This document shows, in pieces, positions 1 to 64,000 of a DNA stretch of 64,000 nt. Where the stretch lies: positions 1 to 64,000 of the forward strand of contig SVKA01000001.1 in NCBI GenBank assembly GCA_015068725.1, written 5' to 3'. The position numbers and the translations under genes are program-made. The DNA comes from Oscillospiraceae bacterium (GTDB taxonomy: Bacteria > Bacillota > Clostridia > UBA1381 > UMGS1253). Under the pieces are notes generated by a model. The model saw only the letters and a list, made by a program, of their open reading frames with translations, was not told the origin of the DNA and ran no database searches. The first letter of the stretch is position 1, and each line of letters starts with the position of its first letter.

Positions 1-43
1 CAAAAGTCAGGCACAGATTTGGCTTTATATGAAAACAAAATAT

Positions 44-116
44 TCCTCGTTAGCTCAGTCGGTAGAGCATATGACTGTTAATCATAGGGTCGTTGGTTCA
101 AGCCCAACACGAGGAG
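44..116 (+). tRNA. tRNA-Asn (anticodon GTT)
   Basis: The acceptor arms TCCTCGT and ACGAGGA pair fully. The D-arm TAGCTCAGTCGGTAGAGCA and the T-arm GTTCAAGCC are canonical, and the anticodon loop CTGTTAA gives GTT, which reads asparagine codons. A CCA triplet is encoded directly after the discriminator base (117-119). The gene sits at the left border of an AT-rich accessory stretch. Such 3' ends are common integration points, but no second copy of the tRNA 3' end was found downstream. Confidence 0.97.
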
Positions 117-121
117 CCACC

Positions 122-165
122 AAAACAGAACGATTTAGATGACATTCTATACCGTTCTGTTTTTT
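122..165 (+). terminator. Rho-independent terminator after tRNA-Asn
   Basis: The arms AAAACAGAACG and CGTTCTGTTTT are followed by a T run, directly after the tRNA CCA end. Confidence 0.75.
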
Positions 166-272
166 AGTTTCGTTTTTTTGTTTTGAATATGATTTTCTCA
201 TATAAATAGAAAACTCCTTTAAAGTTAAAATGGTCTCTATTGCATCATAGATTGATAAAACAAGCAAAAAAC

Positions 273-301
273 TTGCGAATTTTGGAGAAATATGGTATAA
301 T
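273..301 (+). promoter_or_regulatory. SigA-type promoter for the HEPN protein gene
   Basis: TTGCGA, a 17-bp spacer and TATAAT. Transcription would start near 307, so the upstream ATG at 240 in the ORF track cannot be the real start. The ATG at 327 is preceded by TTTGGAGG. Confidence 0.7.
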
Positions 302-326
302 AAAGAAAAGTTTTTGGAGGTATCAT

Positions 327-2045
327 ATGAAATATGTTGCTCAAAATTGGGATAATTCACATGATGGTATATTATTTTTCTTTCAACGGATTGAAGAAAT
401 GTTATTTCATTATTCTAGTGATATTGTCAGAATGCCTGTGTATAATTCTAAGACCTTGATGTTAGAGTATATAGTTATAGAAAATGAGGTTTCCGAGAAA
501 AAAATCAAAGAATATCAGCTGGAACAGGTAGCAGGTGAGTTGATTAATAGTATCGAGAACGACAAGATTTTAAAGGACTATTTTGGGGATTCGTATATTG
601 AACAAATTATAAAAAGCATAAAAAAAGATAGAAGTCAAACAATACATTATTTGAACAATCAAATTACTGGGCGTCAGTATTTTGATTTGGCATCGGAGTA
701 CTTAAAGAAACACACACCTACGCATAATCATAAAAATGAAATCGAATATGGAATTAGAGCTTGGGTAACAATGCTGATTTATCAGGGCTATTCGCCAGAA
801 TATGTATATAATTGTATCCGACAATTATTTTTATCGAGAGTAGACAGTCCAGAGAAGCTTTTAACTGATTTTATTGACAGCTTTGTGTTGAAAGAAAAGA
901 ACTACAGGGTTTACTTTTCATTTTCTAGATATCTAACTAGATATAAAGAACTTATAGGTGAACGATTAGGAATGGTTTTTGAAGAATTTGAGCAAGTTAA
1001 TAGCATAAAAAAGAAAAATGATTTTGTAGGTTATTTTAATATAAATAGTTATGATGCTTATTCTGCAATGAAAAGAGCATACCAAAAAATAAACATATTT
1101 GTTAAATTTTTTAGAGTTATCAGTAATCATAAACAACAATTAATAAGAAATTTTGGGATTGTAATGGATACGGGTAATGAGAATTATATAAAAATACCTA
1201 TCAAACCTTTAGGATACAAATCTATTGAACTGGAACCAAATGCAAATTTGACTCAAATAATAGACAATATGGTGTTAAACTGTCAAAAAAAAGGAAAAAC
1301 AATATATCTGAAACTTAACAGAATTATAGATCTCCATAACGATGCAATACAACAAACTGATTTAAAAGATGGGTTTGTAAATCTTTGGTCTATTCTTGAA
1401 ATGGTCGGGCTAGATATAAATAGTGAATCCAAAATTGAAAGCGTTATAAATAATTTGTTACCAGTTCTTCACAAAGATTATTTTTCTAATGTTTTATCAA
1501 ATATACACGAGGATTTAAGAGATAACTTGAGCCATTCCGATTATTCGATGCTTTTGACAAAATTAAATTATTCAGACGGCGAGGTTGAAAAATATATTGC
1601 AAAATTCATATTCTATCCGGAATTTGAAGGATTAAGAGATGAGTATTTTATAAAGTTAAAGAATTTTCCAATAATAAGAAATAAAATATACAATTTGTGG
1701 CTTGTGCGAAATTCAAAGAAAGAAATTTTTAAAATTTCTCAACGATACATTAAACGTGTCAAGTGGCATATTTACAGATTATATAGAACTAGAAATTCTA
1801 TCGTTCATGCAGGAAAAGTTGGTTATGGATTACAAATGTTAGGAGAACATCTGCACATATATGTAGATGCCGTAATAACAGACATAGTTACGAAGCTTGC
1901 GCTAAAAAATAACTTGCAGACGATAAATGATGTGTTGTTGGATGCCAAATTAATTTTGATTAATATTGAAAAGGCTTTTAATAACGATAATAATATAACA
2001 GATGAAGATGTGGAATTGCTGTGTCGAGATATAATATACATATAA
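327..2045 (+). CDS. HEPN (ApeA-like) domain protein, possible defence gene
   Basis: A 572-residue protein of unknown specific function. Near the C-terminus it carries RTRNSIVHAGK, which contains an RNxxxH motif (Arg489, His494). This is the catalytic signature of HEPN ribonuclease domains. The preceding helical region with LWSILEMVG resembles ApeA-type HEPN proteins, some of which are anti-phage effectors. The N-terminal 350 residues match no family I recognise. No signal peptide or membrane segment is seen. The start at 327 is supported by TTTGGAGG and by a promoter just upstream. Base composition is clearly more AT-rich than the housekeeping genes. With its own promoter and terminator beside a tRNA, it looks like a single-gene accessory cargo. 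The HEPN assignment is fairly sure; the defence role is inference. Confidence 0.6.
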   Translation: MKYVAQNWDNSHDGILFFFQRIEEMLFHYSSDIVRMPVYNSKTLMLEYIVIENEVSEKKIKEYQLEQVAGELINSIENDKILKDYFGDSYIEQIIKSIKKDRSQTIHYLNNQITGRQYFDLASEYLKKHTPTHNHKNEIEYGIRAWVTMLIYQGYSPEYVYNCIRQLFLSRVDSPEKLLTDFIDSFVLKEKNYRVYFSFSRYLTRYKELIGERLGMVFEEFEQVNSIKKKNDFVGYFNINSYDAYSAMKRAYQKINIFVKFFRVISNHKQQLIRNFGIVMDTGNENYIKIPIKPLGYKSIELEPNANLTQIIDNMVLNCQKKGKTIYLKLNRIIDLHNDAIQQTDLKDGFVNLWSILEMVGLDINSESKIESVINNLLPVLHKDYFSNVLSNIHEDLRDNLSHSDYSMLLTKLNYSDGEVEKYIAKFIFYPEFEGLRDEYFIKLKNFPIIRNKIYNLWLVRNSKKEIFKISQRYIKRVKWHIYRLYRTRNSIVHAGKVGYGLQMLGEHLHIYVDAVITDIVTKLALKNNLQTINDVLLDAKLILINIEKAFNNDNNITDEDVELLCRDIIYI

Positions 2046-2075
2046 TATGTCATCTAAATCATTCGGCTCTTCCAG

Positions 2076-2105
2076 AAAAAGACTGTTCTTCGGAATAGTC
2101 TTTTT
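2076..2105 (+). terminator. Terminator with UUCG tetraloop after the HEPN gene
   Basis: A 13-bp stem, AAAAAGACTGTTC with GAATAGTCTTTTT, is closed by TTCG and ends in six T residues. Confidence 0.85.
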
Positions 2106-2193
2106 TCAACGAAATAAATCCCTTCAGGATTTGCGAAATACCCTAAGGATGCAAAATGTTGCAGTTCATAAAAGATATACATTTTTTAATATT

Positions 2194-2222
2194 TTGACTT
2201 TTCAAAAAAGAAGCAGTATAAT
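2194..2222 (+). promoter_or_regulatory. SigA-type promoter for metallophosphoesterase
   Basis: TTGACT, a 17-bp spacer and TATAAT. The start codon at 2281 lies about 52 nt after the expected transcription start. Confidence 0.7.
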
Positions 2223-2280
2223 TGTGTTAATGGGGTATAATGAATGGGATGTTGATTTTGAAAATCGGGAGGAAAACCAA

Positions 2281-3390
2281 ATGAAAAAAATTTTAACAGG
2301 CTTTTGTTTTACAGACATACATAATCAACAGGCAATGCTGGATTATCCTACAAAAATTAGAACATCGTTTATTCAGGCGAATGAATTGGCCGTGAAAGAG
2401 TTTGGCAAGGCAGATATTGCACTTATAGGCGGAGATAATATATCTGATTATCCATATTGGAACAAATCATGCGCGTTGCCGAAGAAAAATTTTCTTGACA
2501 TAAAACAGAAAATTCACAAATGCGTTTCTGAAAGCGTAAAGGATGGCAAGGTATTGTATGTTGCCGGAAATAATGATATGATAATGGGCGATATCGGTAC
2601 TGAGGAAAACGAACCATATAATACTACAGATTTTTATGATTTAATGGATAATGCGTTCGGCGTGCTTCCTGAAAATGAGAAGATAGGTCTTGTATCTAAG
2701 GGAAAACCAAAAGAGTTTTACTTGGGGGCGTTTCATTATGTAGTTAATGGTATTGATTTCATCGGTATCAATATTGACCCTGATACTGCGTTTAATTCGC
2801 ACGAGGGAAGTTACAGCGATGAAACAATGCTTTGGGTAAAGGATAAATTGAATGAAATAGACCCAGCCGGAACAAAACCTGTTTTTATTGTGGGGCATTT
2901 GTCGGCAATATATTATTATAATGACGGAGAGTTAGTTGAAACAATGATAAACGGAAATCGTTCGTTGTTTTATGATATATTTAAAGGTCACAAAAATGCG
3001 TTTTATCTTTACGGTCATGTGCACGGAGAAAGATCATGTTACAAAGAGTTTTCATCCGGTGCAATATTACATATAGACGACCGGGAATTACCCATTGATA
3101 AAAACCTTAAAGAAACTGATTCTCTGGGAAAAGAATACGAATATTCTTTTGTTCATATGGGAGGTCTGAGACCCTTTGGCAAACAATTTTTTGAGGAAGA
3201 TGGGATTAGCGGTTATGGCGGAGAAAAAGAATTAAAATATTTTCCCGGTACGGCAACACCAAAACTGGCACAGTACCTGGTTTTTGAGGTATATCAGGAC
3301 AGAGTGGTTTTTTATATCAGAAATACGGGAACTATTGAAAACTATAACCAAAAAGACAGGTTGAAGGAATATACAGTGTATTATAAATAA
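2281..3390 (+). CDS. Calcineurin-like metallophosphoesterase
   Basis: A 369-residue protein with the ordered metal-binding motifs of the calcineurin-like superfamily: FTDIHNQQ (D-x-H) near the N-terminus, IGGDNISD (GDN), AGNNDM (GNxD), VGHLSA (GH) and LYGHVHGE (GHxH). It probably hydrolyses a phosphate mono- or diester using two metal ions. No signal peptide is visible, so it is likely cytoplasmic. The ORF track extends upstream to 2047, but the ATG at 2281 follows GGGAGGAAAACCAA and lies behind a good promoter, so the shorter form is used. It has its own transcription unit in the AT-rich stretch between tRNA-Asn and ppdK. The substrate cannot be inferred. Confidence 0.82.
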   Translation: MKKILTGFCFTDIHNQQAMLDYPTKIRTSFIQANELAVKEFGKADIALIGGDNISDYPYWNKSCALPKKNFLDIKQKIHKCVSESVKDGKVLYVAGNNDMIMGDIGTEENEPYNTTDFYDLMDNAFGVLPENEKIGLVSKGKPKEFYLGAFHYVVNGIDFIGINIDPDTAFNSHEGSYSDETMLWVKDKLNEIDPAGTKPVFIVGHLSAIYYYNDGELVETMINGNRSLFYDIFKGHKNAFYLYGHVHGERSCYKEFSSGAILHIDDRELPIDKNLKETDSLGKEYEYSFVHMGGLRPFGKQFFEEDGISGYGGEKELKYFPGTATPKLAQYLVFEVYQDRVVFYIRNTGTIENYNQKDRLKEYTVYYK

Positions 3391-3447
3391 TAAAAATTGA
3401 TTCACTGTAAATAAAGTGGAATTTCACTAAAAATTACTTGTTTATCA

Positions 3448-3590
3448 TGATATGCACCCCAAAAGTCAGATGCTTTTGAAGGTGCATATTTTTAAAAGAA
3501 GGAGCCGAAGATTTAAAGAAGGAACGTCACCTGAATTTGACAAAAAGCAGAGGAAGCTTATATTAGTTCGGAAGACGAAGACGAGGAATG
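3448..3590 (+). pseudogene. Possible degenerate end of an IS3-like element
   Basis: TGCACCCCAAAAGTCAGA resembles IS3-family ends. It is followed by a ribosome-binding-like AGAAGGAG and a short frame (GTSPEFDKKQRKL) reminiscent of the charged region of an IS3 OrfA. A one-base shift restores an acidic run (SSEDEDEE) before a stop. No start codon with intact helix-turn-helix and no integrase part remain. The ten-base string CAAAAGTCAG also begins the window. This is a weak call based on resemblance only. Confidence 0.3.
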
Positions 3591-3627
3591 ATAAAAAAGG
3601 CGGTTTTCATTATCGAAAACCGCCTTT
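3591..3627 (-). terminator. Terminator of ppdK
   Basis: AAAGGCGGTTTTC pairs with GAAAACCGCCTTT around a six-base loop. On the minus strand a T run follows. Confidence 0.85.
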
Positions 3628-3688
3628 AATCGTTATAATATATTTTTTATTTGGTTAAGCCATAAGTGTTTTACCTTAAAACAAAGGT

Positions 3689-6319
3689 TTACGCACCCAT
3701 ATCTTCCTTAATTTTAGCGTGAGCTGCAGCTAATTTTGCAATCGGTACACGATAAGGTGAGCATGATACATAGTTAAGTCCTGCTGCGTGGCAGAATTCA
3801 ACGCTTGACGGATCACCGCCGTGCTCACCGCAGATACCAAGCTTGATATTAGGACGAGTAGCTCTACCAGAAGCAGCAGCCATCTTTATAAGCTTACCAA
3901 CACCGTTCTGGTCAAGACGTGCAAACGGATCAGCCTCAAATACCTTCTTGTCATAGTAGTCAGAAAGGAATTTGCCTGCGTCGTCACGTGAGAAACCGAA
4001 TGTCATCTGTGTAAGGTCGTTTGTACCGAATGAGAAGAACTCAGCTTCTGTTGCGATTTCGTCAGCCAAAACAGCTGCACGCGGAACCTCGATCATTGTA
4101 CCGATCATGTACTTCATATCAACGCCGGCAGCAGCGATAATTTCATCAGCTGTCTTTGTGATTACATCCTTAACATATTTAAGCTCCTTAACCTCACCAA
4201 CGAGCGGAACCATGATTTCAGGTGTAACGTTCATGCCTTCTTTGTTTACGTTTATAGCTGCCTCAATGATAGCGCGTGTCTGCATAGCTGCAATTTCAGG
4301 ATATGTTACAGCAAGACGGCAACCTCTGTGACCAAGCATCGGGTTAAACTCGTGAAGGTCAGAAACAGTTTCCTTAAGAGCTTCAAATGTAAGACCCATT
4401 TCCTTTGCAAGAGCAGCGATATCCTCGTCATTTGTGGGAAGGAACTCGTGAAGCGGCGGGTCAAGAAGACGAATTGTTACAGGGAGTCCGCCAAGAACTC
4501 TAAACATTTCCTCAAAGTCGCCACGCTGCATCGGCAAAAGCTTGTCAAGAGCTTTTTGACGCTGCTCAAGTGTCTTTGCAACGATCATTTCACGAACTGC
4601 AGGGATTCTTGCCTCGTCAAAGAACATGTGCTCTGTACGGCAAAGACCGATACCTTCAGCACCGAAACGAACTGCTGTTGAAGCGTCCTTCGGATTGTCG
4701 GCATTTGTACGAACCATAAGCTTACGCTCAGCATCTGCCCAGCTCATAAACTTAGCGAAGTCGCCTGTAAGCGATGCTTCCTTAGTTGCGATTGCTTCTG
4801 TATAAATGTTACCTGTCGAACCGTCAAGCGAGATAAAGTCGCCTTCTACAAGACGCTTGCCTGCGAGAACGCAGAATTTTTCTTCTTCGTTTACTGTAAG
4901 CTCGCCACAACCTGCTACACAGCATGTACCCATACCACGAGCAACAACGGCAGCGTGTGATGTCATACCGCCACGAGCTGTAAGGATACCCTCTGATGCG
5001 TTCATACCTTCGATATCTTCAGGTGATGTTTCAAGACGTACCAATACAACCTTTTCGCCACGCTCTGCAGCCGCAACAGCATCAGCAGCGTTAAAGTAAA
5101 TCTTACCGCAAGCAGCACCAGGCGATGCCGGAAGAGCTGTAGCAGCAACAGTTGCTTTTTTGAGTGCATCCGCATCAAATGTAGGATGCAAAAGTGCATC
5201 AAGCTGACGAGGCTCAACCTTTAAAAGTGCCTCTTTTGTTGTTGCAAGACCTTCATCAACGAGGTCAACAGCAATCTTGAGTGCAGCAGCAGCTGTACGT
5301 TTACCGTTACGTGTCTGGAGCATATAAAGCTTGCCGTTCTCGATTGTGAACTCCATATCCTGCATATCTTTGTAGTGGTTTTCAAGCTTGTTTGCAATAT
5401 CAACAAACTGTGCATAAACCTCAGGCATGTCATTTTCAAGCTGGCTGATCGGGTTAGGTGTTCTGATACCAGCAACAACGTCCTCACCCTGTGCGTTCAT
5501 AAGATACTCACCATAGAGCTTCTTCTCGCCAGTAGCAGGGTTACGTGTGAATGCAACACCTGTACCTGACTTGTCGCCTGTGTTACCAAATACCATTGCC
5601 TGTACGTTTACAGCTGTACCCCAATCGTAAGGAATGTCATTCATTCTTCTGTATACGATAGCACGCGGGTTGTCCCAGCTTCTGAATACGGCCTCAACAG
5701 ACTCGATAAGCTGTGTCTGAGGATCCTGTGGGAAGTCTGTGCCCTTTTCCTCTTTATAAAGAACCTTATACTTAGCGATAAGCTCTTTTAAGTCATCAGC
5801 TGTAAGCTCTGTATCAAGCTTTACGCCGCGAGCTTCTTTAAGCTCATCGATGAGTTTTTCAAACTTGGGCTTAGGAATATCCATTACAACGTCAGAGAAC
5901 ATCTGGATGAATCTTCTGTAGCTGTCATAAGCAAAACGCGGATTGTTTGTAATCTTTGCAAGACCTTCAACAACCTCATCAGTAAGACCAAGGTTTAGAA
6001 TTGTGTCCATCATACCAGGCATTGAAGCACGTGCGCCTGAACGAACTGATACGAGGAACGGATTTGACGGATCGCCAAACTTTTTGCCTGCGATTTCTTC
6101 TGCAACTGCAAGCTTTTCTTTGATTTCGGCGATGATATCATCACCTATCTTTTTGCCATCGTCATAATATCTTGTGCAGGCCTCTGTTGTAACAGTAAAG
6201 CCCTGCGGTACGGGGAATCCCAACTTTGTCATTTCAGCAAGGTTAGCGCCTTTTCCGCCCAAGAGATTTCTCATGGAAGCGTCGCCTTCGCTGAACAGAT
6301 AAACATATTTTTTGCTCAT
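3689..6319 (-). CDS. ppdK: Pyruvate, phosphate dikinase
   Basis: Interconverts pyruvate, ATP and phosphate with phosphoenolpyruvate, AMP and pyrophosphate, supporting glycolysis or gluconeogenesis in anaerobes. The protein has 876 residues, the normal family length. It has an N-terminal ATP-grasp domain (GGKGANLAEM near residue 22), the phosphohistidine segment GGMTSHAAVVARG with His455, and a C-terminal TIM-barrel PEP/pyruvate domain with GICGEHGGDP (Cys830). His455 is at the position known for the Clostridium symbiosum enzyme. The ATG follows GAGGAGGAAAAAAG. It is monocistronic, with a promoter about 200 nt upstream and a strong terminator downstream. Confidence 0.97.
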   Translation of the reverse strand: MSKKYVYLFSEGDASMRNLLGGKGANLAEMTKLGFPVPQGFTVTTEACTRYYDDGKKIGDDIIAEIKEKLAVAEEIAGKKFGDPSNPFLVSVRSGARASMPGMMDTILNLGLTDEVVEGLAKITNNPRFAYDSYRRFIQMFSDVVMDIPKPKFEKLIDELKEARGVKLDTELTADDLKELIAKYKVLYKEEKGTDFPQDPQTQLIESVEAVFRSWDNPRAIVYRRMNDIPYDWGTAVNVQAMVFGNTGDKSGTGVAFTRNPATGEKKLYGEYLMNAQGEDVVAGIRTPNPISQLENDMPEVYAQFVDIANKLENHYKDMQDMEFTIENGKLYMLQTRNGKRTAAAALKIAVDLVDEGLATTKEALLKVEPRQLDALLHPTFDADALKKATVAATALPASPGAACGKIYFNAADAVAAAERGEKVVLVRLETSPEDIEGMNASEGILTARGGMTSHAAVVARGMGTCCVAGCGELTVNEEEKFCVLAGKRLVEGDFISLDGSTGNIYTEAIATKEASLTGDFAKFMSWADAERKLMVRTNADNPKDASTAVRFGAEGIGLCRTEHMFFDEARIPAVREMIVAKTLEQRQKALDKLLPMQRGDFEEMFRVLGGLPVTIRLLDPPLHEFLPTNDEDIAALAKEMGLTFEALKETVSDLHEFNPMLGHRGCRLAVTYPEIAAMQTRAIIEAAINVNKEGMNVTPEIMVPLVGEVKELKYVKDVITKTADEIIAAAGVDMKYMIGTMIEVPRAAVLADEIATEAEFFSFGTNDLTQMTFGFSRDDAGKFLSDYYDKKVFEADPFARLDQNGVGKLIKMAAASGRATRPNIKLGICGEHGGDPSSVEFCHAAGLNYVSCSPYRVPIAKLAAAHAKIKEDMGA

Positions 6320-6515
6320 CTTTTTTCCTCCTCAAATAAGTTAATAATGTTTCGATAAAAGCATGCTTTTTTAATCCTGCAATCATAACACGAGCACAGA
6401 CGATTGTGCAAAAGCACGTCCGAAGAATTGTAATACTTTAAAAACTGCTGTGCATACCTGCCTGTTATGTGTGCTAAATCGTTAAAAATAAGACAACCAT
6501 CTTTTACCACAGATT

Positions 6516-6544
6516 ATTTTAACCTATTTTTATATAAAAATCAA
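6516..6544 (-). promoter_or_regulatory. SigA-type promoter of ppdK
   Basis: On the minus strand TTGATT, a 17-bp spacer and TAAAAT. This gives a leader of about 190 nt before the ppdK start. The leader has short inverted repeats but no riboswitch I recognise. The 6320-6717 gap holds only this promoter, that leader and the divergent promoter at 6626. Confidence 0.6.
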
Positions 6545-6625
6545 TACAAAAAGGCAAATATATTATATTTTTTTATATTTTTGTTAATTTTTTAGCAAAA
6601 CGGCTTGTTATATATAAAACAAATC

Positions 6626-6654
6626 TTTACAATTTGAACCAATTATGTTATAGT
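6626..6654 (+). promoter_or_regulatory. SigA-type promoter for the aminotransferase-trpS unit
   Basis: TTTACA, a 17-bp spacer and TATAGT, divergent from the ppdK promoter. Confidence 0.6.
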
Positions 6655-6717
6655 TATATACTAAGGTAGTATTGTTTACAGAAAAATTAGAATATTCAAT
6701 TACAGAGAGGAAGCGCA

Positions 6718-7920
6718 GTGTCAATGAACAGTAACAAAGACATTTTTACACCTGCCGTTGCTTCTATGCAGGCAAGTGCCATAAGAGAAATTTTTAAGCT
6801 TATTGCAAAGGATGATATAATCTCATTTGCGGCGGGAATACCCGCGCCCGAGCTTTTTCCAGCAAAGCAGTGGGCAAAGATTACAAACGATGTGTTAACA
6901 AACACACCTGCGCCTGCACTGGTGTACGGTGTTACGGAAGGATATGTGCCGCTTCGTGAGCTTACAAAAGAGAGGGCTAAAAAACTTGGCGTTTACAATG
7001 AAGAGGTTGACGAGCTTATTATGACATCGGGCGCACAGCAGGCGATTGACCTTTCGGCAAAGGTTTTGTTAGAGGTAGGCGATGGTGTTATCATTGAAAA
7101 GCCGAGCTTTATAGGTTCGCTTAATGCGTTTCGCTCATACGGAGCAAAGCTTTATGATGTAGACATCGAAGACGATGGTCTTAATCTTTCACAGGTAGAG
7201 GAGCACCTTAAAAATCACAAAAACATAAAGTTTATATACACAATTCCAACATTCCAGAATCCGTCGGGAACGACTATGAGCGTCAACAAGAGAAAAGCGC
7301 TCTTAGAGCTTGCAAAAAAATATGACGTATTTATCTTAGAGGATAATCCGTACGGTGAACTGCGCTTTAAGGGCGAGGCTGTGGCTACAATAAAATCGAT
7401 GGATACAGAGGGCAGAGTTATATATGCAGGCACATATTCAAAGACTCTTGCGCCTGGCCTTAGAGTAGGCTTTGTATCTGCCAGAAAGGATATCGTAGAC
7501 AGAGTTGTTGTAGTAAAACAGGTAAACGATGTTCATACACCAGTGCTTAATCAGATGATGGTATATGAGTACATAAAAAATTATGACTATGATGCACATA
7601 TACAAAAGTGTGCAAATGAGTACGGCGAAAAATGCGCTCTTATGATAAGTGAAATGGAGAAGCATTTCCCGGAGGAATGTACGTTTACACGTCCTGACGG
7701 CGGAATATTTATCCTTTGCACAATGCCCGAGGGCGTAGACACAAAAGAGGTGCTCGGCGATGCGATTGAAAACAAGGTTGCGTTTGTTCCCGGTAATACC
7801 TTTATGGCAGATATCGATGCGCCATCAAATATATTCAGACTAAACTTCTCTGTTACAACAAAAGAATCTATAACCAAGGGAATAAAAATCCTTGGCGACG
7901 TGCTTAAAAAGTATGTATAA
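6718..7920 (+). CDS. PLP-dependent class I/II aminotransferase (LysN/AraT-like)
   Basis: A 400-residue fold-type I aminotransferase. The Schiff-base lysine is Lys242 in GTYSKTLAPGLRVGF. EDNPYGELRF and SFAAGIPAPELFP are typical of the subgroup including 2-aminoadipate and aromatic aminotransferases related to MocR C-terminal domains. No N-terminal GntR helix-turn-helix is present, so it is an enzyme and not a MocR regulator. A GTG at 6718 is used because GAGAGG lies seven bases upstream; an ATG at 6724 is the alternative. trpS follows 35 bp downstream, probably in one transcript. The exact amino-group donor and acceptor cannot be told. Confidence 0.85.
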   Translation: MSMNSNKDIFTPAVASMQASAIREIFKLIAKDDIISFAAGIPAPELFPAKQWAKITNDVLTNTPAPALVYGVTEGYVPLRELTKERAKKLGVYNEEVDELIMTSGAQQAIDLSAKVLLEVGDGVIIEKPSFIGSLNAFRSYGAKLYDVDIEDDGLNLSQVEEHLKNHKNIKFIYTIPTFQNPSGTTMSVNKRKALLELAKKYDVFILEDNPYGELRFKGEAVATIKSMDTEGRVIYAGTYSKTLAPGLRVGFVSARKDIVDRVVVVKQVNDVHTPVLNQMMVYEYIKNYDYDAHIQKCANEYGEKCALMISEMEKHFPEECTFTRPDGGIFILCTMPEGVDTKEVLGDAIENKVAFVPGNTFMADIDAPSNIFRLNFSVTTKESITKGIKILGDVLKKYV

Positions 7921-7955
7921 TAACAAAAAATATTATTTGGAGCTGATATAAGAAA

Positions 7956-8966
7956 ATGGAAAACTCAGCAGTGCAAAAAAAGAAAATTCTTTCAGGTATC
8001 AAGCCGTCGGGTGATTTGACGCTCGGTTCTTATCTTGGTGCTATAAAAAACTGGGTAGAGCTCTCGGATGAATATGACTGCTTTTATATGATGGCGGATA
8101 TGCACGCGATAACTGTGCGTCAAACCCCTGCCGATTTGAGAAGACGTACACTTTCACAGCTTGCACAGTATATAGCGTGCGGACTTGACCCGAAGAAAAA
8201 TACAATGTTTATACAAAGCCATGTAAGTGCCCATGCCGAGCTTTCGTGGGTGCTTAACTGTTATACTATGTTTGGCGAGCTTTCGCGTATGACACAGTTT
8301 AAGGATAAATCTGCAAAAAATGCGACAAATATAAATGCGGGCCTTTTTACATATCCTGTGCTTATGGCGTCCGATATACTTGTGTATCAGGCTGACCTTG
8401 TGCCCGTTGGTGAGGACCAGAAGCAGCACGTGGAGCTTACGCGTGATATAGCAAACCGATTTAATGGTGTCTATGGCGATACATTTACAATTCCGGAGCC
8501 GTTTATACCAAAGACGGGTGCCCGTATAATGAGCCTTCAGGAGCCACAAAACAAAATGAGCAAATCCGAGCAGGATAATGGCGGATGCGTATGCCTTCTT
8601 GACAAACCTGAGGCAATAATGAAAGCGTTTAAGCGTGCTGTTACCGATTCGGATACGTGCGTGCGCTTTGATACTAAAAATAAGCCAGGTATATCAAACC
8701 TTATGCAGATATATTCAGTAATAACAAATAAGAGCTTTGAGCAGATAGAAAACGAGTTTGCGTCGCGCGGCTATGGCGATTTTAAAACAGCAGTGGGCGA
8801 GGCTGTTGTCGAGCTTTTGCGTCCTGTTCGTGAGCAGACGGAAAAACTCATCGCCGACAAGGCATATCTTGAGAGCGTTTACAAAGAAGGCGCCGAGCGT
8901 GCAGCCTATGTTGCAAACAAAACGCTTCGCAAGGTATATAAAAGGGTAGGCTTTGTGGCAAAATAA
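7956..8966 (+). CDS. trpS: Tryptophan--tRNA ligase
   Basis: Charges tRNA-Trp. The 336-residue protein has the class I features of TrpRS: SGIKPSGDLTLGSYLGA near the N-terminus (the HIGH-like region) and the KMSKS loop intact at residues 200-204. Length is normal for the family. It lies 35 bp behind the aminotransferase. No T-box leader is visible in that gap. Confidence 0.96.
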   Translation: MENSAVQKKKILSGIKPSGDLTLGSYLGAIKNWVELSDEYDCFYMMADMHAITVRQTPADLRRRTLSQLAQYIACGLDPKKNTMFIQSHVSAHAELSWVLNCYTMFGELSRMTQFKDKSAKNATNINAGLFTYPVLMASDILVYQADLVPVGEDQKQHVELTRDIANRFNGVYGDTFTIPEPFIPKTGARIMSLQEPQNKMSKSEQDNGGCVCLLDKPEAIMKAFKRAVTDSDTCVRFDTKNKPGISNLMQIYSVITNKSFEQIENEFASRGYGDFKTAVGEAVVELLRPVREQTEKLIADKAYLESVYKEGAERAAYVANKTLRKVYKRVGFVAK

Positions 8967-9014
8967 ATTATACTGTAAAAGAAAAAGCCGTGAAAGAAAT
9001 TGGAGTGAAAGTAT

Positions 9015-10163
9015 TTGAATAACGATATACTCATATACATTTTAATGGGAATAGCATTTTTGGTGGCGTTTGGGTTTACGCTTATTTCGATGCCGCTTGC
9101 ACGTCGGATTGCCGAAAAAATCGGTGCTATTGATGTGCCAAAGGATGAGCGCAGAATGCATAAGCAGCCGACTCCGCGCCTTGGCGGACTAGCGTTGTTT
9201 TTTGGCTTTATGGTAAGTGTTTTGTGCTTTTGTGAAATCACGCGCGAATTTATAGGACTTTTGTGCGGAGCGGTCATTATCGTAATACTTGGCATTTTTG
9301 ATGACAGCAGGGGCCTTAGTGCAAAATTCAAATTCGGTGTGCAGATTATAGCCGCATTAGTGGTTGTTTATGTGGGCGATATCAAAATTGATATATTTAC
9401 AAACCCAAATATATTTTCCAATGAGAAATTCCTAGTGCTCAGTGATTGGGTTTCTGTGCCGGTAACGGTTTTGTGGATTATCGCAATCACAAACGCTGTT
9501 AATCTTATTGACGGCCTTGATGGACTTGCGGCGGGGGTATCCTCGATTGCGTCGGTTTCGCTTGTATTTGTAGCAATAATGGTTGACGCGCCAGCAATTG
9601 CGCTTGTAGCAGTTATTATAACAGGTGCATGCTTTGGATTTTTGCCTTCAAACTTTAGGCGTAAAAACAAAATGTTTCTTGGTGATACCGGCTCAACGTT
9701 TTTAGGATATACGCTTGCGGTTTTGTCAATACTTGGAGTCTTTAAAAGCTATGCGGTAATATCATTTGCAGTACCAGTACTTATATTTGGCCTTCCGATT
9801 TTTGATACTGCGTTTGCAATGCTAAGACGAATTCTTACCGGCAAAAGCGTTATGACACCGGACCGTGGACATATTCATCACAAGCTTGTGGATATGGGCT
9901 TTTCAAAAAAGCAGGCGGTATTTATTTTGTATGCCATGAGCGCCATTTTAGGCCTTACAGCCGTTATACTTGCCGAGAGCGGAGCGCTGCGTGCGCTGAT
10001 ACTTCTTATAACGGCGCTTATAGTTATTTTTGCCGGAAGCATTATTACAAGAGGTAAAGCATCATCAAAAAAACATGTCGATATTACAGTTGTTGATGAT
10101 GACGATTATGATGGGCAGCCCATACAAATCAGCCTTGACAAAATTGATGATGAAAATTATTAA
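9015..10163 (+). CDS. Undecaprenyl-phosphate GlcNAc-1-phosphate transferase (WecA/TagO-like)
   Basis: A polytopic membrane enzyme of the MraY/WecA family that transfers a sugar-1-phosphate to undecaprenyl phosphate, starting wall or envelope polymer synthesis. Supporting motifs are DVPKDERRMHKQPTPRLGG, ITNAVNLIDGLDGLAAG and MFLGDTGSTFLGY, plus the histidine cluster PDRGHIHHKL. There are about ten hydrophobic segments and an acidic cytoplasmic C-terminal tail. The start is a TTG at 9015 after TTGGAGTG. The UDP-GlcNAc 2-epimerase directly downstream suggests that GlcNAc and ManNAc precursors are made together, as in teichoic-acid-like linkage units. Confidence 0.9.
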   Translation: MNNDILIYILMGIAFLVAFGFTLISMPLARRIAEKIGAIDVPKDERRMHKQPTPRLGGLALFFGFMVSVLCFCEITREFIGLLCGAVIIVILGIFDDSRGLSAKFKFGVQIIAALVVVYVGDIKIDIFTNPNIFSNEKFLVLSDWVSVPVTVLWIIAITNAVNLIDGLDGLAAGVSSIASVSLVFVAIMVDAPAIALVAVIITGACFGFLPSNFRRKNKMFLGDTGSTFLGYTLAVLSILGVFKSYAVISFAVPVLIFGLPIFDTAFAMLRRILTGKSVMTPDRGHIHHKLVDMGFSKKQAVFILYAMSAILGLTAVILAESGALRALILLITALIVIFAGSIITRGKASSKKHVDITVVDDDDYDGQPIQISLDKIDDENY

Positions 10164-10213
10164 AAGTAATTAATATATGATTTTAATATGCGATACGAAA
10201 GGAAATGGAAAAT

Positions 10214-11365
10214 ATGAGTAAAAAAATAAAAGCTATGACAGTTTTTGGCACTCGTCCCGAGGCAATTAAAATGGCTCCGCTTGCGCTTGCGCTTGAAGCG
10301 TGCCCGCACATTGATGCAAAGGTATGCGTTACTGCTCAGCATAGACAGATGCTTGACCAGGTGCTTGAAATTTTTAACATTACGCCTGATTATGACCTTG
10401 ATATCATGAAGGAGCGTCAGTCGCTTGTTGGAATTACTACACGTGTACTCACGGGACTTGATGAGGTTATAAAAAAGGAGCAGCCCGACGTAATTTTGGT
10501 TCACGGCGATACTTCAACTACGTTTGCAGGTGCGCTTGCGGCGTTTTACAATCAGACCAAAATCGGTCATGTAGAGGCAGGCCTTCGTACATACGACAAA
10601 TATTCGCCGTTCCCGGAGGAGATGAATCGTTGCCTTACAGGCGTTATGACTGATTTTCATTTTTCACCTACGGTTGCAAATAAAAACAATTTGCTTAAAG
10701 AAAATATTGATGAAAAGAAAATATATATAACGGGTAACACGGTAATTGATGCGCTCAAAAGCACCGTAAAAGAGGACTATGTTTTTACAGATGAAAATCT
10801 TAAAAACCTTGATTTTGAGGGCGAAAGAGTTATCCTTGTTACTGCACACAGACGTGAAAATCTTGGCGAGCCGCTAAAAAATATTTGTCGTGCTCTTCGC
10901 AGAATTGTTGAAGCATATGACGATATAAGAATTGTATATCCTATGCATCTTAATCCTGCAGTGCGTGAGGTTGCAAGAGAAATCCTTGGCGGTCTTGACA
11001 GGGTGTCGCTTATCGAGCCTGTTGACGTTGACGATTTACACAATGCTATGGCGCGTTGCTTTATGGTAATGACCGATTCGGGCGGACTTCAGGAAGAGGC
11101 TCCGTCGCTTGCAAAGCCTGTATTGGTGCTAAGAAATGAAACCGAGCGTCCCGAAGCTGTTGCAGCAGGTACTGCAAAAATTGCCGGCGTTGTAGAGGAC
11201 GATATCTTTGCTATGGCAAAAGAACTTATCGAAGATAAAGCAGCCTATGATAAAATGGCACGTGCGGCAAATCCGTACGGCGACGGAAACGCATCACAGA
11301 GAATTGTTGATGCCCTTTTGTATGAATTTGGAATAATTGATGAAAGAATAGCAGACTTTAAATAA
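10214..11365 (+). CDS. wecB: UDP-N-acetylglucosamine 2-epimerase (non-hydrolysing)
   Basis: Interconverts UDP-GlcNAc and UDP-ManNAc. Visible family motifs are FGTRPEAIKMAPL, VHGDTSTTFAGALAAF, GHVEAGLRT, the catalytic-region TAHRRENLG and TDSGGLQEEAPSL. About 383 residues. Two starts are possible: ATG 10205 in the ORF track lies only two bases after AAAGGA, whereas ATG 10214 has about ten bases of spacing, so 10214 is chosen. It is co-transcribed with the WecA/TagO-like gene 50 bp upstream. Confidence 0.95.
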   Translation: MSKKIKAMTVFGTRPEAIKMAPLALALEACPHIDAKVCVTAQHRQMLDQVLEIFNITPDYDLDIMKERQSLVGITTRVLTGLDEVIKKEQPDVILVHGDTSTTFAGALAAFYNQTKIGHVEAGLRTYDKYSPFPEEMNRCLTGVMTDFHFSPTVANKNNLLKENIDEKKIYITGNTVIDALKSTVKEDYVFTDENLKNLDFEGERVILVTAHRRENLGEPLKNICRALRRIVEAYDDIRIVYPMHLNPAVREVAREILGGLDRVSLIEPVDVDDLHNAMARCFMVMTDSGGLQEEAPSLAKPVLVLRNETERPEAVAAGTAKIAGVVEDDIFAMAKELIEDKAAYDKMARAANPYGDGNASQRIVDALLYEFGIIDERIADFK

Positions 11366-11398
11366 TGTAAAAATTTTTGAGCTAAAAAGCAATAAAGA

Positions 11399-11439
11399 GA
11401 AAAGCTACAATGCGCGCGACTGTGTTTTGTAGCTTTTTT
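11399..11439 (+). terminator. Terminator after wecB
   Basis: AAAAGCTACAA pairs with TTGTAGCTTTT and is followed by extra T residues. Confidence 0.8.
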
Positions 11440-11472
11440 GATACCTGAAACAAAAATAATTGCAAATAGCAC

Positions 11473-11501
11473 TTGATATAAGTCTTAAAATAGGGTATAA
11501 T
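11473..11501 (+). promoter_or_regulatory. Promoter of the SRP RNA gene
   Basis: TTGATA, a 17-bp spacer and TATAAT. This places the RNA start near G11508. Confidence 0.8.
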
Positions 11502-11507
11502 AAATAA

Positions 11508-11780
11508 GTCGTACTAGCCGGGGCGGTAGCGGTGCCCTGTACTTGCAATCCGCTATAGCAAGGGTGATTACTCTGCCGAGGGGCGGTTTTGTATGGCCGG
11601 CGTTTATAGGAAGGCGATGAGGCTTTGGTCCTGTGCGACTGTGGCCCGTGAACCTTGTCAGGCGGGGAACCGAGCAGCAATAAGCGGTGTCCGCGGTGTG
11701 ATATAGGGGTGCCGGGGCTGAGCCGGATTTTGACTTACCGCATGGAAAGCTTGTCTCGAAGCAGAGGTGTACGATTTTTT
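11508..11780 (+). ncRNA. ffs: Signal recognition particle RNA, large (Alu-containing) type
   Basis: The RNA scaffold of the signal recognition particle, which binds Ffh and directs membrane protein targeting. The S-domain core GTCAGGCGGGGAACCGAGCA with AGCAATAAG is the conserved Ffh-binding hairpin. The 5' part (GCAATCCGCTATAGCA) is the Alu domain of Bacillus/Clostridium-type long SRP RNAs. The 5' GTCGTAC pairs with the 3' GTACGAT just before a run of T residues that ends the transcript. Position immediately upstream of dnaX-ybaB-recR is conserved in Bacillota. Ends are estimated from the promoter and terminal helix. Confidence 0.92.
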
Positions 11781-11856
11781 TTAACTACAAGGATAAAATA
11801 TATGGATTTTATATATTAACTATCGGCATTTATGGCTAAAAAGTGAGGTTTTGATT

Positions 11857-13638
11857 ATGGCATATCAGGCGCTCTATAGAAAATGGCGACCGCTCAGCTT
11901 TGATGATGTTGTCGGACAAGGACACATTGTAACCACACTTAAAAACGAAATATCTTCGGGCAAAGCTGCCCATGCATACCTGTTTTGCGGAACTCGCGGA
12001 ACGGGCAAAACGTCGTGCGCGAAAATCTTTGCACGCGCGGTAAACTGTCTTAATCCAAAAGACGGAAATCCGTGTAACGAATGTGAGATATGTCGCGGCG
12101 CGCTTGACGGAAGTATACTTGATATTGTGGAAATTGATGCAGCGTCAAACAACGGCGTTGACAATATACGCGAAATTCGTGAAGAGGTGTCATATTCTGC
12201 TGCGCAGGCAAAATATAAAATTTATATCATAGACGAGGTACATATGCTCTCGGGCGGTGCGTTTAATGCGCTTTTAAAAACGCTTGAGGAGCCACCCTCA
12301 CACGTTATTTTCATACTTGCGACAACCGAAGCACACAAGCTTCCGGCAACTATTACATCAAGATGTCAGCGATTTGATTTTAAAAGAATCAGCGTGCGCG
12401 AAATTGTTACACGTCTTCGTGAAATTGTTACTGCGGAAAACATTGATGCTGATATAGAGGCACTTGATCTTGTGGCACGTCTTGCTGACGGTGCTATGCG
12501 TGATGCACTGAGCATTCTGGACCAGTGCGTAGGAGCGTGCGACGGAAAAATCACGCTTGACGCGGCAAGAAATGTGCTTTCTATTGCATCGGACGAAATT
12601 ATAGACGATACGGTGAAGGCGATTGCCAATAAAGATAATTTGATGATAATACGCTCGGTTGATAAAATAAGCTCTTCCGGTAAGGATGTAAACAATTATA
12701 TAGAGCTCCTTATCAAACGTTTTCGTGATATACTTTTTTGCAAGGTTTCGAAGAGTGCAGATGGGCTGTTTGAATACAGCGCAGATACGATAGAAAGCAT
12801 ACAAAAAGCGTCAGATTGGTTTACGTCGTCGCAGCTTTCATATATTATTGAAACTCTTTGTACATCAAGCGCCGATGCAAAGTGGCAAAAAAATGCCCGT
12901 ACGATTTACGAGCTTGCGCTTTTGCGTCTTTGCGATGAAAGGCTTGATGTATCGCCCGCATCACTTCTTGCAAGAATTGAAAAGCTTGAGGCTATTATTT
13001 CAGGTGGTGTAAGCGTATCGGTTGTACCGACTGTTGAAAAAATAAGTGAAAAACAACAAGATGAGCTTCCGCCGTGGGATACATTTGAAAGCGCGCCGGA
13101 GCAGCAGACGCAGCCTGTGGCAGAAGAGTCTGAAAAGACGGATGTGCCGCTCGAGGAAAAAATATCGGTGCAGGACATACCAAAAAAAGAACCAAAGAAG
13201 GCGATGGCGTCAAAAGTGAATACAAAAGCTTCTAATGTGTGGGGCGAGCTTTTGTTGGTGCTTCAAAAAAAGTATCCTGCACTATATGGAGCGGTATCTG
13301 TAAAAAAAGCAAAATTCAGCGATGGTGTGCTATACCTTATAAACGAGTCGTATGTAAAACAGATAGTTACAATGTTCAAAAATGATTTTAATGCAGCGCT
13401 CGGCTCTGTTGCGGGCGATGGCGTGCGTGTAAATTTTGTTACAGAGCAGGAGTTTGATATGATAACAGAGGACGCTGAGCCAGTAAAAAATGAGTCCGAG
13501 ATAGTCAGCACTTATACACAAGAAGAGGATAAAACATCAGACGAGTATGTACTCGATGATGACAAGAACGAAGAAGAATCTGACGACCCGCTTGATGAGC
13601 TTTTAGGGCTTGGTAGTGATGATATTGTGATTGAGTAA
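11857..13638 (+). CDS. dnaX: DNA polymerase III subunit gamma/tau
   Basis: The clamp-loader ATPase of the replicative polymerase. The first 230 residues hold the AAA+ core: Walker A GTRGTGKTS, the zinc-binding CLNPKDGNPCNECEIC, the DEVH Walker B and TSRCQRF (sensor/arginine-finger region). The C-terminal third is a low-complexity acidic linker followed by a tau-like domain. 593 residues. The ATG at 11857 is preferred over the TTG at 11851 because of GTGAGG eight bases upstream. It heads the dnaX-ybaB-recR operon. Confidence 0.97.
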   Translation: MAYQALYRKWRPLSFDDVVGQGHIVTTLKNEISSGKAAHAYLFCGTRGTGKTSCAKIFARAVNCLNPKDGNPCNECEICRGALDGSILDIVEIDAASNNGVDNIREIREEVSYSAAQAKYKIYIIDEVHMLSGGAFNALLKTLEEPPSHVIFILATTEAHKLPATITSRCQRFDFKRISVREIVTRLREIVTAENIDADIEALDLVARLADGAMRDALSILDQCVGACDGKITLDAARNVLSIASDEIIDDTVKAIANKDNLMIIRSVDKISSSGKDVNNYIELLIKRFRDILFCKVSKSADGLFEYSADTIESIQKASDWFTSSQLSYIIETLCTSSADAKWQKNARTIYELALLRLCDERLDVSPASLLARIEKLEAIISGGVSVSVVPTVEKISEKQQDELPPWDTFESAPEQQTQPVAEESEKTDVPLEEKISVQDIPKKEPKKAMASKVNTKASNVWGELLLVLQKKYPALYGAVSVKKAKFSDGVLYLINESYVKQIVTMFKNDFNAALGSVAGDGVRVNFVTEQEFDMITEDAEPVKNESEIVSTYTQEEDKTSDEYVLDDDKNEEESDDPLDELLGLGSDDIVIE

Positions 13639-13671
13639 TAAAAAAACATAAATATACGGAGGTAATTTGTT

Positions 13672-14016
13672 ATGGCAAAATTCAGAGGCGGTATTCCCGG
13701 CGGTATGGGAAATATGAATAATATGATAAAACAAGCGCAGAAAATGCAGGAGCAGATGCTTAAAATTCAGGAGGAGGCAGAGGCAAAAACTGCTACGGCG
13801 TCCTCGGGCGGCGGCGCAGTTACGGTAGAGGTTTCGGGTAAAAAACAGATTGTATCGATTAAAATAAGTCCCGAGGCTGTCGACCCTGATGATATTGAAA
13901 CATTAGAGGATTTGATTTTGACGGCTACGAACGAAGCTCTTCGTATGGCAGATGAGATGCTTGCGCGCGATATGAGCAAGGTTACGGGCGGCATGAATAT
14001 TCCCGGATTATTCTAA
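13672..14016 (+). CDS. YbaB/EbfC family nucleoid-associated protein
   Basis: A 114-residue DNA-binding protein of the YbaB family. The glycine/methionine-rich start ([26 protein letters not shown]), the central [14 protein letters not shown] strand and the C-terminal helix [12 protein letters not shown] are typical. It acts as a dimer on the nucleoid. It sits between dnaX and recR, the usual place, with good GGAGG spacing. Confidence 0.95.
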
Positions 14017-14040
14017 TTTTGATAAATTTGGAGGCAGGCT

Positions 14041-14634
14041 ATGCATGCACCACCGATAGAAAATTTAATAGAGCAGTTTGCAAAGCTTCCGGGCATAGGA
14101 CGTAAAAGCGCCGAAAGGCTCGCGTTTCATATCCTTAATATGCCAAAGGAGTATGCGCTTGATATGGCGCGCTCACTTGTTGAGGCAAAGGACAAGATAT
14201 GCTTTTGTGAAAAGTGTCAGAATCTTACAGATGTTTCGCCGTGCGCGATTTGTAATGACACAAGACGCGAAAAGAGCATAATTTGTGTGGTTGAGTCGCC
14301 AAAGGATGTTATTGCGATTGAAAAAATGCGTGAATACAGAGGACTATATCACGTTTTACACGGGGCGCTTTCGCCAATGGACGGCATAGGGCCTGATGAT
14401 TTAAAAATTTCATCTCTTCTTGAAAGAATTGCAACAGGCGAGGTAGAAGAGGTCATTATGGCTACAAATCCAAATGTGTCGGGCGAGGCTACGGCAATGT
14501 ATCTTTGCAGACTTTTAAAGCCGCTTGGCGTGCGTGTAACGCGCATCGCTCACGGAATTCCCGTTGGCGGTGATTTGGAGTATGCAGACGAGGTAACTCT
14601 TTTGCGCGCTATGGAGGGCAGACGGGAAATGTAA
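14041..14634 (+). CDS. recR: Recombination protein RecR
   Basis: Part of the RecFOR pathway loading RecA at gaps. It has the N-terminal helix-hairpin-helix ([17 protein letters not shown]), a four-cysteine zinc finger ([16 protein letters not shown]) and a Toprim domain ([15 protein letters not shown]). 197 residues, normal length. Last gene of the dnaX operon, with a terminator directly after the stop. Confidence 0.97.
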
Positions 14635-14639
14635 AATGC

Positions 14640-14664
14640 AGGCGGCGGTTTACGCCGCTTTTCG
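14640..14664 (+). terminator. Terminator after recR
   Basis: A GC-rich hairpin (GCGGCG, loop GTTTA, CGCCGC) followed by TTTTCGTTT. Confidence 0.6.
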
Positions 14665-14686
14665 TTTATGATATCTTGCGGTTTTG

Positions 14687-14715
14687 TTGACTAATTTTTC
14701 TGATTGTTGTAAAAT
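14687..14715 (+). promoter_or_regulatory. SigA-type promoter of the mltG operon
   Basis: TTGACT, a 17-bp spacer and TAAAAT. It overlaps the start of the longer ORF-track reading frame, which argues for the downstream mltG start at 14738. Confidence 0.7.
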
Positions 14716-14737
14716 GGGCATATACAGAGGTGATAAA

Positions 14738-15760
14738 ATGGCAAACAAGAAAAAGACAAAATCAAATATACTGTCTATGACCTTGGCTGTGATTGCAGTT
14801 GTGCTCATAGCGTTGGCTGTTTCTGTAATGGGCGATGTGCTTTTTGGAAGCCTTGATACAGACAGTATCAAAATTAATATAGCTAAAAACCCCGATTCAT
14901 CTTCGGTTGCGAGTTTGCTTAAAGAAAATGACGTAATAAAATATCCTTTTGTTTTCAGGATGCTTTCGTCGCTAAAAGGTGCAGACGACAGATATTATGA
15001 GGGCGATTTTGTAATAAAAAAGGGCACGGGCTACACTGCGATTATTAACGGCCTTACTTATCGCTCAAGCTATAAAACAACCGATATTACAATCAAAGAG
15101 GGCGCAACGCTTAAAGAAATTGCATCAGTTGTGGCAAAGACGGGATATGTCAGCGAAGAAGAGTTTAATAAGGCTCTTGACAAAAGCTACGATTATGATT
15201 TTCTTAAATCTGTAAAGCGTGATAATGCGCTTGAAGGGTATCTTTTTCCCGACACATACAATATATCAAATCAGATGAGCGCAGAGCAGATTATAAAATT
15301 GATGCTTAATCGTTTTGACGAGGTAGTAGGCGATGAATACGAAGCGGCAGCAAAAAAGCTTGGTTACAGCATTGATGAAATTGTAACGCTTGCATCGGTT
15401 ATAGAGGCAGAGGCAGGCTCTGACAATGACCGTGCGCTTGTATCGAGCGTATTTCATAACAGATTAAAAAGCAAAACATACCCTTATCTTGAATCGTGTG
15501 CGACGGTGCAGTATATACTTGGTGAGCGAAAGGCTATTTTGTCAAAAAGCGATACAAAGATAAAATCTCCGTATAACACATATATAAACAAAGGTCTTCC
15601 GATAGGGCCGATATGCTCGCCGGGAAAGGCATCGATCGAGGCGGCGCTATATCCCGCGGATACGGATTATTATTTCTTCCAGTCGGACGAAAACGGTAAA
15701 ATTTACTATGCGAAAACACTTTCGGAGCACGAAAAAATCAGAGTACAGATACAAAAGTAG
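14738..15760 (+). CDS. mltG: Endolytic transglycosylase MltG
   Basis: A membrane-anchored lytic transglycosylase that cuts nascent peptidoglycan strands. One N-terminal membrane segment (ILSMTLAVIAVVLIALAVSVMGDVLF) is followed by LysM-like and YceG domains. The catalytic-Glu motif is VIEAEAG, with PYNTYINKGLPIGPICSPG near the end. 340 residues. The ATG at 14738 follows AGAGGTG. First gene of an operon with trmR and a U32 peptidase, the order seen in Bacillus subtilis (yrrL-yrrM-yrrN). Confidence 0.94.
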   Translation: MANKKKTKSNILSMTLAVIAVVLIALAVSVMGDVLFGSLDTDSIKINIAKNPDSSSVASLLKENDVIKYPFVFRMLSSLKGADDRYYEGDFVIKKGTGYTAIINGLTYRSSYKTTDITIKEGATLKEIASVVAKTGYVSEEEFNKALDKSYDYDFLKSVKRDNALEGYLFPDTYNISNQMSAEQIIKLMLNRFDEVVGDEYEAAAKKLGYSIDEIVTLASVIEAEAGSDNDRALVSSVFHNRLKSKTYPYLESCATVQYILGERKAILSKSDTKIKSPYNTYINKGLPIGPICSPGKASIEAALYPADTDYYFFQSDENGKIYYAKTLSEHEKIRVQIQK

Positions 15761-15776
15761 TAAAAGGAGTTAAAAA

Positions 15777-16436
15777 ATGCCTAACGAACAGGATATTACA
15801 CATTCATATATAATAGATTTTGTGCGTTCTTCTCTTTCGCCGAGCAGCGATTTTTTAAAGGAGCTTGAAGATTATGCGCATGAAAACGGCGTGCCGATTG
15901 TACAAAAAGAGGTGGCGAGCTTTTTAAAGGTGCTCTGTATGACGCACAAGCCGAAAAACGTGCTCGAAATTGGCACAGCGATTGGATATTCGTCGCTTTT
16001 GATGCTCGAAGGCCTGCCACAAGATGCAAAAATCACGACAATCGAGCGTGATGAAAATATAGCAGAAATTGCAAGAAAAAACATACAAAAGGCGGGCTGC
16101 GCGGACAGAATAGATGTGCTAAGCGCCGATGCCGAGGTGCTTTTGCCCGAGCTTGACGGACAGTATGACATGATATTTATGGACGGGGCAAAGGCGCACT
16201 ACATACACTTTCTGCCGCATTGTATAAGGCTTTTGAAGGTTGGTGGACTTTTGGTAAGCGACAACATACTCTATGGCGGTATGGTAACAAACAGAGAGCT
16301 TCTTATACGGCGCAAAATTACGATTGTAAAAAGACTTAAAAAATATATTGAACAATTATGTTCTGATAAAAGGCTTGAAACATCGCTTTTGTCTATTGGC
16401 GACGGAGTGAGCGTTTCATATAAAAAGCAGGACTGA
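15777..16436 (+). CDS. trmR: SAM-dependent O-methyltransferase, probably tRNA TrmR
   Basis: A class I SAM methyltransferase of the catechol-O-methyltransferase-like family 3: VLEIGTAIGYSSLLML (SAM-binding motif I), TTIERDENIAEIARKNI and MIFMDGAKAHY. 219 residues. Its position between mltG and a U32 peptidase matches B. subtilis yrrM, whose product methylates 5-hydroxyuridine at tRNA position 34. The specific role is inferred from synteny and family. Confidence 0.82.
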   Translation: MPNEQDITHSYIIDFVRSSLSPSSDFLKELEDYAHENGVPIVQKEVASFLKVLCMTHKPKNVLEIGTAIGYSSLLMLEGLPQDAKITTIERDENIAEIARKNIQKAGCADRIDVLSADAEVLLPELDGQYDMIFMDGAKAHYIHFLPHCIRLLKVGGLLVSDNILYGGMVTNRELLIRRKITIVKRLKKYIEQLCSDKRLETSLLSIGDGVSVSYKKQD

Positions 16437-16454
16437 TATAAAAGAGGTAATAAA

Positions 16455-17705
16455 ATGAATGATTTAAAAAACAAGCTCGAGCTTCTGGCTCCGGCGGGCG
16501 ATATTGTGAAATTAAAAATGGCTATTTTATATGGCGCAGATGCGGTGTATATCGGGGGCGAGGCGTTTGGTCTTCGCACGGCATCGAAAAACTTTGATTT
16601 AAAGGATATGCAGGAGGGCATAAATTTTGCCCACGAGCGCGGCAAAAAGGTGTATCTTGCGACAAATATTATTCCGCACAATGCTGATATTGAGCGCTTT
16701 AATGATTATCTTGACAACGTAGTTGCACTTGGCATTGATGCGCTTATTGTAGCGGATATCGGCCTTTTCTCACTCATAAGAAGGCGTTATCCCGAGCTTG
16801 ACATTCACATCTCAACTCAGGCAAACAATGTTAATTATCTGAGCGCAAACGTATGGCACGAAATGGGCGCAAAACGCGTTGTGCTTGCGCGCGAGCTTAG
16901 CCTTGAGGAAATAAGACAAATACGCGAAAATACGCCCGAGGAGCTTGAAATAGAGGCGTTTGTTCATGGTGCAATGTGCATTTCATATTCGGGAAGATGT
17001 CTTCTTAGCAATTATCTTACAAAGCGCGATGCAAATAAGGGCGAATGTGCACAGCCATGCCGTTGGAATTACGCACTTGTCGAGGAAAAACGCCCCGGTG
17101 AATATATACATGTAGGCGAGGACGAGCAGGGAAGCTTTTTCTTTAACTCAAAGGATTTGTGTATGATTGAGCATATACCCGAGCTTGTAAAAAGCGGTAT
17201 TACAAGCTTTAAAATTGAAGGAAGAGTAAAAAGTGAATATTATGTTTCGACAGTTGTGCAGGCGTATCGCACCGAGCTTGACAGATATATTGCTGACCCT
17301 GAGGGGTATAAATTTGATAAAGAAAGCTTAAACGAAGTGTTAAAGGTGAGCCATAGACCGTATACGCATGGTTTTTACTTTGGAAAAACAGATGCAAATT
17401 CTCAGGTGTATGAAACAAGCTCATATATACGTGATTATGATATTGTGGGTTTTATAACCGATTATGATGAAAAAACAGGAATTGCCACCGTTGAGCAGAG
17501 AAATAAAATGAATATCGGCGATACGATAGAGATAATTCAGCCGGGAAAGCCTTATTTTTCTCAAAAGGTGGAGTGGCTGAAAAACGCAGAGGGTGAAAGT
17601 ATTACAAGCACCCCTCACGCACAAATGGTTTATACAATGAAAACCGACAAGCCCGTTACCAAAAACGCAATGATAAGGCGCGGAGAACTTGTAAGTGGCA
17701 AATAG
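16455..17705 (+). CDS. U32 family peptidase-like tRNA hydroxylation protein (TrhP-like)
   Basis: 416 residues with the U32 signature HGAMCISYSGRCLLSNYLT and the conserved cysteines of KGECAQPCRWNY, probable iron-sulphur ligands. The N-terminus LELLAPAGDIVKLKMAILYGADAVYIGG is diagnostic. U32 proteins next to TrmR make 5-hydroxyuridine in tRNA. This one is most likely the hydroxylation partner of the upstream methyltransferase and not a true protease. Final gene of the mltG operon. Confidence 0.88.
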   Translation: MNDLKNKLELLAPAGDIVKLKMAILYGADAVYIGGEAFGLRTASKNFDLKDMQEGINFAHERGKKVYLATNIIPHNADIERFNDYLDNVVALGIDALIVADIGLFSLIRRRYPELDIHISTQANNVNYLSANVWHEMGAKRVVLARELSLEEIRQIRENTPEELEIEAFVHGAMCISYSGRCLLSNYLTKRDANKGECAQPCRWNYALVEEKRPGEYIHVGEDEQGSFFFNSKDLCMIEHIPELVKSGITSFKIEGRVKSEYYVSTVVQAYRTELDRYIADPEGYKFDKESLNEVLKVSHRPYTHGFYFGKTDANSQVYETSSYIRDYDIVGFITDYDEKTGIATVEQRNKMNIGDTIEIIQPGKPYFSQKVEWLKNAEGESITSTPHAQMVYTMKTDKPVTKNAMIRRGELVSGK

Positions 17706-17730
17706 GACTTTGATAAAACAGCATACAAAC

Positions 17731-17771
17731 ATAAAAAGGTCTGTGGATATTGTTTCCACAGACCTTTCATA
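17731..17771. terminator. Bidirectional terminator between trhP-like gene and noc
   Basis: AAAGGTCTGTGGA pairs with TCCACAGACCTTT. It serves both convergent genes; flanking A and T runs are short. Confidence 0.75.
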
Positions 17772-17779
17772 TTACCCAA

Positions 17780-18616
17780 TCAAACAGTTTTCTCAACGGG
17801 TTTTTTTATTTTTATGCTATACTCTATAAATTCATCACCATCAATTTCGCGCATAGAAGCATCCATTCCTGCGTCGCGTATCATTTTAATTGACTGGCGG
17901 ATTGTGTTTATAATAAGCTTTACACTCTGATTGCCCATAAGAAAATTCTTTTTCTTTTGTTTTTTTGGCTCATTTTCATTTTTAAGATGCTGCTCGATAA
18001 GCTTTTCTGTTTGCGACACATTAAGCGAGCCTTCACAAACCTGCTTTAATATGCTAAGCTGCGTCTGTTCATCATCAAGACGCAACAGTGCGCGTGCATG
18101 CCGCTCCGTCAGATTGTTATCTGTCAGAATTTTTTTTACAAGCGGCCCAAGCTTTAAGATGCGTAGCTTATTTGCAATAGTGGATTGGTTTTTTCCGACT
18201 TTCAGCGCAACCTCTTCTTGTGTAAGATGATGCTGATTTATAAGGTGAAAATATCCCTGTGCCTCCTCCATATACGAAAGGTCCTCGCGCTGCAAATTTT
18301 CCAAAAGTGCCACAAGTGCCGAGTCGCTTTCATCAAATTCGCTTATTATTACTGGCACGCTTTCAAGCCCCGCCATTTTCGCTGCGCGAAGGCGTCTTTC
18401 GCCCGAAACAAGCTCGTATATTGTAGAGGTTTGCCGTCGTACGCATATGGGTTGGAGTATGCCGAAGCTTTTGATTGAAATGCAGAGCTCTTCGAGTGCT
18501 TTTTGGTCAAAGTGGCGTCTTGGCTGATATGGATTTGGCCTTATTGCGTGAATGGGTATATACATTACAGATTTTGTTTTTGGTGTGTTTGAGGTGAGCT
18601 GAATTGGTAAAATCAT
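17780..18616 (-). CDS. noc: ParB-family nucleoid occlusion protein (Noc-like)
   Basis: A ParB/Noc-type DNA-binding CTPase of 278 residues. The N-terminal domain carries RPNPYQPRRHFDQ and the CTP-binding ELVSGERRLRAAKMAG. The helix-turn-helix LTQEEVALKVGKNQSTIANKLRIL is closer to Noc than to ParB. Location directly downstream of rsmG, as in Bacillus (gidB-noc), supports Noc. The ATG at 18616 follows AAAGGAGG; the ORF-track start at 18649 has no such site. No clear amphipathic membrane-targeting helix is seen in the first residues, and no parA is in the window, so a chromosomal ParB remains possible. Confidence 0.85.
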   Translation of the reverse strand: MILPIQLTSNTPKTKSVMYIPIHAIRPNPYQPRRHFDQKALEELCISIKSFGILQPICVRRQTSTIYELVSGERRLRAAKMAGLESVPVIISEFDESDSALVALLENLQREDLSYMEEAQGYFHLINQHHLTQEEVALKVGKNQSTIANKLRILKLGPLVKKILTDNNLTERHARALLRLDDEQTQLSILKQVCEGSLNVSQTEKLIEQHLKNENEPKKQKKKNFLMGNQSVKLIINTIRQSIKMIRDAGMDASMREIDGDEFIEYSIKIKKPVEKTV

Positions 18617-18689
18617 AATTCTTCCTCCTTTGTTTTCAAAACTTGTCAAGGGCTAAAAAAATAAAACGACCTTTAAACACATTATACAA

Positions 18690-18800
18690 TAAGTAAAAAT
18701 GCTTGCTTGCAAGGGCATTTTTACGCAGCCGTCAATGATGCAGTATGTGCAAGGCACAGATGGCGGCAACGCCGCAAAGACTTGCCAAGCAAGGCTTCTG
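18690..18800 (-). ncRNA. Candidate structured small RNA between rsmG and noc
   Basis: On the minus strand a promoter-like site is followed by a compact structured segment. An outer helix (CTGCAT with ATGCAG) encloses three hairpins: CTTGC-GCAAG, GCGGC-GCCGC and TGTGC-GCACA. A terminator-like hairpin follows (TAAAAATGC with GCATTTTTA), then CTTATT. The element is more GC-rich than the surrounding gap. The overlapping plus-strand ORF at 18745 is not coding-like. It may be an independent RNA, a leader of noc, or a copy of a dispersed palindromic repeat. Ends are estimated. Confidence 0.4.
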
Positions 18801-18805
18801 CATAC

Positions 18806-18833
18806 ATTATACCATTTTTTGTTATAATGTGAA
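18806..18833 (-). promoter_or_regulatory. Promoter-like site for the candidate small RNA
   Basis: On the minus strand TTCACA, a 16-bp spacer and TATAAT. The flanks form an inverted repeat (ACATTATA and TATAATGT). Confidence 0.4.
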
Positions 18834-18881
18834 GAAAAATCGTCTTACGAATTTCGTATTAAAATTTAGTTTTTCGACTTT

Positions 18882-19592
18882 TTATATCGGTTTATTTAGT
18901 GGTTTATTGCCGCTTCTGGGGTATTTTGGAGCGGTGTTGGTGATTTTGTCAACCAATATTATCGAATGTGATAAGTCATAATCGGCTATATTTACTGCTT
19001 TTATGCAGGCATTCGCTCCACCAAGTGTAGCTATTGCATTTTTTGCTAATGCAAGCTCGTCATTTGCCGAAGGGCCTTTAAAAGCGGCAAATTTTGCGCC
19101 CACTTTTAAAAAGGGAATACAATACTCACTAAGCGTCGCCATATTTGCGACCGCTCTTGAAACGGCAAAATCGTACATCTCGCGGTGCTCTTGCTTGTGA
19201 GCAAGCTCTTCTGCTCTTGAATGTATACATTCTACATCCAAAAGTCCAAGTTCATTTACGCACAGCTTTAAAAACTCTACGCGCTTGTTAAGCGAATCGG
19301 CAAGTGTCAGCTTTATGTCGCCGCGTGCTATTTTAAGAGGAAGTCCCGGAAAGCCCGCACCTGTACCGACATCAATCATCCTGACATCTTTGTCTACATC
19401 ACATACACCAAGAAGTGATACGCTGTCAAGAAAATGCTTTACAGCCACGTCATTTTTTTCTGTAATAGCGGTAAGATTTACCTTTTTGTTATAGTCAATC
19501 AAAAGCTCATAATACAACTTAAATCTGTCAAGCATTATTTCGTCGTATTCTATTTTTAAAGCTTCAAATCCTTTTTTTAAAATATCTTTCAT
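18882..19592 (-). CDS. rsmG: 16S rRNA (guanine527-N7)-methyltransferase
   Basis: Methylates G527 of 16S rRNA. 236 residues with the SAM-binding motif MIDVGTGAGFPGLPLKI, NLTAITEKNDVAVKHFLDS and VSRAVANMATLSEYCIPFLK, all typical for RsmG/GidB. The ATG follows AAAGGAA. It lies 23 bp behind folD, so both are likely on one mRNA. Confidence 0.96.
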   Translation of the reverse strand: MKDILKKGFEALKIEYDEIMLDRFKLYYELLIDYNKKVNLTAITEKNDVAVKHFLDSVSLLGVCDVDKDVRMIDVGTGAGFPGLPLKIARGDIKLTLADSLNKRVEFLKLCVNELGLLDVECIHSRAEELAHKQEHREMYDFAVSRAVANMATLSEYCIPFLKVGAKFAAFKGPSANDELALAKNAIATLGGANACIKAVNIADYDLSHSIILVDKITNTAPKYPRSGNKPLNKPI

Positions 19593-19615
19593 ATTTTATT
19601 CCTTTCGGAAAGCTA

Positions 19616-20467
19616 TTATTTGTCCTGATTAAGCTGCGCTGCTTTGATAGCGTTTTTCATAAGTATTGCGCGTGTCATAACGCCCACGCCGCCGGGAACG
19701 GGTGTTATGTATGATGCCTTTTCCTTTGCACTCTCAAAATGAACGTCGCCGACCAGCTTGCCCTCATCATTTCTGTTCATTCCAACGTCAATTACAACTG
19801 CGCCCTCTTTAATCATATCGCCTGTAACAAATTCACCTTTGCCGATTGCAACAACTAAAATATCAGCTCGGCGCGTAACATCTGAAAGGTTCTTTGTGCG
19901 CGAATGACACACCGTAACTGTACCGTTTTTGTGCAGTAGCAGCATCGCCTGTGGCTTGCCGACAATATTGCTTCTGCCTACAACGACACACTCTTTTCCC
20001 GATATGTCAATTTTATACTCTTCCAAAAGCTCCATTACGCCCGCAGGTGTACACGGAAGAAAATCATAGTCGCCAATCATAATTTTGCCTACGTTTATCG
20101 GATGAAATGCGTCTACATCCTTTTTTGGATCAATCGCATCAAGAATAGTTTTCTCATCAATATGAGAGGGAAGCGGCAGCTGCACAATAAAGCCTGAGAC
20201 GCTGTCATCATTGTTAAGCTCTGATACAAGCGCTAAAAGCTCGTCTTGTGTAGTAGACGCTGGAAGAGCATACTCTCTTGATGTTATGCCAACCTCTTCG
20301 CAGTCGCGTATTTTGCCTGCTACATATACCTTGCTTGCGGGATTTTCACCCACTATAACAACTGCAAGACACGGCTCAACGCCTTTGGCTTTTAGAATTT
20401 CTGCCTGCTCTTTTTGCTGCATTTTGACCTTTTTTGCCAAAGCCTTTCCGTCCATTATTATTGCCAT
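19616..20467 (-). CDS. folD: Bifunctional methylenetetrahydrofolate dehydrogenase/cyclohydrolase
   Basis: Oxidises 5,10-methylene-THF with NADP and hydrolyses the methenyl form, feeding one-carbon metabolism. 283 residues with [23 protein letters not shown] (containing the catalytic YxxxK region), [25 protein letters not shown] (nucleotide binding) and the C-terminal [21 protein letters not shown] stands before the ATG at 20467. Its first 92 bases overlap the end of ygiQ in another frame. Confidence 0.97.
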
Positions 20468-22331
20468 TTTTGCTACCTCCGTTGTTTTTTATATTTTTAT
20501 CTTTATTATTTTTATTGTTTTGCCACTCGCGTCCCTGACGCACCTCATACGGCGAGATAAGACAATCGCTTCCAAAGCCGATAAGGTCTTCGCGTCCCGC
20601 TTTTTTGAGTGCTTCAAAAACGAGCTTTTTATTGGCAGGATCTTTGTATTGTAAAAGTGCACGCTGCATAGCCTTTTCGTGCGGCTCGCGTGCGACGTAT
20701 ACGCTTTTTCCTGTTCGTGGGTCTATGCCCGTATAAAACATTGCGGTTGAAATAGTGCCTGGCGTGGGATAAAAATCCTGCACCTGACGGGGATTGAGCT
20801 TATGCTTTTTTAAAAACAGCGAAAGCTCTATCGCATCACTGAGCGTCGAGCCGGGATGTGAGCTCATAAGATACGGAACAAGATATTGTTCTTTTCCAAG
20901 CGAGCGGTTTATGTCGGTATATTTTTGCAAAAATCGCTCATATACCTTTGCCGATGGCTTGCCCATATATTTTAAAACGTTTTCCGATACATGCTCGGGT
21001 GCAACCTTTAACTGACCGCTTATATGATGCTCGCACAGCTCATAGAAAAACTCATCGTTTTTATCCGCCATAATATAATCATAGCGTAGCCCCGAGCGGA
21101 CAAATACCTTTTTCACTCTGTCAAGAGAGCGCAGCTTTCTTAAAAGCGCAAGGTAATCCTTGTGGTCAGCGATAAGGTTTTTGCACGGAGTCGGGAAAAG
21201 ACATTGTCTGTCCTTGCACGCACCTAATTTGAGCTGCTTTTCACACGCGGGATTGCGAAAATCTGCCGTAGGGCCGCCGACATCGTGAATATAACCCTTG
21301 AAGTCAGGCTCCCACGTAATTTTTTTTGCTTCATTAATAAGCGATTCGTGGCTTCGCGATTGTACTATACGCCCCTGATGGAACGTAAGGGCGCAAAAAT
21401 TGCACGCACCATAACAGCCGCGACAGCTTGTGAGCGAAAATTTGACCTCGCTGATTGCGGGGATGCCTCCCATAGACTCATACATTGGATGATATGTGCG
21501 CATATATGGAAGAGCATATACAGAGTCAAGCTCCTTTGTATTAAGCGGCATCATAGGTGGATTTTGCACAAGCAGCTTATCGTGATGTGGCTGAATGAGG
21601 CGCTTGCCACGTATGGGGTCCTGATGCTCGTATTGTATGCGCGTCGCATTTGCATACGCCATTTTATCTGACGATACATCTTCAAAGCTCTCAAGTGTTA
21701 TACCGTCGATATCTTCGTCTTTTTTTGCCACATAACATGTGCCGTTTACAAATCGTATCTTTTTTATATTTATACCTTTATCAAGTGCATCGGCTATCTC
21801 GGCAATCTGCTTTTCGCCCATGCCATAAATAAGCAAATCGGCGCGAGAGTCAAAAAGCACCGAGCGGCGCACTTTGTTTGCCCAGTAGTCATAATGTGCA
21901 AATCTTCGAAGGCTCGCCTCGATTCCGCCGATTATTATAGGGATATCGCCAAACGCCTCTCGTATGCGGTTACAATATACAATAACGGCTCTGTCAGGAC
22001 GATAGCCGCTTTTGCCGCCTGGTGAGTACATATCGTCAGAGCGTGGCTTTTTTGCTGCGGTATAATGCGCAACCATAGAGTCAATGTTGCCTGCGCTTAC
22101 AAGTACGCCAAGACGTGGTCTGCCGAATTTTTTAAAATCCTCACAATCTTGCCACGAAGGCTGTGGTAGCATCGCAACGCGGTAGCCCTTGCTTTCAAGA
22201 ACGCGTGATATTATCGCATGGCCAAAGCTTGGATGGTCAACGTATGCGTCGCCCGAAACATATAAAAAATCGGGCACGTCCCATCCGAGTTTATTCATTT
22301 CTTCTCTGTTTACAGGTAAAAAGTCGTTCAT
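20376..22331 (-). CDS. YgiQ family radical SAM protein
   Basis: A 651-residue member of the UPF0313/YgiQ family. The radical SAM cluster motif is CYGACNFC (CxxxCxxC), with [18 protein letters not shown] and [18 protein letters not shown] in the C-terminal part. The reaction is unknown for the family. The tail after residue 610 is basic and glycine/asparagine-rich ([17 protein letters not shown]) and its last 30 codons are read from DNA that also encodes the start of folD. GGAG precedes the ATG. It lies 17 bp behind the yycI-like gene. Confidence 0.92.
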
Positions 22332-22348
22332 ATCTATCTCCGATTAGC

Positions 22349-23176
22349 TTATCTTGCCTCAAAAAAGTACTCTTTTCCATCGCTGCAACGTATACGCCAT
22401 ACTGGAACGGCAGTTGCGAAGGTGTGATGTGTATTTTTTTCTCCTGTTATATATCCAAGGTCAATTTGCACAATAGTGTTTGAACCATTTTTTATGCGCA
22501 AATCATCGCGGGCAAAGTCTAAAAGAATACTTGTGATTGGCTTTACGCGTGCAGTATCGTTTGAAAAAGCGCTCTGCCCGCTTGAAGGGACAAACCAGCT
22601 TCCGTAAAGACGTGTAATACCATTTTTGGTTACCTGTGCTTCAAAATATGAATCAAGCAGGGCATATCTGTCTATTTTTTGATTTATATATACAGTATAA
22701 CCATTATCATTTTCTGTTACATATGAGTTTAGCATATTGTTTTCAAAGCCGTGCTTTCCAAGCCACTCGGCTACGCATCGCTGCGCTGATGAAGCGGTCA
22801 GCTCTTTGATATTATCCAAAGGTGCAGAATCTGTATACAATATCATATCACCTTCAAGAGAAAGTCGCATGGTGGAAGATGCGTAGTGTCCGCCCGAAAG
22901 CGATGCTGCTTGCTCGCCAAGGATTCTTTTTGCAAATTCATCAAAATCAGATACGCTGTTCTGGACGTCAATTGCACCGAGCTTTGGCGTTTTTGTCGGA
23001 ATAATATCTGACTTTACAAATATATTATTGCGCTGCAAAACCTCGACAGTCTGCTCAATTGTCTGGGCCTCTATCACGGATAGACGCATATCGGATTTTA
23101 CCATAGTAAAAATCAAAAATATATTTATTGACACGAACAAAACTATAAGCCAGTTCTTCGCTCCGGACCAATTCAT
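22349..23176 (-). CDS. YycI-like regulatory membrane protein
   Basis: A 275-residue protein with one N-terminal membrane segment in MNWSGAKNWLIVLFVSINIFLIF, the typical YycI start, and an extracytoplasmic mixed alpha/beta region. In Bacillus, YycH and YycI restrain the WalK kinase of the essential wall-stress system. walRK is not in this window. AGGTGAG precedes the start. Family call is good; the role here is by analogy. Confidence 0.75.
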   Translation of the reverse strand: MNWSGAKNWLIVLFVSINIFLIFTMVKSDMRLSVIEAQTIEQTVEVLQRNNIFVKSDIIPTKTPKLGAIDVQNSVSDFDEFAKRILGEQAASLSGGHYASSTMRLSLEGDMILYTDSAPLDNIKELTASSAQRCVAEWLGKHGFENNMLNSYVTENDNGYTVYINQKIDRYALLDSYFEAQVTKNGITRLYGSWFVPSSGQSAFSNDTARVKPITSILLDFARDDLRIKNGSNTIVQIDLGYITGEKNTHHTFATAVPVWRIRCSDGKEYFFEAR

Positions 23177-23217
23177 TTTATCTCACCTGCCTACATATAT
23201 ATTGTGCCTTATATTAC

Positions 23218-23261
23218 AAAAAAAATCAAGAGGTTTTCTAAGTTTTACCCAAGAAAACCTC
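23218..23261 (-). terminator. Terminator of uppP
   Basis: GAGGTTTTCT pairs with AGAAAACCTC. On the minus strand it is followed by a T run of about eight. Confidence 0.8.
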
Positions 23262-23283
23262 CGTTTTTTAGTGTTTATCCATC

Positions 23284-24114
23284 TTATTTGATAAAGCTTG
23301 TGATAACGCTTATAATACCTACCAATCCACAATATATCGAAAAGATATAGAATTTGTTTTTATTTAAAAGATTTATAAGAAATTTTATCGCAAGTATTCC
23401 CGAAACTGCCGCCGCGATAAAACCGACTGCAAGAGGAGCAAGCTCCACACTAAAGCCACCGTTTGCAATAAGCTCGCCGCCTTCTAAAACGGCTGCACCA
23501 AGTATAGCCGGCAGCGACATTAAGAAGGAAAATTTTATTGCAAAATCCTTTTTATAACCAAGTGCGCGTGCTGCCGTTATCGTCGAGCCGCTTCTTGAAA
23601 GTCCGGGCATAAGCGCACATGCCTGCATAATACCAACCCACAGGGCACTTTTGTACTTCGCATTTGATGCATCGATGCTGCCTTCTTCAAATCTGTCAAT
23701 CAAATACATAAGTGCGGATGTAAACAGAAGCATTATTCCTACGGTCAGAACGTTTGAAAGTGCAGCGTCCAAATCTAGAAGCTTAAACACAAAACCTACA
23801 ACAATGGCAGGGATTGTAGCTATAATAAGCATAACAAGCATACGTCTGTACGGGCGCTCAAAATCGAATTTGCCACGGAATATGTCGGCTATCATAAGGA
23901 AAAACTCCTTTATAAGCTCTGACACATCCTTATAATAAACAAAACACACCGAAATAAATGTTGCAACGTGCAAAAGCACATTAAACGCGTTGCCTTCATC
24001 TATATTAAGATTTAAAAGCTCTCCGAAAATTACAAGGTGTCCCGAGCTTGATACAGGTAAAAACTCGGTCAGTCCCTGCACAAGTCCCATTATAAGTGCT
24101 TCAAATATACTCAA
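23284..24114 (-). CDS. uppP: Undecaprenyl-diphosphatase
   Basis: Recycles undecaprenyl pyrophosphate to the monophosphate carrier used for peptidoglycan. 276 residues, about eight membrane segments, with the catalytic motifs GLTEFLPVSSSGHL and PGLSRSGSTITAARALG intact. Probably co-transcribed with the DivIVA-like gene 29 bp upstream. Confidence 0.97.
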   Translation of the reverse strand: MSIFEALIMGLVQGLTEFLPVSSSGHLVIFGELLNLNIDEGNAFNVLLHVATFISVCFVYYKDVSELIKEFFLMIADIFRGKFDFERPYRRMLVMLIIATIPAIVVGFVFKLLDLDAALSNVLTVGIMLLFTSALMYLIDRFEEGSIDASNAKYKSALWVGIMQACALMPGLSRSGSTITAARALGYKKDFAIKFSFLMSLPAILGAAVLEGGELIANGGFSVELAPLAVGFIAAAVSGILAIKFLINLLNKNKFYIFSIYCGLVGIISVITSFIK

Positions 24115-24143
24115 AAATAATCAGCGCCTTTCATTTTTGAAAA

Positions 24144-24668
24144 TTATATATCGTCATCCTCGTCGTCATCAGAATCTTCTGTAACCGGCTCATCTGCCAC
24201 CGGTTCGTCAGATTCTTCAGGCTTTGCTGTTTCTTCAGCTTCTTCCTCTTCGGGCTCTGCTTTTATATTTATGTCGTCAAGACGGCCAATATACTCACTG
24301 AGTGTATTTTTTGCATCTTGTCTTATTTCAAGTATGCGATCTTTTTCGCTGCGGATTTTTGCACGAAGCTCCTCAAGCTCAAGCTCAAGCCCCGAACGCA
24401 TCTTGCTTGTTTCAAGACGTGCCTCTTCAAGCATTTTTTCAGCCTCTAATTTTGCATTTAAAAGTGCGTCTGCTATATATGCTCTTTCTTTTTCAAGAAC
24501 AGCAATTTTTTCTGTAAGAGCCTTGTTATCCTTCTCAAGCTCTAAATTCTTTTTCTCAAGCTCAGTTTTTGTTTTTTCTGCTGACTGTGCACATTCCATA
24601 ATGTACGCATTTACAAATTTTTTCTTATAACCGAATAATGATGTTTTAAACTTTCTTGGTGTTTCCAT
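24144..24668 (-). CDS. DivIVA/GpsB-like coiled-coil protein with acidic tail
   Basis: 174 residues. The first 25 (FKTSLFGYKKKFVNAYI) resemble the membrane-curvature-binding start of DivIVA/GpsB proteins. Residues 30-125 are a continuous coiled coil rich in E, K and L, and the last 45 are almost entirely acidic (EPEEEEAEE to DDDEDDD). DivIVA proteins organise cell poles and septa. Pairing with uppP fits wall growth. The C-terminal acidic tail is unusual. The family call is by resemblance. Confidence 0.6.
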   Translation of the reverse strand: METPRKFKTSLFGYKKKFVNAYIMECAQSAEKTKTELEKKNLELEKDNKALTEKIAVLEKERAYIADALLNAKLEAEKMLEEARLETSKMRSGLELELEELRAKIRSEKDRILEIRQDAKNTLSEYIGRLDDINIKAEPEEEEAEETAKPEESDEPVADEPVTEDSDDDEDDDI

Positions 24669-24820
24669 CGGGGAAAACGCCTCCTCTTATAATATCATAA
24701 TATATAAATATATCCACGCCCAAAATGGCGAAAATACACCTAATTGATTAAATTCTACATATTTATATGTTTTTCCTTCTTTTGCGGCTTGTTTTTTCAT
24801 AAAAATTTATAAAAATTCCC

Positions 24821-24849
24821 TTGACAAGATGCTGATTTAGTGATATTAT
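24821..24849 (+). promoter_or_regulatory. Strong SigA promoter of the ACT-hom-lysC-rlmB unit
   Basis: TTGACA (perfect), a 17-bp spacer and TATTAT. The expected transcription start is near 24856. Confidence 0.85.
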
Positions 24850-24855
24850 GTTCAC

Positions 24856-24879
24856 TATGGCACACATTTGTGCGCCATA
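24856..24879 (+). promoter_or_regulatory. Hairpin or operator at the transcription start
   Basis: TATGGC-A-CAC, loop ATTT, GTG-C-GCCATA is a near-perfect inverted repeat spanning the predicted +1, just before the AAGGAG site of the ACT-domain gene. It could be a repressor operator or a 5' stabilising hairpin. Confidence 0.4.
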
Positions 24880-24900
24880 TACGGACAAGGAGTGATACAC

Positions 24901-25344
24901 ATGGCGACAAAACCTTCTTATCTGCTTGTTGATACTTCCGTATTGCCCGATATATTCGAAAAAGTTGTAGAAGCGAAAAGACTTCTTAAAACGGGAAAAT
25001 GTAAAACAGCGAGCGAGGCGGCGCAGATGCTTAAAATCAGCCGTTCGGCATTTTACAAGTACAAGGACTGTGTTTTTCCGATTGAAGAAATGGGCAAGGA
25101 CAGAATAATAACTCTCTTTATGGAGCTTGTAGACATTCCGGGCATACTTTCGCAGGTATTAAAAACGCTTGCACAGGCGTGTGTGAGCGTGCTTACGATT
25201 AACCAGAATATCCCTGTTGATAATTCGGCAAATGTTACAATATCGCTTCGTACAGAGGAAATGAACAAGTCGGTTGAAGCACTTTTAAAGAAGCTCAAGG
25301 CAATTGACGGAGTGAAAAAAATCGAAATAATTGCCGGAGAATGA
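24901..25344 (+). CDS. ACT domain-containing protein (UPF0735/PheB-like)
   Basis: 147 residues with a small N-terminal helix-turn-helix-like segment (KTASEAAQMLKISRSAFYKY) and a C-terminal ACT domain (LFMELVDIPGILSQVLKTLAQ). ACT domains bind amino acids. Members of this family usually lie upstream of hom, as here. The ATG at 24901 is preceded by AAGGAG; the ORF-track start at 24868 lies inside the leader hairpin. Possibly a regulator of the aspartate pathway. Confidence 0.88.
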   Translation: MATKPSYLLVDTSVLPDIFEKVVEAKRLLKTGKCKTASEAAQMLKISRSAFYKYKDCVFPIEEMGKDRIITLFMELVDIPGILSQVLKTLAQACVSVLTINQNIPVDNSANVTISLRTEEMNKSVEALLKKLKAIDGVKKIEIIAGE

Positions 25345-25390
25345 GCGCGGAATAATAAAACTAAAAAGATATAGCTTGGGAGGAAAAAGC

Positions 25391-26596
25391 ATGATTAATA
25401 TAGCAATTTTGGGATACGGCACTGTCGGCTCGGGTGTTTATGAGGTAATTGGCACAAACGCTGATAGCATAAAGCGCAAAGCGGGCAAACAGATTGTCGT
25501 AAAAAAGATTCTTGATTTGCGTGATTTTGACGATCATCCGCAAAAAGAGCTTTTTACAAAAAATTATGATGAAATTTTAAGCGACAACGAAATTGAGATT
25601 GTTGTCGAAACAATTGGCGGACTTGAGCCGGCGTACAGATTTACAAAATCCGCGCTTCTCGCAGGAAAAAGTGTTGTTACGAGCAACAAAGAGCTTGTTG
25701 CTGCTCACGGAACAGAGCTTTTAGGTATTGCAAGAGAGCAGAACGTAAACTATCTGTTCGAGGCAAGTGTTGGCGGTGGTATACCGATTATAAGACCTTT
25801 AAACGGATGCCTTGCGGCAAACGAAATTACCGAAATTTTCGGAATACTTAACGGCACTACAAACTATATTTTAACGAAGATGATAAAGGATGGCATAAGC
25901 TTTGAAACGGCGCTTGCACAGGCGCAGGAAAAGGGCTATGCCGAGAGAAATCCTGCCGCTGACGTTGAAGGACATGATGCATGCAGAAAAATATGCATTC
26001 TTGCTTCGCTTGCTTTTGGAAAAGCCGTTGATTCATCCGTTATTCATACAGAAGGTATTACAAATATCACATTAGATGATGTAAAAGCTGCCGAAGCTCT
26101 TGGATATGTAATAAAGCTTATCGGATATACAAAGAGCGAAGAGGATAAGGTAATATGCAGAGTATCACCGATGCTTGTGCCAAATGACAATCCGCTATCG
26201 GGCGTTGAGGACGTATTTAATGCGATAATGGTTCGCGGAAATCAGGTTGGCGACGTAATGTTTTATGGCCGTGGCGCAGGAAAGCTTCCAACCGCAAGTG
26301 CTGTCGTAGCAGACGTGATTGATATAGTAAAGGGTTCTGATAATAAGAACTTTATCTGGGAATCATCTGACAAAGATTATATAGATGATTACAAAAAGGC
26401 AGAAATTGCGATGTTTGTACGCGCAAGCGGCACAGACGAGGCAAGTGTAAAGGCTTTGTTCGGTGATAAAACTGTTGTTTTAAACAAAACTGAGCTTTGC
26501 TTTATCACTCCTGCCGATACAGAGGAAAATCTTGTTAAAAAGCTTTCAATGCTTGACGGTGAAGTGATAACTACAATAAGAGTTATGCAGGACTGA
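25391..26596 (+). CDS. hom: Homoserine dehydrogenase
   Basis: Reduces aspartate semialdehyde to homoserine for threonine and methionine. 401 residues: NAD(P)-binding ILGYGTVGSGVYEV, VTSNKELVAAHG, GILNGTTNYILTKM, and ADVEGHDACRKICILASLAFG with the catalytic lysine region, then a C-terminal ACT-like domain. The ATG follows GGGAGGAAAAAGC, so the upstream ORF-track Met is not used. Same transcript as the ACT gene and lysC. Confidence 0.96.
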   Translation: MINIAILGYGTVGSGVYEVIGTNADSIKRKAGKQIVVKKILDLRDFDDHPQKELFTKNYDEILSDNEIEIVVETIGGLEPAYRFTKSALLAGKSVVTSNKELVAAHGTELLGIAREQNVNYLFEASVGGGIPIIRPLNGCLAANEITEIFGILNGTTNYILTKMIKDGISFETALAQAQEKGYAERNPAADVEGHDACRKICILASLAFGKAVDSSVIHTEGITNITLDDVKAAEALGYVIKLIGYTKSEEDKVICRVSPMLVPNDNPLSGVEDVFNAIMVRGNQVGDVMFYGRGAGKLPTASAVVADVIDIVKGSDNKNFIWESSDKDYIDDYKKAEIAMFVRASGTDEASVKALFGDKTVVLNKTELCFITPADTEENLVKKLSMLDGEVITTIRVMQD

Positions 26597-26639
26597 TAGC
26601 ATAATATATAGTAAAAAGAATTTCAAGGAGGATATAACT

Positions 26640-27851
26640 GTGGGTTTAGTCGTACAAAAATTCGGCGGAAGCTCTGTGGCGAACGCTGAAAGAGTTTTTA
26701 ATGTTGCACGTACTATTACGGAAACGTATAAGGAAGGCAACGAGGTTGTTGTAGTTGTATCGGCACAGGGTGATACGACAGACGAGCTTATAGAAAAGGC
26801 AATGGAAATTAATAAAAAGCCTTCAAAAAGAGAAATGGATATGCTTTTATCATCAGGTGAGCAGATTTCGATTTCGCTTCTTGCGATGGCGATTGAGGCG
26901 CTGGGCTTTCCTGTAATATCGCTTACGGGATGGCAGGCGGGCATGAAAACAAATTCAAATTATTCGATTGCGCGTCTTAAAAAGATTGATACGGAAAGAG
27001 TTCGTAGTGAGCTTGACAAAAATAACATCGTTATTGTGGCAGGATTTCAGGGAATTAACAAATATGACGATATTACAACGCTTGGACGTGGCGGCTCGGA
27101 CACATCAGCAGTTGCACTTGCGGCAGCACTTCATGCAGATGTGTGCCAGATATATACAGATGTTGACGGTGTATACACGGCTGACCCGCGCATTGTAAAG
27201 GATGCAAAAAAGCTCGACGAAATTTCATACGATGAGATGCTTGAGCTTGCATCGCTTGGTGCAAACGTTTTAAATAACCGCTCGGTTGAAATGGCTAAAA
27301 AATATAATGTAAAACTTATGGTTCTTTCAAGTCTTCACAAGGCTGCGGGAACAATTGTTAAGGAGGTAAATGACGTGGAAAAAATGTTGGTTCGCGGTGT
27401 AACGCGCGATAATGATACTGCAAGAATTTCATTACTTGAGGTGGAGGATACTCCTGGGAAGGCATTTAGCGTATTTTCGCTTTTAGCAAAGCATAATATC
27501 AATGTGGATTTGATTATACAATCAATAGGAAGAAACAATACAAAGGATATCAGCTTTACAGTAGCATCTTCAAATCTCGACGAGGCACTAAGCGTGTTAA
27601 ATGAAAATAAGAGTGTAATTGCTCCAAAGGATATTCAGTGGAACGACGACGTTTCAAAGGTATCAATCGTTGGTGCAGGTATGGTTACAAATCCGGGCGT
27701 GGCTGCAAAGATGTTTGAGGCGCTATATAAGTCAAATATCAACATTCATATGATTGCTACAAGCGAGATTAAGGTATCTGTACTTATTGACCGTAAGGAT
27801 GCTGAGCGTGCAGTTGTAGCAATTCACGACGAATTTGACATGGCCAACTGA
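26640..27851 (+). CDS. lysC: Aspartate kinase
   Basis: First enzyme of the aspartate family pathway. 403 residues starting with GTG after CAAGGAGG. The kinase domain has VVQKFGGSSVANAERV, TLGRGGSDTSAVALAAAL and YTDVDGVYTADPRI. Two C-terminal ACT domains (ARISLLEVEDTPGKAFSVFSLLA and SIVGAGMVTNPGVAAKMFEAL) indicate feedback control by lysine and/or threonine. Confidence 0.97.
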   Translation: MGLVVQKFGGSSVANAERVFNVARTITETYKEGNEVVVVVSAQGDTTDELIEKAMEINKKPSKREMDMLLSSGEQISISLLAMAIEALGFPVISLTGWQAGMKTNSNYSIARLKKIDTERVRSELDKNNIVIVAGFQGINKYDDITTLGRGGSDTSAVALAAALHADVCQIYTDVDGVYTADPRIVKDAKKLDEISYDEMLELASLGANVLNNRSVEMAKKYNVKLMVLSSLHKAAGTIVKEVNDVEKMLVRGVTRDNDTARISLLEVEDTPGKAFSVFSLLAKHNINVDLIIQSIGRNNTKDISFTVASSNLDEALSVLNENKSVIAPKDIQWNDDVSKVSIVGAGMVTNPGVAAKMFEALYKSNINIHMIATSEIKVSVLIDRKDAERAVVAIHDEFDMAN

Positions 27852-27878
27852 TAAATATGATATTTAGGGAGAAATCCG

Positions 27879-28634
27879 ATGAATAATAATGCAAAGGAAG
27901 AGCGCGAGGACATATTAGAGGGTAGAAATCCTGTGTTTGAGGCTCTTAAAAGCGGCAGACAGATTGACAAAATTCTTATTGCAAAAAATGACAACAAAGG
28001 CTCGATTGCCCGCATACTTTCGCTTGCAAAGGAAAAACGCATACTCATAAGCGAGGTCGAGCGAACAAAGCTTGACGCTATAAGCTCGACGGGCGCACAT
28101 CAGGGAATTATAGCCTATGTTGCGGCTGCGTCTTATTCAAGTGTGCAGGAGATTTTGGATTATGCCAATGAGCGCGGCGAGCCGCCTTTCGTAATTATAT
28201 GCGATTCATTAAATGACTCGCACAACCTTGGTTCGATTATACGTACGGCGCATTGCTGCGGAGTGCACGGCGTAATTATACCAAAGCACAGAAGTGTGGG
28301 ACTTAGCGCCGCATGTGCAAAGGCTTCGGCAGGCGCGGTTGAGTACACAAAGGTTGCAAAGGTAACAAATCTTTCAAGGTGTATCGAGGATTTGAAAAAA
28401 GCGGGGCTCTGGATTTGCGGAACAGATGCTGATGGTGAAAATGACATTTACTCAGCAGACCTTTCGGGACCGATTGGAGTAGTCATAGGCTCTGAGGGGG
28501 AAGGAATGAGCAGACTTGTAAAAGAAAGCTGCGATTTTCTTGTGCGTATCCCAATGAAAGGGCAGATAAATAGCTTAAATGCCTCTGTTGCGGCGGGTGT
28601 GCTTATGTACGAGGTTGTCAGAAGAAGAAATTAA
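27879..28634 (+). CDS. rlmB: 23S rRNA (guanosine2251-2'-O)-methyltransferase RlmB
   Basis: A SPOUT-class RNA 2'-O-methyltransferase of 251 residues. The N-terminal EGRNPVFEALKSGRQIDKI substrate domain is followed by the knot motifs DSLNDSHNLGSIIRTAHCCG, IGVVIGSEGEGMSRLV and IPMKGQINSLNASVAAGVLMYE. It follows lysC by 27 bp. In Bacillus it belongs with cysS-mrnC, which here lie close by on the other strand. Confidence 0.94.
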   Translation: MNNNAKEEREDILEGRNPVFEALKSGRQIDKILIAKNDNKGSIARILSLAKEKRILISEVERTKLDAISSTGAHQGIIAYVAAASYSSVQEILDYANERGEPPFVIICDSLNDSHNLGSIIRTAHCCGVHGVIIPKHRSVGLSAACAKASAGAVEYTKVAKVTNLSRCIEDLKKAGLWICGTDADGENDIYSADLSGPIGVVIGSEGEGMSRLVKESCDFLVRIPMKGQINSLNASVAAGVLMYEVVRRRN

Positions 28635-28645
28635 AGTGGCAATAT

Positions 28646-28682
28646 AAAAGACGATGCAAACAAATTTTGCATCGTCTTTTTG
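28646..28682. terminator. Bidirectional terminator between rlmB and transketolase
   Basis: AAAAGACGATGCAAA pairs with TTTGCATCGTCTTTT with a short loop. Confidence 0.88.
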
Positions 28683-28699
28683 TGTGTAATAAATATTAT

Positions 28700-29653
28700 T
28701 TACGCGTTTTTACGGCTTATTGCTTTTTCGGCATATTTAACAATGTGCTCGCAGCTTAGTTCATACGCATCAAGAAGCACAGACGGCTTGCCCGATGCAC
28801 CGAATTTGTCGCGTATACCAACAATTTCAATCGGGGTGGGGTGGCTCATAGCGAGTACGCCACAGACCGCTTCGCCAAGACCGCCAATTATATTGTGCTC
28901 TTCTACGCATACAACTGCGCCAGTTTTCTTTGCGCTTTCGATTATAATATCTTCGTCAATCGGCTTTATTGTGGGCATATCCACAAGGCGCACGCTTACG
29001 CCGTTTTTGGCAAGCTCATCTGCCGCTTTTACTGCCTCATGCATCAAAAGTCCCGTTGCAATAATTGTAACGTCGCTTCCGTCGCGAACCAATCTGCCCT
29101 TGCCGATTTTGAATTCTCCATATTCTGCCTCGTCAAAAATCATCGGCATTGGAAGTCTGCTTACACGAAGGTATGCCGGCTTGTCATAATTCACAAGCGC
29201 ACGCACCGCAGCTGCGGTTTCAACTCCGTCAGCGGGGGAGATGATTGTCATATTCGGGATTGCACGCATAAGTGCAACGTCCTCTATACACTGGTGCGAC
29301 GCACCGTCCTCGCCCACTGTAACGCCTGCGTGTGAGCCGACAACAACAACGGGAAGAGATGGATATGCAATAGAGTTTCTGACTTGTTCATAGGCTCTGC
29401 CCGCAGCAAACATTGCAAAGCTTGCAGCGAAAACCTTTTTGCCGCACGAAGCGAGTCCTGCTGCAGTTGCCATCATATTGCCCTCGGCAATTCCACAGTT
29501 TATGTGGCGCTCGGGATACTTATCTTTAAAAAGTGCTGTCATCGTCGATTTGCTAAGGTCGGCGTCCAAAACCACGATATCTTCTCTTGCGCCCAAAGCG
29601 GCAAGCTCTTGTCCAAATGCAAGTCTTGTTGCGATTGTTTTATTTTCTGCCAT
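28700..29653 (-). CDS. Transketolase, C-terminal subunit
   Basis: 317 residues forming the pyrimidine-binding and C-terminal domains of a split transketolase: LDADLSKSTMTALFKDKYPERHINCGIAEGNMMATAAGLA, GEDGASHQCIEDVALMRAIPNM and VCVEEHNIIGGLGEAV. It works with the upstream N-terminal subunit in the non-oxidative pentose phosphate pathway. The ATG at 29653 begins one base after the upstream stop, and GGAGG lies in the end of that gene, so the two are translationally coupled. The ORF-track start at 29692 is inside the neighbour. Confidence 0.95.
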   Translation of the reverse strand: MAENKTIATRLAFGQELAALGAREDIVVLDADLSKSTMTALFKDKYPERHINCGIAEGNMMATAAGLASCGKKVFAASFAMFAAGRAYEQVRNSIAYPSLPVVVVGSHAGVTVGEDGASHQCIEDVALMRAIPNMTIISPADGVETAAAVRALVNYDKPAYLRVSRLPMPMIFDEAEYGEFKIGKGRLVRDGSDVTIIATGLLMHEAVKAADELAKNGVSVRLVDMPTIKPIDEDIIIESAKKTGAVVCVEEHNIIGGLGEAVCGVLAMSHPTPIEIVGIRDKFGASGKPSVLLDAYELSCEHIVKYAEKAISRKNA

Positions 29654-29654
29654 A

Positions 29655-30503
29655 TCAGTTTTGCGCCTCCAATCCCTTAATAAAATCGTCAAGCTCTTTG
29701 ATTGCCTGATTGTATTGCTCTTCGTTAGGAGCGCTGCCGTGCCAGCTTGCCTCGCCCTCCATAAACGATACGCCCTTGCCCTTTATGGTCTTACAAATAA
29801 TAGCTGTGGGCTTGCCCTTTGTATTTTTTGCCTCGTTTACGGCATTTTCAATCTGGTTATAGTCATGGCCGTCAATTTCGATGGTATGCCAGCCGAATGC
29901 ATCGTATTTTTCCTTAATTGGCATAGGATTCATTACCTTTGTGATGTCGCCGTCAATCTGAAGACCGTTGTTATCAACGAAAAGTGTAAGATTATCAAGC
30001 TTGTAATGAGCGGCAAACATTGCAGCCTCCCATACCTGACCTTCTTCAAGCTCGCCATCACCTGTTGCGGTGTATACACGGTAGTCTTTGCCACTAAGCT
30101 TTGCCGAAAGTGCCATGCCGTTTGCAGCGCTTACGCCCTGACCAAGCGAGCCCGTTGACATATCAACGCCCGGTACGCCCTTCATATCGGGGTGTCCCTG
30201 CAAAAAGCTTCCGTATTTTCTAAGCGATGCAATCTCGCTTGGTGAGAAAAATCCGCGCTCGGCAAGTACACCGTAAAGTGCCGGTGCACAGTGTCCTTTT
30301 GAGAGTACAAATCTGTCGCGGTCCGGATTTTTTGGGTTTTTAGGGTCAACATTCATCTGCTCAAAATACAAGTATGTTAACACGTCTGCTATTGAGAGTG
30401 AACCACCCGGATGTCCTGATGCGGCGTTATATACACCGGTAAGGGCACTTTTTCTTGCTTTTGCGGCAACAATGGTAAGCTCTTTTATTCTGCTGTTATC
30501 CAT
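29655..30503 (-). CDS. Transketolase, N-terminal subunit
   Basis: 282 residues with the thiamine diphosphate-binding domain: SGHPGGSLSIADVLTYLYF, RDRFVLSKGHCAPALYGVLAERG, STGSLGQGVSAANGMAL and the ThDP motif GDGELEEGQVWEAAMFAAH(x)DNLTLFVDNNG. Forms the active enzyme with the downstream C-terminal half. Confidence 0.96.
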   Translation of the reverse strand: MDNSRIKELTIVAAKARKSALTGVYNAASGHPGGSLSIADVLTYLYFEQMNVDPKNPKNPDRDRFVLSKGHCAPALYGVLAERGFFSPSEIASLRKYGSFLQGHPDMKGVPGVDMSTGSLGQGVSAANGMALSAKLSGKDYRVYTATGDGELEEGQVWEAAMFAAHYKLDNLTLFVDNNGLQIDGDITKVMNPMPIKEKYDAFGWHTIEIDGHDYNQIENAVNEAKNTKGKPTAIICKTIKGKGVSFMEGEASWHGSAPNEEQYNQAIKELDDFIKGLEAQN

Positions 30504-30544
30504 TTGATGCTTGTCCTCCTTAGCTTTATTAAATATATAATTTA

Positions 30545-30955
30545 TTAATTACGTTCTTCTATTACATCATACGCCATACGCATAATTTCATACAATCTGT
30601 CGGTCTGTTTATCCAAATAAAGATATCCGATGAGCGCCTCAAAGCCTGTTGCCATACGATAATCAGCCATATCGGCATTTTTTGGAACGGTTGCAGACTT
30701 GGTGTTTCTTCCGCGCTTGTATACCGAAAGCTCGTTTTCAGAAAGATTGTCTATAATGGCTTTTATACTGTTTGCCTGTGCGTTTGCCTTTACATAGTGT
30801 ATCGCCATTTTGTGCAGTTTATTCGCACTAAGTGAGCCAAATTTCATAAGGCGTGTGCGAACATACAGCTCATATACCGCGTCGCCCACAAAAGCGAGCG
30901 TGAGCGGTGAATACAAATTTGGATTTTCAATTTTTTCGTCCGGTATATATGGCAT
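30545..30955 (-). CDS. mrnC: Mini-ribonuclease 3
   Basis: 136 residues. A lone RNase III catalytic domain without a dsRNA-binding domain: LTLAFVGDAVYELYVR and ATGFEALIGYLYL correspond to the acidic active-site segments. Matures 23S rRNA in Bacillota. Lies 33 bp behind cysS as in B. subtilis. Confidence 0.93.
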   Translation of the reverse strand: MPYIPDEKIENPNLYSPLTLAFVGDAVYELYVRTRLMKFGSLSANKLHKMAIHYVKANAQANSIKAIIDNLSENELSVYKRGRNTKSATVPKNADMADYRMATGFEALIGYLYLDKQTDRLYEIMRMAYDVIEERN

Positions 30956-30988
30956 CGGTGCGCCTTCCTTTTATCATACAGATATTTT

Positions 30989-32386
30989 CTATTTTCTTTT
31001 CCACTTTACGCCGCCGGCGGTATCCTCAAGAATAATTCCCATTTCGGTAAGCTTATCGCGAATTTCATCGGCGGTCTTAAAGTCCCTGTTTGCTCTTGCT
31101 TCGCTGCGCTTTTTAATAAGCTCTTCGATTTCTGCGTCAAGCTCGTTTGACTCAGCTTTTCTCAAAATGCCCAAAACGGCTGAAAGCTCGTCAAAAAGCG
31201 AGAGTGCTTTTTCAAGCGTCGCCTTTGAAGGCGCATCTGAGCCGTCAAGTGCACTGTTTATCGCACGCGACAAATCAAACATCGAGGCAATCGCACCCGC
31301 GGTATTTATATCATCATCCATCGCCTCACAAAAAGCTGCTTTGCATTTATCAAGCTGCGAGATAAAATCTTCATCACTACCGCTTTTTTCAGGCGCGCTG
31401 CCAATGGCAAAACAGAGCTTGCTTTTACAGTTATAAAGTCTTTCAAGTGCTGTGCCTGCCTGAACAAGAAGCTCGCGCGAAAAGTTAATCGGACTCCTGT
31501 AATGAGCGCTCAGCATAAAAAAGCGTACTATTTCGTAGTCAAAATCCTTTACAATATCACGCACTGTAAAGAAATTGCCCTTCGATTTACTCATTTTTAC
31601 GTTGTCGATATTTATATAGCCGTTGTGCAGCCAGAAATGTGCAAACGGTTTTTTATTTGCGGCCTCGCTCTGCGCGATTTCGTTTTCGTGATGGGGGAAG
31701 ATAAGGTCTTTTCCGCCTGCGTGAATATCAATCGTTTCGCCAAGGTACTTTGTCGCCATAGCGCTGCACTCGATATGCCAGCCCGGACGTCCCATGCCCC
31801 ACGGACTTTCCCATGCAGGCTCTCCCGGTTTTTGAGCCTTCCACAGTGCAAAGTCCATAGCGTCCCTTTTACGCTCGTCAACGCTTATTCTTGCGCCCGC
31901 TTCAAGCTCGTCAAGCGGCTGATGTGAGAGCTTGCCGTAGTCTTTGAATTTTTTTGTGCTGTAATATACGTCGCCATCAACCTCGTATGCATAGCCCTCG
32001 TTAATAAGCTTTGTAACAAGCTCAATTATCTCAGCGATATGCTCTGTTGCGCGCGGATGAACGCTTGCCGGCTCTATACTGAGCCCCTCTGCATCAACCT
32101 TGTATTCGGCGATAAATCTGTCCGCAAGCTCGGATACGCTGATGCCTTCTTTGTTTGCGCGGTTAATCATTTTATCATCTATATCAGTAAAGTTTTGAAC
32201 AAAAGTAACCTTGTAGCCACAATACTCAAAATATCTTCTGAGTGTATCAAATACGATAAACGGACGCGCGTTTCCGATGTGGAAAAAATCGTACACAGTA
32301 GGGCCGCAGGCATAAATTTTAACCTCGCCCGGAGTGATAGGCACAAATTCTTCTTTTTGACGTGTAAGTGAATTATAAAGTTTCAT
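30989..32386 (-). CDS. cysS: Cysteine--tRNA ligase
   Basis: 465 residues, class I. The zinc/HIGH region is [17 protein letters not shown], the helix WHIECSAMA provides further zinc ligands and [11 protein letters not shown] is conserved. The KMSKS motif appears as [11 protein letters not shown]. The ATG at 32386 follows TTGGAG seven bases upstream; the ORF-track start overlaps the end of cysE. Part of a cysE-cysS-mrnC operon. Confidence 0.97.
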
Positions 32387-32409
32387 ATTTTTTCTCCAAT
32401 CCATAAGCT

Positions 32410-33069
32410 TTATAATGTTTTATTATTATCTTCATTGTTGTTTGCAATACGCTTTTCAAGTGCTTCAATGCGAACCAGAAGTTTGCACATTTCCATACTT
32501 ACCGGGTCGGGAATGTGTATCTGGTCAAGGTCAGATGCGCTTGCTATGCGCACGCCTGCTCGTCTTGCCACGCGGGCAGGAACACCCACGCATGTAGAAT
32601 TTGGTTCTACTTCGGAAAGCACAACAGCATTTGCGGCGATTTTTGAATTGTCGCCCACCTTGAACGGCCCAAGCACCTTTGCGCCCGCGCCAACCATAAC
32701 GTTGTTGCCAAGTGTGGGGTGGCGTTTTCCGTGGTCTTTGCCCGTGCCGCCAAGCGTTACGCCCTGATATATCGTACAGTTATCGCCGATTTCTGCCGTT
32801 TCACCGATGACAACACCGGTGCCGTGGTCTATAAAAAGACCTTTGCCGATTGTTGCGCCGGGATGGATTTCAATTCCCGTCCAGAACTTTGCGCACTGCG
32901 ATATCCATCTGGCAATAAATTTTATATTGTGGCGATAAAACCAGTTTGCAACTCTGTGATGCATAAGTGCGTGCAAGCCCGGGTAAAGCAAAAAAACCTC
33001 AAGGCTGTTTCGCGCCGCAGGGTCGCGTTCAAGTATTGCTTTTATATCATAACGAAGTCTTGAAAACAT
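32410..33069 (-). CDS. cysE: Serine O-acetyltransferase
   Basis: 219 residues. Left-handed beta-helix acetyltransferase that makes O-acetylserine for cysteine synthesis: [48 protein letters not shown] and [21 protein letters not shown] are diagnostic. The short N-terminal helical domain is of the EpsC type. First gene of the cys operon; no T-box is seen upstream. Confidence 0.96.
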
Positions 33070-33119
33070 ATAAAAACTCCCATTTTTTTAATAAACAAAA
33101 AATAATTACTGATATTTAT

Positions 33120-33148
33120 ATTATATAGGTTTTATTTAAAAACGTCAA
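33120..33148 (-). promoter_or_regulatory. SigA-type promoter of the cysE operon
   Basis: On the minus strand TTGACG, a 17-bp spacer and TATAAT. The remaining gap up to 33270 is very AT-rich with nothing else recognisable. Confidence 0.75.
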
Positions 33149-33272
33149 TATAATTGCGAAGGTTTGTAAAATGTTTTTCCAAAAAATATCACTTTATATT
33201 AAATTTGGCAACAAAAATTAGAGTTTTGTTAAAAATATTCAAACATTTCGTGTGAAAATGTGCAGAACAAAC

Positions 33273-33314
33273 AAAAAAATACGTTCCAAGCCGTAAAGAC
33301 ATAGAACGTATTTT
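33273..33314 (-). terminator. Terminator of the GRE1 operon
   Basis: AAAATACGTTC and GAACGTATTTT pair around an 18-base loop. A T run follows on the minus strand. Confidence 0.75.
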
Positions 33315-33324
33315 AGTTATTTTT

Positions 33325-34206
33325 TTAATCTGCAACAGTCAAAATACCACGCATTTCAAATATTTTTCTTGCTTTTTCGATTTCTGCTTGCGAGGGCACA
33401 TCAATTTTTGGCATCACTTTATCCATACAGAGTGCCTCGTATTTTGTGTCGGTGAAATTGTGAAACGGCAGAATTTTTACTCTTGTGACATTTTTAAGAG
33501 TTAAAATAAAATCTGCGATTTTTTCCATCTGGTTATCGTTGTAGCCCGGCACATACGGGATTCGTATTTCGGTTTTCTTGCCATAATTGTCAATGCGTTT
33601 TAAATTTTCCAAAATCAATTTATTTGACGCGCCTGTGCATTTTTTGTGCACATCCTCGTCAAAGGCTTTGATATCGTATAAAAATATATCCGTATAGTCA
33701 ATGACTTTTTCAATACTCTCCCACGATACAAAACCGCATGTATCAACGGCTGTGTGAATGCCCCTTTCTTTTGCAAGCATAAGAAGCTCGCGACACGCGT
33801 CAGGCTGTATAAGACATTCGCCGCCCGAAAGGGTAATGCCCCCACCCGAAGCTTCGTAAAAGTCGATGTCCTCTAATGCTATTTCTAAAAGCTTGTCGGC
33901 GCTATATTCTTTTCCGTATATTTTAAATGCTTTCTGTGGGCATACTGTTTCGCACTTTCCGCATTTAATACAAAGCTTGTCATCAAAGCTATGAGTGCCA
34001 TTTGTAAACGTATTTGCATCGCACAGATGAGTGCACATGCCACAGTTAACGCATTTGTGCGCAAAGTATGCAAGCTGTGTATCCATTATAAGCCCTTCGG
34101 GGTTATGACACCACACACATCGCAGTGGGCATCCCTTAAAGAAAATAGTCGTTCTTATTCCGTCGCCGTCATGTACGGCAAAGCGTTTTATATCCATAAT
34201 TTGCAT
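33325..34206 (-). CDS. Glycyl radical enzyme activating protein (GRE1 partner)
   Basis: 293 residues. Radical SAM motif CPLRCVWC (CxxxCxxC) is at residues 26-33, preceded by HDGDGIRTTIFFKG. An inserted ferredoxin-like domain has two cluster motifs, CVNCGMCTHLC and [26 protein letters not shown] is the SAM-binding GGE-type region. The two extra 4Fe-4S clusters place it with activases of dehydratase or lyase GREs and not with PflA. Lies 15 bp after the GRE1 gene, with AAAGGAG in the gap. It should abstract hydrogen from Gly699 of GRE1. It might also serve GRE2, which has no own activase. Confidence 0.93.
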   Translation of the reverse strand: MQIMDIKRFAVHDGDGIRTTIFFKGCPLRCVWCHNPEGLIMDTQLAYFAHKCVNCGMCTHLCDANTFTNGTHSFDDKLCIKCGKCETVCPQKAFKIYGKEYSADKLLEIALEDIDFYEASGGGITLSGGECLIQPDACRELLMLAKERGIHTAVDTCGFVSWESIEKVIDYTDIFLYDIKAFDEDVHKKCTGASNKLILENLKRIDNYGKKTEIRIPYVPGYNDNQMEKIADFILTLKNVTRVKILPFHNFTDTKYEALCMDKVMPKIDVPSQAEIEKARKIFEMRGILTVAD

Positions 34207-34221
34207 AATTAATAATCTCCT

Positions 34222-36393
34222 TTATGCCATGTGGTCGGTTTGTTTTATAAACTCTTCCTGCTCCTCACGGCTAAGGTTTACAAAGTATACGTTCCAGCCG
34301 CACAATCTGACCTGCAGATTTTTGTATGCTTGCGGATTTTGTTGTGCTTTTCTCAGCGTTTTTGAATTTAAAACGTTGATTTGAAGCGCAATTAATCCCT
34401 TGTTCATGCATACTTTAATAATTCCAATCAGTGCATTAAGGCCGTCATCACCTTTAACAGCACTTTCGTGAAGCAATAAATCCAATACTGTGCCGTTGGG
34501 AATATTTGTGTAATCGACTTTGCATACTGAATTTATAAGTGCTGTTACTCCGTTTGAATCGGCGCCGAGCGATGCACACATATTCTTTGAAAGAGGCTCT
34601 TTTGCGAAGCGTCCGTCGGCGGTTGCGCCCGTACCTTCTCCAAATGCCATGCGCCAGTCGATTGAAAAAGTACCAAATCTATAGTGGCCGCCTCTGCCGT
34701 TAGGCTTACCATTTATGCACTCTGCAAGATAATCACAAAGCTCTGCTGCCATATTATCTGCCTCATCGCAATTGTTTCCATACTTATAGTCAAGGTTTTT
34801 GCACTTTAGCTGAAGGGCGCTATCCGTTTGCCAGTTGTTTGCAAGTGTCTGCGAGAGCTGCTCAAGTGTAACCACTTTTTCATCATAAACAAGCGTTTTT
34901 ACCGCCATAATTGAATCAACTGCAGTTGCAAGGCCAAAGGCATTGATGGAGGAGTTGTTATATTTTGCTCCACTGCTGTAAACGTCAACGCCTTTTTCAA
35001 AGCTTGCGGGAGTTGCTGCTGAAAGAAATGGTGCCGACTGAATTTTGTCGTAGTTTTTTTCATAGCTTGTTATTATATCCATAGAGCCGTCGGCGAAAAA
35101 GCGTAGTTTTTCTTTGACTGCATCCATAAAGGCATCGAATGTATCAAGCGGCTTTTTGCCTTTTTCAATAAGCTGCTTTCCCGACAAAACATCAAAACCG
35201 TCAGAGAGTGTAAGCTCAACTGCCTTTGCAATGTTGATTCGTCCGTTGCATGTGCACGGAAGTTCGCCCTTCGCCATAGGTTCATAGCAGCCTACAATTT
35301 CGTAATTATGTGCATCTTTCTTTTCTGCGCCCGATTTGATAAGGGCGTTTTCTACAACCTCATCATTCATAAAGAGAAAGCTGTTGCGACCGTTTCGAAT
35401 AGACTCTGCGACTGTTTTGAGCACTTTTTGGTCTATGTTCTTGTGGTATTTTATATGAATTTTTGGGTCGTGCGTATCAAGGGCGATATACTCTTCAAGT
35501 ATAATATGCGTAAGGGGATTTGTTAAATCGTTGCCGTTCTCATCTGCGCCGCAAAGATAGAACGGAATATTTGCACCAAATTTGTGTGCGCGCATTTTCC
35601 ACATAAAATATTTTAAATATTTTCTTGCTTCATCTTCTGTCATCTCACCGGTTTTTATATCGTTTTCATAGTATGGCCACAAAAGTGAATCAAGACCGCC
35701 GAGTGAGCGTACCCATGCGCTGTCTAAGTAGCATTGAAGCTCATAATATATGCAGATAAGCGAAAGTGCTTCAAAAAATGTTTTTGGAGCAGACTTTGAG
35801 AGTGTATACAGTGATTTTGCAGTTTTTTCAAGCTGCGGACTTTGTTCTTTTTTTGAATTTGCTTCGTCTGCAAGCCGGCGTGCAAACACAGCTGCGGCAG
35901 AGTATACAGTTTTTACACAAAGGTAAAAGTCTTTTTGGTTTTCTTTTAAAGAAGGATCGAGAAGTTTTTTGCCAGCGAGCTCAGCAATTCCCGAAAAACC
36001 GTTGTCTAATAAAAATTTCCAGTCAGGGCACGTGTGACCAAAATCGGAGTTTCCGTCAAAGGCGCATGCTGCTATAAAATCTGCGTATTTATCTAGAACG
36101 TGCTTTAGTTCGCATTTTTCTACTTCTGCCTGATTTGACATGCGTTTTTTCTCCGAGATATGACCATGCCTGATATTATCGGCAAAAAGAGTGTAGGGAT
36201 TTACCTCTATTTGTGCATTTTTCAAAATGCATTCTATAACCTGCGCCTTTGCAAGCTGTCTTGATATGGGGTTTGACTCTATTCTAACACATTCTTGTAA
36301 AAGTTCATCAGGGCAAAGGCCTGATTTTTCGTTCCAGTTTGGTGATGTGTATTCGTTTTCTAAGATTTCTTTTGCGTTTTCAAAATTATTCAT
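34222..36393 (-). CDS. Glycyl radical enzyme 1, uncharacterised (GCYEP type)
   Basis: 723 residues of the PFL-like superfamily. The thiyl cysteine is Cys369 in EIVGCYEPMAKGE, with Glu371 two residues on as in dehydratase/lyase GREs. This excludes pyruvate formate-lyase, which has two adjacent cysteines. The radical glycine is Gly699 in VRLCGWNVYF, where Cys and Trp flank it in place of the usual RVxGY. The ATG at 36393 follows GAGGTGAG; the ORF-track start at 36459 runs through the promoter region. Transcribed with its activase and divergently from an AraC regulator. The reaction is unknown; C-O, C-N or C-C cleavage are all possible. Confidence 0.88.
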   Translation of the reverse strand: MNNFENAKEILENEYTSPNWNEKSGLCPDELLQECVRIESNPISRQLAKAQVIECILKNAQIEVNPYTLFADNIRHGHISEKKRMSNQAEVEKCELKHVLDKYADFIAACAFDGNSDFGHTCPDWKFLLDNGFSGIAELAGKKLLDPSLKENQKDFYLCVKTVYSAAAVFARRLADEANSKKEQSPQLEKTAKSLYTLSKSAPKTFFEALSLICIYYELQCYLDSAWVRSLGGLDSLLWPYYENDIKTGEMTEDEARKYLKYFMWKMRAHKFGANIPFYLCGADENGNDLTNPLTHIILEEYIALDTHDPKIHIKYHKNIDQKVLKTVAESIRNGRNSFLFMNDEVVENALIKSGAEKKDAHNYEIVGCYEPMAKGELPCTCNGRINIAKAVELTLSDGFDVLSGKQLIEKGKKPLDTFDAFMDAVKEKLRFFADGSMDIITSYEKNYDKIQSAPFLSAATPASFEKGVDVYSSGAKYNNSSINAFGLATAVDSIMAVKTLVYDEKVVTLEQLSQTLANNWQTDSALQLKCKNLDYKYGNNCDEADNMAAELCDYLAECINGKPNGRGGHYRFGTFSIDWRMAFGEGTGATADGRFAKEPLSKNMCASLGADSNGVTALINSVCKVDYTNIPNGTVLDLLLHESAVKGDDGLNALIGIIKVCMNKGLIALQINVLNSKTLRKAQQNPQAYKNLQVRLCGWNVYFVNLSREEQEEFIKQTDHMA

Positions 36394-36447
36394 ATATAAC
36401 TCACCTCGTCTACAAGTATTGCATACAGACAGATAAAAGTAAATGCG

Positions 36448-36480
36448 CTTTTCAAACATTTTTGTACTTTTCGAACATTT
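36448..36480. promoter_or_regulatory. Candidate AraC operator: direct repeats in the GRE1/AraC1 gap
   Basis: CTTTTCAAACATTT (36448-36461) and CTTTTCGAACATTT (36467-36480) are direct repeats with one difference and a 19-bp period, about two helical turns. AraC proteins typically bind such paired sites. They lie upstream of GRE1 near where its -35 region should be. Confidence 0.5.
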
Positions 36481-36495
36481 TTTTTATAATATTTA

Positions 36496-36524
36496 TTGCA
36501 CCCACAACTGCGATATAGTATAAT
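36496..36524 (+). promoter_or_regulatory. SigA-type promoter of AraC1
   Basis: TTGCAC, a 17-bp spacer and TATAAT, directed at the regulator. Confidence 0.65.
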
Positions 36525-36572
36525 GTAGAAAAATGTCAGCGTGTATATTATAGAAAATAGAGGTATTTTGTT

Positions 36573-37379
36573 ATGAGTACTATTTCACAGTTACAATTTC
36601 CTGTTACAAACATTCATGTAGTTATGCCAAGTGCTTGTCGCAAAGGGCGTATAGTAAAAACGAAGGGGCGTCATTCGGACTGTCTTGTCTATGTAACAAA
36701 GGGAAAAACAATATATACATTTGATGATTACAAGATTACGGTTAAGGAAAATGATATGCTGTTTTTGGCAAAAGACAGCATATATACAATGGATATTATC
36801 ACGGATAGTTATGAGGTTTTATTTGTAGATTTTGACTTTTTAAATGAGGAAAATGTACCATATAAAAGCGAAGGTTTTTTCAATATGGCAGGAAAAAATT
36901 TTTTGAATTATTTTCAAAGTATGTATAATGTGTGGGTTTCGAAAAAACCATTTTATATAGTGCAAACGCACGCGATTGTAAATCAGATTTTATATGAGAT
37001 TTACAAAACCACACAAAAAAATTATTTTTCAACAAAGGATTATGATACGATAAAGAATGCGGTTGATTATATCCACGAAAATTTTACAAAAACAGATATA
37101 AATATATCACACGTTGCAAGCCTTACAGACGTGGGGGAGGGGCATTTTCGCCGCCTTTTTGGCAAAATTTATAACACCTCACCTGCAAAGTATATAACTG
37201 AGCTTAGGATAAATTATGCAAAAGAGCTTTTGGGCTACAAAAACATTTCAGTATCACAAATTGCCGAAAATTGTGGCTATTCGGATATATTTTATTTTTG
37301 CAAGGTGTTTAAAGCTCTGGTTGGAATGACACCTACTGAGTTTAGAAAAAATACAGACGATGCTCAGAATATATGGTAG
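36573..37379 (+). CDS. AraC family transcriptional regulator 1 (divergent from GRE1)
   Basis: 268 residues. The N-terminal half is a cupin-like ligand domain (GKTIYTFDDYKITVKENDMLFLAKDSIYTM). The C-terminal 100 residues contain the two helix-turn-helix units: DINISHVASLTDVGEGHFRRLFGKIYNTSPAKYITELRI and ISVSQIAENCGYSDIFYFCKVFKALVGMTPTEFR. Divergent arrangement and the repeats in the shared gap indicate that it controls GRE1 and its activase, probably in response to the substrate. Confidence 0.9.
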   Translation: MSTISQLQFPVTNIHVVMPSACRKGRIVKTKGRHSDCLVYVTKGKTIYTFDDYKITVKENDMLFLAKDSIYTMDIITDSYEVLFVDFDFLNEENVPYKSEGFFNMAGKNFLNYFQSMYNVWVSKKPFYIVQTHAIVNQILYEIYKTTQKNYFSTKDYDTIKNAVDYIHENFTKTDINISHVASLTDVGEGHFRRLFGKIYNTSPAKYITELRINYAKELLGYKNISVSQIAENCGYSDIFYFCKVFKALVGMTPTEFRKNTDDAQNIW

Positions 37380-37386
37380 CATAAAC

Positions 37387-37422
37387 AAAAACACCGCTTC
37401 GCATTGCGAAGCGGTGTTGTAT
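37387..37422. terminator. Bidirectional terminator between AraC1 and yebC
   Basis: AACACCGCTTCGC and GCGAAGCGGTGTT form a 13-bp stem with a three-base loop, flanked by A-rich and T-rich ends. Confidence 0.85.
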
Positions 37423-37427
37423 TTTGA

Positions 37428-38159
37428 TTATTCTTCGGGTGGATTATCCCAGTTGTGATATACATTTTGTACATCGTCATTATCTTCAAGCATTTCCAAA
37501 AGCTTGCTCATATATTTTATGTCATCCTCGCTTGTAAGCTCAACGGTTGTCTGCGGAATCATATCGATATCGGCAGAGCTAAGCGTATAATTTGCTTCAA
37601 GGGCTTCGCGTACGCTGCTGAAGTTGTCGGGGTCGCAAGTTATTTCATAATAACCTTCCTCGGCGCTAAAGTCCTCTGCACCAGCATCAAGCGCAGCCAT
37701 CATAAGCTCGTCCTCATCCTGACCGTCTGCCTCGATGATTATAACGCCCTTTTTGTCAAACATAAAGCTTACACAGCCTGTCTGACCGAGATTGCCGTGA
37801 AACTTATCAAAATAGTGGCGCATATCGCCTGCAGTTCTGTTTCTGTTATCTGTAAGCGTTTCAACTATAACTGCAACACCGTTCGGGCCATAGCCTTCAT
37901 ATGTGATATCTTCATAGTTGTCGCCGCCCGTTTCACCTGCAGCCTTTTTGATTGTACGCATGATGTTATCGTTTGGCATGTTGTTTGCGCGCGCCTTTGA
38001 GATAATATCCTTCAATTTTGAATTGTTGTCGGGGTCAGGGCCGCCTGCCTTTACAACAACTGTAATCTCACGTGCAATTTTTGTAAAAATCTTTGCTCTT
38101 TGTGCATCGTTTGCACCTTTTTTTCTTTTAATCGTACTCCATTTGGAATGTCCTGACAT
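37428..38159 (-). CDS. YebC/PmpR family DNA-binding or translation-associated protein
   Basis: 243 residues starting [32 protein letters not shown], the hallmark of the family, with [24 protein letters not shown] and [17 protein letters not shown]. Family members are reported as transcription regulators or as factors that relieve ribosome stalling. Monocistronic with its own promoter and terminator. Confidence 0.95.
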
Positions 38160-38196
38160 TGTTTTTTCACTCCTATTTTTTATTTCCTAATCATAT

Positions 38197-38225
38197 ATTT
38201 TACCACATAATAATACAAAATTCAA
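38197..38225 (-). promoter_or_regulatory. SigA-type promoter of yebC
   Basis: On the minus strand TTGAAT, a 17-bp spacer and TAAAAT. Confidence 0.65.
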
Positions 38226-38236
38226 GCCTGATTATA

Positions 38237-38416
38237 CTAATTTTGTTTTCTCACGATTGTATAATCATCGCCCATGCGATAATACGGGCACTCACTAAAT
38301 GTGCCGCTTATAAAACGCATCATCTCATCTTCGTCAAGGTTTTGAAGACATGTATAGCACTCATAGTCTTCGTCGTATGCATAATTTATGCAGTCATCAC
38401 AGTTTGCTTTTTCCAC
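38237..38416 (-). CDS. Small cysteine-containing protein, DUF6472-like
   Basis: 59 residues, beginning with GTG at 38416 that follows GGAGG at seven bases. The ORF track extends it to 118 residues, but the upstream part lies in non-coding-like DNA. The pattern CDDCINYAYDEDYECYTC, then NLDEDEM and CPYYR, resembles a short Clostridia family (DUF6472) with four or five conserved cysteines, possibly metal-binding. Function unknown. No obvious operon partner. Confidence 0.7.
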   Translation of the reverse strand: MEKANCDDCINYAYDEDYECYTCLQNLDEDEMMRFISGTFSECPYYRMGDDYTIVRKQN

Positions 38417-38485
38417 AAATAAGCCTCCAATCAAAAAAGTGTCATAACTAAGTATACCATTATGAGTTTTTTTGTCAAGAATGTG

Positions 38486-38514
38486 TTGTATCCTTTTTAC
38501 TTTTGTGGTAAAAT
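38486..38514 (+). promoter_or_regulatory. SigA-type promoter of the polysaccharide deacetylase
   Basis: TTGTAT, a 17-bp spacer and TAAAAT. AAAGGTGGTG follows directly before the start codon. Confidence 0.55.
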
Positions 38515-38537
38515 GAAAAGCAAAGGTGGTGGGTAAT

Positions 38538-39704
38538 ATGAAGAAGATTATGTGCATCTTTGTTATGTTTGCAGTTATATTTTCGCTTTGCACAGCAGAA
38601 CATATAAATGCAGACGAAAACGAAAGTCCTCTTACACGGCTTGAATCAGTTCACCTTCTTTCACAGCTTTTGACACACACGGGAGAGGGAGAGGTGTTTG
38701 CTGATACAGATGACAAAACAGCGGCATATTTACATAAAGCAGGTATTATACAAGGTGTTGGTGATAATAAATTTGAGCCGGATAAGCCGATGCTTGTGCA
38801 GGACTTTCTTGTAACACTTAAAAGAGTACTTGAAAGAGAGTGCCCGGATTTATTTTATAACAACCAGAAGGTGCGTTGGTATTACGACCAAAATGATATC
38901 TCTGAGTATGCACAAAGCCATATAAGATTTTTGTCGACAGTGGACATATATGATGAGGATGGCTTTTTAGAGCCTTTGAGCAAGGTTACAAATAGCTCGG
39001 CACACAAGTTTTTAGCTCAGGCGGGGGAGGCAATAAAAACGGCGCCCAAAAGCGTAAACGGACAAGCGTTTAAAGAAAAACCGACCATTTTGATGTATCA
39101 CGTTATAGATTATCCGCAAAATGATAATGCGTATCTGTTTGTTACGCCCGAGGATTTTGAAAAGCAGATTAAGTATATGTATGATAATGGATATACGTTT
39201 TTGTTTCCGGAAGAGCTGTCGCTCTCGGATAGTGTGTCAAATCCGGTTGTAATCACGTTTGATGACGGATATGAGCAAACTTATACAAATGCTTACAGAA
39301 TACTCAAAAAATATAATGCAAAGGCAACGCTCTATATTTATTCGGATATTATCGGTGAAGAAGGCTATTGCAATTCGACTCAGATTCGCCAGATGAGCGA
39401 CAGCTCGGTTTTTCGTATTTATTCTCATGCGAAAACACATACAGATTTAACGCAAAAGACGCCCAAGCAGATTGAAGCAGAGTTTTCCGAATCAAATGAT
39501 AAAATATACAATATTACAAAGCGCGAGGTAACATCAATTGCGTATCCGTTTGGCTTTTTTAATGAGGACGTGCTTTTTCAGGCAAAAAGGTATTATAAAA
39601 ACGGGTTTGCGGTTAATAAGGGTAGAAATACAATGCACAGTATAACTCGCAAAACAGTCGATGGCACACAAGGGTTTGAAGATTTTTTAAAGTTAATACG
39701 ATAA
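38538..39704 (+). CDS. Secreted polysaccharide deacetylase with N-terminal SLH-like region
   Basis: 388 residues with a signal peptide (KKIMCIFVMFAVIFSLCTAEHINA). Residues 30-110 resemble S-layer-homology repeats (AAYLHKAGIIQGVGDNKFEPDKPM). Residues 175-388 are a NodB domain: ILMYHVIDY, TFDDGYEQTYTNAYRILKKY with the catalytic and metal aspartates, SHAKTH (metal histidines) and IAYPFGFFNE. It should remove acetyl groups from a wall or capsule polysaccharide at the cell surface. The ATG at 38538 fits the SD better than the GTG at 38526. Confidence 0.88.
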   Translation: MKKIMCIFVMFAVIFSLCTAEHINADENESPLTRLESVHLLSQLLTHTGEGEVFADTDDKTAAYLHKAGIIQGVGDNKFEPDKPMLVQDFLVTLKRVLERECPDLFYNNQKVRWYYDQNDISEYAQSHIRFLSTVDIYDEDGFLEPLSKVTNSSAHKFLAQAGEAIKTAPKSVNGQAFKEKPTILMYHVIDYPQNDNAYLFVTPEDFEKQIKYMYDNGYTFLFPEELSLSDSVSNPVVITFDDGYEQTYTNAYRILKKYNAKATLYIYSDIIGEEGYCNSTQIRQMSDSSVFRIYSHAKTHTDLTQKTPKQIEAEFSESNDKIYNITKREVTSIAYPFGFFNEDVLFQAKRYYKNGFAVNKGRNTMHSITRKTVDGTQGFEDFLKLIR

Positions 39705-39716
39705 GAAGATAAATAA

Positions 39717-39746
39717 AATCGCACGAATTTAATTCGTGCGATTTTT
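39717..39746. terminator. Bidirectional terminator between the deacetylase and typA
   Basis: AAATCGCACGAAT pairs with ATTCGTGCGATTT, then T residues follow. Confidence 0.85.
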
Positions 39747-39749
39747 ATA

Positions 39750-41573
39750 TTATTTTAGTTTGCTTTGTGCTTTAAGTCTTAGACTGTTATTCAGTATGCG
39801 TTTTCTTATTCTGAAGTTTTTGGGAGTTACCTCCAAGAGCTCGTCCTCACCAAGAATTTCAATCGCTTCTTCAAGGCTTAATTTCTTTGGCGGAATAAGT
39901 CTTAGCGCATCATCGCTTCCTGCTGCGCGTGTGTTTGTCAGTTGCTTTTTCTTGCATACATTTACACTTATATCGCCTATTTTTGGCGAAAGACCGACAA
40001 CCATACCCTCATATACAGGGGTGCCTGGCTCAATAAACATAATTCCGCGCGCCTGTGCGTTAAAGAGGCCATATCCTACCGCTTCGCCTGTTTCAAATGC
40101 GACAAGAGAGCCTGTAAAACGGCGTGTAATATCGCCTTTGTATGGCTGATAGCCATTAAACACTGTATTTAATATACCTTCGCCTTTTGTATCGGTAAGA
40201 AATTCGCTTCTGTATCCAAAAAGGCCGCGGGCAGGAATACTATATTCAATTCTCATACGCGTACTGCCCTGAGGCGCCATCTGAATAAGCTCGGCTTTTC
40301 TTTGGCCCATTTTTTCCATTACGGCTCCGACGCTTTCTTCCGGAACATCAATTAAAAGCTTTTCCATTGGCTCGTGCAAAGCTCCGTCAATTTCTTTAAA
40401 CAATACTCTCGGCGTGCTTACTGCAAATTCATAGCCTTCACGGCGCATCGTTTCGATGAGTATTGACAAGTGCATTTCGCCTCTGCCTGAAACTATAAAG
40501 TTGTCTGTTGTTTCGCCGTCGCGTACACGCAGCGAAACGTCTTTTAAAAGCTCGCGATAAAGCCTGTCGCGTAGTTGTCTTGAGGTTACAAATTTGCCTT
40601 CTTTGCCGGCAAACGGGCTGTCATTTACAGAAAAGGTCATCTCAACTGTCGGTTCGCCGATTTTTACAAATTCAATAGGCTCGGGATTTGTAGTTGCAGT
40701 AAGAGTATTACCGATTGTGATATTTTCAAGACCTGATACGCACACAATGTCGCCTACGCTTGCTTTTTCCACGGCTACACGTCCCGTTCCGTCTATCTGA
40801 TAAATCGCGCCGACCTTGCCTTTGCCACTTACGCTCTTATCATGAAAATCGCATACCGCCACTTCCTGATTAAGAGAGAGACTACCACGCTCAATTCTGC
40901 CTATTGCCATTCTGCCGACGTATTCGCTATAATCGATTGAAGAGATAAGCATCTGAAAATCATCTTCGCTCTCACCTTCTGGTGCGGGCAGATAATCAAC
41001 TATCATATCAAACAAAACGCTAAGGTCTTTTCCGGGCGTAAATGGTGCAGCCGAGGCTGTTCCGTCGCGTCCCGAGCAGAAAAGCACAGGACTGTCGAGC
41101 TGTTCATCACTTGCGTCAAGGTCGAGAAGTAGCTCAAGCACCTCTTCGCCAACCTCATCAAGTCTTGCGTCGGGACGGTCAATTTTATTTATTACAACAA
41201 TGATTTTGTGTCCAAGCTCAAGCGCCTTTGATAAAACAAATCTTGTCTGTGGCATAGGACCTTCGGCTGCATCGACCAAAAGGATAACGCCGTTTACCAT
41301 TTTGAGTACGCGCTCAACCTCGCCACCGAAATCGGCGTGCCCCGGTGTATCGACGATATTGATTTTGACGCCTTTATAATAAGCCGCCGCATTTTTTGCA
41401 AGTATCGTTATTCCACGCTCGCGTTCAAGTGCGTTATTGTCCATAACACGTTCTTCTACAACCTGATTTTCTCTGTATACACCGCCCTGCTTTAAAAGCT
41501 CGTCAACGAGCGTTGTCTTACCGTGGTCAACGTGGGCGATTATGGCAATGTTTCTCAAATCTTCTCTAATCAA
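39750..41573 (-). CDS. typA: Ribosome-binding GTPase TypA/BipA
   Basis: 607 residues. Translational GTPase with G1 AHVDHGKTTLVDELL, G3 DTPGHADFGGEVERVL, G4 NKIDRPDAR and EF-G-like C-terminal domains (GRGEMHLSILIETMRREGYEF). Involved in ribosome assembly under stress. The start is a TTG at 41573 after GGGAG. Single-gene unit. Confidence 0.97.
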   Translation of the reverse strand: MIREDLRNIAIIAHVDHGKTTLVDELLKQGGVYRENQVVEERVMDNNALERERGITILAKNAAAYYKGVKINIVDTPGHADFGGEVERVLKMVNGVILLVDAAEGPMPQTRFVLSKALELGHKIIVVINKIDRPDARLDEVGEEVLELLLDLDASDEQLDSPVLFCSGRDGTASAAPFTPGKDLSVLFDMIVDYLPAPEGESEDDFQMLISSIDYSEYVGRMAIGRIERGSLSLNQEVAVCDFHDKSVSGKGKVGAIYQIDGTGRVAVEKASVGDIVCVSGLENITIGNTLTATTNPEPIEFVKIGEPTVEMTFSVNDSPFAGKEGKFVTSRQLRDRLYRELLKDVSLRVRDGETTDNFIVSGRGEMHLSILIETMRREGYEFAVSTPRVLFKEIDGALHEPMEKLLIDVPEESVGAVMEKMGQRKAELIQMAPQGSTRMRIEYSIPARGLFGYRSEFLTDTKGEGILNTVFNGYQPYKGDITRRFTGSLVAFETGEAVGYGLFNAQARGIMFIEPGTPVYEGMVVGLSPKIGDISVNVCKKKQLTNTRAAGSDDALRLIPPKKLSLEEAIEILGEDELLEVTPKNFRIRKRILNNSLRLKAQSKLK

Positions 41574-41633
41574 AATATTCTACTCCCTGCTTTTGTATAA
41601 TTTAATTTATATTATAACCCTTTTATACTCTGC

Positions 41634-41684
41634 AATTAAAAAATGTATTTTTCAGCAAGCTTCTTAGCCGGAAAAACACATTTT
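41634..41684 (-). terminator. Terminator of the spoVB-yab-divIC operon
   Basis: On the minus strand AAAATGTGTTTTTC and GAAAAATACATTTT pair (one G-U), followed by TTTTTTAATT. Confidence 0.75.
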
Positions 41685-41727
41685 CAATATGCACTATAAT
41701 ATTTTATATGGTAATATGTATACCGGT

Positions 41728-42171
41728 TTATCTTTTATAGCCGCCGCTGAGCTTTGAATCAGAGCTACGCTTTAAAGCCTGCATTCTTTCATCACTGTCA
41801 GATTTGAATTTGTTCATCTTATCCTCAAAAGACATATCTGTGCTTTGTGTTTTAAGGCTCTGCCAATCAATATCGGCGGGACGAATCGGTCCTTTTGGCT
41901 GCTCCTTTGAAAAAGCTTTCTTCGTTTTCTTTTCTTCAGGTATTGCTTTTTTTATCGAAAGGCTGACCTTTCCGTTTTCGTCTATGCTTATAACCTTTAC
42001 CTTAACGTCTTGTCCTTCTTTTAAATGGTCTGCTACGTTTTGCACATAAGATGATGCTACCTCAGATATATGTACAAGTCCCGTATTACCCTCGGGAAGT
42101 GATATAAATGCGCCAAAAGGCACAACACTTGCCACTTTTCCTTCATAAATTTTGCCGACTTCAACTGCCAT
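41728..42171 (-). CDS. S1 RNA-binding domain protein (YabR/CvfD-like)
   Basis: 147 residues. The first 75 form an S1 domain (VEVGKIYEGKVASVVPFGAFISLPEGNTGLVHISEVASSYV). The remainder is basic and disordered. Matches YabR of Bacillus in both sequence and position after divIC. The ATG at 42171 with GGGAGG is preferred to the TTG at 42180. Likely ribosome-associated. Confidence 0.88.
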   Translation of the reverse strand: MAVEVGKIYEGKVASVVPFGAFISLPEGNTGLVHISEVASSYVQNVADHLKEGQDVKVKVISIDENGKVSLSIKKAIPEEKKTKKAFSKEQPKGPIRPADIDWQSLKTQSTDMSFEDKMNKFKSDSDERMQALKRSSDSKLSGGYKR

Positions 42172-42233
42172 AGAAAACAATTTCCTCCCTTAAAACCTTT
42201 GCATATGTATAAAAATTATTTATAATTTAAAAA

Positions 42234-42554
42234 TTAGTTTTGTCCCGATATATCTATAAATACTTTTTCGTTTTCTTCTACCAGTCCAAGTCTTTCGCGT
42301 GCAAGCTGTTTTTGATAATCGTCTGTTTCATAAAGTGCTTTAAGCTCTTTATAATATGTTTTACTTTTTTCTTCGTTTTCGATTTGAGCTTCAAGCTCAC
42401 TTATTTTTTTATCATAATCTGCCAAAAGGGGCTGCTGTATTAAAAACCGTATTCCTGCAAAAAGAAAAAAGGCTATCAAAATAAGGCGCAAAAAAAGCTT
42501 AACATTTTTTTTGCGTTTATTTTCACGTGCCTTTATAAATTCTTCTCTTGTCAT
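42234..42554 (-). CDS. divIC: Septum formation initiator DivIC/FtsL-like
   Basis: 106 residues: a short basic cytoplasmic start, one membrane helix (LFLRLILIAFFLFAGIRFLI), then a coiled coil (YDKKISELEAQIENEEK) and the C-terminal LARERLGLVEENEKVFI typical of DivIC. A divisome component acting with FtsL and DivIB. Position between yabQ and yabR as in Bacillus. Confidence 0.92.
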   Translation of the reverse strand: MTREEFIKARENKRKKNVKLFLRLILIAFFLFAGIRFLIQQPLLADYDKKISELEAQIENEEKSKTYYKELKALYETDDYQKQLARERLGLVEENEKVFIDISGQN

Positions 42555-42577
42555 ACGCTTTTTGCCTCCTGTAAGGT

Positions 42578-43075
42578 TTACGACTTTTTCATAACGAGCC
42601 TGAGCTTTTTAAAGCTATGTTTAACCCAGGCATATAAAAGCGAAAACCTGTGAGCAGTATGCTGAAATCTTTTAAAAACCCAATATAATGGTCTTTTTAT
42701 CATTTTATACAAAAAAACAAGCGGTGTCAAGATGATTTTCAAAATAGTTAAAAATATTTTTAGTGCAAAGCGCATAAGAGCGCCGAGCACCGTCATAAAC
42801 AAGTGTGAAATTGTCAAAAAGTATATAATTGAGCCGAGAAGTACTCCGATTGCTTCGTGCCATCGTATTTCGCCGCCGCTTATACTAAACAGGGCAAAAA
42901 ACATTCCAAAACTGATAATCAGCCAGAATAATATATCGGAAAGAGATGTGGTAAGATTTGAGCATAAAAAGGTTTTTCGTATTACACGAAATATATCAAA
43001 AACCATCCCTGAGCATACGCCGCAGATGCTCATGGCAAGAAATACATAAAGCTGCCCCGATACTGAAACCTCCAT
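42578..43075 (-). CDS. yabQ: Sporulation protein YabQ
   Basis: 165 residues with several membrane segments (GQLYVFLAMSICGVCSGMVFDIFRVIRK and DILFWLIISFGMFFALF). YabQ is needed for spore cortex formation in Bacillus and sits between yabP and divIC, as here. Basic C-terminus. Confidence 0.88.
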   Translation of the reverse strand: MEVSVSGQLYVFLAMSICGVCSGMVFDIFRVIRKTFLCSNLTTSLSDILFWLIISFGMFFALFSISGGEIRWHEAIGVLLGSIIYFLTISHLFMTVLGALMRFALKIFLTILKIILTPLVFLYKMIKRPLYWVFKRFQHTAHRFSLLYAWVKHSFKKLRLVMKKS

Positions 43076-43090
43076 ATATTTTTACACATC

Positions 43091-43393
43091 CTAACCGAAC
43101 AGTTTTGACAAAAGTGAGCTTTTTTTTCCAAAGCCTGCCTCGTCGTGATAAACTACCTCGTCAACATCGCCTTCAATAATAAGCTCGCCCGTTTCGACAT
43201 TGAACTTGTTTATATGAAGTCCTTCGCCCTTAATAGAGAGCGTTCCAAGTGTTGTTTGAAGTATCATATCACATTCGTCAAAGCTGTCTACATCTTCTAC
43301 GCCCGACACGCTTATTCTGCGCCTTGATTCGATTATAATATTCTGCACATCGTCGCGTTGATTTTTTTGCATACTCTGTTCTATAATAGCCAT
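43091..43393 (-). CDS. yabP: Sporulation protein YabP
   Basis: 100 residues of the YabP/YqfC family: ESRRRISVSGVEDVDSFDECDMILQTTLGTLSIKGEGLHINKFNVETGELIIEGDVDEV. Mother-cell sporulation gene in Bacillus. GGAGG before the ATG. A sigma-E-like promoter lies upstream. Confidence 0.93.
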   Translation of the reverse strand: MAIIEQSMQKNQRDDVQNIIIESRRRISVSGVEDVDSFDECDMILQTTLGTLSIKGEGLHINKFNVETGELIIEGDVDEVVYHDEAGFGKKSSLLSKLFG

Positions 43394-43427
43394 AAAAAAA
43401 GCCTCCTAAAATATAGTCTTTGACTAT

Positions 43428-43456
43428 ACATTATGAAGCTTTTAGCTTAAATATGC
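43428..43456 (-). promoter_or_regulatory. Sigma-E-like sporulation promoter for yabP-yabQ
   Basis: On the minus strand GCATATT, a 14-bp spacer and CATAATGT, compared with the sigma-E consensus KMATATT - 14 - CATACAnT: perfect -35, two mismatches at -10. It is placed exactly in front of yabP, which is under sigma-E in Bacillus. Confidence 0.45.
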
Positions 43457-43698
43457 TAATTAATTATTTTATAAAGTCCGTCGGCGTCGCCCTTTAGCAC
43501 GTGCTCGGCTATGTTTACAACCTGTGCGCGAAGTAGCTTTTCGCCAAAGCGTATTTCGATTATATCGTCAATTTTCACATCGTATGATGCTTTTGCAATT
43601 TTGCCGTTAACGCTTATTCTGCCCGTATCGCACGCTTCGTTTGCAACGCTTCTGCGTTTTATAAGGCGCGATACCTTCAAATATTTGTCAAGCCTCAT
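43456..43698 (-). CDS. rqcP: S4-domain RNA-binding protein RqcP (YabO)
   Basis: 80 residues, essentially one S4 domain (MRLDKYLKVSRLIKRRSVANEACDTGRISVNGKIAKASYDVKIDDIIEI). RqcP helps RqcH add alanine tails to stalled nascent chains. The ATG at 43698 has AAAGGA eight bases upstream; the ORF-track start at 43707 overlaps that site. Confidence 0.92.
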   Translation of the reverse strand: MRLDKYLKVSRLIKRRSVANEACDTGRISVNGKIAKASYDVKIDDIIEIRFGEKLLRAQVVNIAEHVLKGDADGLYKIIN

Positions 43699-43732
43699 AT
43701 ATTTCATCCTTTGCTTTGATAGTCTGATACAT

Positions 43733-43767
43733 AAAAAAACAACCCCGACGGCATAAGAGTCGGGGCT
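43733..43767 (-). terminator. Terminator after the HU gene
   Basis: On the minus strand AGCCCCGAC and GTCGGGGTT pair and a T run follows. It would separate hup from rqcP. Confidence 0.8.
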
Positions 43768-43780
43768 GAATTTTTTGCAA

Positions 43781-44053
43781 TTAGTTTATAGCGTCCTTTA
43801 AAGCTTTACCAACTTTAAATGCAGGAACCTTTGATGCAGGGATGATAATCTCTTTGTTTGTCTGAGGATTTCTACCCTTTCTCTCAGCTCTTTCTCTTAC
43901 TTCGAATGTACCGAAGCCAACCAATTGTACTTTCTCGCCCTTTTTGAGTGCGCTCTCGATGTTTGCAATAAATGCGTTTATTGCTTTTTCAGCATCTTTC
44001 TTTGAAATATCAGCGCTACCTGCAACGTTTGCGATTAATTCAGCTTTGTTCAT
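43781..44053 (-). CDS. hup: HU family DNA-binding protein
   Basis: 90 residues. [28 protein letters not shown] and [38 protein letters not shown] are classical HU. Histone-like, dimeric. Inserted between mazG and rqcP with its own strong terminator. Confidence 0.97.
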
Positions 44054-44122
44054 TTTACATTACCTCCTAAAAATAGTATCTTCTTGTACTTTCTGCATTT
44101 TATTTTTAATTCCTTTTATTTT

Positions 44123-44929
44123 TTAAAAAAATTTTTTATTTTTTTCGATTTTTGCTTGCTGCCAAAGGATTTCAAGCTCTTCAAGGGACAAATTCGACAA
44201 ATTTTGAGAGTTTTGTTGTGCAAGTTGCTCTAAAATGTCGAAACGGTCTATAAACTTATCTGTGGCGCGCCTTAACGCTTCTTCGCTGTTTATTTTCAAA
44301 AAACGGGCTGCGTTCACTACTGAAAACAGTAAATCTCCGAGTTCTTCTGCGGCGTTTTGGGTATCATTTTTTTCTATCGCAAGATAAAGCTCGTCGGTTT
44401 CTTCTCGTATTTTGTCAAGAACGCCTTTTATATCGTCCCAGTCAAATCCGACATCAGCTGCCTTTTTTTGCACCTTCTGTGCACGCATAAGAGCGGGTAG
44501 TGCTACGATATCACGCATAGCCTCCGTCTGTGATTTTAACCCTTTTTCCTTCTTTTTATTCTTTTCCCATGTTCCAAGAGCCTCGCTTGCATCCGATGCC
44601 TTGTCAGCTCCAAATACATGGGTGTGTCTGTCAATCATTTTCTGGCTTATTTCATATACAACATCGTCAAAATCAAAGGCACCACGCTCACTTGCAAGCT
44701 CGGCATGAAAGACCACCTGAAATAATAAATCTCCAAGCTCGTTTGCAAACATAGCATCATTGCCTTTTTCAAGAGCGTCTATCGCCTCGTATGATTCTTC
44801 TATCATACAGTTTTTTATAGAATCATGCGTTTGTACCTTATCCCACGGACAACCATTCTCGCCGCGAAGCATTTTTACAATTTCTCTTAGCTCGTCAATT
44901 GTATATTTTTTCTTTTGATTATTTTGCAT
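44123..44929 (-). CDS. mazG: Nucleoside triphosphate pyrophosphohydrolase MazG
   Basis: 268 residues with two MazG repeats: ENGCPWDKVQTHDSIKNCMIEESYEAIDAL with EELGDLLFQVVFHAEL-type motif (NELGDLLFQVVFHAEL) and the second AAEELGDLLFSVVNAARFL. Hydrolyses NTPs to NMP and PPi. Next to spoVB as in Bacillus (yabM-yabN). Confidence 0.95.
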   Translation of the reverse strand: MQNNQKKKYTIDELREIVKMLRGENGCPWDKVQTHDSIKNCMIEESYEAIDALEKGNDAMFANELGDLLFQVVFHAELASERGAFDFDDVVYEISQKMIDRHTHVFGADKASDASEALGTWEKNKKKEKGLKSQTEAMRDIVALPALMRAQKVQKKAADVGFDWDDIKGVLDKIREETDELYLAIEKNDTQNAAEELGDLLFSVVNAARFLKINSEEALRRATDKFIDRFDILEQLAQQNSQNLSNLSLEELEILWQQAKIEKNKKFF

Positions 44930-44947
44930 CGTAGTTTTCTCCTTTGA

Positions 44948-46570
44948 TTATTTCATAATGTGCAATCTAACAAGTAACGCATAAATTTTATCGCCCTTTG
45001 GCAAAAGTATAATATCTTCTTTTTTAACACAACGGACAAAAAATATCATCACACCGTAAACGACACACGCAAATGCTATTGCGCATAATAGCGAGATAAC
45101 ATACTGCGAAGTGATGCGGAAAATAAAGTCATAACAAATCACAGTTGCCGCGCCCATTACAATTACACTAAGAAGCGGCTTTACAACAAAGTCAGAAAGC
45201 TCGTATGTAATACCCGTTATTTTCTTTATAGATATCATATTAAGCGTCATAACAGTTAAATAGCATAAAAACGTACCTATTGGTGCGCCGTTTATATTTA
45301 TTTCGGGATTGCTTACCAAAATAAGATTTGTTATAACCTTAACGGCACCGCCAATTGCCATATTTACAACGGGACGCCACACATGACCGTACGCCTGCAA
45401 AATAGCGTTGCTTGTCTGTACCAAAGTTACACATGCAACTGCAAGGCCCATTACATTTAAAAGGAACGAATGTGAAGCGTCGTGGTACAAAAGCTGCAAA
45501 ATCGGTGATGCCATTACGCTAAGGCCAACTGCGCACGGAAATGCAAACAAAATCGTTATGCGAAGCGCCGATTTTGCCGTTTCAGTAGCGTGCTTTCGCG
45601 CACCCCGACTAATTGCTGCCGATATGGTCGGCACAACACTTACAGAAATTGCCGCGATTACGGTTGGGGGCACGTTAAACATTGTAACCGCGCGCGTTAA
45701 ATATCCATAAAGGCTCAGTCTTTGCGTTTCGCCATAGCCAAGGTGAGCAAGCTGGTTCATAATCATGGTTGTATCTATAAGTGAGGTCAGCGTAAACACG
45801 GATACACCGAGAGTAATCGGTATTGCGGTTGCAATAAGACTTTTTAAAATTTGTCTGCCGCTTTTTGCATCTGTGGCATTTGTATATGAAGCTTTGTCTT
45901 TTTTTAGACGCTTAGAGATTACCTTGTTTCCTGTCCAGAGCACGATAAAAGCAAAAAGCGTTCCAAACGTTACGCCGCCGATTGCACCTGCGGCTGCGTA
46001 TTCGATGCCCATAGGAAGAAAATACAGTGCCAGAAACAATCCCATACAAAGCTTGCCGAGTGATTCGACAACCTCGCTCACAGCGGTGGGAATCATATTG
46101 TTCATACCCTGTGAATAGCCGCGGTATGCCGACATCATCGCCGTAAATAAAAGACTTGGTGCAAGTGTCATCATAGCAAGCGATGCCGATGGAGCGCTAA
46201 GAAGCTTTGAAAAAGGCTTTGCCCCAAAAAACAGTATCGAAAATCCGCATATACCAAAAACAAGCATAAGAGCCTTTGCTATCGAGAAAACTCTCTCAGC
46301 TTCGCGCGCATTGCCTCGCGCATAAGACTCAGACACCATTTTTGATATTGCAACGGGAAGCCCTGCGGTTGAGAGCATAAACAACCAGTTATATATTGTA
46401 TAGGCTGAATTGTATATCCCCATTCCTTCCGTTTTTAAAATATACGCGTCGAGCGGAATTTTAAAAATTGCACCAATAATTTTTATTATGATATGTGATG
46501 CGGCGATAATAGCCGCGCCGCACAGAAAATTCTGTTTTTTTACAGCTGTTTTTGTGATTTTATTTTCCAA
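44948..46570 (-). CDS. spoVB: Polysaccharide/lipid II flippase-like protein, SpoVB family
   Basis: 540 residues, about 14 membrane helices, MATE/MVF superfamily. GAIFKIPLDAYILKTEGMGIYNSAYTIYNWLFMLSTAGLPVAISKMVSE is typical of SpoVB. In Bacillus SpoVB moves spore cortex precursors. A vegetative MurJ-type role is the alternative. The start is a TTG following CGGGAGG. First gene of the operon leading to yabR. Confidence 0.88.
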   Translation of the reverse strand: MENKITKTAVKKQNFLCGAAIIAASHIIIKIIGAIFKIPLDAYILKTEGMGIYNSAYTIYNWLFMLSTAGLPVAISKMVSESYARGNAREAERVFSIAKALMLVFGICGFSILFFGAKPFSKLLSAPSASLAMMTLAPSLLFTAMMSAYRGYSQGMNNMIPTAVSEVVESLGKLCMGLFLALYFLPMGIEYAAAGAIGGVTFGTLFAFIVLWTGNKVISKRLKKDKASYTNATDAKSGRQILKSLIATAIPITLGVSVFTLTSLIDTTMIMNQLAHLGYGETQRLSLYGYLTRAVTMFNVPPTVIAAISVSVVPTISAAISRGARKHATETAKSALRITILFAFPCAVGLSVMASPILQLLYHDASHSFLLNVMGLAVACVTLVQTSNAILQAYGHVWRPVVNMAIGGAVKVITNLILVSNPEININGAPIGTFLCYLTVMTLNMISIKKITGITYELSDFVVKPLLSVIVMGAATVICYDFIFRITSQYVISLLCAIAFACVVYGVMIFFVRCVKKEDIILLPKGDKIYALLVRLHIMK

Positions 46571-46767
46571 GAAAAAATACCTCCCGAAAACTTATTGTAA
46601 TTATTATACCAATTAAGAGCATCAAATAAAAGACTTTTTTTAAAATTATATTTATTTAATTCATTTTTTATAAAAAAAATCACATACTAAATGCGTAAAA
46701 AACATTACAAAAAATTTTGTATATGTTTTGAGTATATGTAAAATTTTATGTAAAAGGAGCCGTTAAA

Positions 46768-46944
46768 ATGAGTACAATGGGATTTGTAAAGGGAATGATT
46801 GCTGGCGCGGCGGTCGGCGGAGCAGCGATGCTTATGCTTGACCCGATTACGCCAAGACAAAGAAAAAGAGTAAAAAGACAAGCCGTTGCAGCGTGGAGAA
46901 ACATAGAGCATGTGGCGGATGAGTTTATGCGAATGAAAAGATAG
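46768..46944 (+). CDS. Small membrane-associated protein, YtxH-like
   Basis: 58 residues, too short for the ORF track. ATG follows AAAAGGAGC. A hydrophobic glycine/alanine segment (GFVKGMIAGAAVGGAAMLML) is followed by a strongly basic amphipathic stretch (PRQRKRVKRQAVAAWRNIEHVADEF). This is the layout of YtxH-type general-stress proteins and of many small Clostridia membrane proteins upstream of sporulation genes. Function unknown. Confidence 0.7.
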   Translation: MSTMGFVKGMIAGAAVGGAAMLMLDPITPRQRKRVKRQAVAAWRNIEHVADEFMRMKR

Positions 46945-47030
46945 AGGACAAAATTTTTTGGATTAAAAAAATAAAAAAGTTTTAATTTGGCTGGCTTATT
47001 AATTAATGCACGCACCTTCTTTATTTGTCT

Positions 47031-47060
47031 GTATACGCAAAGAGCGCTCCGGTTAACTTA
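47031..47060 (+). promoter_or_regulatory. Sigma-F/G-like sporulation promoter for spoIVB
   Basis: GTATA, a 15-bp spacer and GGTTAACTTA resemble the forespore sigma-F pattern (GYATA and GGnnAnAnTR) with one mismatch. spoIVB is forespore-expressed in Bacillus. Tentative. Confidence 0.35.
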
Positions 47061-47098
47061 AATACGAAGGCAAAAGCCTTTAAAAATCAGCTTGGGAA

Positions 47099-48370
47099 GT
47101 GAAGTTTTTGGCACACAAAAAAAGTTTGATTTTTGCTTTGGCACTTCTTTTGCTAATATCGCCGCTTATCGTGTGCGCCATAACGCTTAACCGGGCACTT
47201 CCGGACAATCTTTGTACCACAAAGGGCTCTGTATGCACCATAGGCATCGGAAGGCTTGTCGGCACAGATTTTTGTGCGGACAAGATGAGCGTACTTGCCA
47301 CAGGAGCGGAGCAAAAACCCTTTGCAAAAGAGGAAAACGGCAATCTGACACTTTTTACCGAAGCTGTGGGACAATATGATATCGAGCTTAAATTTTTGGG
47401 TGTTCTTCCTGTCAAAAGAATGTCTGTCAATGTTATTGAGGACGAAATGCTTATTCCCGGAGGGGAGAGCATCGGAATCAAAATTCATACTGACGGACTG
47501 ATTGTTGTAAGAATTTCGAGCGTACAGACAGATGACGGGCAAAATCTGACTCCGGCAAAGGAGGCAGGACTTAAAGAAGCGGATATTATTATGAAAGCCG
47601 GCGGTGAAAAGGTAAAAAACAGCGAGCATTTTTCTTCTTTGATAAACGAAAAGGGCGCAGGCGGTATCGAGCTTGAAATTATGCGAGATAACCAACCGCA
47701 TACGCTCAAGCTGACGCCTGTTTTGACCGGCGATGGCTACAAAATAGGCGCATGGGTGCGCGACAGTAGTGCAGGTATAGGCACGCTTACGTTTGTAAAG
47801 CCTGATACAAAAGTTTTTGCGTCCCTGGGACACGGCATTTCTGACACAGATACGTCTTTACTGCTTGATGTCGGGCAAGGGAGTATAACAGACTGTAAAA
47901 TTGTGTCTGTAAAGCGCGGACAAAAGGGAACACCGGGCGAGCTTCGGGGAATTTTTGAAGGTAATGATACAGGCGTTATCAGTCAAAATTCAAGTATTGG
48001 AGTATACGGTGTTTATGATGATGTAAAAGCGCTTGACAAAACGCCAAGAAAGATTGCCAGTCGCTTTGAGACCCGAGAGGGCAAAGCAACAATTATTTGC
48101 ACGGTCGATACAAATGGGCCGACAGAGTATGACATCGAAATAGAAAAGGTAATGACAAACAGCACTGATGCAAAGGGTATGATTGTCAAGGTAACAGATG
48201 AGCGCCTTCTTGAAAAAACGGGAGGTATTGTGCAGGGTATGAGTGGTTCACCAATTCTGCAAAATGGTAAAATTGTGGGAGCTGTTACGCATGTTTTCGT
48301 AAATGATCCAACAAGAGGTTATGGTATATTTATTGAGAATATGCTCTCGGAAGCGGAGAAAATTAAATAA
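47099..48370 (+). CDS. spoIVB: SpoIVB peptidase (sporulation checkpoint protease)
   Basis: 423 residues. One N-terminal membrane/signal segment (SLIFALALLLLISPLIVCAITL), a PDZ domain (residues about 125-210, LTPAKEAGLKEADIIMKAGG) and a C-terminal S55 serine peptidase domain with the catalytic serine in VQGMSGSPILQNGKIVGAVTHVFVND. In Bacillus it is secreted from the forespore and triggers pro-sigma-K processing. Start is uncertain: GTG 47099 is given, but the TTG at 47108 has better spacing from GGGAAG. Strong evidence that the organism sporulates. Confidence 0.94.
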   Translation: MKFLAHKKSLIFALALLLLISPLIVCAITLNRALPDNLCTTKGSVCTIGIGRLVGTDFCADKMSVLATGAEQKPFAKEENGNLTLFTEAVGQYDIELKFLGVLPVKRMSVNVIEDEMLIPGGESIGIKIHTDGLIVVRISSVQTDDGQNLTPAKEAGLKEADIIMKAGGEKVKNSEHFSSLINEKGAGGIELEIMRDNQPHTLKLTPVLTGDGYKIGAWVRDSSAGIGTLTFVKPDTKVFASLGHGISDTDTSLLLDVGQGSITDCKIVSVKRGQKGTPGELRGIFEGNDTGVISQNSSIGVYGVYDDVKALDKTPRKIASRFETREGKATIICTVDTNGPTEYDIEIEKVMTNSTDAKGMIVKVTDERLLEKTGGIVQGMSGSPILQNGKIVGAVTHVFVNDPTRGYGIFIENMLSEAEKIK

Positions 48371-48371
48371 C

Positions 48372-48405
48372 ACAAAAGCCCGTCTGAATTTAGACGGGCT
48401 TTTGT
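48372..48405. terminator. Bidirectional terminator between spoIVB and AraC2
   Basis: ACAAAAGCCCGTCT and AGACGGGCTTTTGT form a 14-bp stem. Confidence 0.88.
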
Positions 48406-48410
48406 AAGCT

Positions 48411-49157
48411 TTACAGATGTTGTGTCCATTTACTCGGAGCAATACCGGTAAGGTTTTTAAACACTTTGCTAAAATAATATATATCGGAAAAACCGCATGT
48501 CCGGGCGATTTGCTCAATAGTAAAAAGTCCGGATACAAGCAGAGTTTTTGCGTGTTCTATACGGCGGTGAGTGATATATCTGTTTGGAGTGGTCAAAAAG
48601 TTTTCCCGAAATAATTCTCCAAAGCGTCTGGAAGAGAGCTTGCTTTGCGATATAGCAAAGGTTAAACAATTTTTCTCCTTGTAATGCAGGTCAATATACT
48701 CTTTTGCTGCAATCATTCGTTTGTCCTTTGGAAAATACTTTTTCTGGCGTATTTGTTCCAGCTTTGCGCAGAACAAGTACAATAGCGACATTATTGCCAA
48801 ATCGTCGCCGGTTTCCTGCATAGTTTTTGCTTTTTCAAGGATTGATATAAATTCGTCACAAACAGTCAGTGGAATACAAAAACTATCGGTATCGATTTTG
48901 TCATATGTAGTAAAATGAATGGAAAAGGCTTTGGCGGGCTCATACACTTCTACACTGTAATCATCTTTTTGATTTAAAAAATAGATGCAGTTTCTTGATA
49001 TTACAAATTTTTTATCTTTAAATGTGTGGAGTGCAGAGCCGGCAAGCTGGATTCCTACAATGTGATCTTTTCTGTTTTGAGCGGTCCAGCGTTTCATGCT
49101 TGTGTTATAAATTACTACGCCATGAACGTCTTTTGCGTGCAATTCGCTAAAACCCAT
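48411..49157 (-). CDS. AraC family transcriptional regulator 2 (divergent from GRE2)
   Basis: 248 residues: cupin-type N-terminal half (DHIVGIQLAGSALHTFKDKKFVISRNCIYFLNQKDDY) and C-terminal AraC domain (SQSKLSSRRFGELFRENFLTTPNRYITHRRI, then FTIEQIARTCGFSDIYYFSKVFKNLTGIAPSKW). Start supported by GGAAGTG. Faces away from GRE2 across a 158-bp gap, so it most likely controls that gene. Confidence 0.9.
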   Translation of the reverse strand: MGFSELHAKDVHGVVIYNTSMKRWTAQNRKDHIVGIQLAGSALHTFKDKKFVISRNCIYFLNQKDDYSVEVYEPAKAFSIHFTTYDKIDTDSFCIPLTVCDEFISILEKAKTMQETGDDLAIMSLLYLFCAKLEQIRQKKYFPKDKRMIAAKEYIDLHYKEKNCLTFAISQSKLSSRRFGELFRENFLTTPNRYITHRRIEHAKTLLVSGLFTIEQIARTCGFSDIYYFSKVFKNLTGIAPSKWTQHL

Positions 49158-49192
49158 CTTATATCACTTCCGTCTTTGCATTATATAATTAA

Positions 49193-49221
49193 AGTATATT
49201 ATCCGTTTATATCAATGTCAA
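49193..49221 (-). promoter_or_regulatory. SigA promoter of AraC2
   Basis: On the minus strand TTGACA (perfect), a 17-bp spacer and TATACT. Confidence 0.75.
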
Positions 49222-49260
49222 TATTTATTTCTGTATTTTACAAAATTTCTTTTGTTTTCA

Positions 49261-49289
49261 TTGTTTGCATGTTGGTAGTGTGATATAGT
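49261..49289 (+). promoter_or_regulatory. Promoter of GRE2
   Basis: TTGTTT, a 17-bp spacer and TATAGT. The weak -35 fits an activator-dependent promoter. CAGGAGGG precedes the start codon. Confidence 0.5.
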
Positions 49290-49315
49290 AAACAAAAAAG
49301 CAGGAGGGCGAGAAG

Positions 49316-51562
49316 ATGAATGAGTTAAATCTGCGTAAAGAACTTGGTTCGTTTTATTTAAGCGGCGATGCACAGAGGGCAAAGTCATTTGCAGACAAAT
49401 GCTTTGAGATAATGGAGAAACGCTATAAAGAGTCAATGAGTGTAACAGAGCAAAAACTGTTGCAGTATGACGTTATTACAGAAGAGTTTGATCCTGTGAT
49501 ATTTCGTAATGCACCTTATTTTTATGAAACCGGAGTTTTAACATCACTTTCCGATGGCGCAAGAGGGGCAAAGGGACATTCTTTTGTCCATGCTAACGGA
49601 TGGGTTTATAAACGAAACGAGCATCTTTTTGCCGAGCAGGACGAAGAGTTGTACGAGCGTATGTGTGCACAAAAAGACGAAAAACTTTATCTTATTTGCG
49701 GACCATATAATGATGTGAGTCAGCATTTTAATTTTAATTGCCGTCCCATTTTGGAAGTGGGACTTAAGGGGATTTATGAAAAAGCCGAAGCTGAGCTTGC
49801 ACGCGCAAAAAATCATGAGGAAGAGGAATTTTTAAAAGCAGTATGTCATGGCATGCTTTCTTTGCGTCGCATGGCAGAAAAGTTTTCTGAAAAAGCAGGT
49901 AAAATGATTGAAAGTGAGCAGGACGAAGAATGCAGAAACAACCTTATACTCATTGAAAAAACCGCAAAGCGCGTCCCGTGGCAAGCACCACAGACATTAT
50001 ATGAGGCCTTGGCTACGTTGGCATTTTTACGCACGGCAATGGGTTCGCTTGAGGGAGTGGGACCGAACACTTTTGGTCGGCTTGACAAGGATTTGATTCG
50101 GTTTTACCGCGCTGATATCGGCAGTGGACTTGTGACGTCTGAAAAAGCGTATGAGCTTATTGTGCAGTTTCTTCTTATCTGGGACTGTCATTATGACCAT
50201 GATATGCTGATGCAGGGTTATGCCGATCATGAGCTTGAAAATACATATACTCTTGGGGGTTGCACCGATGACGGATCTGCGCTTTATAATGAAATTACCC
50301 AGATGTTTTTGCGTGCAACAAGAGAAAAAAAGATCATTTTTCCAAAGATAAAATGTCGCTATTCAAAAGAATCACCAAAGGAGTATCTTGACGAAATAAA
50401 CAAATCGATTATTAAGGGTACCACTACAGCTCTTATTCAAAATGATGATGCGACTATTCCGGCACTTTTGCGTGCAGGAAGAAGCATAAATGAAGCACGT
50501 GATTACTATATCAGTGGATGCTGGGATATAGTGACAAATCAGGAAAAGTGTGACCGTGGAAACTACTTGAATCTGCTCAAACCTTTTGAATTTTCTATAC
50601 ATAATCTGACAGATAAAATGGAAAAAACAGGTGTATGGGTTGAGTCTTTAGACGGAAGTGAAAGCTTTGAGCAAATATATCAAAAGACAATTCGAAACTG
50701 TGAGAGACTTATCGATGCAAAGCTTGATGTGACCAGGAAGGGTGGTCAGATTTTTCATAAGGTTGACAGATTTCCGATTTTTTCATCGACACTCGAAAAT
50801 TGTCTTGAAAATCATAAAGACTATACAATGGGCGGAGCAAAATACGCAGATGATTATCAGCTTATATTTGGCCTTCCCAATATTGTCGATTCTCTTCTTG
50901 CCATAAAAACGCTGGTTTATGAAAGTAAAAAATACACGCTTGCCAAGGTTTTGGACGCAGTACGCTTAAACTGGGAAGGATATGAGCTGATGCAAGCCGA
51001 GGCAAAGGCTGCTCCGGGCTGGGGAGATGGAAGCGAAGAGTCATGCGCTCTTGCAAATCGTTTTAATAACGATCTTTATTCAATCTTTCAGAAAAAGACA
51101 GGCACATATGGTGGCAAGGTGCATATGGGACACTTGACTTACACCGAAATTCGCTGGTGGGGAGAAAAAACGCTGGCAACTCCTGATGGCAGAAAAAATG
51201 GAGATTATTTTGCGCAAGGACTGACACCATCACGCCTTAAACATATTCCTTGCGTTACCGATGTGGTAAACAGCCTTGCAAGGCTCGACCCATCAACAAT
51301 GGTGGCAAATTCGGTTGTAAATATTATTTTGCCGAATAATACTCCGCTCGATTGCTGCGAAGCTTTTCTTCGTGCAAGTGCTGAAACAGCTCTCCAATCA
51401 CTTCAATTAAATTGTACTTCAAGAGAGCAATTGCTTGATGCTCAAAAGCATCCGGAAAAATATCCAGATTTAATTGTCAGAGTTACGGGCTTTTCTGCAA
51501 AATTTACAAGTCTTTCACGCGAATGGCAAGACGAGATAATTTCGAGGAACTTTTATGAATAA
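49316..51562 (+). CDS. Glycyl radical enzyme 2, uncharacterised (GCWD type)
   Basis: 748 residues, PFL-like superfamily. The thiyl cysteine is Cys402 in YYISGCWDIV. Asp404 stands where the catalytic Glu (GCVE) is found in known dehydratase and lyase GREs. The radical glycine is Gly725 in VRVTGFSAKF, followed by the usual SLSREWQDEII. All core features are present, so it should be active. No activating enzyme adjoins it, so it must be activated in trans, perhaps by one of the two activases in the window. Single gene with its own terminator, divergent from AraC2. Reaction unknown. Confidence 0.87.
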   Translation: MNELNLRKELGSFYLSGDAQRAKSFADKCFEIMEKRYKESMSVTEQKLLQYDVITEEFDPVIFRNAPYFYETGVLTSLSDGARGAKGHSFVHANGWVYKRNEHLFAEQDEELYERMCAQKDEKLYLICGPYNDVSQHFNFNCRPILEVGLKGIYEKAEAELARAKNHEEEEFLKAVCHGMLSLRRMAEKFSEKAGKMIESEQDEECRNNLILIEKTAKRVPWQAPQTLYEALATLAFLRTAMGSLEGVGPNTFGRLDKDLIRFYRADIGSGLVTSEKAYELIVQFLLIWDCHYDHDMLMQGYADHELENTYTLGGCTDDGSALYNEITQMFLRATREKKIIFPKIKCRYSKESPKEYLDEINKSIIKGTTTALIQNDDATIPALLRAGRSINEARDYYISGCWDIVTNQEKCDRGNYLNLLKPFEFSIHNLTDKMEKTGVWVESLDGSESFEQIYQKTIRNCERLIDAKLDVTRKGGQIFHKVDRFPIFSSTLENCLENHKDYTMGGAKYADDYQLIFGLPNIVDSLLAIKTLVYESKKYTLAKVLDAVRLNWEGYELMQAEAKAAPGWGDGSEESCALANRFNNDLYSIFQKKTGTYGGKVHMGHLTYTEIRWWGEKTLATPDGRKNGDYFAQGLTPSRLKHIPCVTDVVNSLARLDPSTMVANSVVNIILPNNTPLDCCEAFLRASAETALQSLQLNCTSREQLLDAQKHPEKYPDLIVRVTGFSAKFTSLSREWQDEIISRNFYE

Positions 51563-51585
51563 GCTTCAACGGCAGAAAAATAAAT

Positions 51586-51621
51586 AAATGCTCACTTATA
51601 TTTTATAGGCGAGCATTTTTT
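51586..51621 (+). terminator. Terminator of GRE2
   Basis: AAATGCTC and GAGCATTT pair around an AT-rich loop, then six T residues. Confidence 0.65.
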
Positions 51622-51638
51622 GTATGATATTTTAATTA

Positions 51639-52532
51639 TCAAAACGGATTACACAAAAGTATGACTGCGATAATTCCAATCGCCATACCAATCCATTTTT
51701 GAAGGCTGAGTTTTTCTTTGAAGATTAAGACAGATGCAATCGCTGTCAAAATCAGATTTGCACCGTTTACGATGGGGAAAAATATTGCACTGTCAATAAT
51801 TCCCGATAAATAGAGGTTTATCTTGTTATTGAGCGCCGCACACATACCACATATAACCATAATAACAAGTGTGTAGGGTTTAAGCTCTGTTTTTGTAAAT
51901 TGACGCACACTTGATATTTGCTTTGAGCTGATAATAAAAAATGAAACCGCAGAATACACAAAGGATATCGCAAATGCTACAATCAAAAAGCCGTTAAGCT
52001 CTGCTTTAAAATCTGAGTTTTGGTGAAATTTTTGCATAACGCCAATCATACCCGTGCACACAAATGCAACAATTGCATTTATAAGCCACTTTGCCGACGA
52101 TTTTGTATGATTATAGTGGCCAAAATCGACAGAACAAGTCATGCATACAAGCATAAGCAAAATACCGATTATTTGTATAAATGCAATTGACTCGCCCCAT
52201 ATAAAATATCCCGAAAGAGTTGGAATGATGGTTGAAAGAGATACTATAACGGCAGTGTATGCAAAAGGACCTGTTTCGTATGATTTGAGCGTAAAAATCT
52301 GTTGAAGTGCTGATACTATGCCAAAGGCAATTCCGACAAGCAGGGTAAAATAAGATATATGACCTATACCACCCATGGCAAAAAGAGAGGCCGCACTTAC
52401 AAAAGATACCACAGCATTAAAAAGGTGATACATTATTTGCTTGTTTTTAAACTGATTTCCTGAATGTTTTTTGAGTATTCCGCCCGCAAGACATGCGCCT
52501 ATTGATATTATCAGCAGTATTGTATTTTTCAT
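51639..52532 (-). CDS. EamA/DMT superfamily transporter 1
   Basis: 297 residues with about ten membrane helices, drug/metabolite transporter fold (GESIAFIQIIGILLMLVCM and KEKLSLQKWIGMAIGIIAVILL are the paired motifs at the ends of the two repeats). Paralogous to the transporter at 54.6 kb: both have GM(I/C)..(M/V)(M/T)QK in the middle. Predicted to move a small organic solute. No clear Shine-Dalgarno site directly before the ATG. Transcribed divergently from AraC3. Confidence 0.82.
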   Translation of the reverse strand: MKNTILLIISIGACLAGGILKKHSGNQFKNKQIMYHLFNAVVSFVSAASLFAMGGIGHISYFTLLVGIAFGIVSALQQIFTLKSYETGPFAYTAVIVSLSTIIPTLSGYFIWGESIAFIQIIGILLMLVCMTCSVDFGHYNHTKSSAKWLINAIVAFVCTGMIGVMQKFHQNSDFKAELNGFLIVAFAISFVYSAVSFFIISSKQISSVRQFTKTELKPYTLVIMVICGMCAALNNKINLYLSGIIDSAIFFPIVNGANLILTAIASVLIFKEKLSLQKWIGMAIGIIAVILLCNPF

Positions 52533-52542
52533 ATTGTTTATT

Positions 52543-52565
52543 ATATATTCGACCCCGGAATATAT
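52543..52565 (-). promoter_or_regulatory. Inverted repeat in the leader of transporter 1
   Basis: ATATATTC and GAATATAT flank a seven-base CG-rich centre. It would form a hairpin in the transporter mRNA just before the start codon, or serve as an operator. Confidence 0.35.
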
Positions 52566-52577
52566 AAAGCCCTCCCT

Positions 52578-52606
52578 TGTATAAAAACATTAAGTTGATA
52601 TTGCAA
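52578..52606 (-). promoter_or_regulatory. Promoter of transporter 1, sharing its -35 with AraC3
   Basis: On the minus strand TTGCAA, a 17-bp spacer and TATACA. The palindromic TTGCAA (52601-52606) is also the -35 of the opposite promoter. Confidence 0.6.
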
Positions 52607-52629
52607 ACAGTCTTTTCCTATGTTACAAT
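52601..52629 (+). promoter_or_regulatory. Promoter of AraC3
   Basis: TTGCAA, a 17-bp spacer and TACAAT, overlapping the divergent promoter at its -35 hexamer. Confidence 0.6.
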
Positions 52630-52655
52630 GACAGTATATCATACTGATTTGCATA

Positions 52656-52686
52656 TTTATATGCATTTTCAAGCTGTTTATATGCA
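52656..52686 (+). promoter_or_regulatory. Candidate AraC3 operator: direct repeats with 21-bp period
   Basis: TTTATATGCA occurs at 52656-52665 and again at 52677-52686, exactly two helical turns apart. It lies between the AraC3 transcription start and its start codon, suggesting autorepression. Confidence 0.5.
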
Positions 52687-52721
52687 AAAATGTTCACGAA
52701 GCAAAAAGGGGAGGGATATGT

Positions 52722-53570
52722 ATGGAAAAAGACACACAAAATTCAATACATTCTATATCCGGCTCATATCAGCTTTTAGCGGGGCAAGAGCCTTTCAAGC
52801 TGTGCATAAAAAGAAGCACCCCATACATAAGCATTGACAATCTCGATATCGAAGATTCGCACATTCATGATGTGTATGAGATATATATAAATATTTCGGG
52901 CGATGTATCGTTTTTGTATAATTCAAATGTGTATAAAATGGAAAAAGGGGATATTATTTTTTCTGCACCGGGGGATATTCACCATTGCATATTTCACAGT
53001 ACAGGAATTCATGACCATTACTGTATATGGTTTTCCTTGCCCCGAAACTCCTGCGTGGCTGAATATGTAAAAGAAAAAAAGCTTTGCGGCTTTGTGCATC
53101 TTTCCGCGTCCGGTCAAAAAAAGATTTTCGAGCTTGCACAAAGGCTTGATGATATGGAAATTATGCATGATTTTGAAAAAAATATTTGTTTTTTCAGCAT
53201 AATCGAGCAGTTGTCTTTAAAAGAAACTGTGCCTGTTCTAAAGAATGAAACTGTTCCAAAGCAGATTGTTGATATTTTAGAATACATCGAGAAAAATTTT
53301 GCTGAAATTCGCTGCGTCGAGGAAGTAGCAGCTGAGTTTTATATGAGTGTTACATCGCTTAACCGCAATTTCAGAAAATATATTTCTTTATCGCCCTATA
53401 AATTTTTGATGGCAAAGCGGCTTTCGCACGCAGAAAAAATGCTTCGCCAAGGCGGCTCGGTTACCGGTGTGTGTTATGCCTGCGGTTTTCGTGATTGTTC
53501 ACGCTTTATTGAACACTTTAAAAAAAGATATGGCATGACACCTATGAAATACAAAAGTACCCTGTCATAG
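52722..53570 (+). CDS. AraC family transcriptional regulator 3 (divergent from transporter 1)
   Basis: 282 residues: cupin ligand domain (HDVYEIYINISGDVSFLYNSNVYKMEKGDIIFSAPGDIHH) and AraC DNA-binding domain (CVEEVAAEFYMSVTSLNRNFRKYISLSPYKFLMAKRL, GGSVTGVCYACGFRDCSRFIEHFKKRYGMTPMKY). Histidines and the acidic residue in the cupin could bind a sugar. GGGGAGGG precedes the ATG. Confidence 0.9.
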   Translation: MEKDTQNSIHSISGSYQLLAGQEPFKLCIKRSTPYISIDNLDIEDSHIHDVYEIYINISGDVSFLYNSNVYKMEKGDIIFSAPGDIHHCIFHSTGIHDHYCIWFSLPRNSCVAEYVKEKKLCGFVHLSASGQKKIFELAQRLDDMEIMHDFEKNICFFSIIEQLSLKETVPVLKNETVPKQIVDILEYIEKNFAEIRCVEEVAAEFYMSVTSLNRNFRKYISLSPYKFLMAKRLSHAEKMLRQGGSVTGVCYACGFRDCSRFIEHFKKRYGMTPMKYKSTLS

Positions 53571-53605
53571 CACGAAGTTTTTTAAAGACAAATATTTTAT
53601 GCTTT

Positions 53606-54412
53606 TTATTTCATCATCCGGTACTGTGTTGGAGTAATGTTACATAGCTTTTTAAACAGCTTGCAAAAATATGTGTAATTATATATTCCGACCGATTCTG
53701 CAATCTTGAAAACGCTTTCATCTGTCTGTTTAAGAAGCAGCTTTGCGCGGTGAATACGACGCTTGTTTATATATTCTGTTACAGTGCTGTTTAAATTGCT
53801 TTGAAAAGCTTCGTACAGGCGATTTTTTGAAACAAAAAACTTTGAACACAAATGATTTATGCTCAAATTATTCTGAAGATTTTCATCTATATAATCCGAC
53901 ACCTCGCATATAAAAGAATCATGTACGATTTGAATTGCGTTATCAAATAATATATGTGGCAGAAGGTCATATAGTGCGTTTAGTCTGTTTTTGGAAATGA
54001 TAGGGATATCATTGTATAACACGCTTAGTTTTTCTAAAGTATTGGCATCTACACGGGGAAGCTCTTTGGGAAGTGCTGGAGAGCGTGAGGAGCGGATTTG
54101 TCCCATTATAAGAAAACCTACAATAGTGTCATTTTTTATAAGCGGCATAGCCGAATCATAAAGCCCCGAGCGGCAGATGTGATGCTCTAATTTTTTGCTT
54201 TGACAGCATTTTTTAAGAATTTTTTTATCACACTGATTACACTGTATTCTTTCTCTTTCTATGCTGTGTAATGTGTCACAGTATTTTTGCGTGTTGCGAC
54301 AAGATGCCAAGATGTTATAGTTTGCATCCAATAAGTTGATGCTTATTCCTGCTAAAGCAGAAATGTCTTTTATGATACGATTTATATATTCAATATTATA
54401 TTCTATTACCAT
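53606..54412 (-). CDS. AraC regulator 4 with PocR-type sensory domain
   Basis: 268 residues. The N-terminal half is a PocR ligand-binding domain: GISINLLDANYNILASCRNTQKYCDTLH, cysteines in CNQCDKKILKKC, and SGLYDSAMPLIKNDTIVGFLIMGQIRSS. PocR domains bind small hydroxylated compounds such as propanediols. The C-terminal half is an AraC helix-turn-helix pair (NLSINHLCSKFFVSKNRLYEAFQSNLNSTVTEYINKRRI; SVFKIAESVGIYNYTYFCKLFKKLCNITPTQYR). Divergent from transporter 2 and the GH28-SGNH gene. Ends 36 bp from the convergent AraC3. Confidence 0.9.
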   Translation of the reverse strand: MVIEYNIEYINRIIKDISALAGISINLLDANYNILASCRNTQKYCDTLHSIERERIQCNQCDKKILKKCCQSKKLEHHICRSGLYDSAMPLIKNDTIVGFLIMGQIRSSRSPALPKELPRVDANTLEKLSVLYNDIPIISKNRLNALYDLLPHILFDNAIQIVHDSFICEVSDYIDENLQNNLSINHLCSKFFVSKNRLYEAFQSNLNSTVTEYINKRRIHRAKLLLKQTDESVFKIAESVGIYNYTYFCKLFKKLCNITPTQYRMMK

Positions 54413-54434
54413 CGTACATCACCTCACCGCTGCC

Positions 54435-54463
54435 ATTATACAATATTCGGGAAGATAATGCAA
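54435..54463 (-). promoter_or_regulatory. Promoter of AraC4
   Basis: On the minus strand TTGCAT, a 17-bp spacer and TATAAT. The -35 is embedded in one arm of the inverted repeat at 54457-54490. Confidence 0.65.
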
Positions 54464-54490
54464 TATAAAGAGAAGATATTTTATTGCATT
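54457..54490. promoter_or_regulatory. Candidate operator: inverted repeat whose arms are two -35 boxes
   Basis: AATGCAATA (54457-54465) and TATTGCATT (54482-54490) are perfect 9-bp arms. Each contains the TTGCAT -35 element of one of the divergent promoters. Confidence 0.55.
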
Positions 54491-54511
54491 TTTTGTATGA
54501 TGTAGTAAAAT
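54484..54511 (+). promoter_or_regulatory. Promoter of transporter 2 and GH28-SGNH
   Basis: TTGCAT, a 16-bp spacer and TAAAAT. Confidence 0.55.
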
Positions 54512-54569
54512 TAACAGGTATGATATATTTGTTTTGCCCTGTGGCAGACAGTTAGGAGGAGTGATATAA

Positions 54570-55418
54570 ATGAGTGTATTTTATTTGGTAGCGATTATTT
54601 TGGGTGTAGCCTTTCAAAATGTTGCCAAAAAACCATATACACAAAAGACTCAGGGCAGAGGTGTGTATATTTTTTCGTGTATGACCAGCTTTGTTGCGCT
54701 TTTGTTTTTTGTGTTTACAGCGGGCAAACTTTCGTTTGATGCGGGACTGTTTATATACGCATTTTTGTTTGCATTATCGTATATGTCTTCGGCAGTGTTT
54801 GGTGTGTTGGCGATAGCGTGCGGTTCTTTGTCGCTGACGGCATTGATTGTTTCATATTCGCTTATGCTCCCAACTCTTTACGGAATAATTTTTCTTAAAG
54901 ATCCTATTGGCGTTGGCCTAATTCCGGGCATAGCGCTGCTTGTTATTTCGCTTTTTCTTACTAATAAGAAAGGAGAAAACACGCAAATTACACTCAAGTG
55001 GCTTGTGTGTGTTACCATAGCGGCTGTCGGAAACGGTATGTGCTCTGTTACACAAAAGATGCAGCAGGTTGTATACGATGGTGCGTTTAAAAATGAATTT
55101 ATGATAATTGCGCTTGCAATGGTTGTAGTGATGCTTTTGTTTTTTGTTTTTGCAAAAGAAAGAAAAGATATAAAAATGTTTATTAACGCGGGCTGGAGCG
55201 CGTCGATTAGTTGCGGTATAGTAAACGGTCTTGTAAATCTTTTGGTTATGCTGCTTTCCGGCCTTATGGCAGCGTCTGTTATGTTTCCGTTGATTTCGGT
55301 AGGAGGCATAGTGGTTACATATCTTGTGTCGAGATTTTATTATAAAGAAAGCATTACAAAATCGCAGAGTGTAGGCTTTGTTTTAGGTTTGGCAGCAATT
55401 GTATTGCTTAATATTTAA
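54570..55418 (+). CDS. EamA/DMT superfamily transporter 2
   Basis: 282 residues, about ten membrane helices. Paralogue of transporter 1. Paired repeat ends are KDPIGVGLIPGIALLVISLFL and KESITKSQSVGFVLGLAAIVLL. TTAGGAGGAG before the ATG. It is 31 bp upstream of the GH28-SGNH gene and presumably in one transcript, so it may import the oligosaccharide or sugar that this enzyme handles, although DMT proteins more often carry small solutes. Confidence 0.82.
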   Translation: MSVFYLVAIILGVAFQNVAKKPYTQKTQGRGVYIFSCMTSFVALLFFVFTAGKLSFDAGLFIYAFLFALSYMSSAVFGVLAIACGSLSLTALIVSYSLMLPTLYGIIFLKDPIGVGLIPGIALLVISLFLTNKKGENTQITLKWLVCVTIAAVGNGMCSVTQKMQQVVYDGAFKNEFMIIALAMVVVMLLFFVFAKERKDIKMFINAGWSASISCGIVNGLVNLLVMLLSGLMAASVMFPLISVGGIVVTYLVSRFYYKESITKSQSVGFVLGLAAIVLLNI

Positions 55419-55449
55419 GACTGAAACAGATAAAAAGGAGATTTCATAT

Positions 55450-57654
55450 ATGTCATTTAATGTTTATCCCATACAAAAAACGGACTTGGTATGTGAAGAT
55501 TATGAAGTAAAAGTGAACGGAAAAGTAGCAGCGCTCAACAGTGCAAGGGTTTCGGCTATGCCGATGAATCGTCGCTGGCCGGGACATCAGCGCGAGATTG
55601 AGCAAAGTGAGCTTATTAATTTTCTTTCACTTGCAACAGATGAGCCGCTTTCGTTTGAAATAACGCCTAAAACACCGTTTGAAGAGGTGAAAATCCGTCC
55701 AAAATCGCTTAATATAACGCCCGAGATTACAGACGACGGAAAAATCCGTTTTACCTTGCCAAGAGCGGCATATTTTACAGTCGAGCCATATGGCAGAAAT
55801 CGCGCGCTCCATATTTTTGCAGATCCGATAGCCGAGTATGATATTGATATAAACGCTCCTGATGTTTTATATTACGGAGCGGGCGAGCACGATGTCGGAT
55901 TAATTGAGCTTAAAGCCAATCAGACACTGTTTATAGATGAGGGCGCAGTCGTATATGCGCGTATTCACGCAATCGATGCGGACAACATAAAAATACTTGG
56001 CAGAGGTATTCTTGACAACAGCAGAAACAAAGAAAAGATACTTTTTGAGGTAAATGCCGAGGGAAATGACTCAGCAGTATCCAACGCAAAACGTGAGCAT
56101 ACTGTTGTGCTTGAATACTGTGATAATGTAGTTATCGACGGTATAACAATAAGAGATTCGCTCGTTTATAATATCCGCCCGATTGGATGTGAAAACCTTA
56201 GCATAAAGCACGTAAAAATTATCGGATGCTGGAGATTTAACTCCGATGGTATTGACATGCACAACTGTGTAAATGTGCATATTGCAAAGTGCTTTATCCG
56301 TACATTTGATGATTCAATCTGTGTTAAAGGTTTTGATTTTTATAATGTTGAAAATCAGGAGGAAGCCATTAAAAATGCAATGTACCATAATGGCAAGGTG
56401 CACGATGTATTTAAAAACGTTTTGGTCGAGGACTGCGTAATCTGGAACGACTGGGGAAATTCGCTCGAAATCGGCGCTGAAACAAAAGCGGAAGAAATAC
56501 ACACCGTAACATTCCAAAACTGCGATATAATTCACCTTACGGGTGCGGCGCTTGACTGCTTTAACGTGGATTATGCCGATGTGCACGACATTGTTTATCG
56601 CGATATAAATATCGAAGCAGATGAGGTCATACCGGCGCCCGTTATACAACAAAGCGACGGCGAGGTATATGTAAATCCTGACCCGAATTATATGCCGTAT
56701 ACGGTTCGCGCAAAGGTGGAATTTCACTATGAATATTCAGGCGGCATGACAAGACGTGGTAAAAATAGAAACATTACATTTAAAAATATTCATGTATACA
56801 GCGACAAGCTGCCCCGGGCGCAATTCTTTGGTTATGACGAAGATCATAAAACGGAAAATATATTGGTTTCAAATCTTTATCTTAATGGAAAGCCAATTAC
56901 AAAGCTCGAAGGTGAAAACTGGAATATCGGTGATTTTACAGAAAATATCCGACTTGAATATGACCCTTATGCACAAATGGATAAAAATGATGTCGATGCA
57001 AAGGACCAGTTAAAAGAATCGGCAGTAGTGCGTTTTGAAAACCCTGACTTTAAGGGAAAGCGTGTTATGTTTGTAGGGAACTCAATTACGCTTCACGGAA
57101 TTCGTCCGCAGATTGGCTGGTATGGTGAATGGGGCATGGCGGCGTCGGCGCAGGAAAAAGATTATGTGCACCTTCTTATGTCAGATATAAGAAAAATCGA
57201 TTCCGAGGCGGCATTTTGTACTTGTCAGGTGTCGGGCTGGGAGCAGAATTATAAAGAAAAAAACGACGATTTTACTCTTTATGAAAGTGCATCCAACTTT
57301 GGCGCAGATATTATCGTTTTGCGTTTTATCGAGAATGTAAAAAAAGATGACTATGACTCAGAATTGTTCTTAAAGGGATTTGATGCACTTGTAAAATTCC
57401 TTGACAAAGAGAAAAAGGCAAAGCTTATTATTACGACGGCATTCTGGCATCATCCGGGCGACGATGACCTTCGTATGTATGCAAAAGAGCATAACATACC
57501 ATGTGTCGAGCTTGGGGATTTGGGTGATGATGACAAGATGAAGGCGACGGGACTTTTTGAGCATAAGGGCGTTGCACATCATCCGGGCGATGAGGGTATG
57601 CGCGCGATAGCAGACCGCGTAATGAAGGCGCTTATTGATAGCAAATATTTATAA
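55450..57654 (+). CDS. GH28 glycosidase fused to an SGNH/GDSL esterase
   Basis: 734 residues, no signal peptide, so cytoplasmic. Residues about 80-500 are a right-handed beta-helix of the GH28 (polygalacturonase/rhamnogalacturonase) type with catalytic aspartates in FNSDGIDMHN and TFDDSICVKG. Residues about 535-734 are an SGNH hydrolase: block I VGNSITLHG with the nucleophilic serine, GWYGEWGMAASAQEKDYVHLL, and the block V Asp-His pair region HHPGDEGMRAIA. Together they would trim and deacetylate imported pectin-like fragments. The ATG at 55450 follows AAAAAGGAG; the upstream ORF-track start is inside the transporter gene. Confidence 0.85.
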   Translation: MSFNVYPIQKTDLVCEDYEVKVNGKVAALNSARVSAMPMNRRWPGHQREIEQSELINFLSLATDEPLSFEITPKTPFEEVKIRPKSLNITPEITDDGKIRFTLPRAAYFTVEPYGRNRALHIFADPIAEYDIDINAPDVLYYGAGEHDVGLIELKANQTLFIDEGAVVYARIHAIDADNIKILGRGILDNSRNKEKILFEVNAEGNDSAVSNAKREHTVVLEYCDNVVIDGITIRDSLVYNIRPIGCENLSIKHVKIIGCWRFNSDGIDMHNCVNVHIAKCFIRTFDDSICVKGFDFYNVENQEEAIKNAMYHNGKVHDVFKNVLVEDCVIWNDWGNSLEIGAETKAEEIHTVTFQNCDIIHLTGAALDCFNVDYADVHDIVYRDINIEADEVIPAPVIQQSDGEVYVNPDPNYMPYTVRAKVEFHYEYSGGMTRRGKNRNITFKNIHVYSDKLPRAQFFGYDEDHKTENILVSNLYLNGKPITKLEGENWNIGDFTENIRLEYDPYAQMDKNDVDAKDQLKESAVVRFENPDFKGKRVMFVGNSITLHGIRPQIGWYGEWGMAASAQEKDYVHLLMSDIRKIDSEAAFCTCQVSGWEQNYKEKNDDFTLYESASNFGADIIVLRFIENVKKDDYDSELFLKGFDALVKFLDKEKKAKLIITTAFWHHPGDDDLRMYAKEHNIPCVELGDLGDDDKMKATGLFEHKGVAHHPGDEGMRAIADRVMKALIDSKYL

Positions 57655-57663
57655 TTTTACAAA

Positions 57664-57704
57664 CAAAAAAGGCAATATCGTTTTTGGCGATATTGCCTTT
57701 TACA
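57664..57704. terminator. Bidirectional terminator between GH28-SGNH and activase 2
   Basis: AAAAGGCAATATCG and CGATATTGCCTTTT form a 14-bp stem. Confidence 0.88.
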
Positions 57705-57705
57705 G

Positions 57706-58605
57706 TTACGCCTTTTTGACGGGCACATCAGTTTTTTGAGCAATTTTTTCTATATAAATCTCTACATCTTCTTTTGTCGGAACGGGAAAATCTTCGCCGG
57801 CATTTTTGCCGAGCATTTCCTTTTTGTGTTTTCCCAAGGGATTATATGGTTCTACATCTACCTGCACAATATTTGCAAGAGTATTTGCAAGCGCCGCAAT
57901 CCCTTCAAAATGTTCGTCAGTATCATTGACGGTGGGTATAATTGGACACCTGAGAATAATTTTTGCGCTTGATTTGTCAAGAGATAAAAGGTTTTCTTTG
58001 ATAAGAGCATTATCTACGCCCGTATATTTTTTATGCAAATCGGGTTTGGTGATTTTCCAGTCGTATAAAAACAAATCCGTAACAGAGGCAATGTGTGCCA
58101 AATCTTCATATTTTGCATAGCCGCATGTTTCGACGCATGTGTGAATTCCGTTTTCTTTTGCTGCTTTTAATATTTCGTATGAAAATTCGGGCTGTAAAAG
58201 AGGTTCGCCACCTGAAAGAGTAATGCCGCCACCAGTTTTTTTGTATAGCTCCAAATCAGAAAGCGACTTTTCCATAATTTGTGCGACGCAGGTTTCATAT
58301 CCTGCCATTTCGAGTGCAGTAGTCGGGCAGACATCGCAGCATTTTTCACACAGGTTGCATTTTTCACGCAAAAAGATATGTTTATTATCCGATATAACGT
58401 GTGCGTTTTGCTCACATTTCCCCACGCATCCGCCGCAGCCAATGCACAACGACGGATTATACATAAGCTCGGGATGTGCGTTTTGCGATTCGGGGTTATG
58501 GCACCACACGCATCTTAAAGGACAGCCTTTTAAAAATATGGTCGTGCGAATACCGGGGCCGTCCTCGGTGCAAAAGCGTTGTATGTTGAAAACGATATTA
58601 CGCAT
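57706..58605 (-). CDS. Glycyl radical enzyme activating protein (GRE3 partner)
   Basis: 299 residues. Radical SAM motif CPLRCVWC after [14 protein letters not shown], two ferredoxin-type motifs ([11 protein letters not shown] and [11 protein letters not shown]), and [15 protein letters not shown]. Same architecture as activase 1. The ATG is six bases after the GRE3 stop, so translation is likely coupled. It should generate the glycyl radical on Gly704 of GRE3. Confidence 0.94.
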
Positions 58606-58611
58606 ACGCTA

Positions 58612-60792
58612 TCAATACTCCGTTCTGTCTATAATTTCCTGTTGAAGCTCGGGGAAAAGCCTTGTAAAGTAATCACTATATCCGCCGATGCGTACAATCA
58701 GGTCGCGGTGTGCTTCGGGATTTATCTTTGCATCCTCGAGCGTTTTTCTGCTCACGCAGTTGACCTGCATTTCAAGGCCGCTGCGCTCGATAAAATGGCG
58801 AAGCAGTGCGACGAAATTTTTAGCTTTTTCACCTTTGAGATTTTCAGAACCAAATTTGATATTTACTACCATACCGCCAAGAAGCTCTTGTTGTGGCCAC
58901 GATGTAAGCGAGCGTATCATTGCAGTCGGTCCGTTTGTATCACGTCCCTGTACGGGCGAGCAGCCATCCGAATACGATGTATTTGCAAGTCTTGCGTCAA
59001 AGGTTGCACCGCACTGCCTTCCAAGTGATGCGTGTGTTACGTATGAAAAAGTACCGGGCATCAATAGCTTTTTTGCGGGCATTGTATCTTCTTTTAAAAG
59101 GTCTATGCAGCCGTGAGCAATTTTTTTTGCAAGAGCGTCAATTTCGACGTTTTCGTTTCCATAATGTGCTATCTTATTTATAATGTATTGTCTTAGAGGT
59201 TCGTTGCCTTCGTAATTGTTTTCGACAATTTTACAAAACTCTTCAAAAGTAAGCTTTTTCTCTTTGAAAACAAGCGTGTCAATCGCATACAAAGAATCAA
59301 CCACAGTTGCAAGTCCAAGAAAGTTTGGCTGTATAAAGGTATATTTTGCACCGCCCTCGTAAATACTTTTTCCGCTTTCGATACAACCTTCAATCAAAGC
59401 GTTTATGCGCATAGGGTCATAGCCAATGCGCCCCGCCTCTACAATGCGAAGCATATATTTTTCAAGGCTTTTTGTTATACGGCCTCGCAAAACATCAAAA
59501 AATGCGTAGATAATTTCTTCGAGTGAATCAAAGCTCTTTGCCTTTACAGCATCAAGCAGCGCCTTTGGCAAATCGCAGCATATAGCGGTTGAGTGCGCTT
59601 TACTTTTTCCTATAATGCTGATTTCTGCACACGTTGTGTGTATATAATTTACGGCATCTTCAAATGAGCAGCCATAATTTTTTACAAGCGAGTCTGTGAT
59701 TGTTCTGTCATTGTAAAAAGCGGGATGTGTAACACCCTTTGATAAAATTTCGCTCGCATACAAAAGGAGCTCGTCGCTTGTGTTTTCGTTTACACAAAGA
59801 GCACCATTCGGGTCGGGTAGCTTTAAATGTTCAAGTGCAGTTAAAAACATATATGTAAGCTCGTTTTCAACGCAATTTCCGTCTTTGTCAAGTCCACCTA
59901 CCATAAAGCCGCATGCCGAGCGTGAAAATACGCGGTCTGAAACACCAAGACAAAAGTTATCAATCAAATCCTGTGCAAATTCTTGTGTCAAAACGCCATC
60001 TTCTACATCTTTTTTATAATATTCATAAAGATAGCGGTCAGGACGTCCCAACGGATATAAACCCATAACTGCGCTTAAGAAGAAATGTACGCTTTGGATT
60101 GCCTCATAAAAGCTTTCTGCAGGTGCATCTGGCACTTTTTTTAGAATGTCTGCAAGGCGTAAAAGTTCTTCTTTTCTTGCTTTATTGGCTGTGTTTGCTT
60201 CTTCGAGTGCCTTTTGTGCATATCTTTGAGCGTGTTCTGACACGGCGTCAAGCTCGATTAAAAGACACTGATAAAATTCATATTTTTTTAATTCGGAAAA
60301 ATCGGGAGCATCGTTATTATCTGCAAGGTTGAGCGAGTCCATTTTTTCTTTTATCTGCGATTTTATTCCGTTTAAACCGAGTTTAAGCAGTTTTTCAAAG
60401 TCCAGAGCAATATGTGTGTTTCTTGGAGAACGGAAAAGTGTTGTGCGCGACGACATTTTAAAGCTCTCCCACAAAGCGTCGTACTCTTTTTGCTCATCGT
60501 CAGAATATACAGGTAAGTATACATGACCGAGCAAAAGCTCGTCATCATAAATAGCCGGCTCGGACTGTTTTATTTCTTCTGCTTCGGCCAAAGCACTGCG
60601 AATAAGTGTTGTGTCAGCATTTTCGTTTTCCTTCCATCCGCGAAGAAAACCGAGCGTGAACCATCGGTCGCCCGTATTGAATTTTTTATAGCGCTCATGA
60701 TTGTATGAATCCACGGCGCCCGGTACTGTCAAGGTAGTATATATCTTTTTTAAATTGGTTATTCTCTCACTGATTTTGATGGGTGTATACAT
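58612..60792 (-). CDS. Glycyl radical enzyme 3, uncharacterised (TCAE type)
   Basis: 726 residues, PFL-like superfamily. The thiyl cysteine is Cys388 in YIHTTCAEISIIGKS. The usual Gly before Cys is Thr, while Glu390 is kept. The radical glycine is Gly704 in VRIGGYSDYF. The N-terminal part lacks the choline- or glycerol-type signatures I know. AAAGGAG lies ten bases before the ATG. Operon with its activase, divergent from AraC5. No aldehyde dehydrogenase, alcohol dehydrogenase or microcompartment shell gene is nearby, so the product must be handled elsewhere. Reaction unknown. Confidence 0.88.
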   Translation of the reverse strand: MYTPIKISERITNLKKIYTTLTVPGAVDSYNHERYKKFNTGDRWFTLGFLRGWKENENADTTLIRSALAEAEEIKQSEPAIYDDELLLGHVYLPVYSDDEQKEYDALWESFKMSSRTTLFRSPRNTHIALDFEKLLKLGLNGIKSQIKEKMDSLNLADNNDAPDFSELKKYEFYQCLLIELDAVSEHAQRYAQKALEEANTANKARKEELLRLADILKKVPDAPAESFYEAIQSVHFFLSAVMGLYPLGRPDRYLYEYYKKDVEDGVLTQEFAQDLIDNFCLGVSDRVFSRSACGFMVGGLDKDGNCVENELTYMFLTALEHLKLPDPNGALCVNENTSDELLLYASEILSKGVTHPAFYNDRTITDSLVKNYGCSFEDAVNYIHTTCAEISIIGKSKAHSTAICCDLPKALLDAVKAKSFDSLEEIIYAFFDVLRGRITKSLEKYMLRIVEAGRIGYDPMRINALIEGCIESGKSIYEGGAKYTFIQPNFLGLATVVDSLYAIDTLVFKEKKLTFEEFCKIVENNYEGNEPLRQYIINKIAHYGNENVEIDALAKKIAHGCIDLLKEDTMPAKKLLMPGTFSYVTHASLGRQCGATFDARLANTSYSDGCSPVQGRDTNGPTAMIRSLTSWPQQELLGGMVVNIKFGSENLKGEKAKNFVALLRHFIERSGLEMQVNCVSRKTLEDAKINPEAHRDLIVRIGGYSDYFTRLFPELQQEIIDRTEY

Positions 60793-60920
60793 AAAAATAC
60801 AGCTCCTTTATTATTGACATTTTATATTCCCTGCGCTATAATTATAAAGCAAATGCTTTGTATTTTCTATCACATTAGCACACAAAGTATAAAAAATACG
60901 AACAAAAAGGAGGGTGCGCT

Positions 60921-61772
60921 ATGCATCATTTTCCACTTGTTGACAGTAGTGATTTTAATACACGCATTGAATTTTCGCATATAGCTCTTGACCAGAAGAA
61001 AGGCGCATGGAAAAAGGAAAATAATATTATACTTGACCATATCAAAATCAATGTTTTTGTGAGTGGGGAATTTTCGTTTTTTGTGGATGGCGTTACGCAT
61101 CATCCTGTTTGCGGCGATATTTGCGTATTGCCTCCATATAAAATGCATTGTGGACAAATTTTAAAACCGACTCATACAAATTATTTTCAAATTGACCTTG
61201 GAGTCCATGCTCTTGACATGGTTCCGGGCGGAAAAAAGCTTATAGATGAGCTTGCCCAAAAGAACGCTCGAAATACGTTTTCACATCCGAAAGGGAAGAT
61301 GGGCAATGAAATTATTGAGCTGTGCAGCCGAATAGAGCGTGCAATATTAAAAGAAGATTATGCTCTGGCTTTTAGTTTTTTGATAGAGCTTTTGTCAAAA
61401 ATTAATTCTGCCACCTCATCAAAGGGCGCGGTGTGCGCCACCACTCTGTCAAAGGCTACGCTTGATGCTATAAAAGAGATTGAGAATAATTACGAGAGCG
61501 AAATAACGCTTTTTTCACTTTCAAAGCATTTGAAAATTAGTCCGTCGTATTTATCAAGATTGTTTAAAAATGAAGTTGGCATTGGCGCTCACGAATATTT
61601 AACCCAGTATCGCATACTTATGGCGTCGCAGCTTTTAAAGGATAATTCGGTAACAGAGGTGGGATATATGTGCGGCTTTAATGATACGTCGCACTTTATA
61701 TCGGTATTTAAAAAACGTATCGGTATAACGCCCAAGGAGTATAAAAACACGCTTAATGACAACAGTAAATAA
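60921..61772 (+). CDS. AraC family transcriptional regulator 5 (divergent from GRE3)
   Basis: 283 residues: cupin domain (HIKINVFVSGEFSFFVDGVTHHPVCGDICVLPPYKMHCGQI) and AraC DNA-binding domain (ITLFSLSKHLKISPSYLSRLFKNEVGIGAHEYLTQYRI; NSVTEVGYMCGFNDTSHFISVFKKRIGITPKEYKN). AAAAAGGAGGG precedes the start. It shares a 128-bp gap with GRE3 that contains AAAGCA-AAT-TGCTTT-like short palindromes but no clear paired repeats. Confidence 0.9.
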   Translation: MHHFPLVDSSDFNTRIEFSHIALDQKKGAWKKENNIILDHIKINVFVSGEFSFFVDGVTHHPVCGDICVLPPYKMHCGQILKPTHTNYFQIDLGVHALDMVPGGKKLIDELAQKNARNTFSHPKGKMGNEIIELCSRIERAILKEDYALAFSFLIELLSKINSATSSKGAVCATTLSKATLDAIKEIENNYESEITLFSLSKHLKISPSYLSRLFKNEVGIGAHEYLTQYRILMASQLLKDNSVTEVGYMCGFNDTSHFISVFKKRIGITPKEYKNTLNDNSK

Positions 61773-61793
61773 AAAGCAGCAAAAAGCTTTTTC
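61771..61793 (+). terminator. Terminator-like hairpin at the end of AraC5
   Basis: AAAAAGC and GCTTTTT with an eight-base loop, overlapping the stop codon. Confidence 0.5.
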
Positions 61794-61867
61794 ATATAAG
61801 CCCAAGTAACACCATAACTTACCCTTGCGTATAATATAGTGAAGTATATACGAAGGGAGGTTATGAC

Positions 61868-62200
61868 GTGATTAATTATAATACAACTGCTAATACAGGA
61901 CTTAATACGCCAAATACCGGTGATTGTGCAGCAACAGAGCAGACCTGCGTTACTCATACTTGTGTAACAAAATGTCGCAACACTATATGCACAGGCATAG
62001 TTTTAGGTTTACTTGCAGCGTTTTTGGCATTTACTGTTGGATTGCTTATAGGCGCAGCTTTTGCAGATGCTATTATGGGAGCTATGGCTGCTATAATAGT
62101 TTTGGCAGTAGTGCTCGCAGTGCTTATTTTGGTTATTTTTATTTTCAAAATATGCTTGACGGCAAGAAGGTGTCGGTGCAGGCGAGACGATTGTTGCTGA
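61868..62200 (+). CDS. Small cysteine-rich membrane protein
   Basis: 110 residues starting with GTG after AGGGAGG. The first 40 residues are Thr/Asn/Cys-rich (DCAATEQTCVTHTCVTKCRNTIC). Two hydrophobic segments follow (IVLGLLAAFLAFTVGLLIGAAFA and MAAIIVLAVVLAVLILVIFIFKI), and the end is CLTARRCRCRRDDCC. The eleven cysteines outside the membrane parts suggest disulphides, metal binding or a spore-surface role. I do not recognise a family. Confidence 0.65.
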   Translation: MINYNTTANTGLNTPNTGDCAATEQTCVTHTCVTKCRNTICTGIVLGLLAAFLAFTVGLLIGAAFADAIMGAMAAIIVLAVVLAVLILVIFIFKICLTARRCRCRRDDCC

Positions 62201-62247
62201 TTATAAAAAACAATGTAACCTGAGAGCTTTTAGCCTGTAATTGATTA

Positions 62248-62287
62248 TAAAAAACGATGCTTCATATCATATGAGGCATCGTTTTTC
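62248..62287. terminator. Bidirectional terminator between the small membrane protein and fprA
   Basis: AAAAACGATGC pairs with GCATCGTTTTT around a loop that itself contains CATATCATATG. Confidence 0.85.
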
Positions 62288-62293
62288 TATATA

Positions 62294-63487
62294 TTATTTT
62301 GAATTTTTTAAAAACTCTGTTACCATAGCCTCAAATGCCGCTATATCATCATCCGATGGCTTAAAGTTTGTCTTAAAGCCTTCACCGAACACATTAAAAC
62401 GCAGTGTGGACAAGCGCTGGCATAAAGCGGGTACACCCTCGCCGCTCCAACCATATGAGCCAAATACAAAGGCGGGCTTTTTCACGCAGTTTACTGCATC
62501 GATTGCGCTTATAGTATCCCAGACGGGCTTTAATGCATCACGATTTATAGTGGGTGAGCCGAAAAGCAAAACATCTGATTCGTTTGCAAGGGCATTCACT
62601 TTGGATGGCTCAGTTTTTATAATATCGCAGATTTGTGCATCAAAGCCGTTTGCGGTGCAGATTTCATACGCTTTGTTTGCAAGCATTCTTGTATATCCAT
62701 ACGCTGAAACATAGAGTATTGCCGCAGTGGGCTTGTCCCTTTTCTGCGGTTTTGACCATGTTTTGTACAAGTCAATCACACGTCCGATTGAGTGCTTTGT
62801 AAGAATGGGGCCGTGGCTTGTGCACACAAAATCCTTTTCAAGCTTTTCCACCTTTGCAATGCCGTTTAGCACGTGAGGCTTAAATGGCGAGAAAATCGCT
62901 GTATAGTAGAAATTGAGCGAATATTCGTACGCATCCATATTTGAAATTTTGTCGTCAAACATGCGTGGCTCACAATAGTGGCAGCCAAACATATCGCACG
63001 AAAACAATGTTTTATCCTCGGGGATATAAGTAAACATCGAATCGGGCCAGTGTAAAAACGGCGCGGTAGTAAATTCAAGCGTTTTTCCGCCGAGGTCTAT
63101 TTTGTCGCCATCTTTTACGACTCTTGAATTAAGATTTGAGTTTGAAATTGAGGTGGCATACTTGATGCCAGGAGCTGTCGCTATAACTTCAATATTCGGA
63201 TTTAGCTTTAAAAGCTTTTCAATGCTTCCCGTATGGTCAGGCTCGGTATGATTCAAAATGAGATAGTCTATCTTTGAAACATCTGTAAGAGAGTGAATAT
63301 TTTCAAGGTACTCATCAAAATATGTTGCGTGTACTGTTTCGATAAGTGCACATTTTTCGCTACCTTTTACAAAATACGCATTATACGAGGTGCCGTATTT
63401 TGTTTCCATTATAATATCAAAAACACGTAGCGCCGGATTGAGTACGCCTATTGAATATATGTTTTCGCAAACTTTAAAAACTGACAT
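62294..63487 (-). CDS. fprA: A-type flavoprotein FprA (oxygen/NO reductase)
   Basis: 397 residues. The N-terminal metallo-beta-lactamase-like domain carries the di-iron ligands NHTEPDHTGS and SCDMFGCHYCE. The C-terminal flavodoxin domain begins AAILYVSAYGYTRMLANKA and has FGSYGWSGEGV. It reduces oxygen to water or nitric oxide to nitrous oxide with electrons from rubredoxin, which is encoded just upstream. An oxygen-defence enzyme fitting the oxygen-sensitive GREs in the same genome. Confidence 0.94.
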   Translation of the reverse strand: MSVFKVCENIYSIGVLNPALRVFDIIMETKYGTSYNAYFVKGSEKCALIETVHATYFDEYLENIHSLTDVSKIDYLILNHTEPDHTGSIEKLLKLNPNIEVIATAPGIKYATSISNSNLNSRVVKDGDKIDLGGKTLEFTTAPFLHWPDSMFTYIPEDKTLFSCDMFGCHYCEPRMFDDKISNMDAYEYSLNFYYTAIFSPFKPHVLNGIAKVEKLEKDFVCTSHGPILTKHSIGRVIDLYKTWSKPQKRDKPTAAILYVSAYGYTRMLANKAYEICTANGFDAQICDIIKTEPSKVNALANESDVLLFGSPTINRDALKPVWDTISAIDAVNCVKKPAFVFGSYGWSGEGVPALCQRLSTLRFNVFGEGFKTNFKPSDDDIAAFEAMVTEFLKNSK

Positions 63488-63521
63488 AATAAAATCCTCC
63501 GTATGTTAATTTATGTTTTAA

Positions 63522-63564
63522 CGGCAAAGGCCGATAGTATACGAGTTCGCGGCAAAACGCCGCG
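63522..63564 (-). promoter_or_regulatory. Two intercistronic hairpins between rubredoxin and fprA
   Basis: On the minus strand CGCGGC-GTTTT-GCCGCG starts six bases after the rubredoxin stop. CGGC-CTTT-GCCG follows. Neither has a T run, so they look like mRNA processing or stability elements and not full terminators. Confidence 0.45.
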
Positions 63565-63569
63565 TGGGT

Positions 63570-63728
63570 TTAAATCTGCTCGAAAGCATCTTTTCCAAGA
63601 CCGCATACAGGGCAAACCCAATCCTCAGGTAGTGCTTCAAAAGAAGTTCCGGGTGCAATACCATTATCCGGATCACCAACTGCAGGGTCATATACATAAC
63701 CGCAAGCACTGCATTCGTATTTTTCCAT
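63570..63728 (-). CDS. Rubredoxin
   Basis: 52 residues, missed by the ORF track because of size. [12 protein letters not shown] and [14 protein letters not shown] supply the two CxxC pairs that bind one iron. GGGAGGTG precedes the ATG at 63728. Electron donor to FprA, which follows at 82 bp in the same direction. Confidence 0.95.
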
Positions 63729-63890
63729 AGTTTTCACCTCCCAAAGATATAATTATGAAAAATTTGACACTTTTAGCATCTTATACAGTAGTATACCACA
63801 AACGTTGAAAAAAGAAACTATTTTTATGAAAAAATTAAAAATAAAATTTATTTTATATATCAAAGGCTATTTTGTATTAAAACAAACCCC

Positions 63891-63919
63891 TTTACAAAAT
63901 ATAAAATTTGTGATATTAT
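63891..63919 (+). promoter_or_regulatory. SigA-type promoter reading out of the right window edge
   Basis: TTTACA, a 17-bp spacer and TATTAT. Transcription would start near 63926. The following 75 bases contain the hairpin GCCGGTAGGC, have no open start codon, and match no RNA family I know. The 63729-63890 stretch is AT-rich with nothing else visible. Confidence 0.55.
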
Positions 63920-64000
63920 TTGTGTGTATGAAAGGCTGACAGATTGCCGGTAGGCATCATATAAATTACGGTGGCGCAGTATTCTAGTCAGATCTATCTA

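Follow-up and report, generated by a model that had tools for sequence, protein, structure and literature searches.

A glycyl radical enzyme with GCWD in its Cys loop, best read as a member of an uncharacterised gut subfamily that lacks the Cys-X-Glu glutamate

The GRE2 locus

The window, the whole stretch of DNA analysed here, comprises 64,000 nucleotides of an Oscillospiraceae bacterium (contig SVKA01000001.1, positions 1–64,000). It contains a gene for a glycyl radical enzyme (GRE) of 748 amino acids, designated GRE2, at bp 49316..51562 on the forward strand. The gene was assigned to a GCW[G/D/A] subfamily by its Pfam domains (PF02901 and PF01228), an AlphaFold2 model and 25 orthologues. 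In the translation, the Cys loop with the thiyl Cys is formed by Gly401-Cys402-Trp403-Asp404 (codons GGA TGC TGG GAT, bp 50516..50527, +) in the context YYISGCWDIV, Asp404 being the residue at Cys+2. The glycyl radical loop VRVTGFSAKF (residues 721–730, bp 51476..51505, +) contains Gly725 in the context LIVRVTGFSAKF. An earlier, sequence-only reading of this DNA had reported GCWD at Cys402 and an intact glycyl loop, and both were confirmed by the translation.

A gene for an AraC-family regulator (Pfam HTH_18) is present at bp 48411..49157 on the reverse strand, divergent from GRE2. Its orthologues lie beside GRE2 in relatives, and a gene of this type adjoins GRE2 at nearly every locus with enough flanking sequence. 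Alignment of the upstream regions of 8 loci showed an operator-like element, TGTCAATATTTATTTCTGTATTTTACAAA, in the gap between the two genes (bp 49216..49244, core 49227–49244), with the consensus TGTMAATA-NNN-ATTTCYGTATTTTACAAA and small variations. The exact core occurs only once in this genome, between the AraC gene and GRE2, and in 22 genomes searched the matches with 0–1 mismatch were found mostly at GRE2 promoters. Of the sites away from GRE2, the two that were inspected for co-regulated genes showed no pathway link. Downstream of GRE2, an inverted repeat with 18-nt arms (83% complementary) ending in a T run is a probable terminator (bp 51583..51621, +). Since it directly follows GRE2, no activase is expected to be co-transcribed with the gene.

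GRE2 belongs to the GRE superfamily but fits none of the characterised families

The Pfam scores of GRE2 (304.6 bits for PFL-like and 54.5 bits for Gly_radical) were both well over the cut-off. The RVXG[FWY] glycyl motif of the superfamily is present as RVTGF, with Gly725, and Cys402 is invariant and aligns with the catalytic Cys of HypD and CutC. Structure prediction, one of the checks proposed in the sequence-only reading, gave a GRE fold: the AlphaFold2 model, built from 32 sequences of the window and the loci, had a mean pLDDT of 92.8 and the 10-stranded barrel, and matched solved GREs of several classes with TM scores of 0.80–0.87 at 17–24% identity. All features tested except the presence of an activase place GRE2 in the GRE superfamily.

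No characterised GRE family fits, and none of the NCBIfam equivalog cut-offs was reached. The best sequence match in the PDB was HypD (NF043068; E 2.5e-63), which has the fold, the catalytic Cys and the Gly in common with GRE2 but is only about 23% identical, GRE2 scoring 262 bits where the cut-off is 1100. The best fold match was CutC (5fau; TIGR04394; TM 0.84), which shares the Cys and Gly loops; here the identity was 23%, the score 241 bits (cut-off 1050), and the CutC base Glu491 has no counterpart in GRE2. The B12-independent glycerol and 1,2-propanediol dehydratases (1r8w, 5i2g) share the fold (TM 0.83–0.86) at 22% identity, but their Cys-X-Glu (CXE) glutamate is missing in GRE2. PflB resembles GRE2 in its glycyl loop and in having no Glu at Cys+2; it differs in its Cys-Cys pair, where GRE2 has a single Cys (Gly401-Cys402-Trp403), and it matched only the C-terminal part of GRE2 (56 bits). 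The nearest sister groups found were GCHE/GCQE GREs of Clostridia (L050, L051 and L015; 27–31% identity), which share LEGIG or a similar motif and the E at position 306 with GRE2, but which, unlike GRE2, retain the CXE glutamate.

The CXE glutamate in other GREs

GRE eliminases are reported to have the CXE motif in conserved form; in HypD the variant E436Q is inactive, as are H160Q, D278N and D339N (PMC7077986). The E470Q variant of the isethionate lyase IslA is likewise inactive (PMC8473560), and Glu491 is the catalytic base of CutC in simulations (PMC12451663). In indoleacetate decarboxylase (IAD) Glu502 is essential; its inactive E502Q variant was designed to mimic phenylacetate decarboxylase (PMC9248008), from which it follows that the latter enzyme (PhdB) has Gln in place of Glu. 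By this description PhdB can be likened to GRE2, and since a characterised GRE without the Glu exists, its absence is unusual, not unique.

The GREs that we collected outside the GRE2 family, which were gathered by similarity and are not an unbiased census, carry Glu at Cys+2 in the motifs GCVE, GCYE, GCNE, GCHE, GCQE, TCAE and GCWE. The exceptions in this set were PFL (CCVS) and a small group of GCNW GREs (L086:6325-8559 (+), L061 and L080), which forms a second group without the CXE glutamate. The GCNW GRE of L086 adjoins an activase of its own and lies near a GRE2-type activase. A literature search for GCW-type or sugar-acting GREs gave no match.

Residue 404 varies, and Glu is absent throughout the family

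The alignment to HypD matched Cys402 with the catalytic Cys of that enzyme and Asp404 with its CXE glutamate (Glu436), as the sequence-only reading had placed them. That reading also took the shorter side chain of Asp404, at the position of the usual acid/base, as a sign of a different geometry or reaction, and suggested that its conservation in close homologues be checked. We examined 25 orthologues, GRE2 included, with 49–75% identity and the Cys+2 column filled, which were obtained by searching relatives and genome contigs. They came mostly from MAGs of ruminant-gut Clostridia; where a source was named, it was the gut of ruminants or other animals. Cys402 and Trp403 were invariant in all 25, so the GCW motif is not a chance occurrence. 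The residue following Trp403 was Gly in 18, Asp in 5 and Ala in 2, and never Glu. Gly is thus the commonest state and Asp a minority state. An additional paralogue had Ala at this position.

The codons at position 404 are one base change from a Glu codon or nearly so; they include GGA, GCA, GAT and GAC, each a single change away. In a tree built without this column, at least 6 changes among G, D and A were needed. As Glu was never found at Cys+2 in the orthologues, the absence of the CXE glutamate is a trait of the whole family, which therefore does not have the feature that defines the GRE eliminases.

The same data make a working Asp404, a shortened CXE glutamate with altered geometry, improbable. 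Asp does occur in the near relatives L019, L021 and L022, in L011, and in two distant relatives with 33–36% identity (L017 and L018). However, most orthologues have Gly or Ala within the same invariant surroundings, even close ones with 72–74% identity (L020, L024 and L032). Among columns tested for co-variation with Asp404, none of structural interest was found, and none compensates by separating Asp from Gly members. As Asp404 is not conserved, it is unlikely to be the family-defining acid/base, and the tolerance for Asp, Gly and Ala could mean that the position is simply not involved.

One genome carries a pair of GRE2 paralogues in head-to-head orientation on one contig, separated by two AraC genes (L011 and L016); one paralogue has GCWD and the other GCWA. 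The distant GCWD relative L018 (G101:C27:5313-6995) has an internal TAA stop, indicating that either the copy is broken or the assembly is in error here.

The exclusion of Glu throughout the family also bears on the type of reaction. GRE2 might not be an eliminase at all: the Cys+2 Glu is not always used in C-C bond cleavage or formation, decarboxylation or isomerisation, PFL carries CCVS at the same site, and phenylacetate decarboxylase has Gln there, as deduced above from the IAD variant. We consider this rather doubtful, as the nearest relatives of GRE2 by both sequence and fold (HypD, CutC and the diol dehydratases) are eliminases, the double Cys of PFL is not found in GRE2, and no conserved partner gene indicates a specific reaction.

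Candidate residues for proton transfer

The HypD network of His160, Asp278, Asp339 and Glu436 is not present as a whole in GRE2. According to the sequence alignment, in which residues in loops may be off by one or two, His160 is probably retained as His137 and Asp339 corresponds roughly to Glu306, but Asp278 is replaced by Gly249 and Glu436 by Asp, Gly or Ala in the family. His137 was invariant in 32 of 32 aligned GREs.

Residues 302–311 (YADHELENTY in GRE2, Y302-Y311, bp 50219..50248, +) form a family-specific loop that is invariant in the GRE2 family, save for A or S at position 303. In the sequence alignment it occupies the position where eliminases place an aromatic residue over the substrate. 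From its invariant columns it is a candidate acid/base and substrate-binding loop, and we infer that it takes part in proton transfer.

Activases

Two activases are present in the window, at bp 33325..34206 (−; TIGR02494, 328.8 bits) in the GRE1 operon and at bp 57706..58605 (−; TIGR02494, 321.2 bits) in the GRE3 operon. Each directly adjoins another GRE (34222-36459 (−) and 58612-60792 (−)), confirming the earlier observation that GRE2 has no activase beside it and that the nearest two adjoin other GREs. These two other GREs of the window lie within 27 kb and have GCYE and an unusual TCAE. The genome contains six PFL-like GREs, a high count for an assembly of 1.58 Mb, and five activases: the two in the window, one on contig C29, the PFL activase on C20 and one on C32 that is cut by the contig end. 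Five of the six GREs have an activase as neighbour; GRE2 alone has none.

In relatives, GRE2 has an activase that overlaps its stop by 8 nt (L019, L020, L021 and L032) or that directly follows it (L033 and L087). These GRE2-adjacent activases form one clade (support 98/95), which also holds activases paired with GCNE GREs. In the tree, both window activases fell outside this clade, and no clade member was found among the activases of this 88.6%-complete genome. A tblastn search with the GRE2-type activase of a close relative gave significant matches only to the two window activases, which are only 40–42% identical to it. The usual partner activase of GRE2 is therefore missing from this assembly. 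In total, 16 of 23 genomes with GRE2 contained the clade activase; in the other seven, including this one, identities did not exceed about 50%.

GRE2 itself belongs to a clade of seven members (support 98/93), and the genomes of all six others, its closest relatives, contain the clade activase. In four of these it overlaps GRE2 by the 8 nt mentioned above; in the other two it lies on a different contig from GRE2, one of these GRE2 genes being cut by the contig end.

Given a completeness of 88.6%, loss of the activase, cross-activation and an assembly gap are all possible. The earlier reading took the operon arrangement to imply cross-activation, which does not follow in view of the dedicated activase of the closest relatives. 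Activation of GRE2 by the GRE1, GRE3 or PFL activase would be in line with the count of six GREs and five activases, with GRE2 alone having none adjacent, and with six other GRE2 genomes that also lack the clade activase. We nevertheless hold it to be somewhat less probable than not: the clade activase is found in all six nearest relatives, the window activases are poorly related to it, and, as it is encoded on another contig in two close relatives, it may sit in the part of the genome that is missing. Loss of the activase followed by decay of GRE2 into an inactive enzyme would also account for the lack of a clade activase in the assembly and beside the gene. This is very improbable, as the reading frame is full-length, every family-invariant residue is retained, the operator core is exact and the terminator is intact.

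The activase in L021 (4970-5713, +) lacks a cysteine-rich (ferredoxin-like) insert of ~32 residues that is present in its L020 orthologue. In two relatives, the GRE2-type activase adjoins genes that by eye resemble a DeoR-like regulator and an AraD-type aldolase/epimerase (L021:5844-7417 and L084:3529-5107). The AraC-GRE2-activase unit of L021 is immediately preceded by the GRE1-activase operon (1-1463); in the window about 12 kb separate GRE2 from that operon.

Distribution and gene neighbourhood

GRE2 was absent from the other genomes searched of its genus and family. Within the order it occurred in 3 of the 95 genomes, a number that includes this genome and one relative with 33% identity, and protein searches of the phylum and the order gave few or no further members. 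This patchy occurrence fits horizontal transfer of the AraC-GRE2 unit.

When the neighbourhoods were searched for a pathway gene conserved beside GRE2, the AraC regulator alone recurred throughout, with the activase in some loci. Among the listed neighbours, which covered ORFs of 100 aa or more, no small Fe-S accessory subunit like those of the X-succinate synthases was noticed. The other neighbours were variable and included GH2, GH4, GH20, GH28, GH29, DUF6259, PfkB and xylose-isomerase-like genes, among others; glycosidases recur near GRE2 as a class, though no single glycosidase gene does. The window has a GH28-type glycosidase at bp 55399..57654 (+; Pfam PF00295), and a homologue with 65% identity to its product precedes a clade activase in L083. 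These neighbours suggest a carbohydrate-type substrate for GRE2, a hint weakened by their lack of conservation and by the abundance of glycosidases in gut Clostridia.

Discussion

The best reading of these data is that GRE2 falls in an uncharacterised, itself new, subfamily of GREs from animal guts that lacks the CXE glutamate. We propose, with a probability of about 0.5, that it is a working GRE in which protons are moved by His137 and the DHELEN loop and which acts on a carbohydrate-like substrate. The Cys402 thiyl radical would take a hydrogen from this polar substrate, and proton transfer would be performed by invariant pocket residues elsewhere than at Cys+2, namely His137 and the D304-H305-E306-L-E308-N309 loop. 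His137 and the 302–311 loop may also bind the substrate, with position 404 kept small to give room. The gene would form a self-contained unit with its divergent AraC regulator, accompanied in close relatives by a radical-SAM activase from the dedicated clade that this assembly lacks.

The family thus probably differs from known dehydratases either in its handling of protons or in its reaction. Going further, it is conceivable, but in our view unlikely, that GCW[G/D/A] marks a functional class which carries out a reaction novel among GREs on carbohydrates from gut glycans, with its proton machinery in the DHELEN loop.

Cys-X-Glu is a mechanistic hallmark by which GRE eliminases are recognised, and exchange of the Glu for Gln inactivates three characterised GREs. 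A natural family that has the radical machinery but not this Glu raises the question of where the acid/base may be located instead, or of which reactions proceed without one. The intact GRE-activase operons in L020, L021 and L032 make this question testable.
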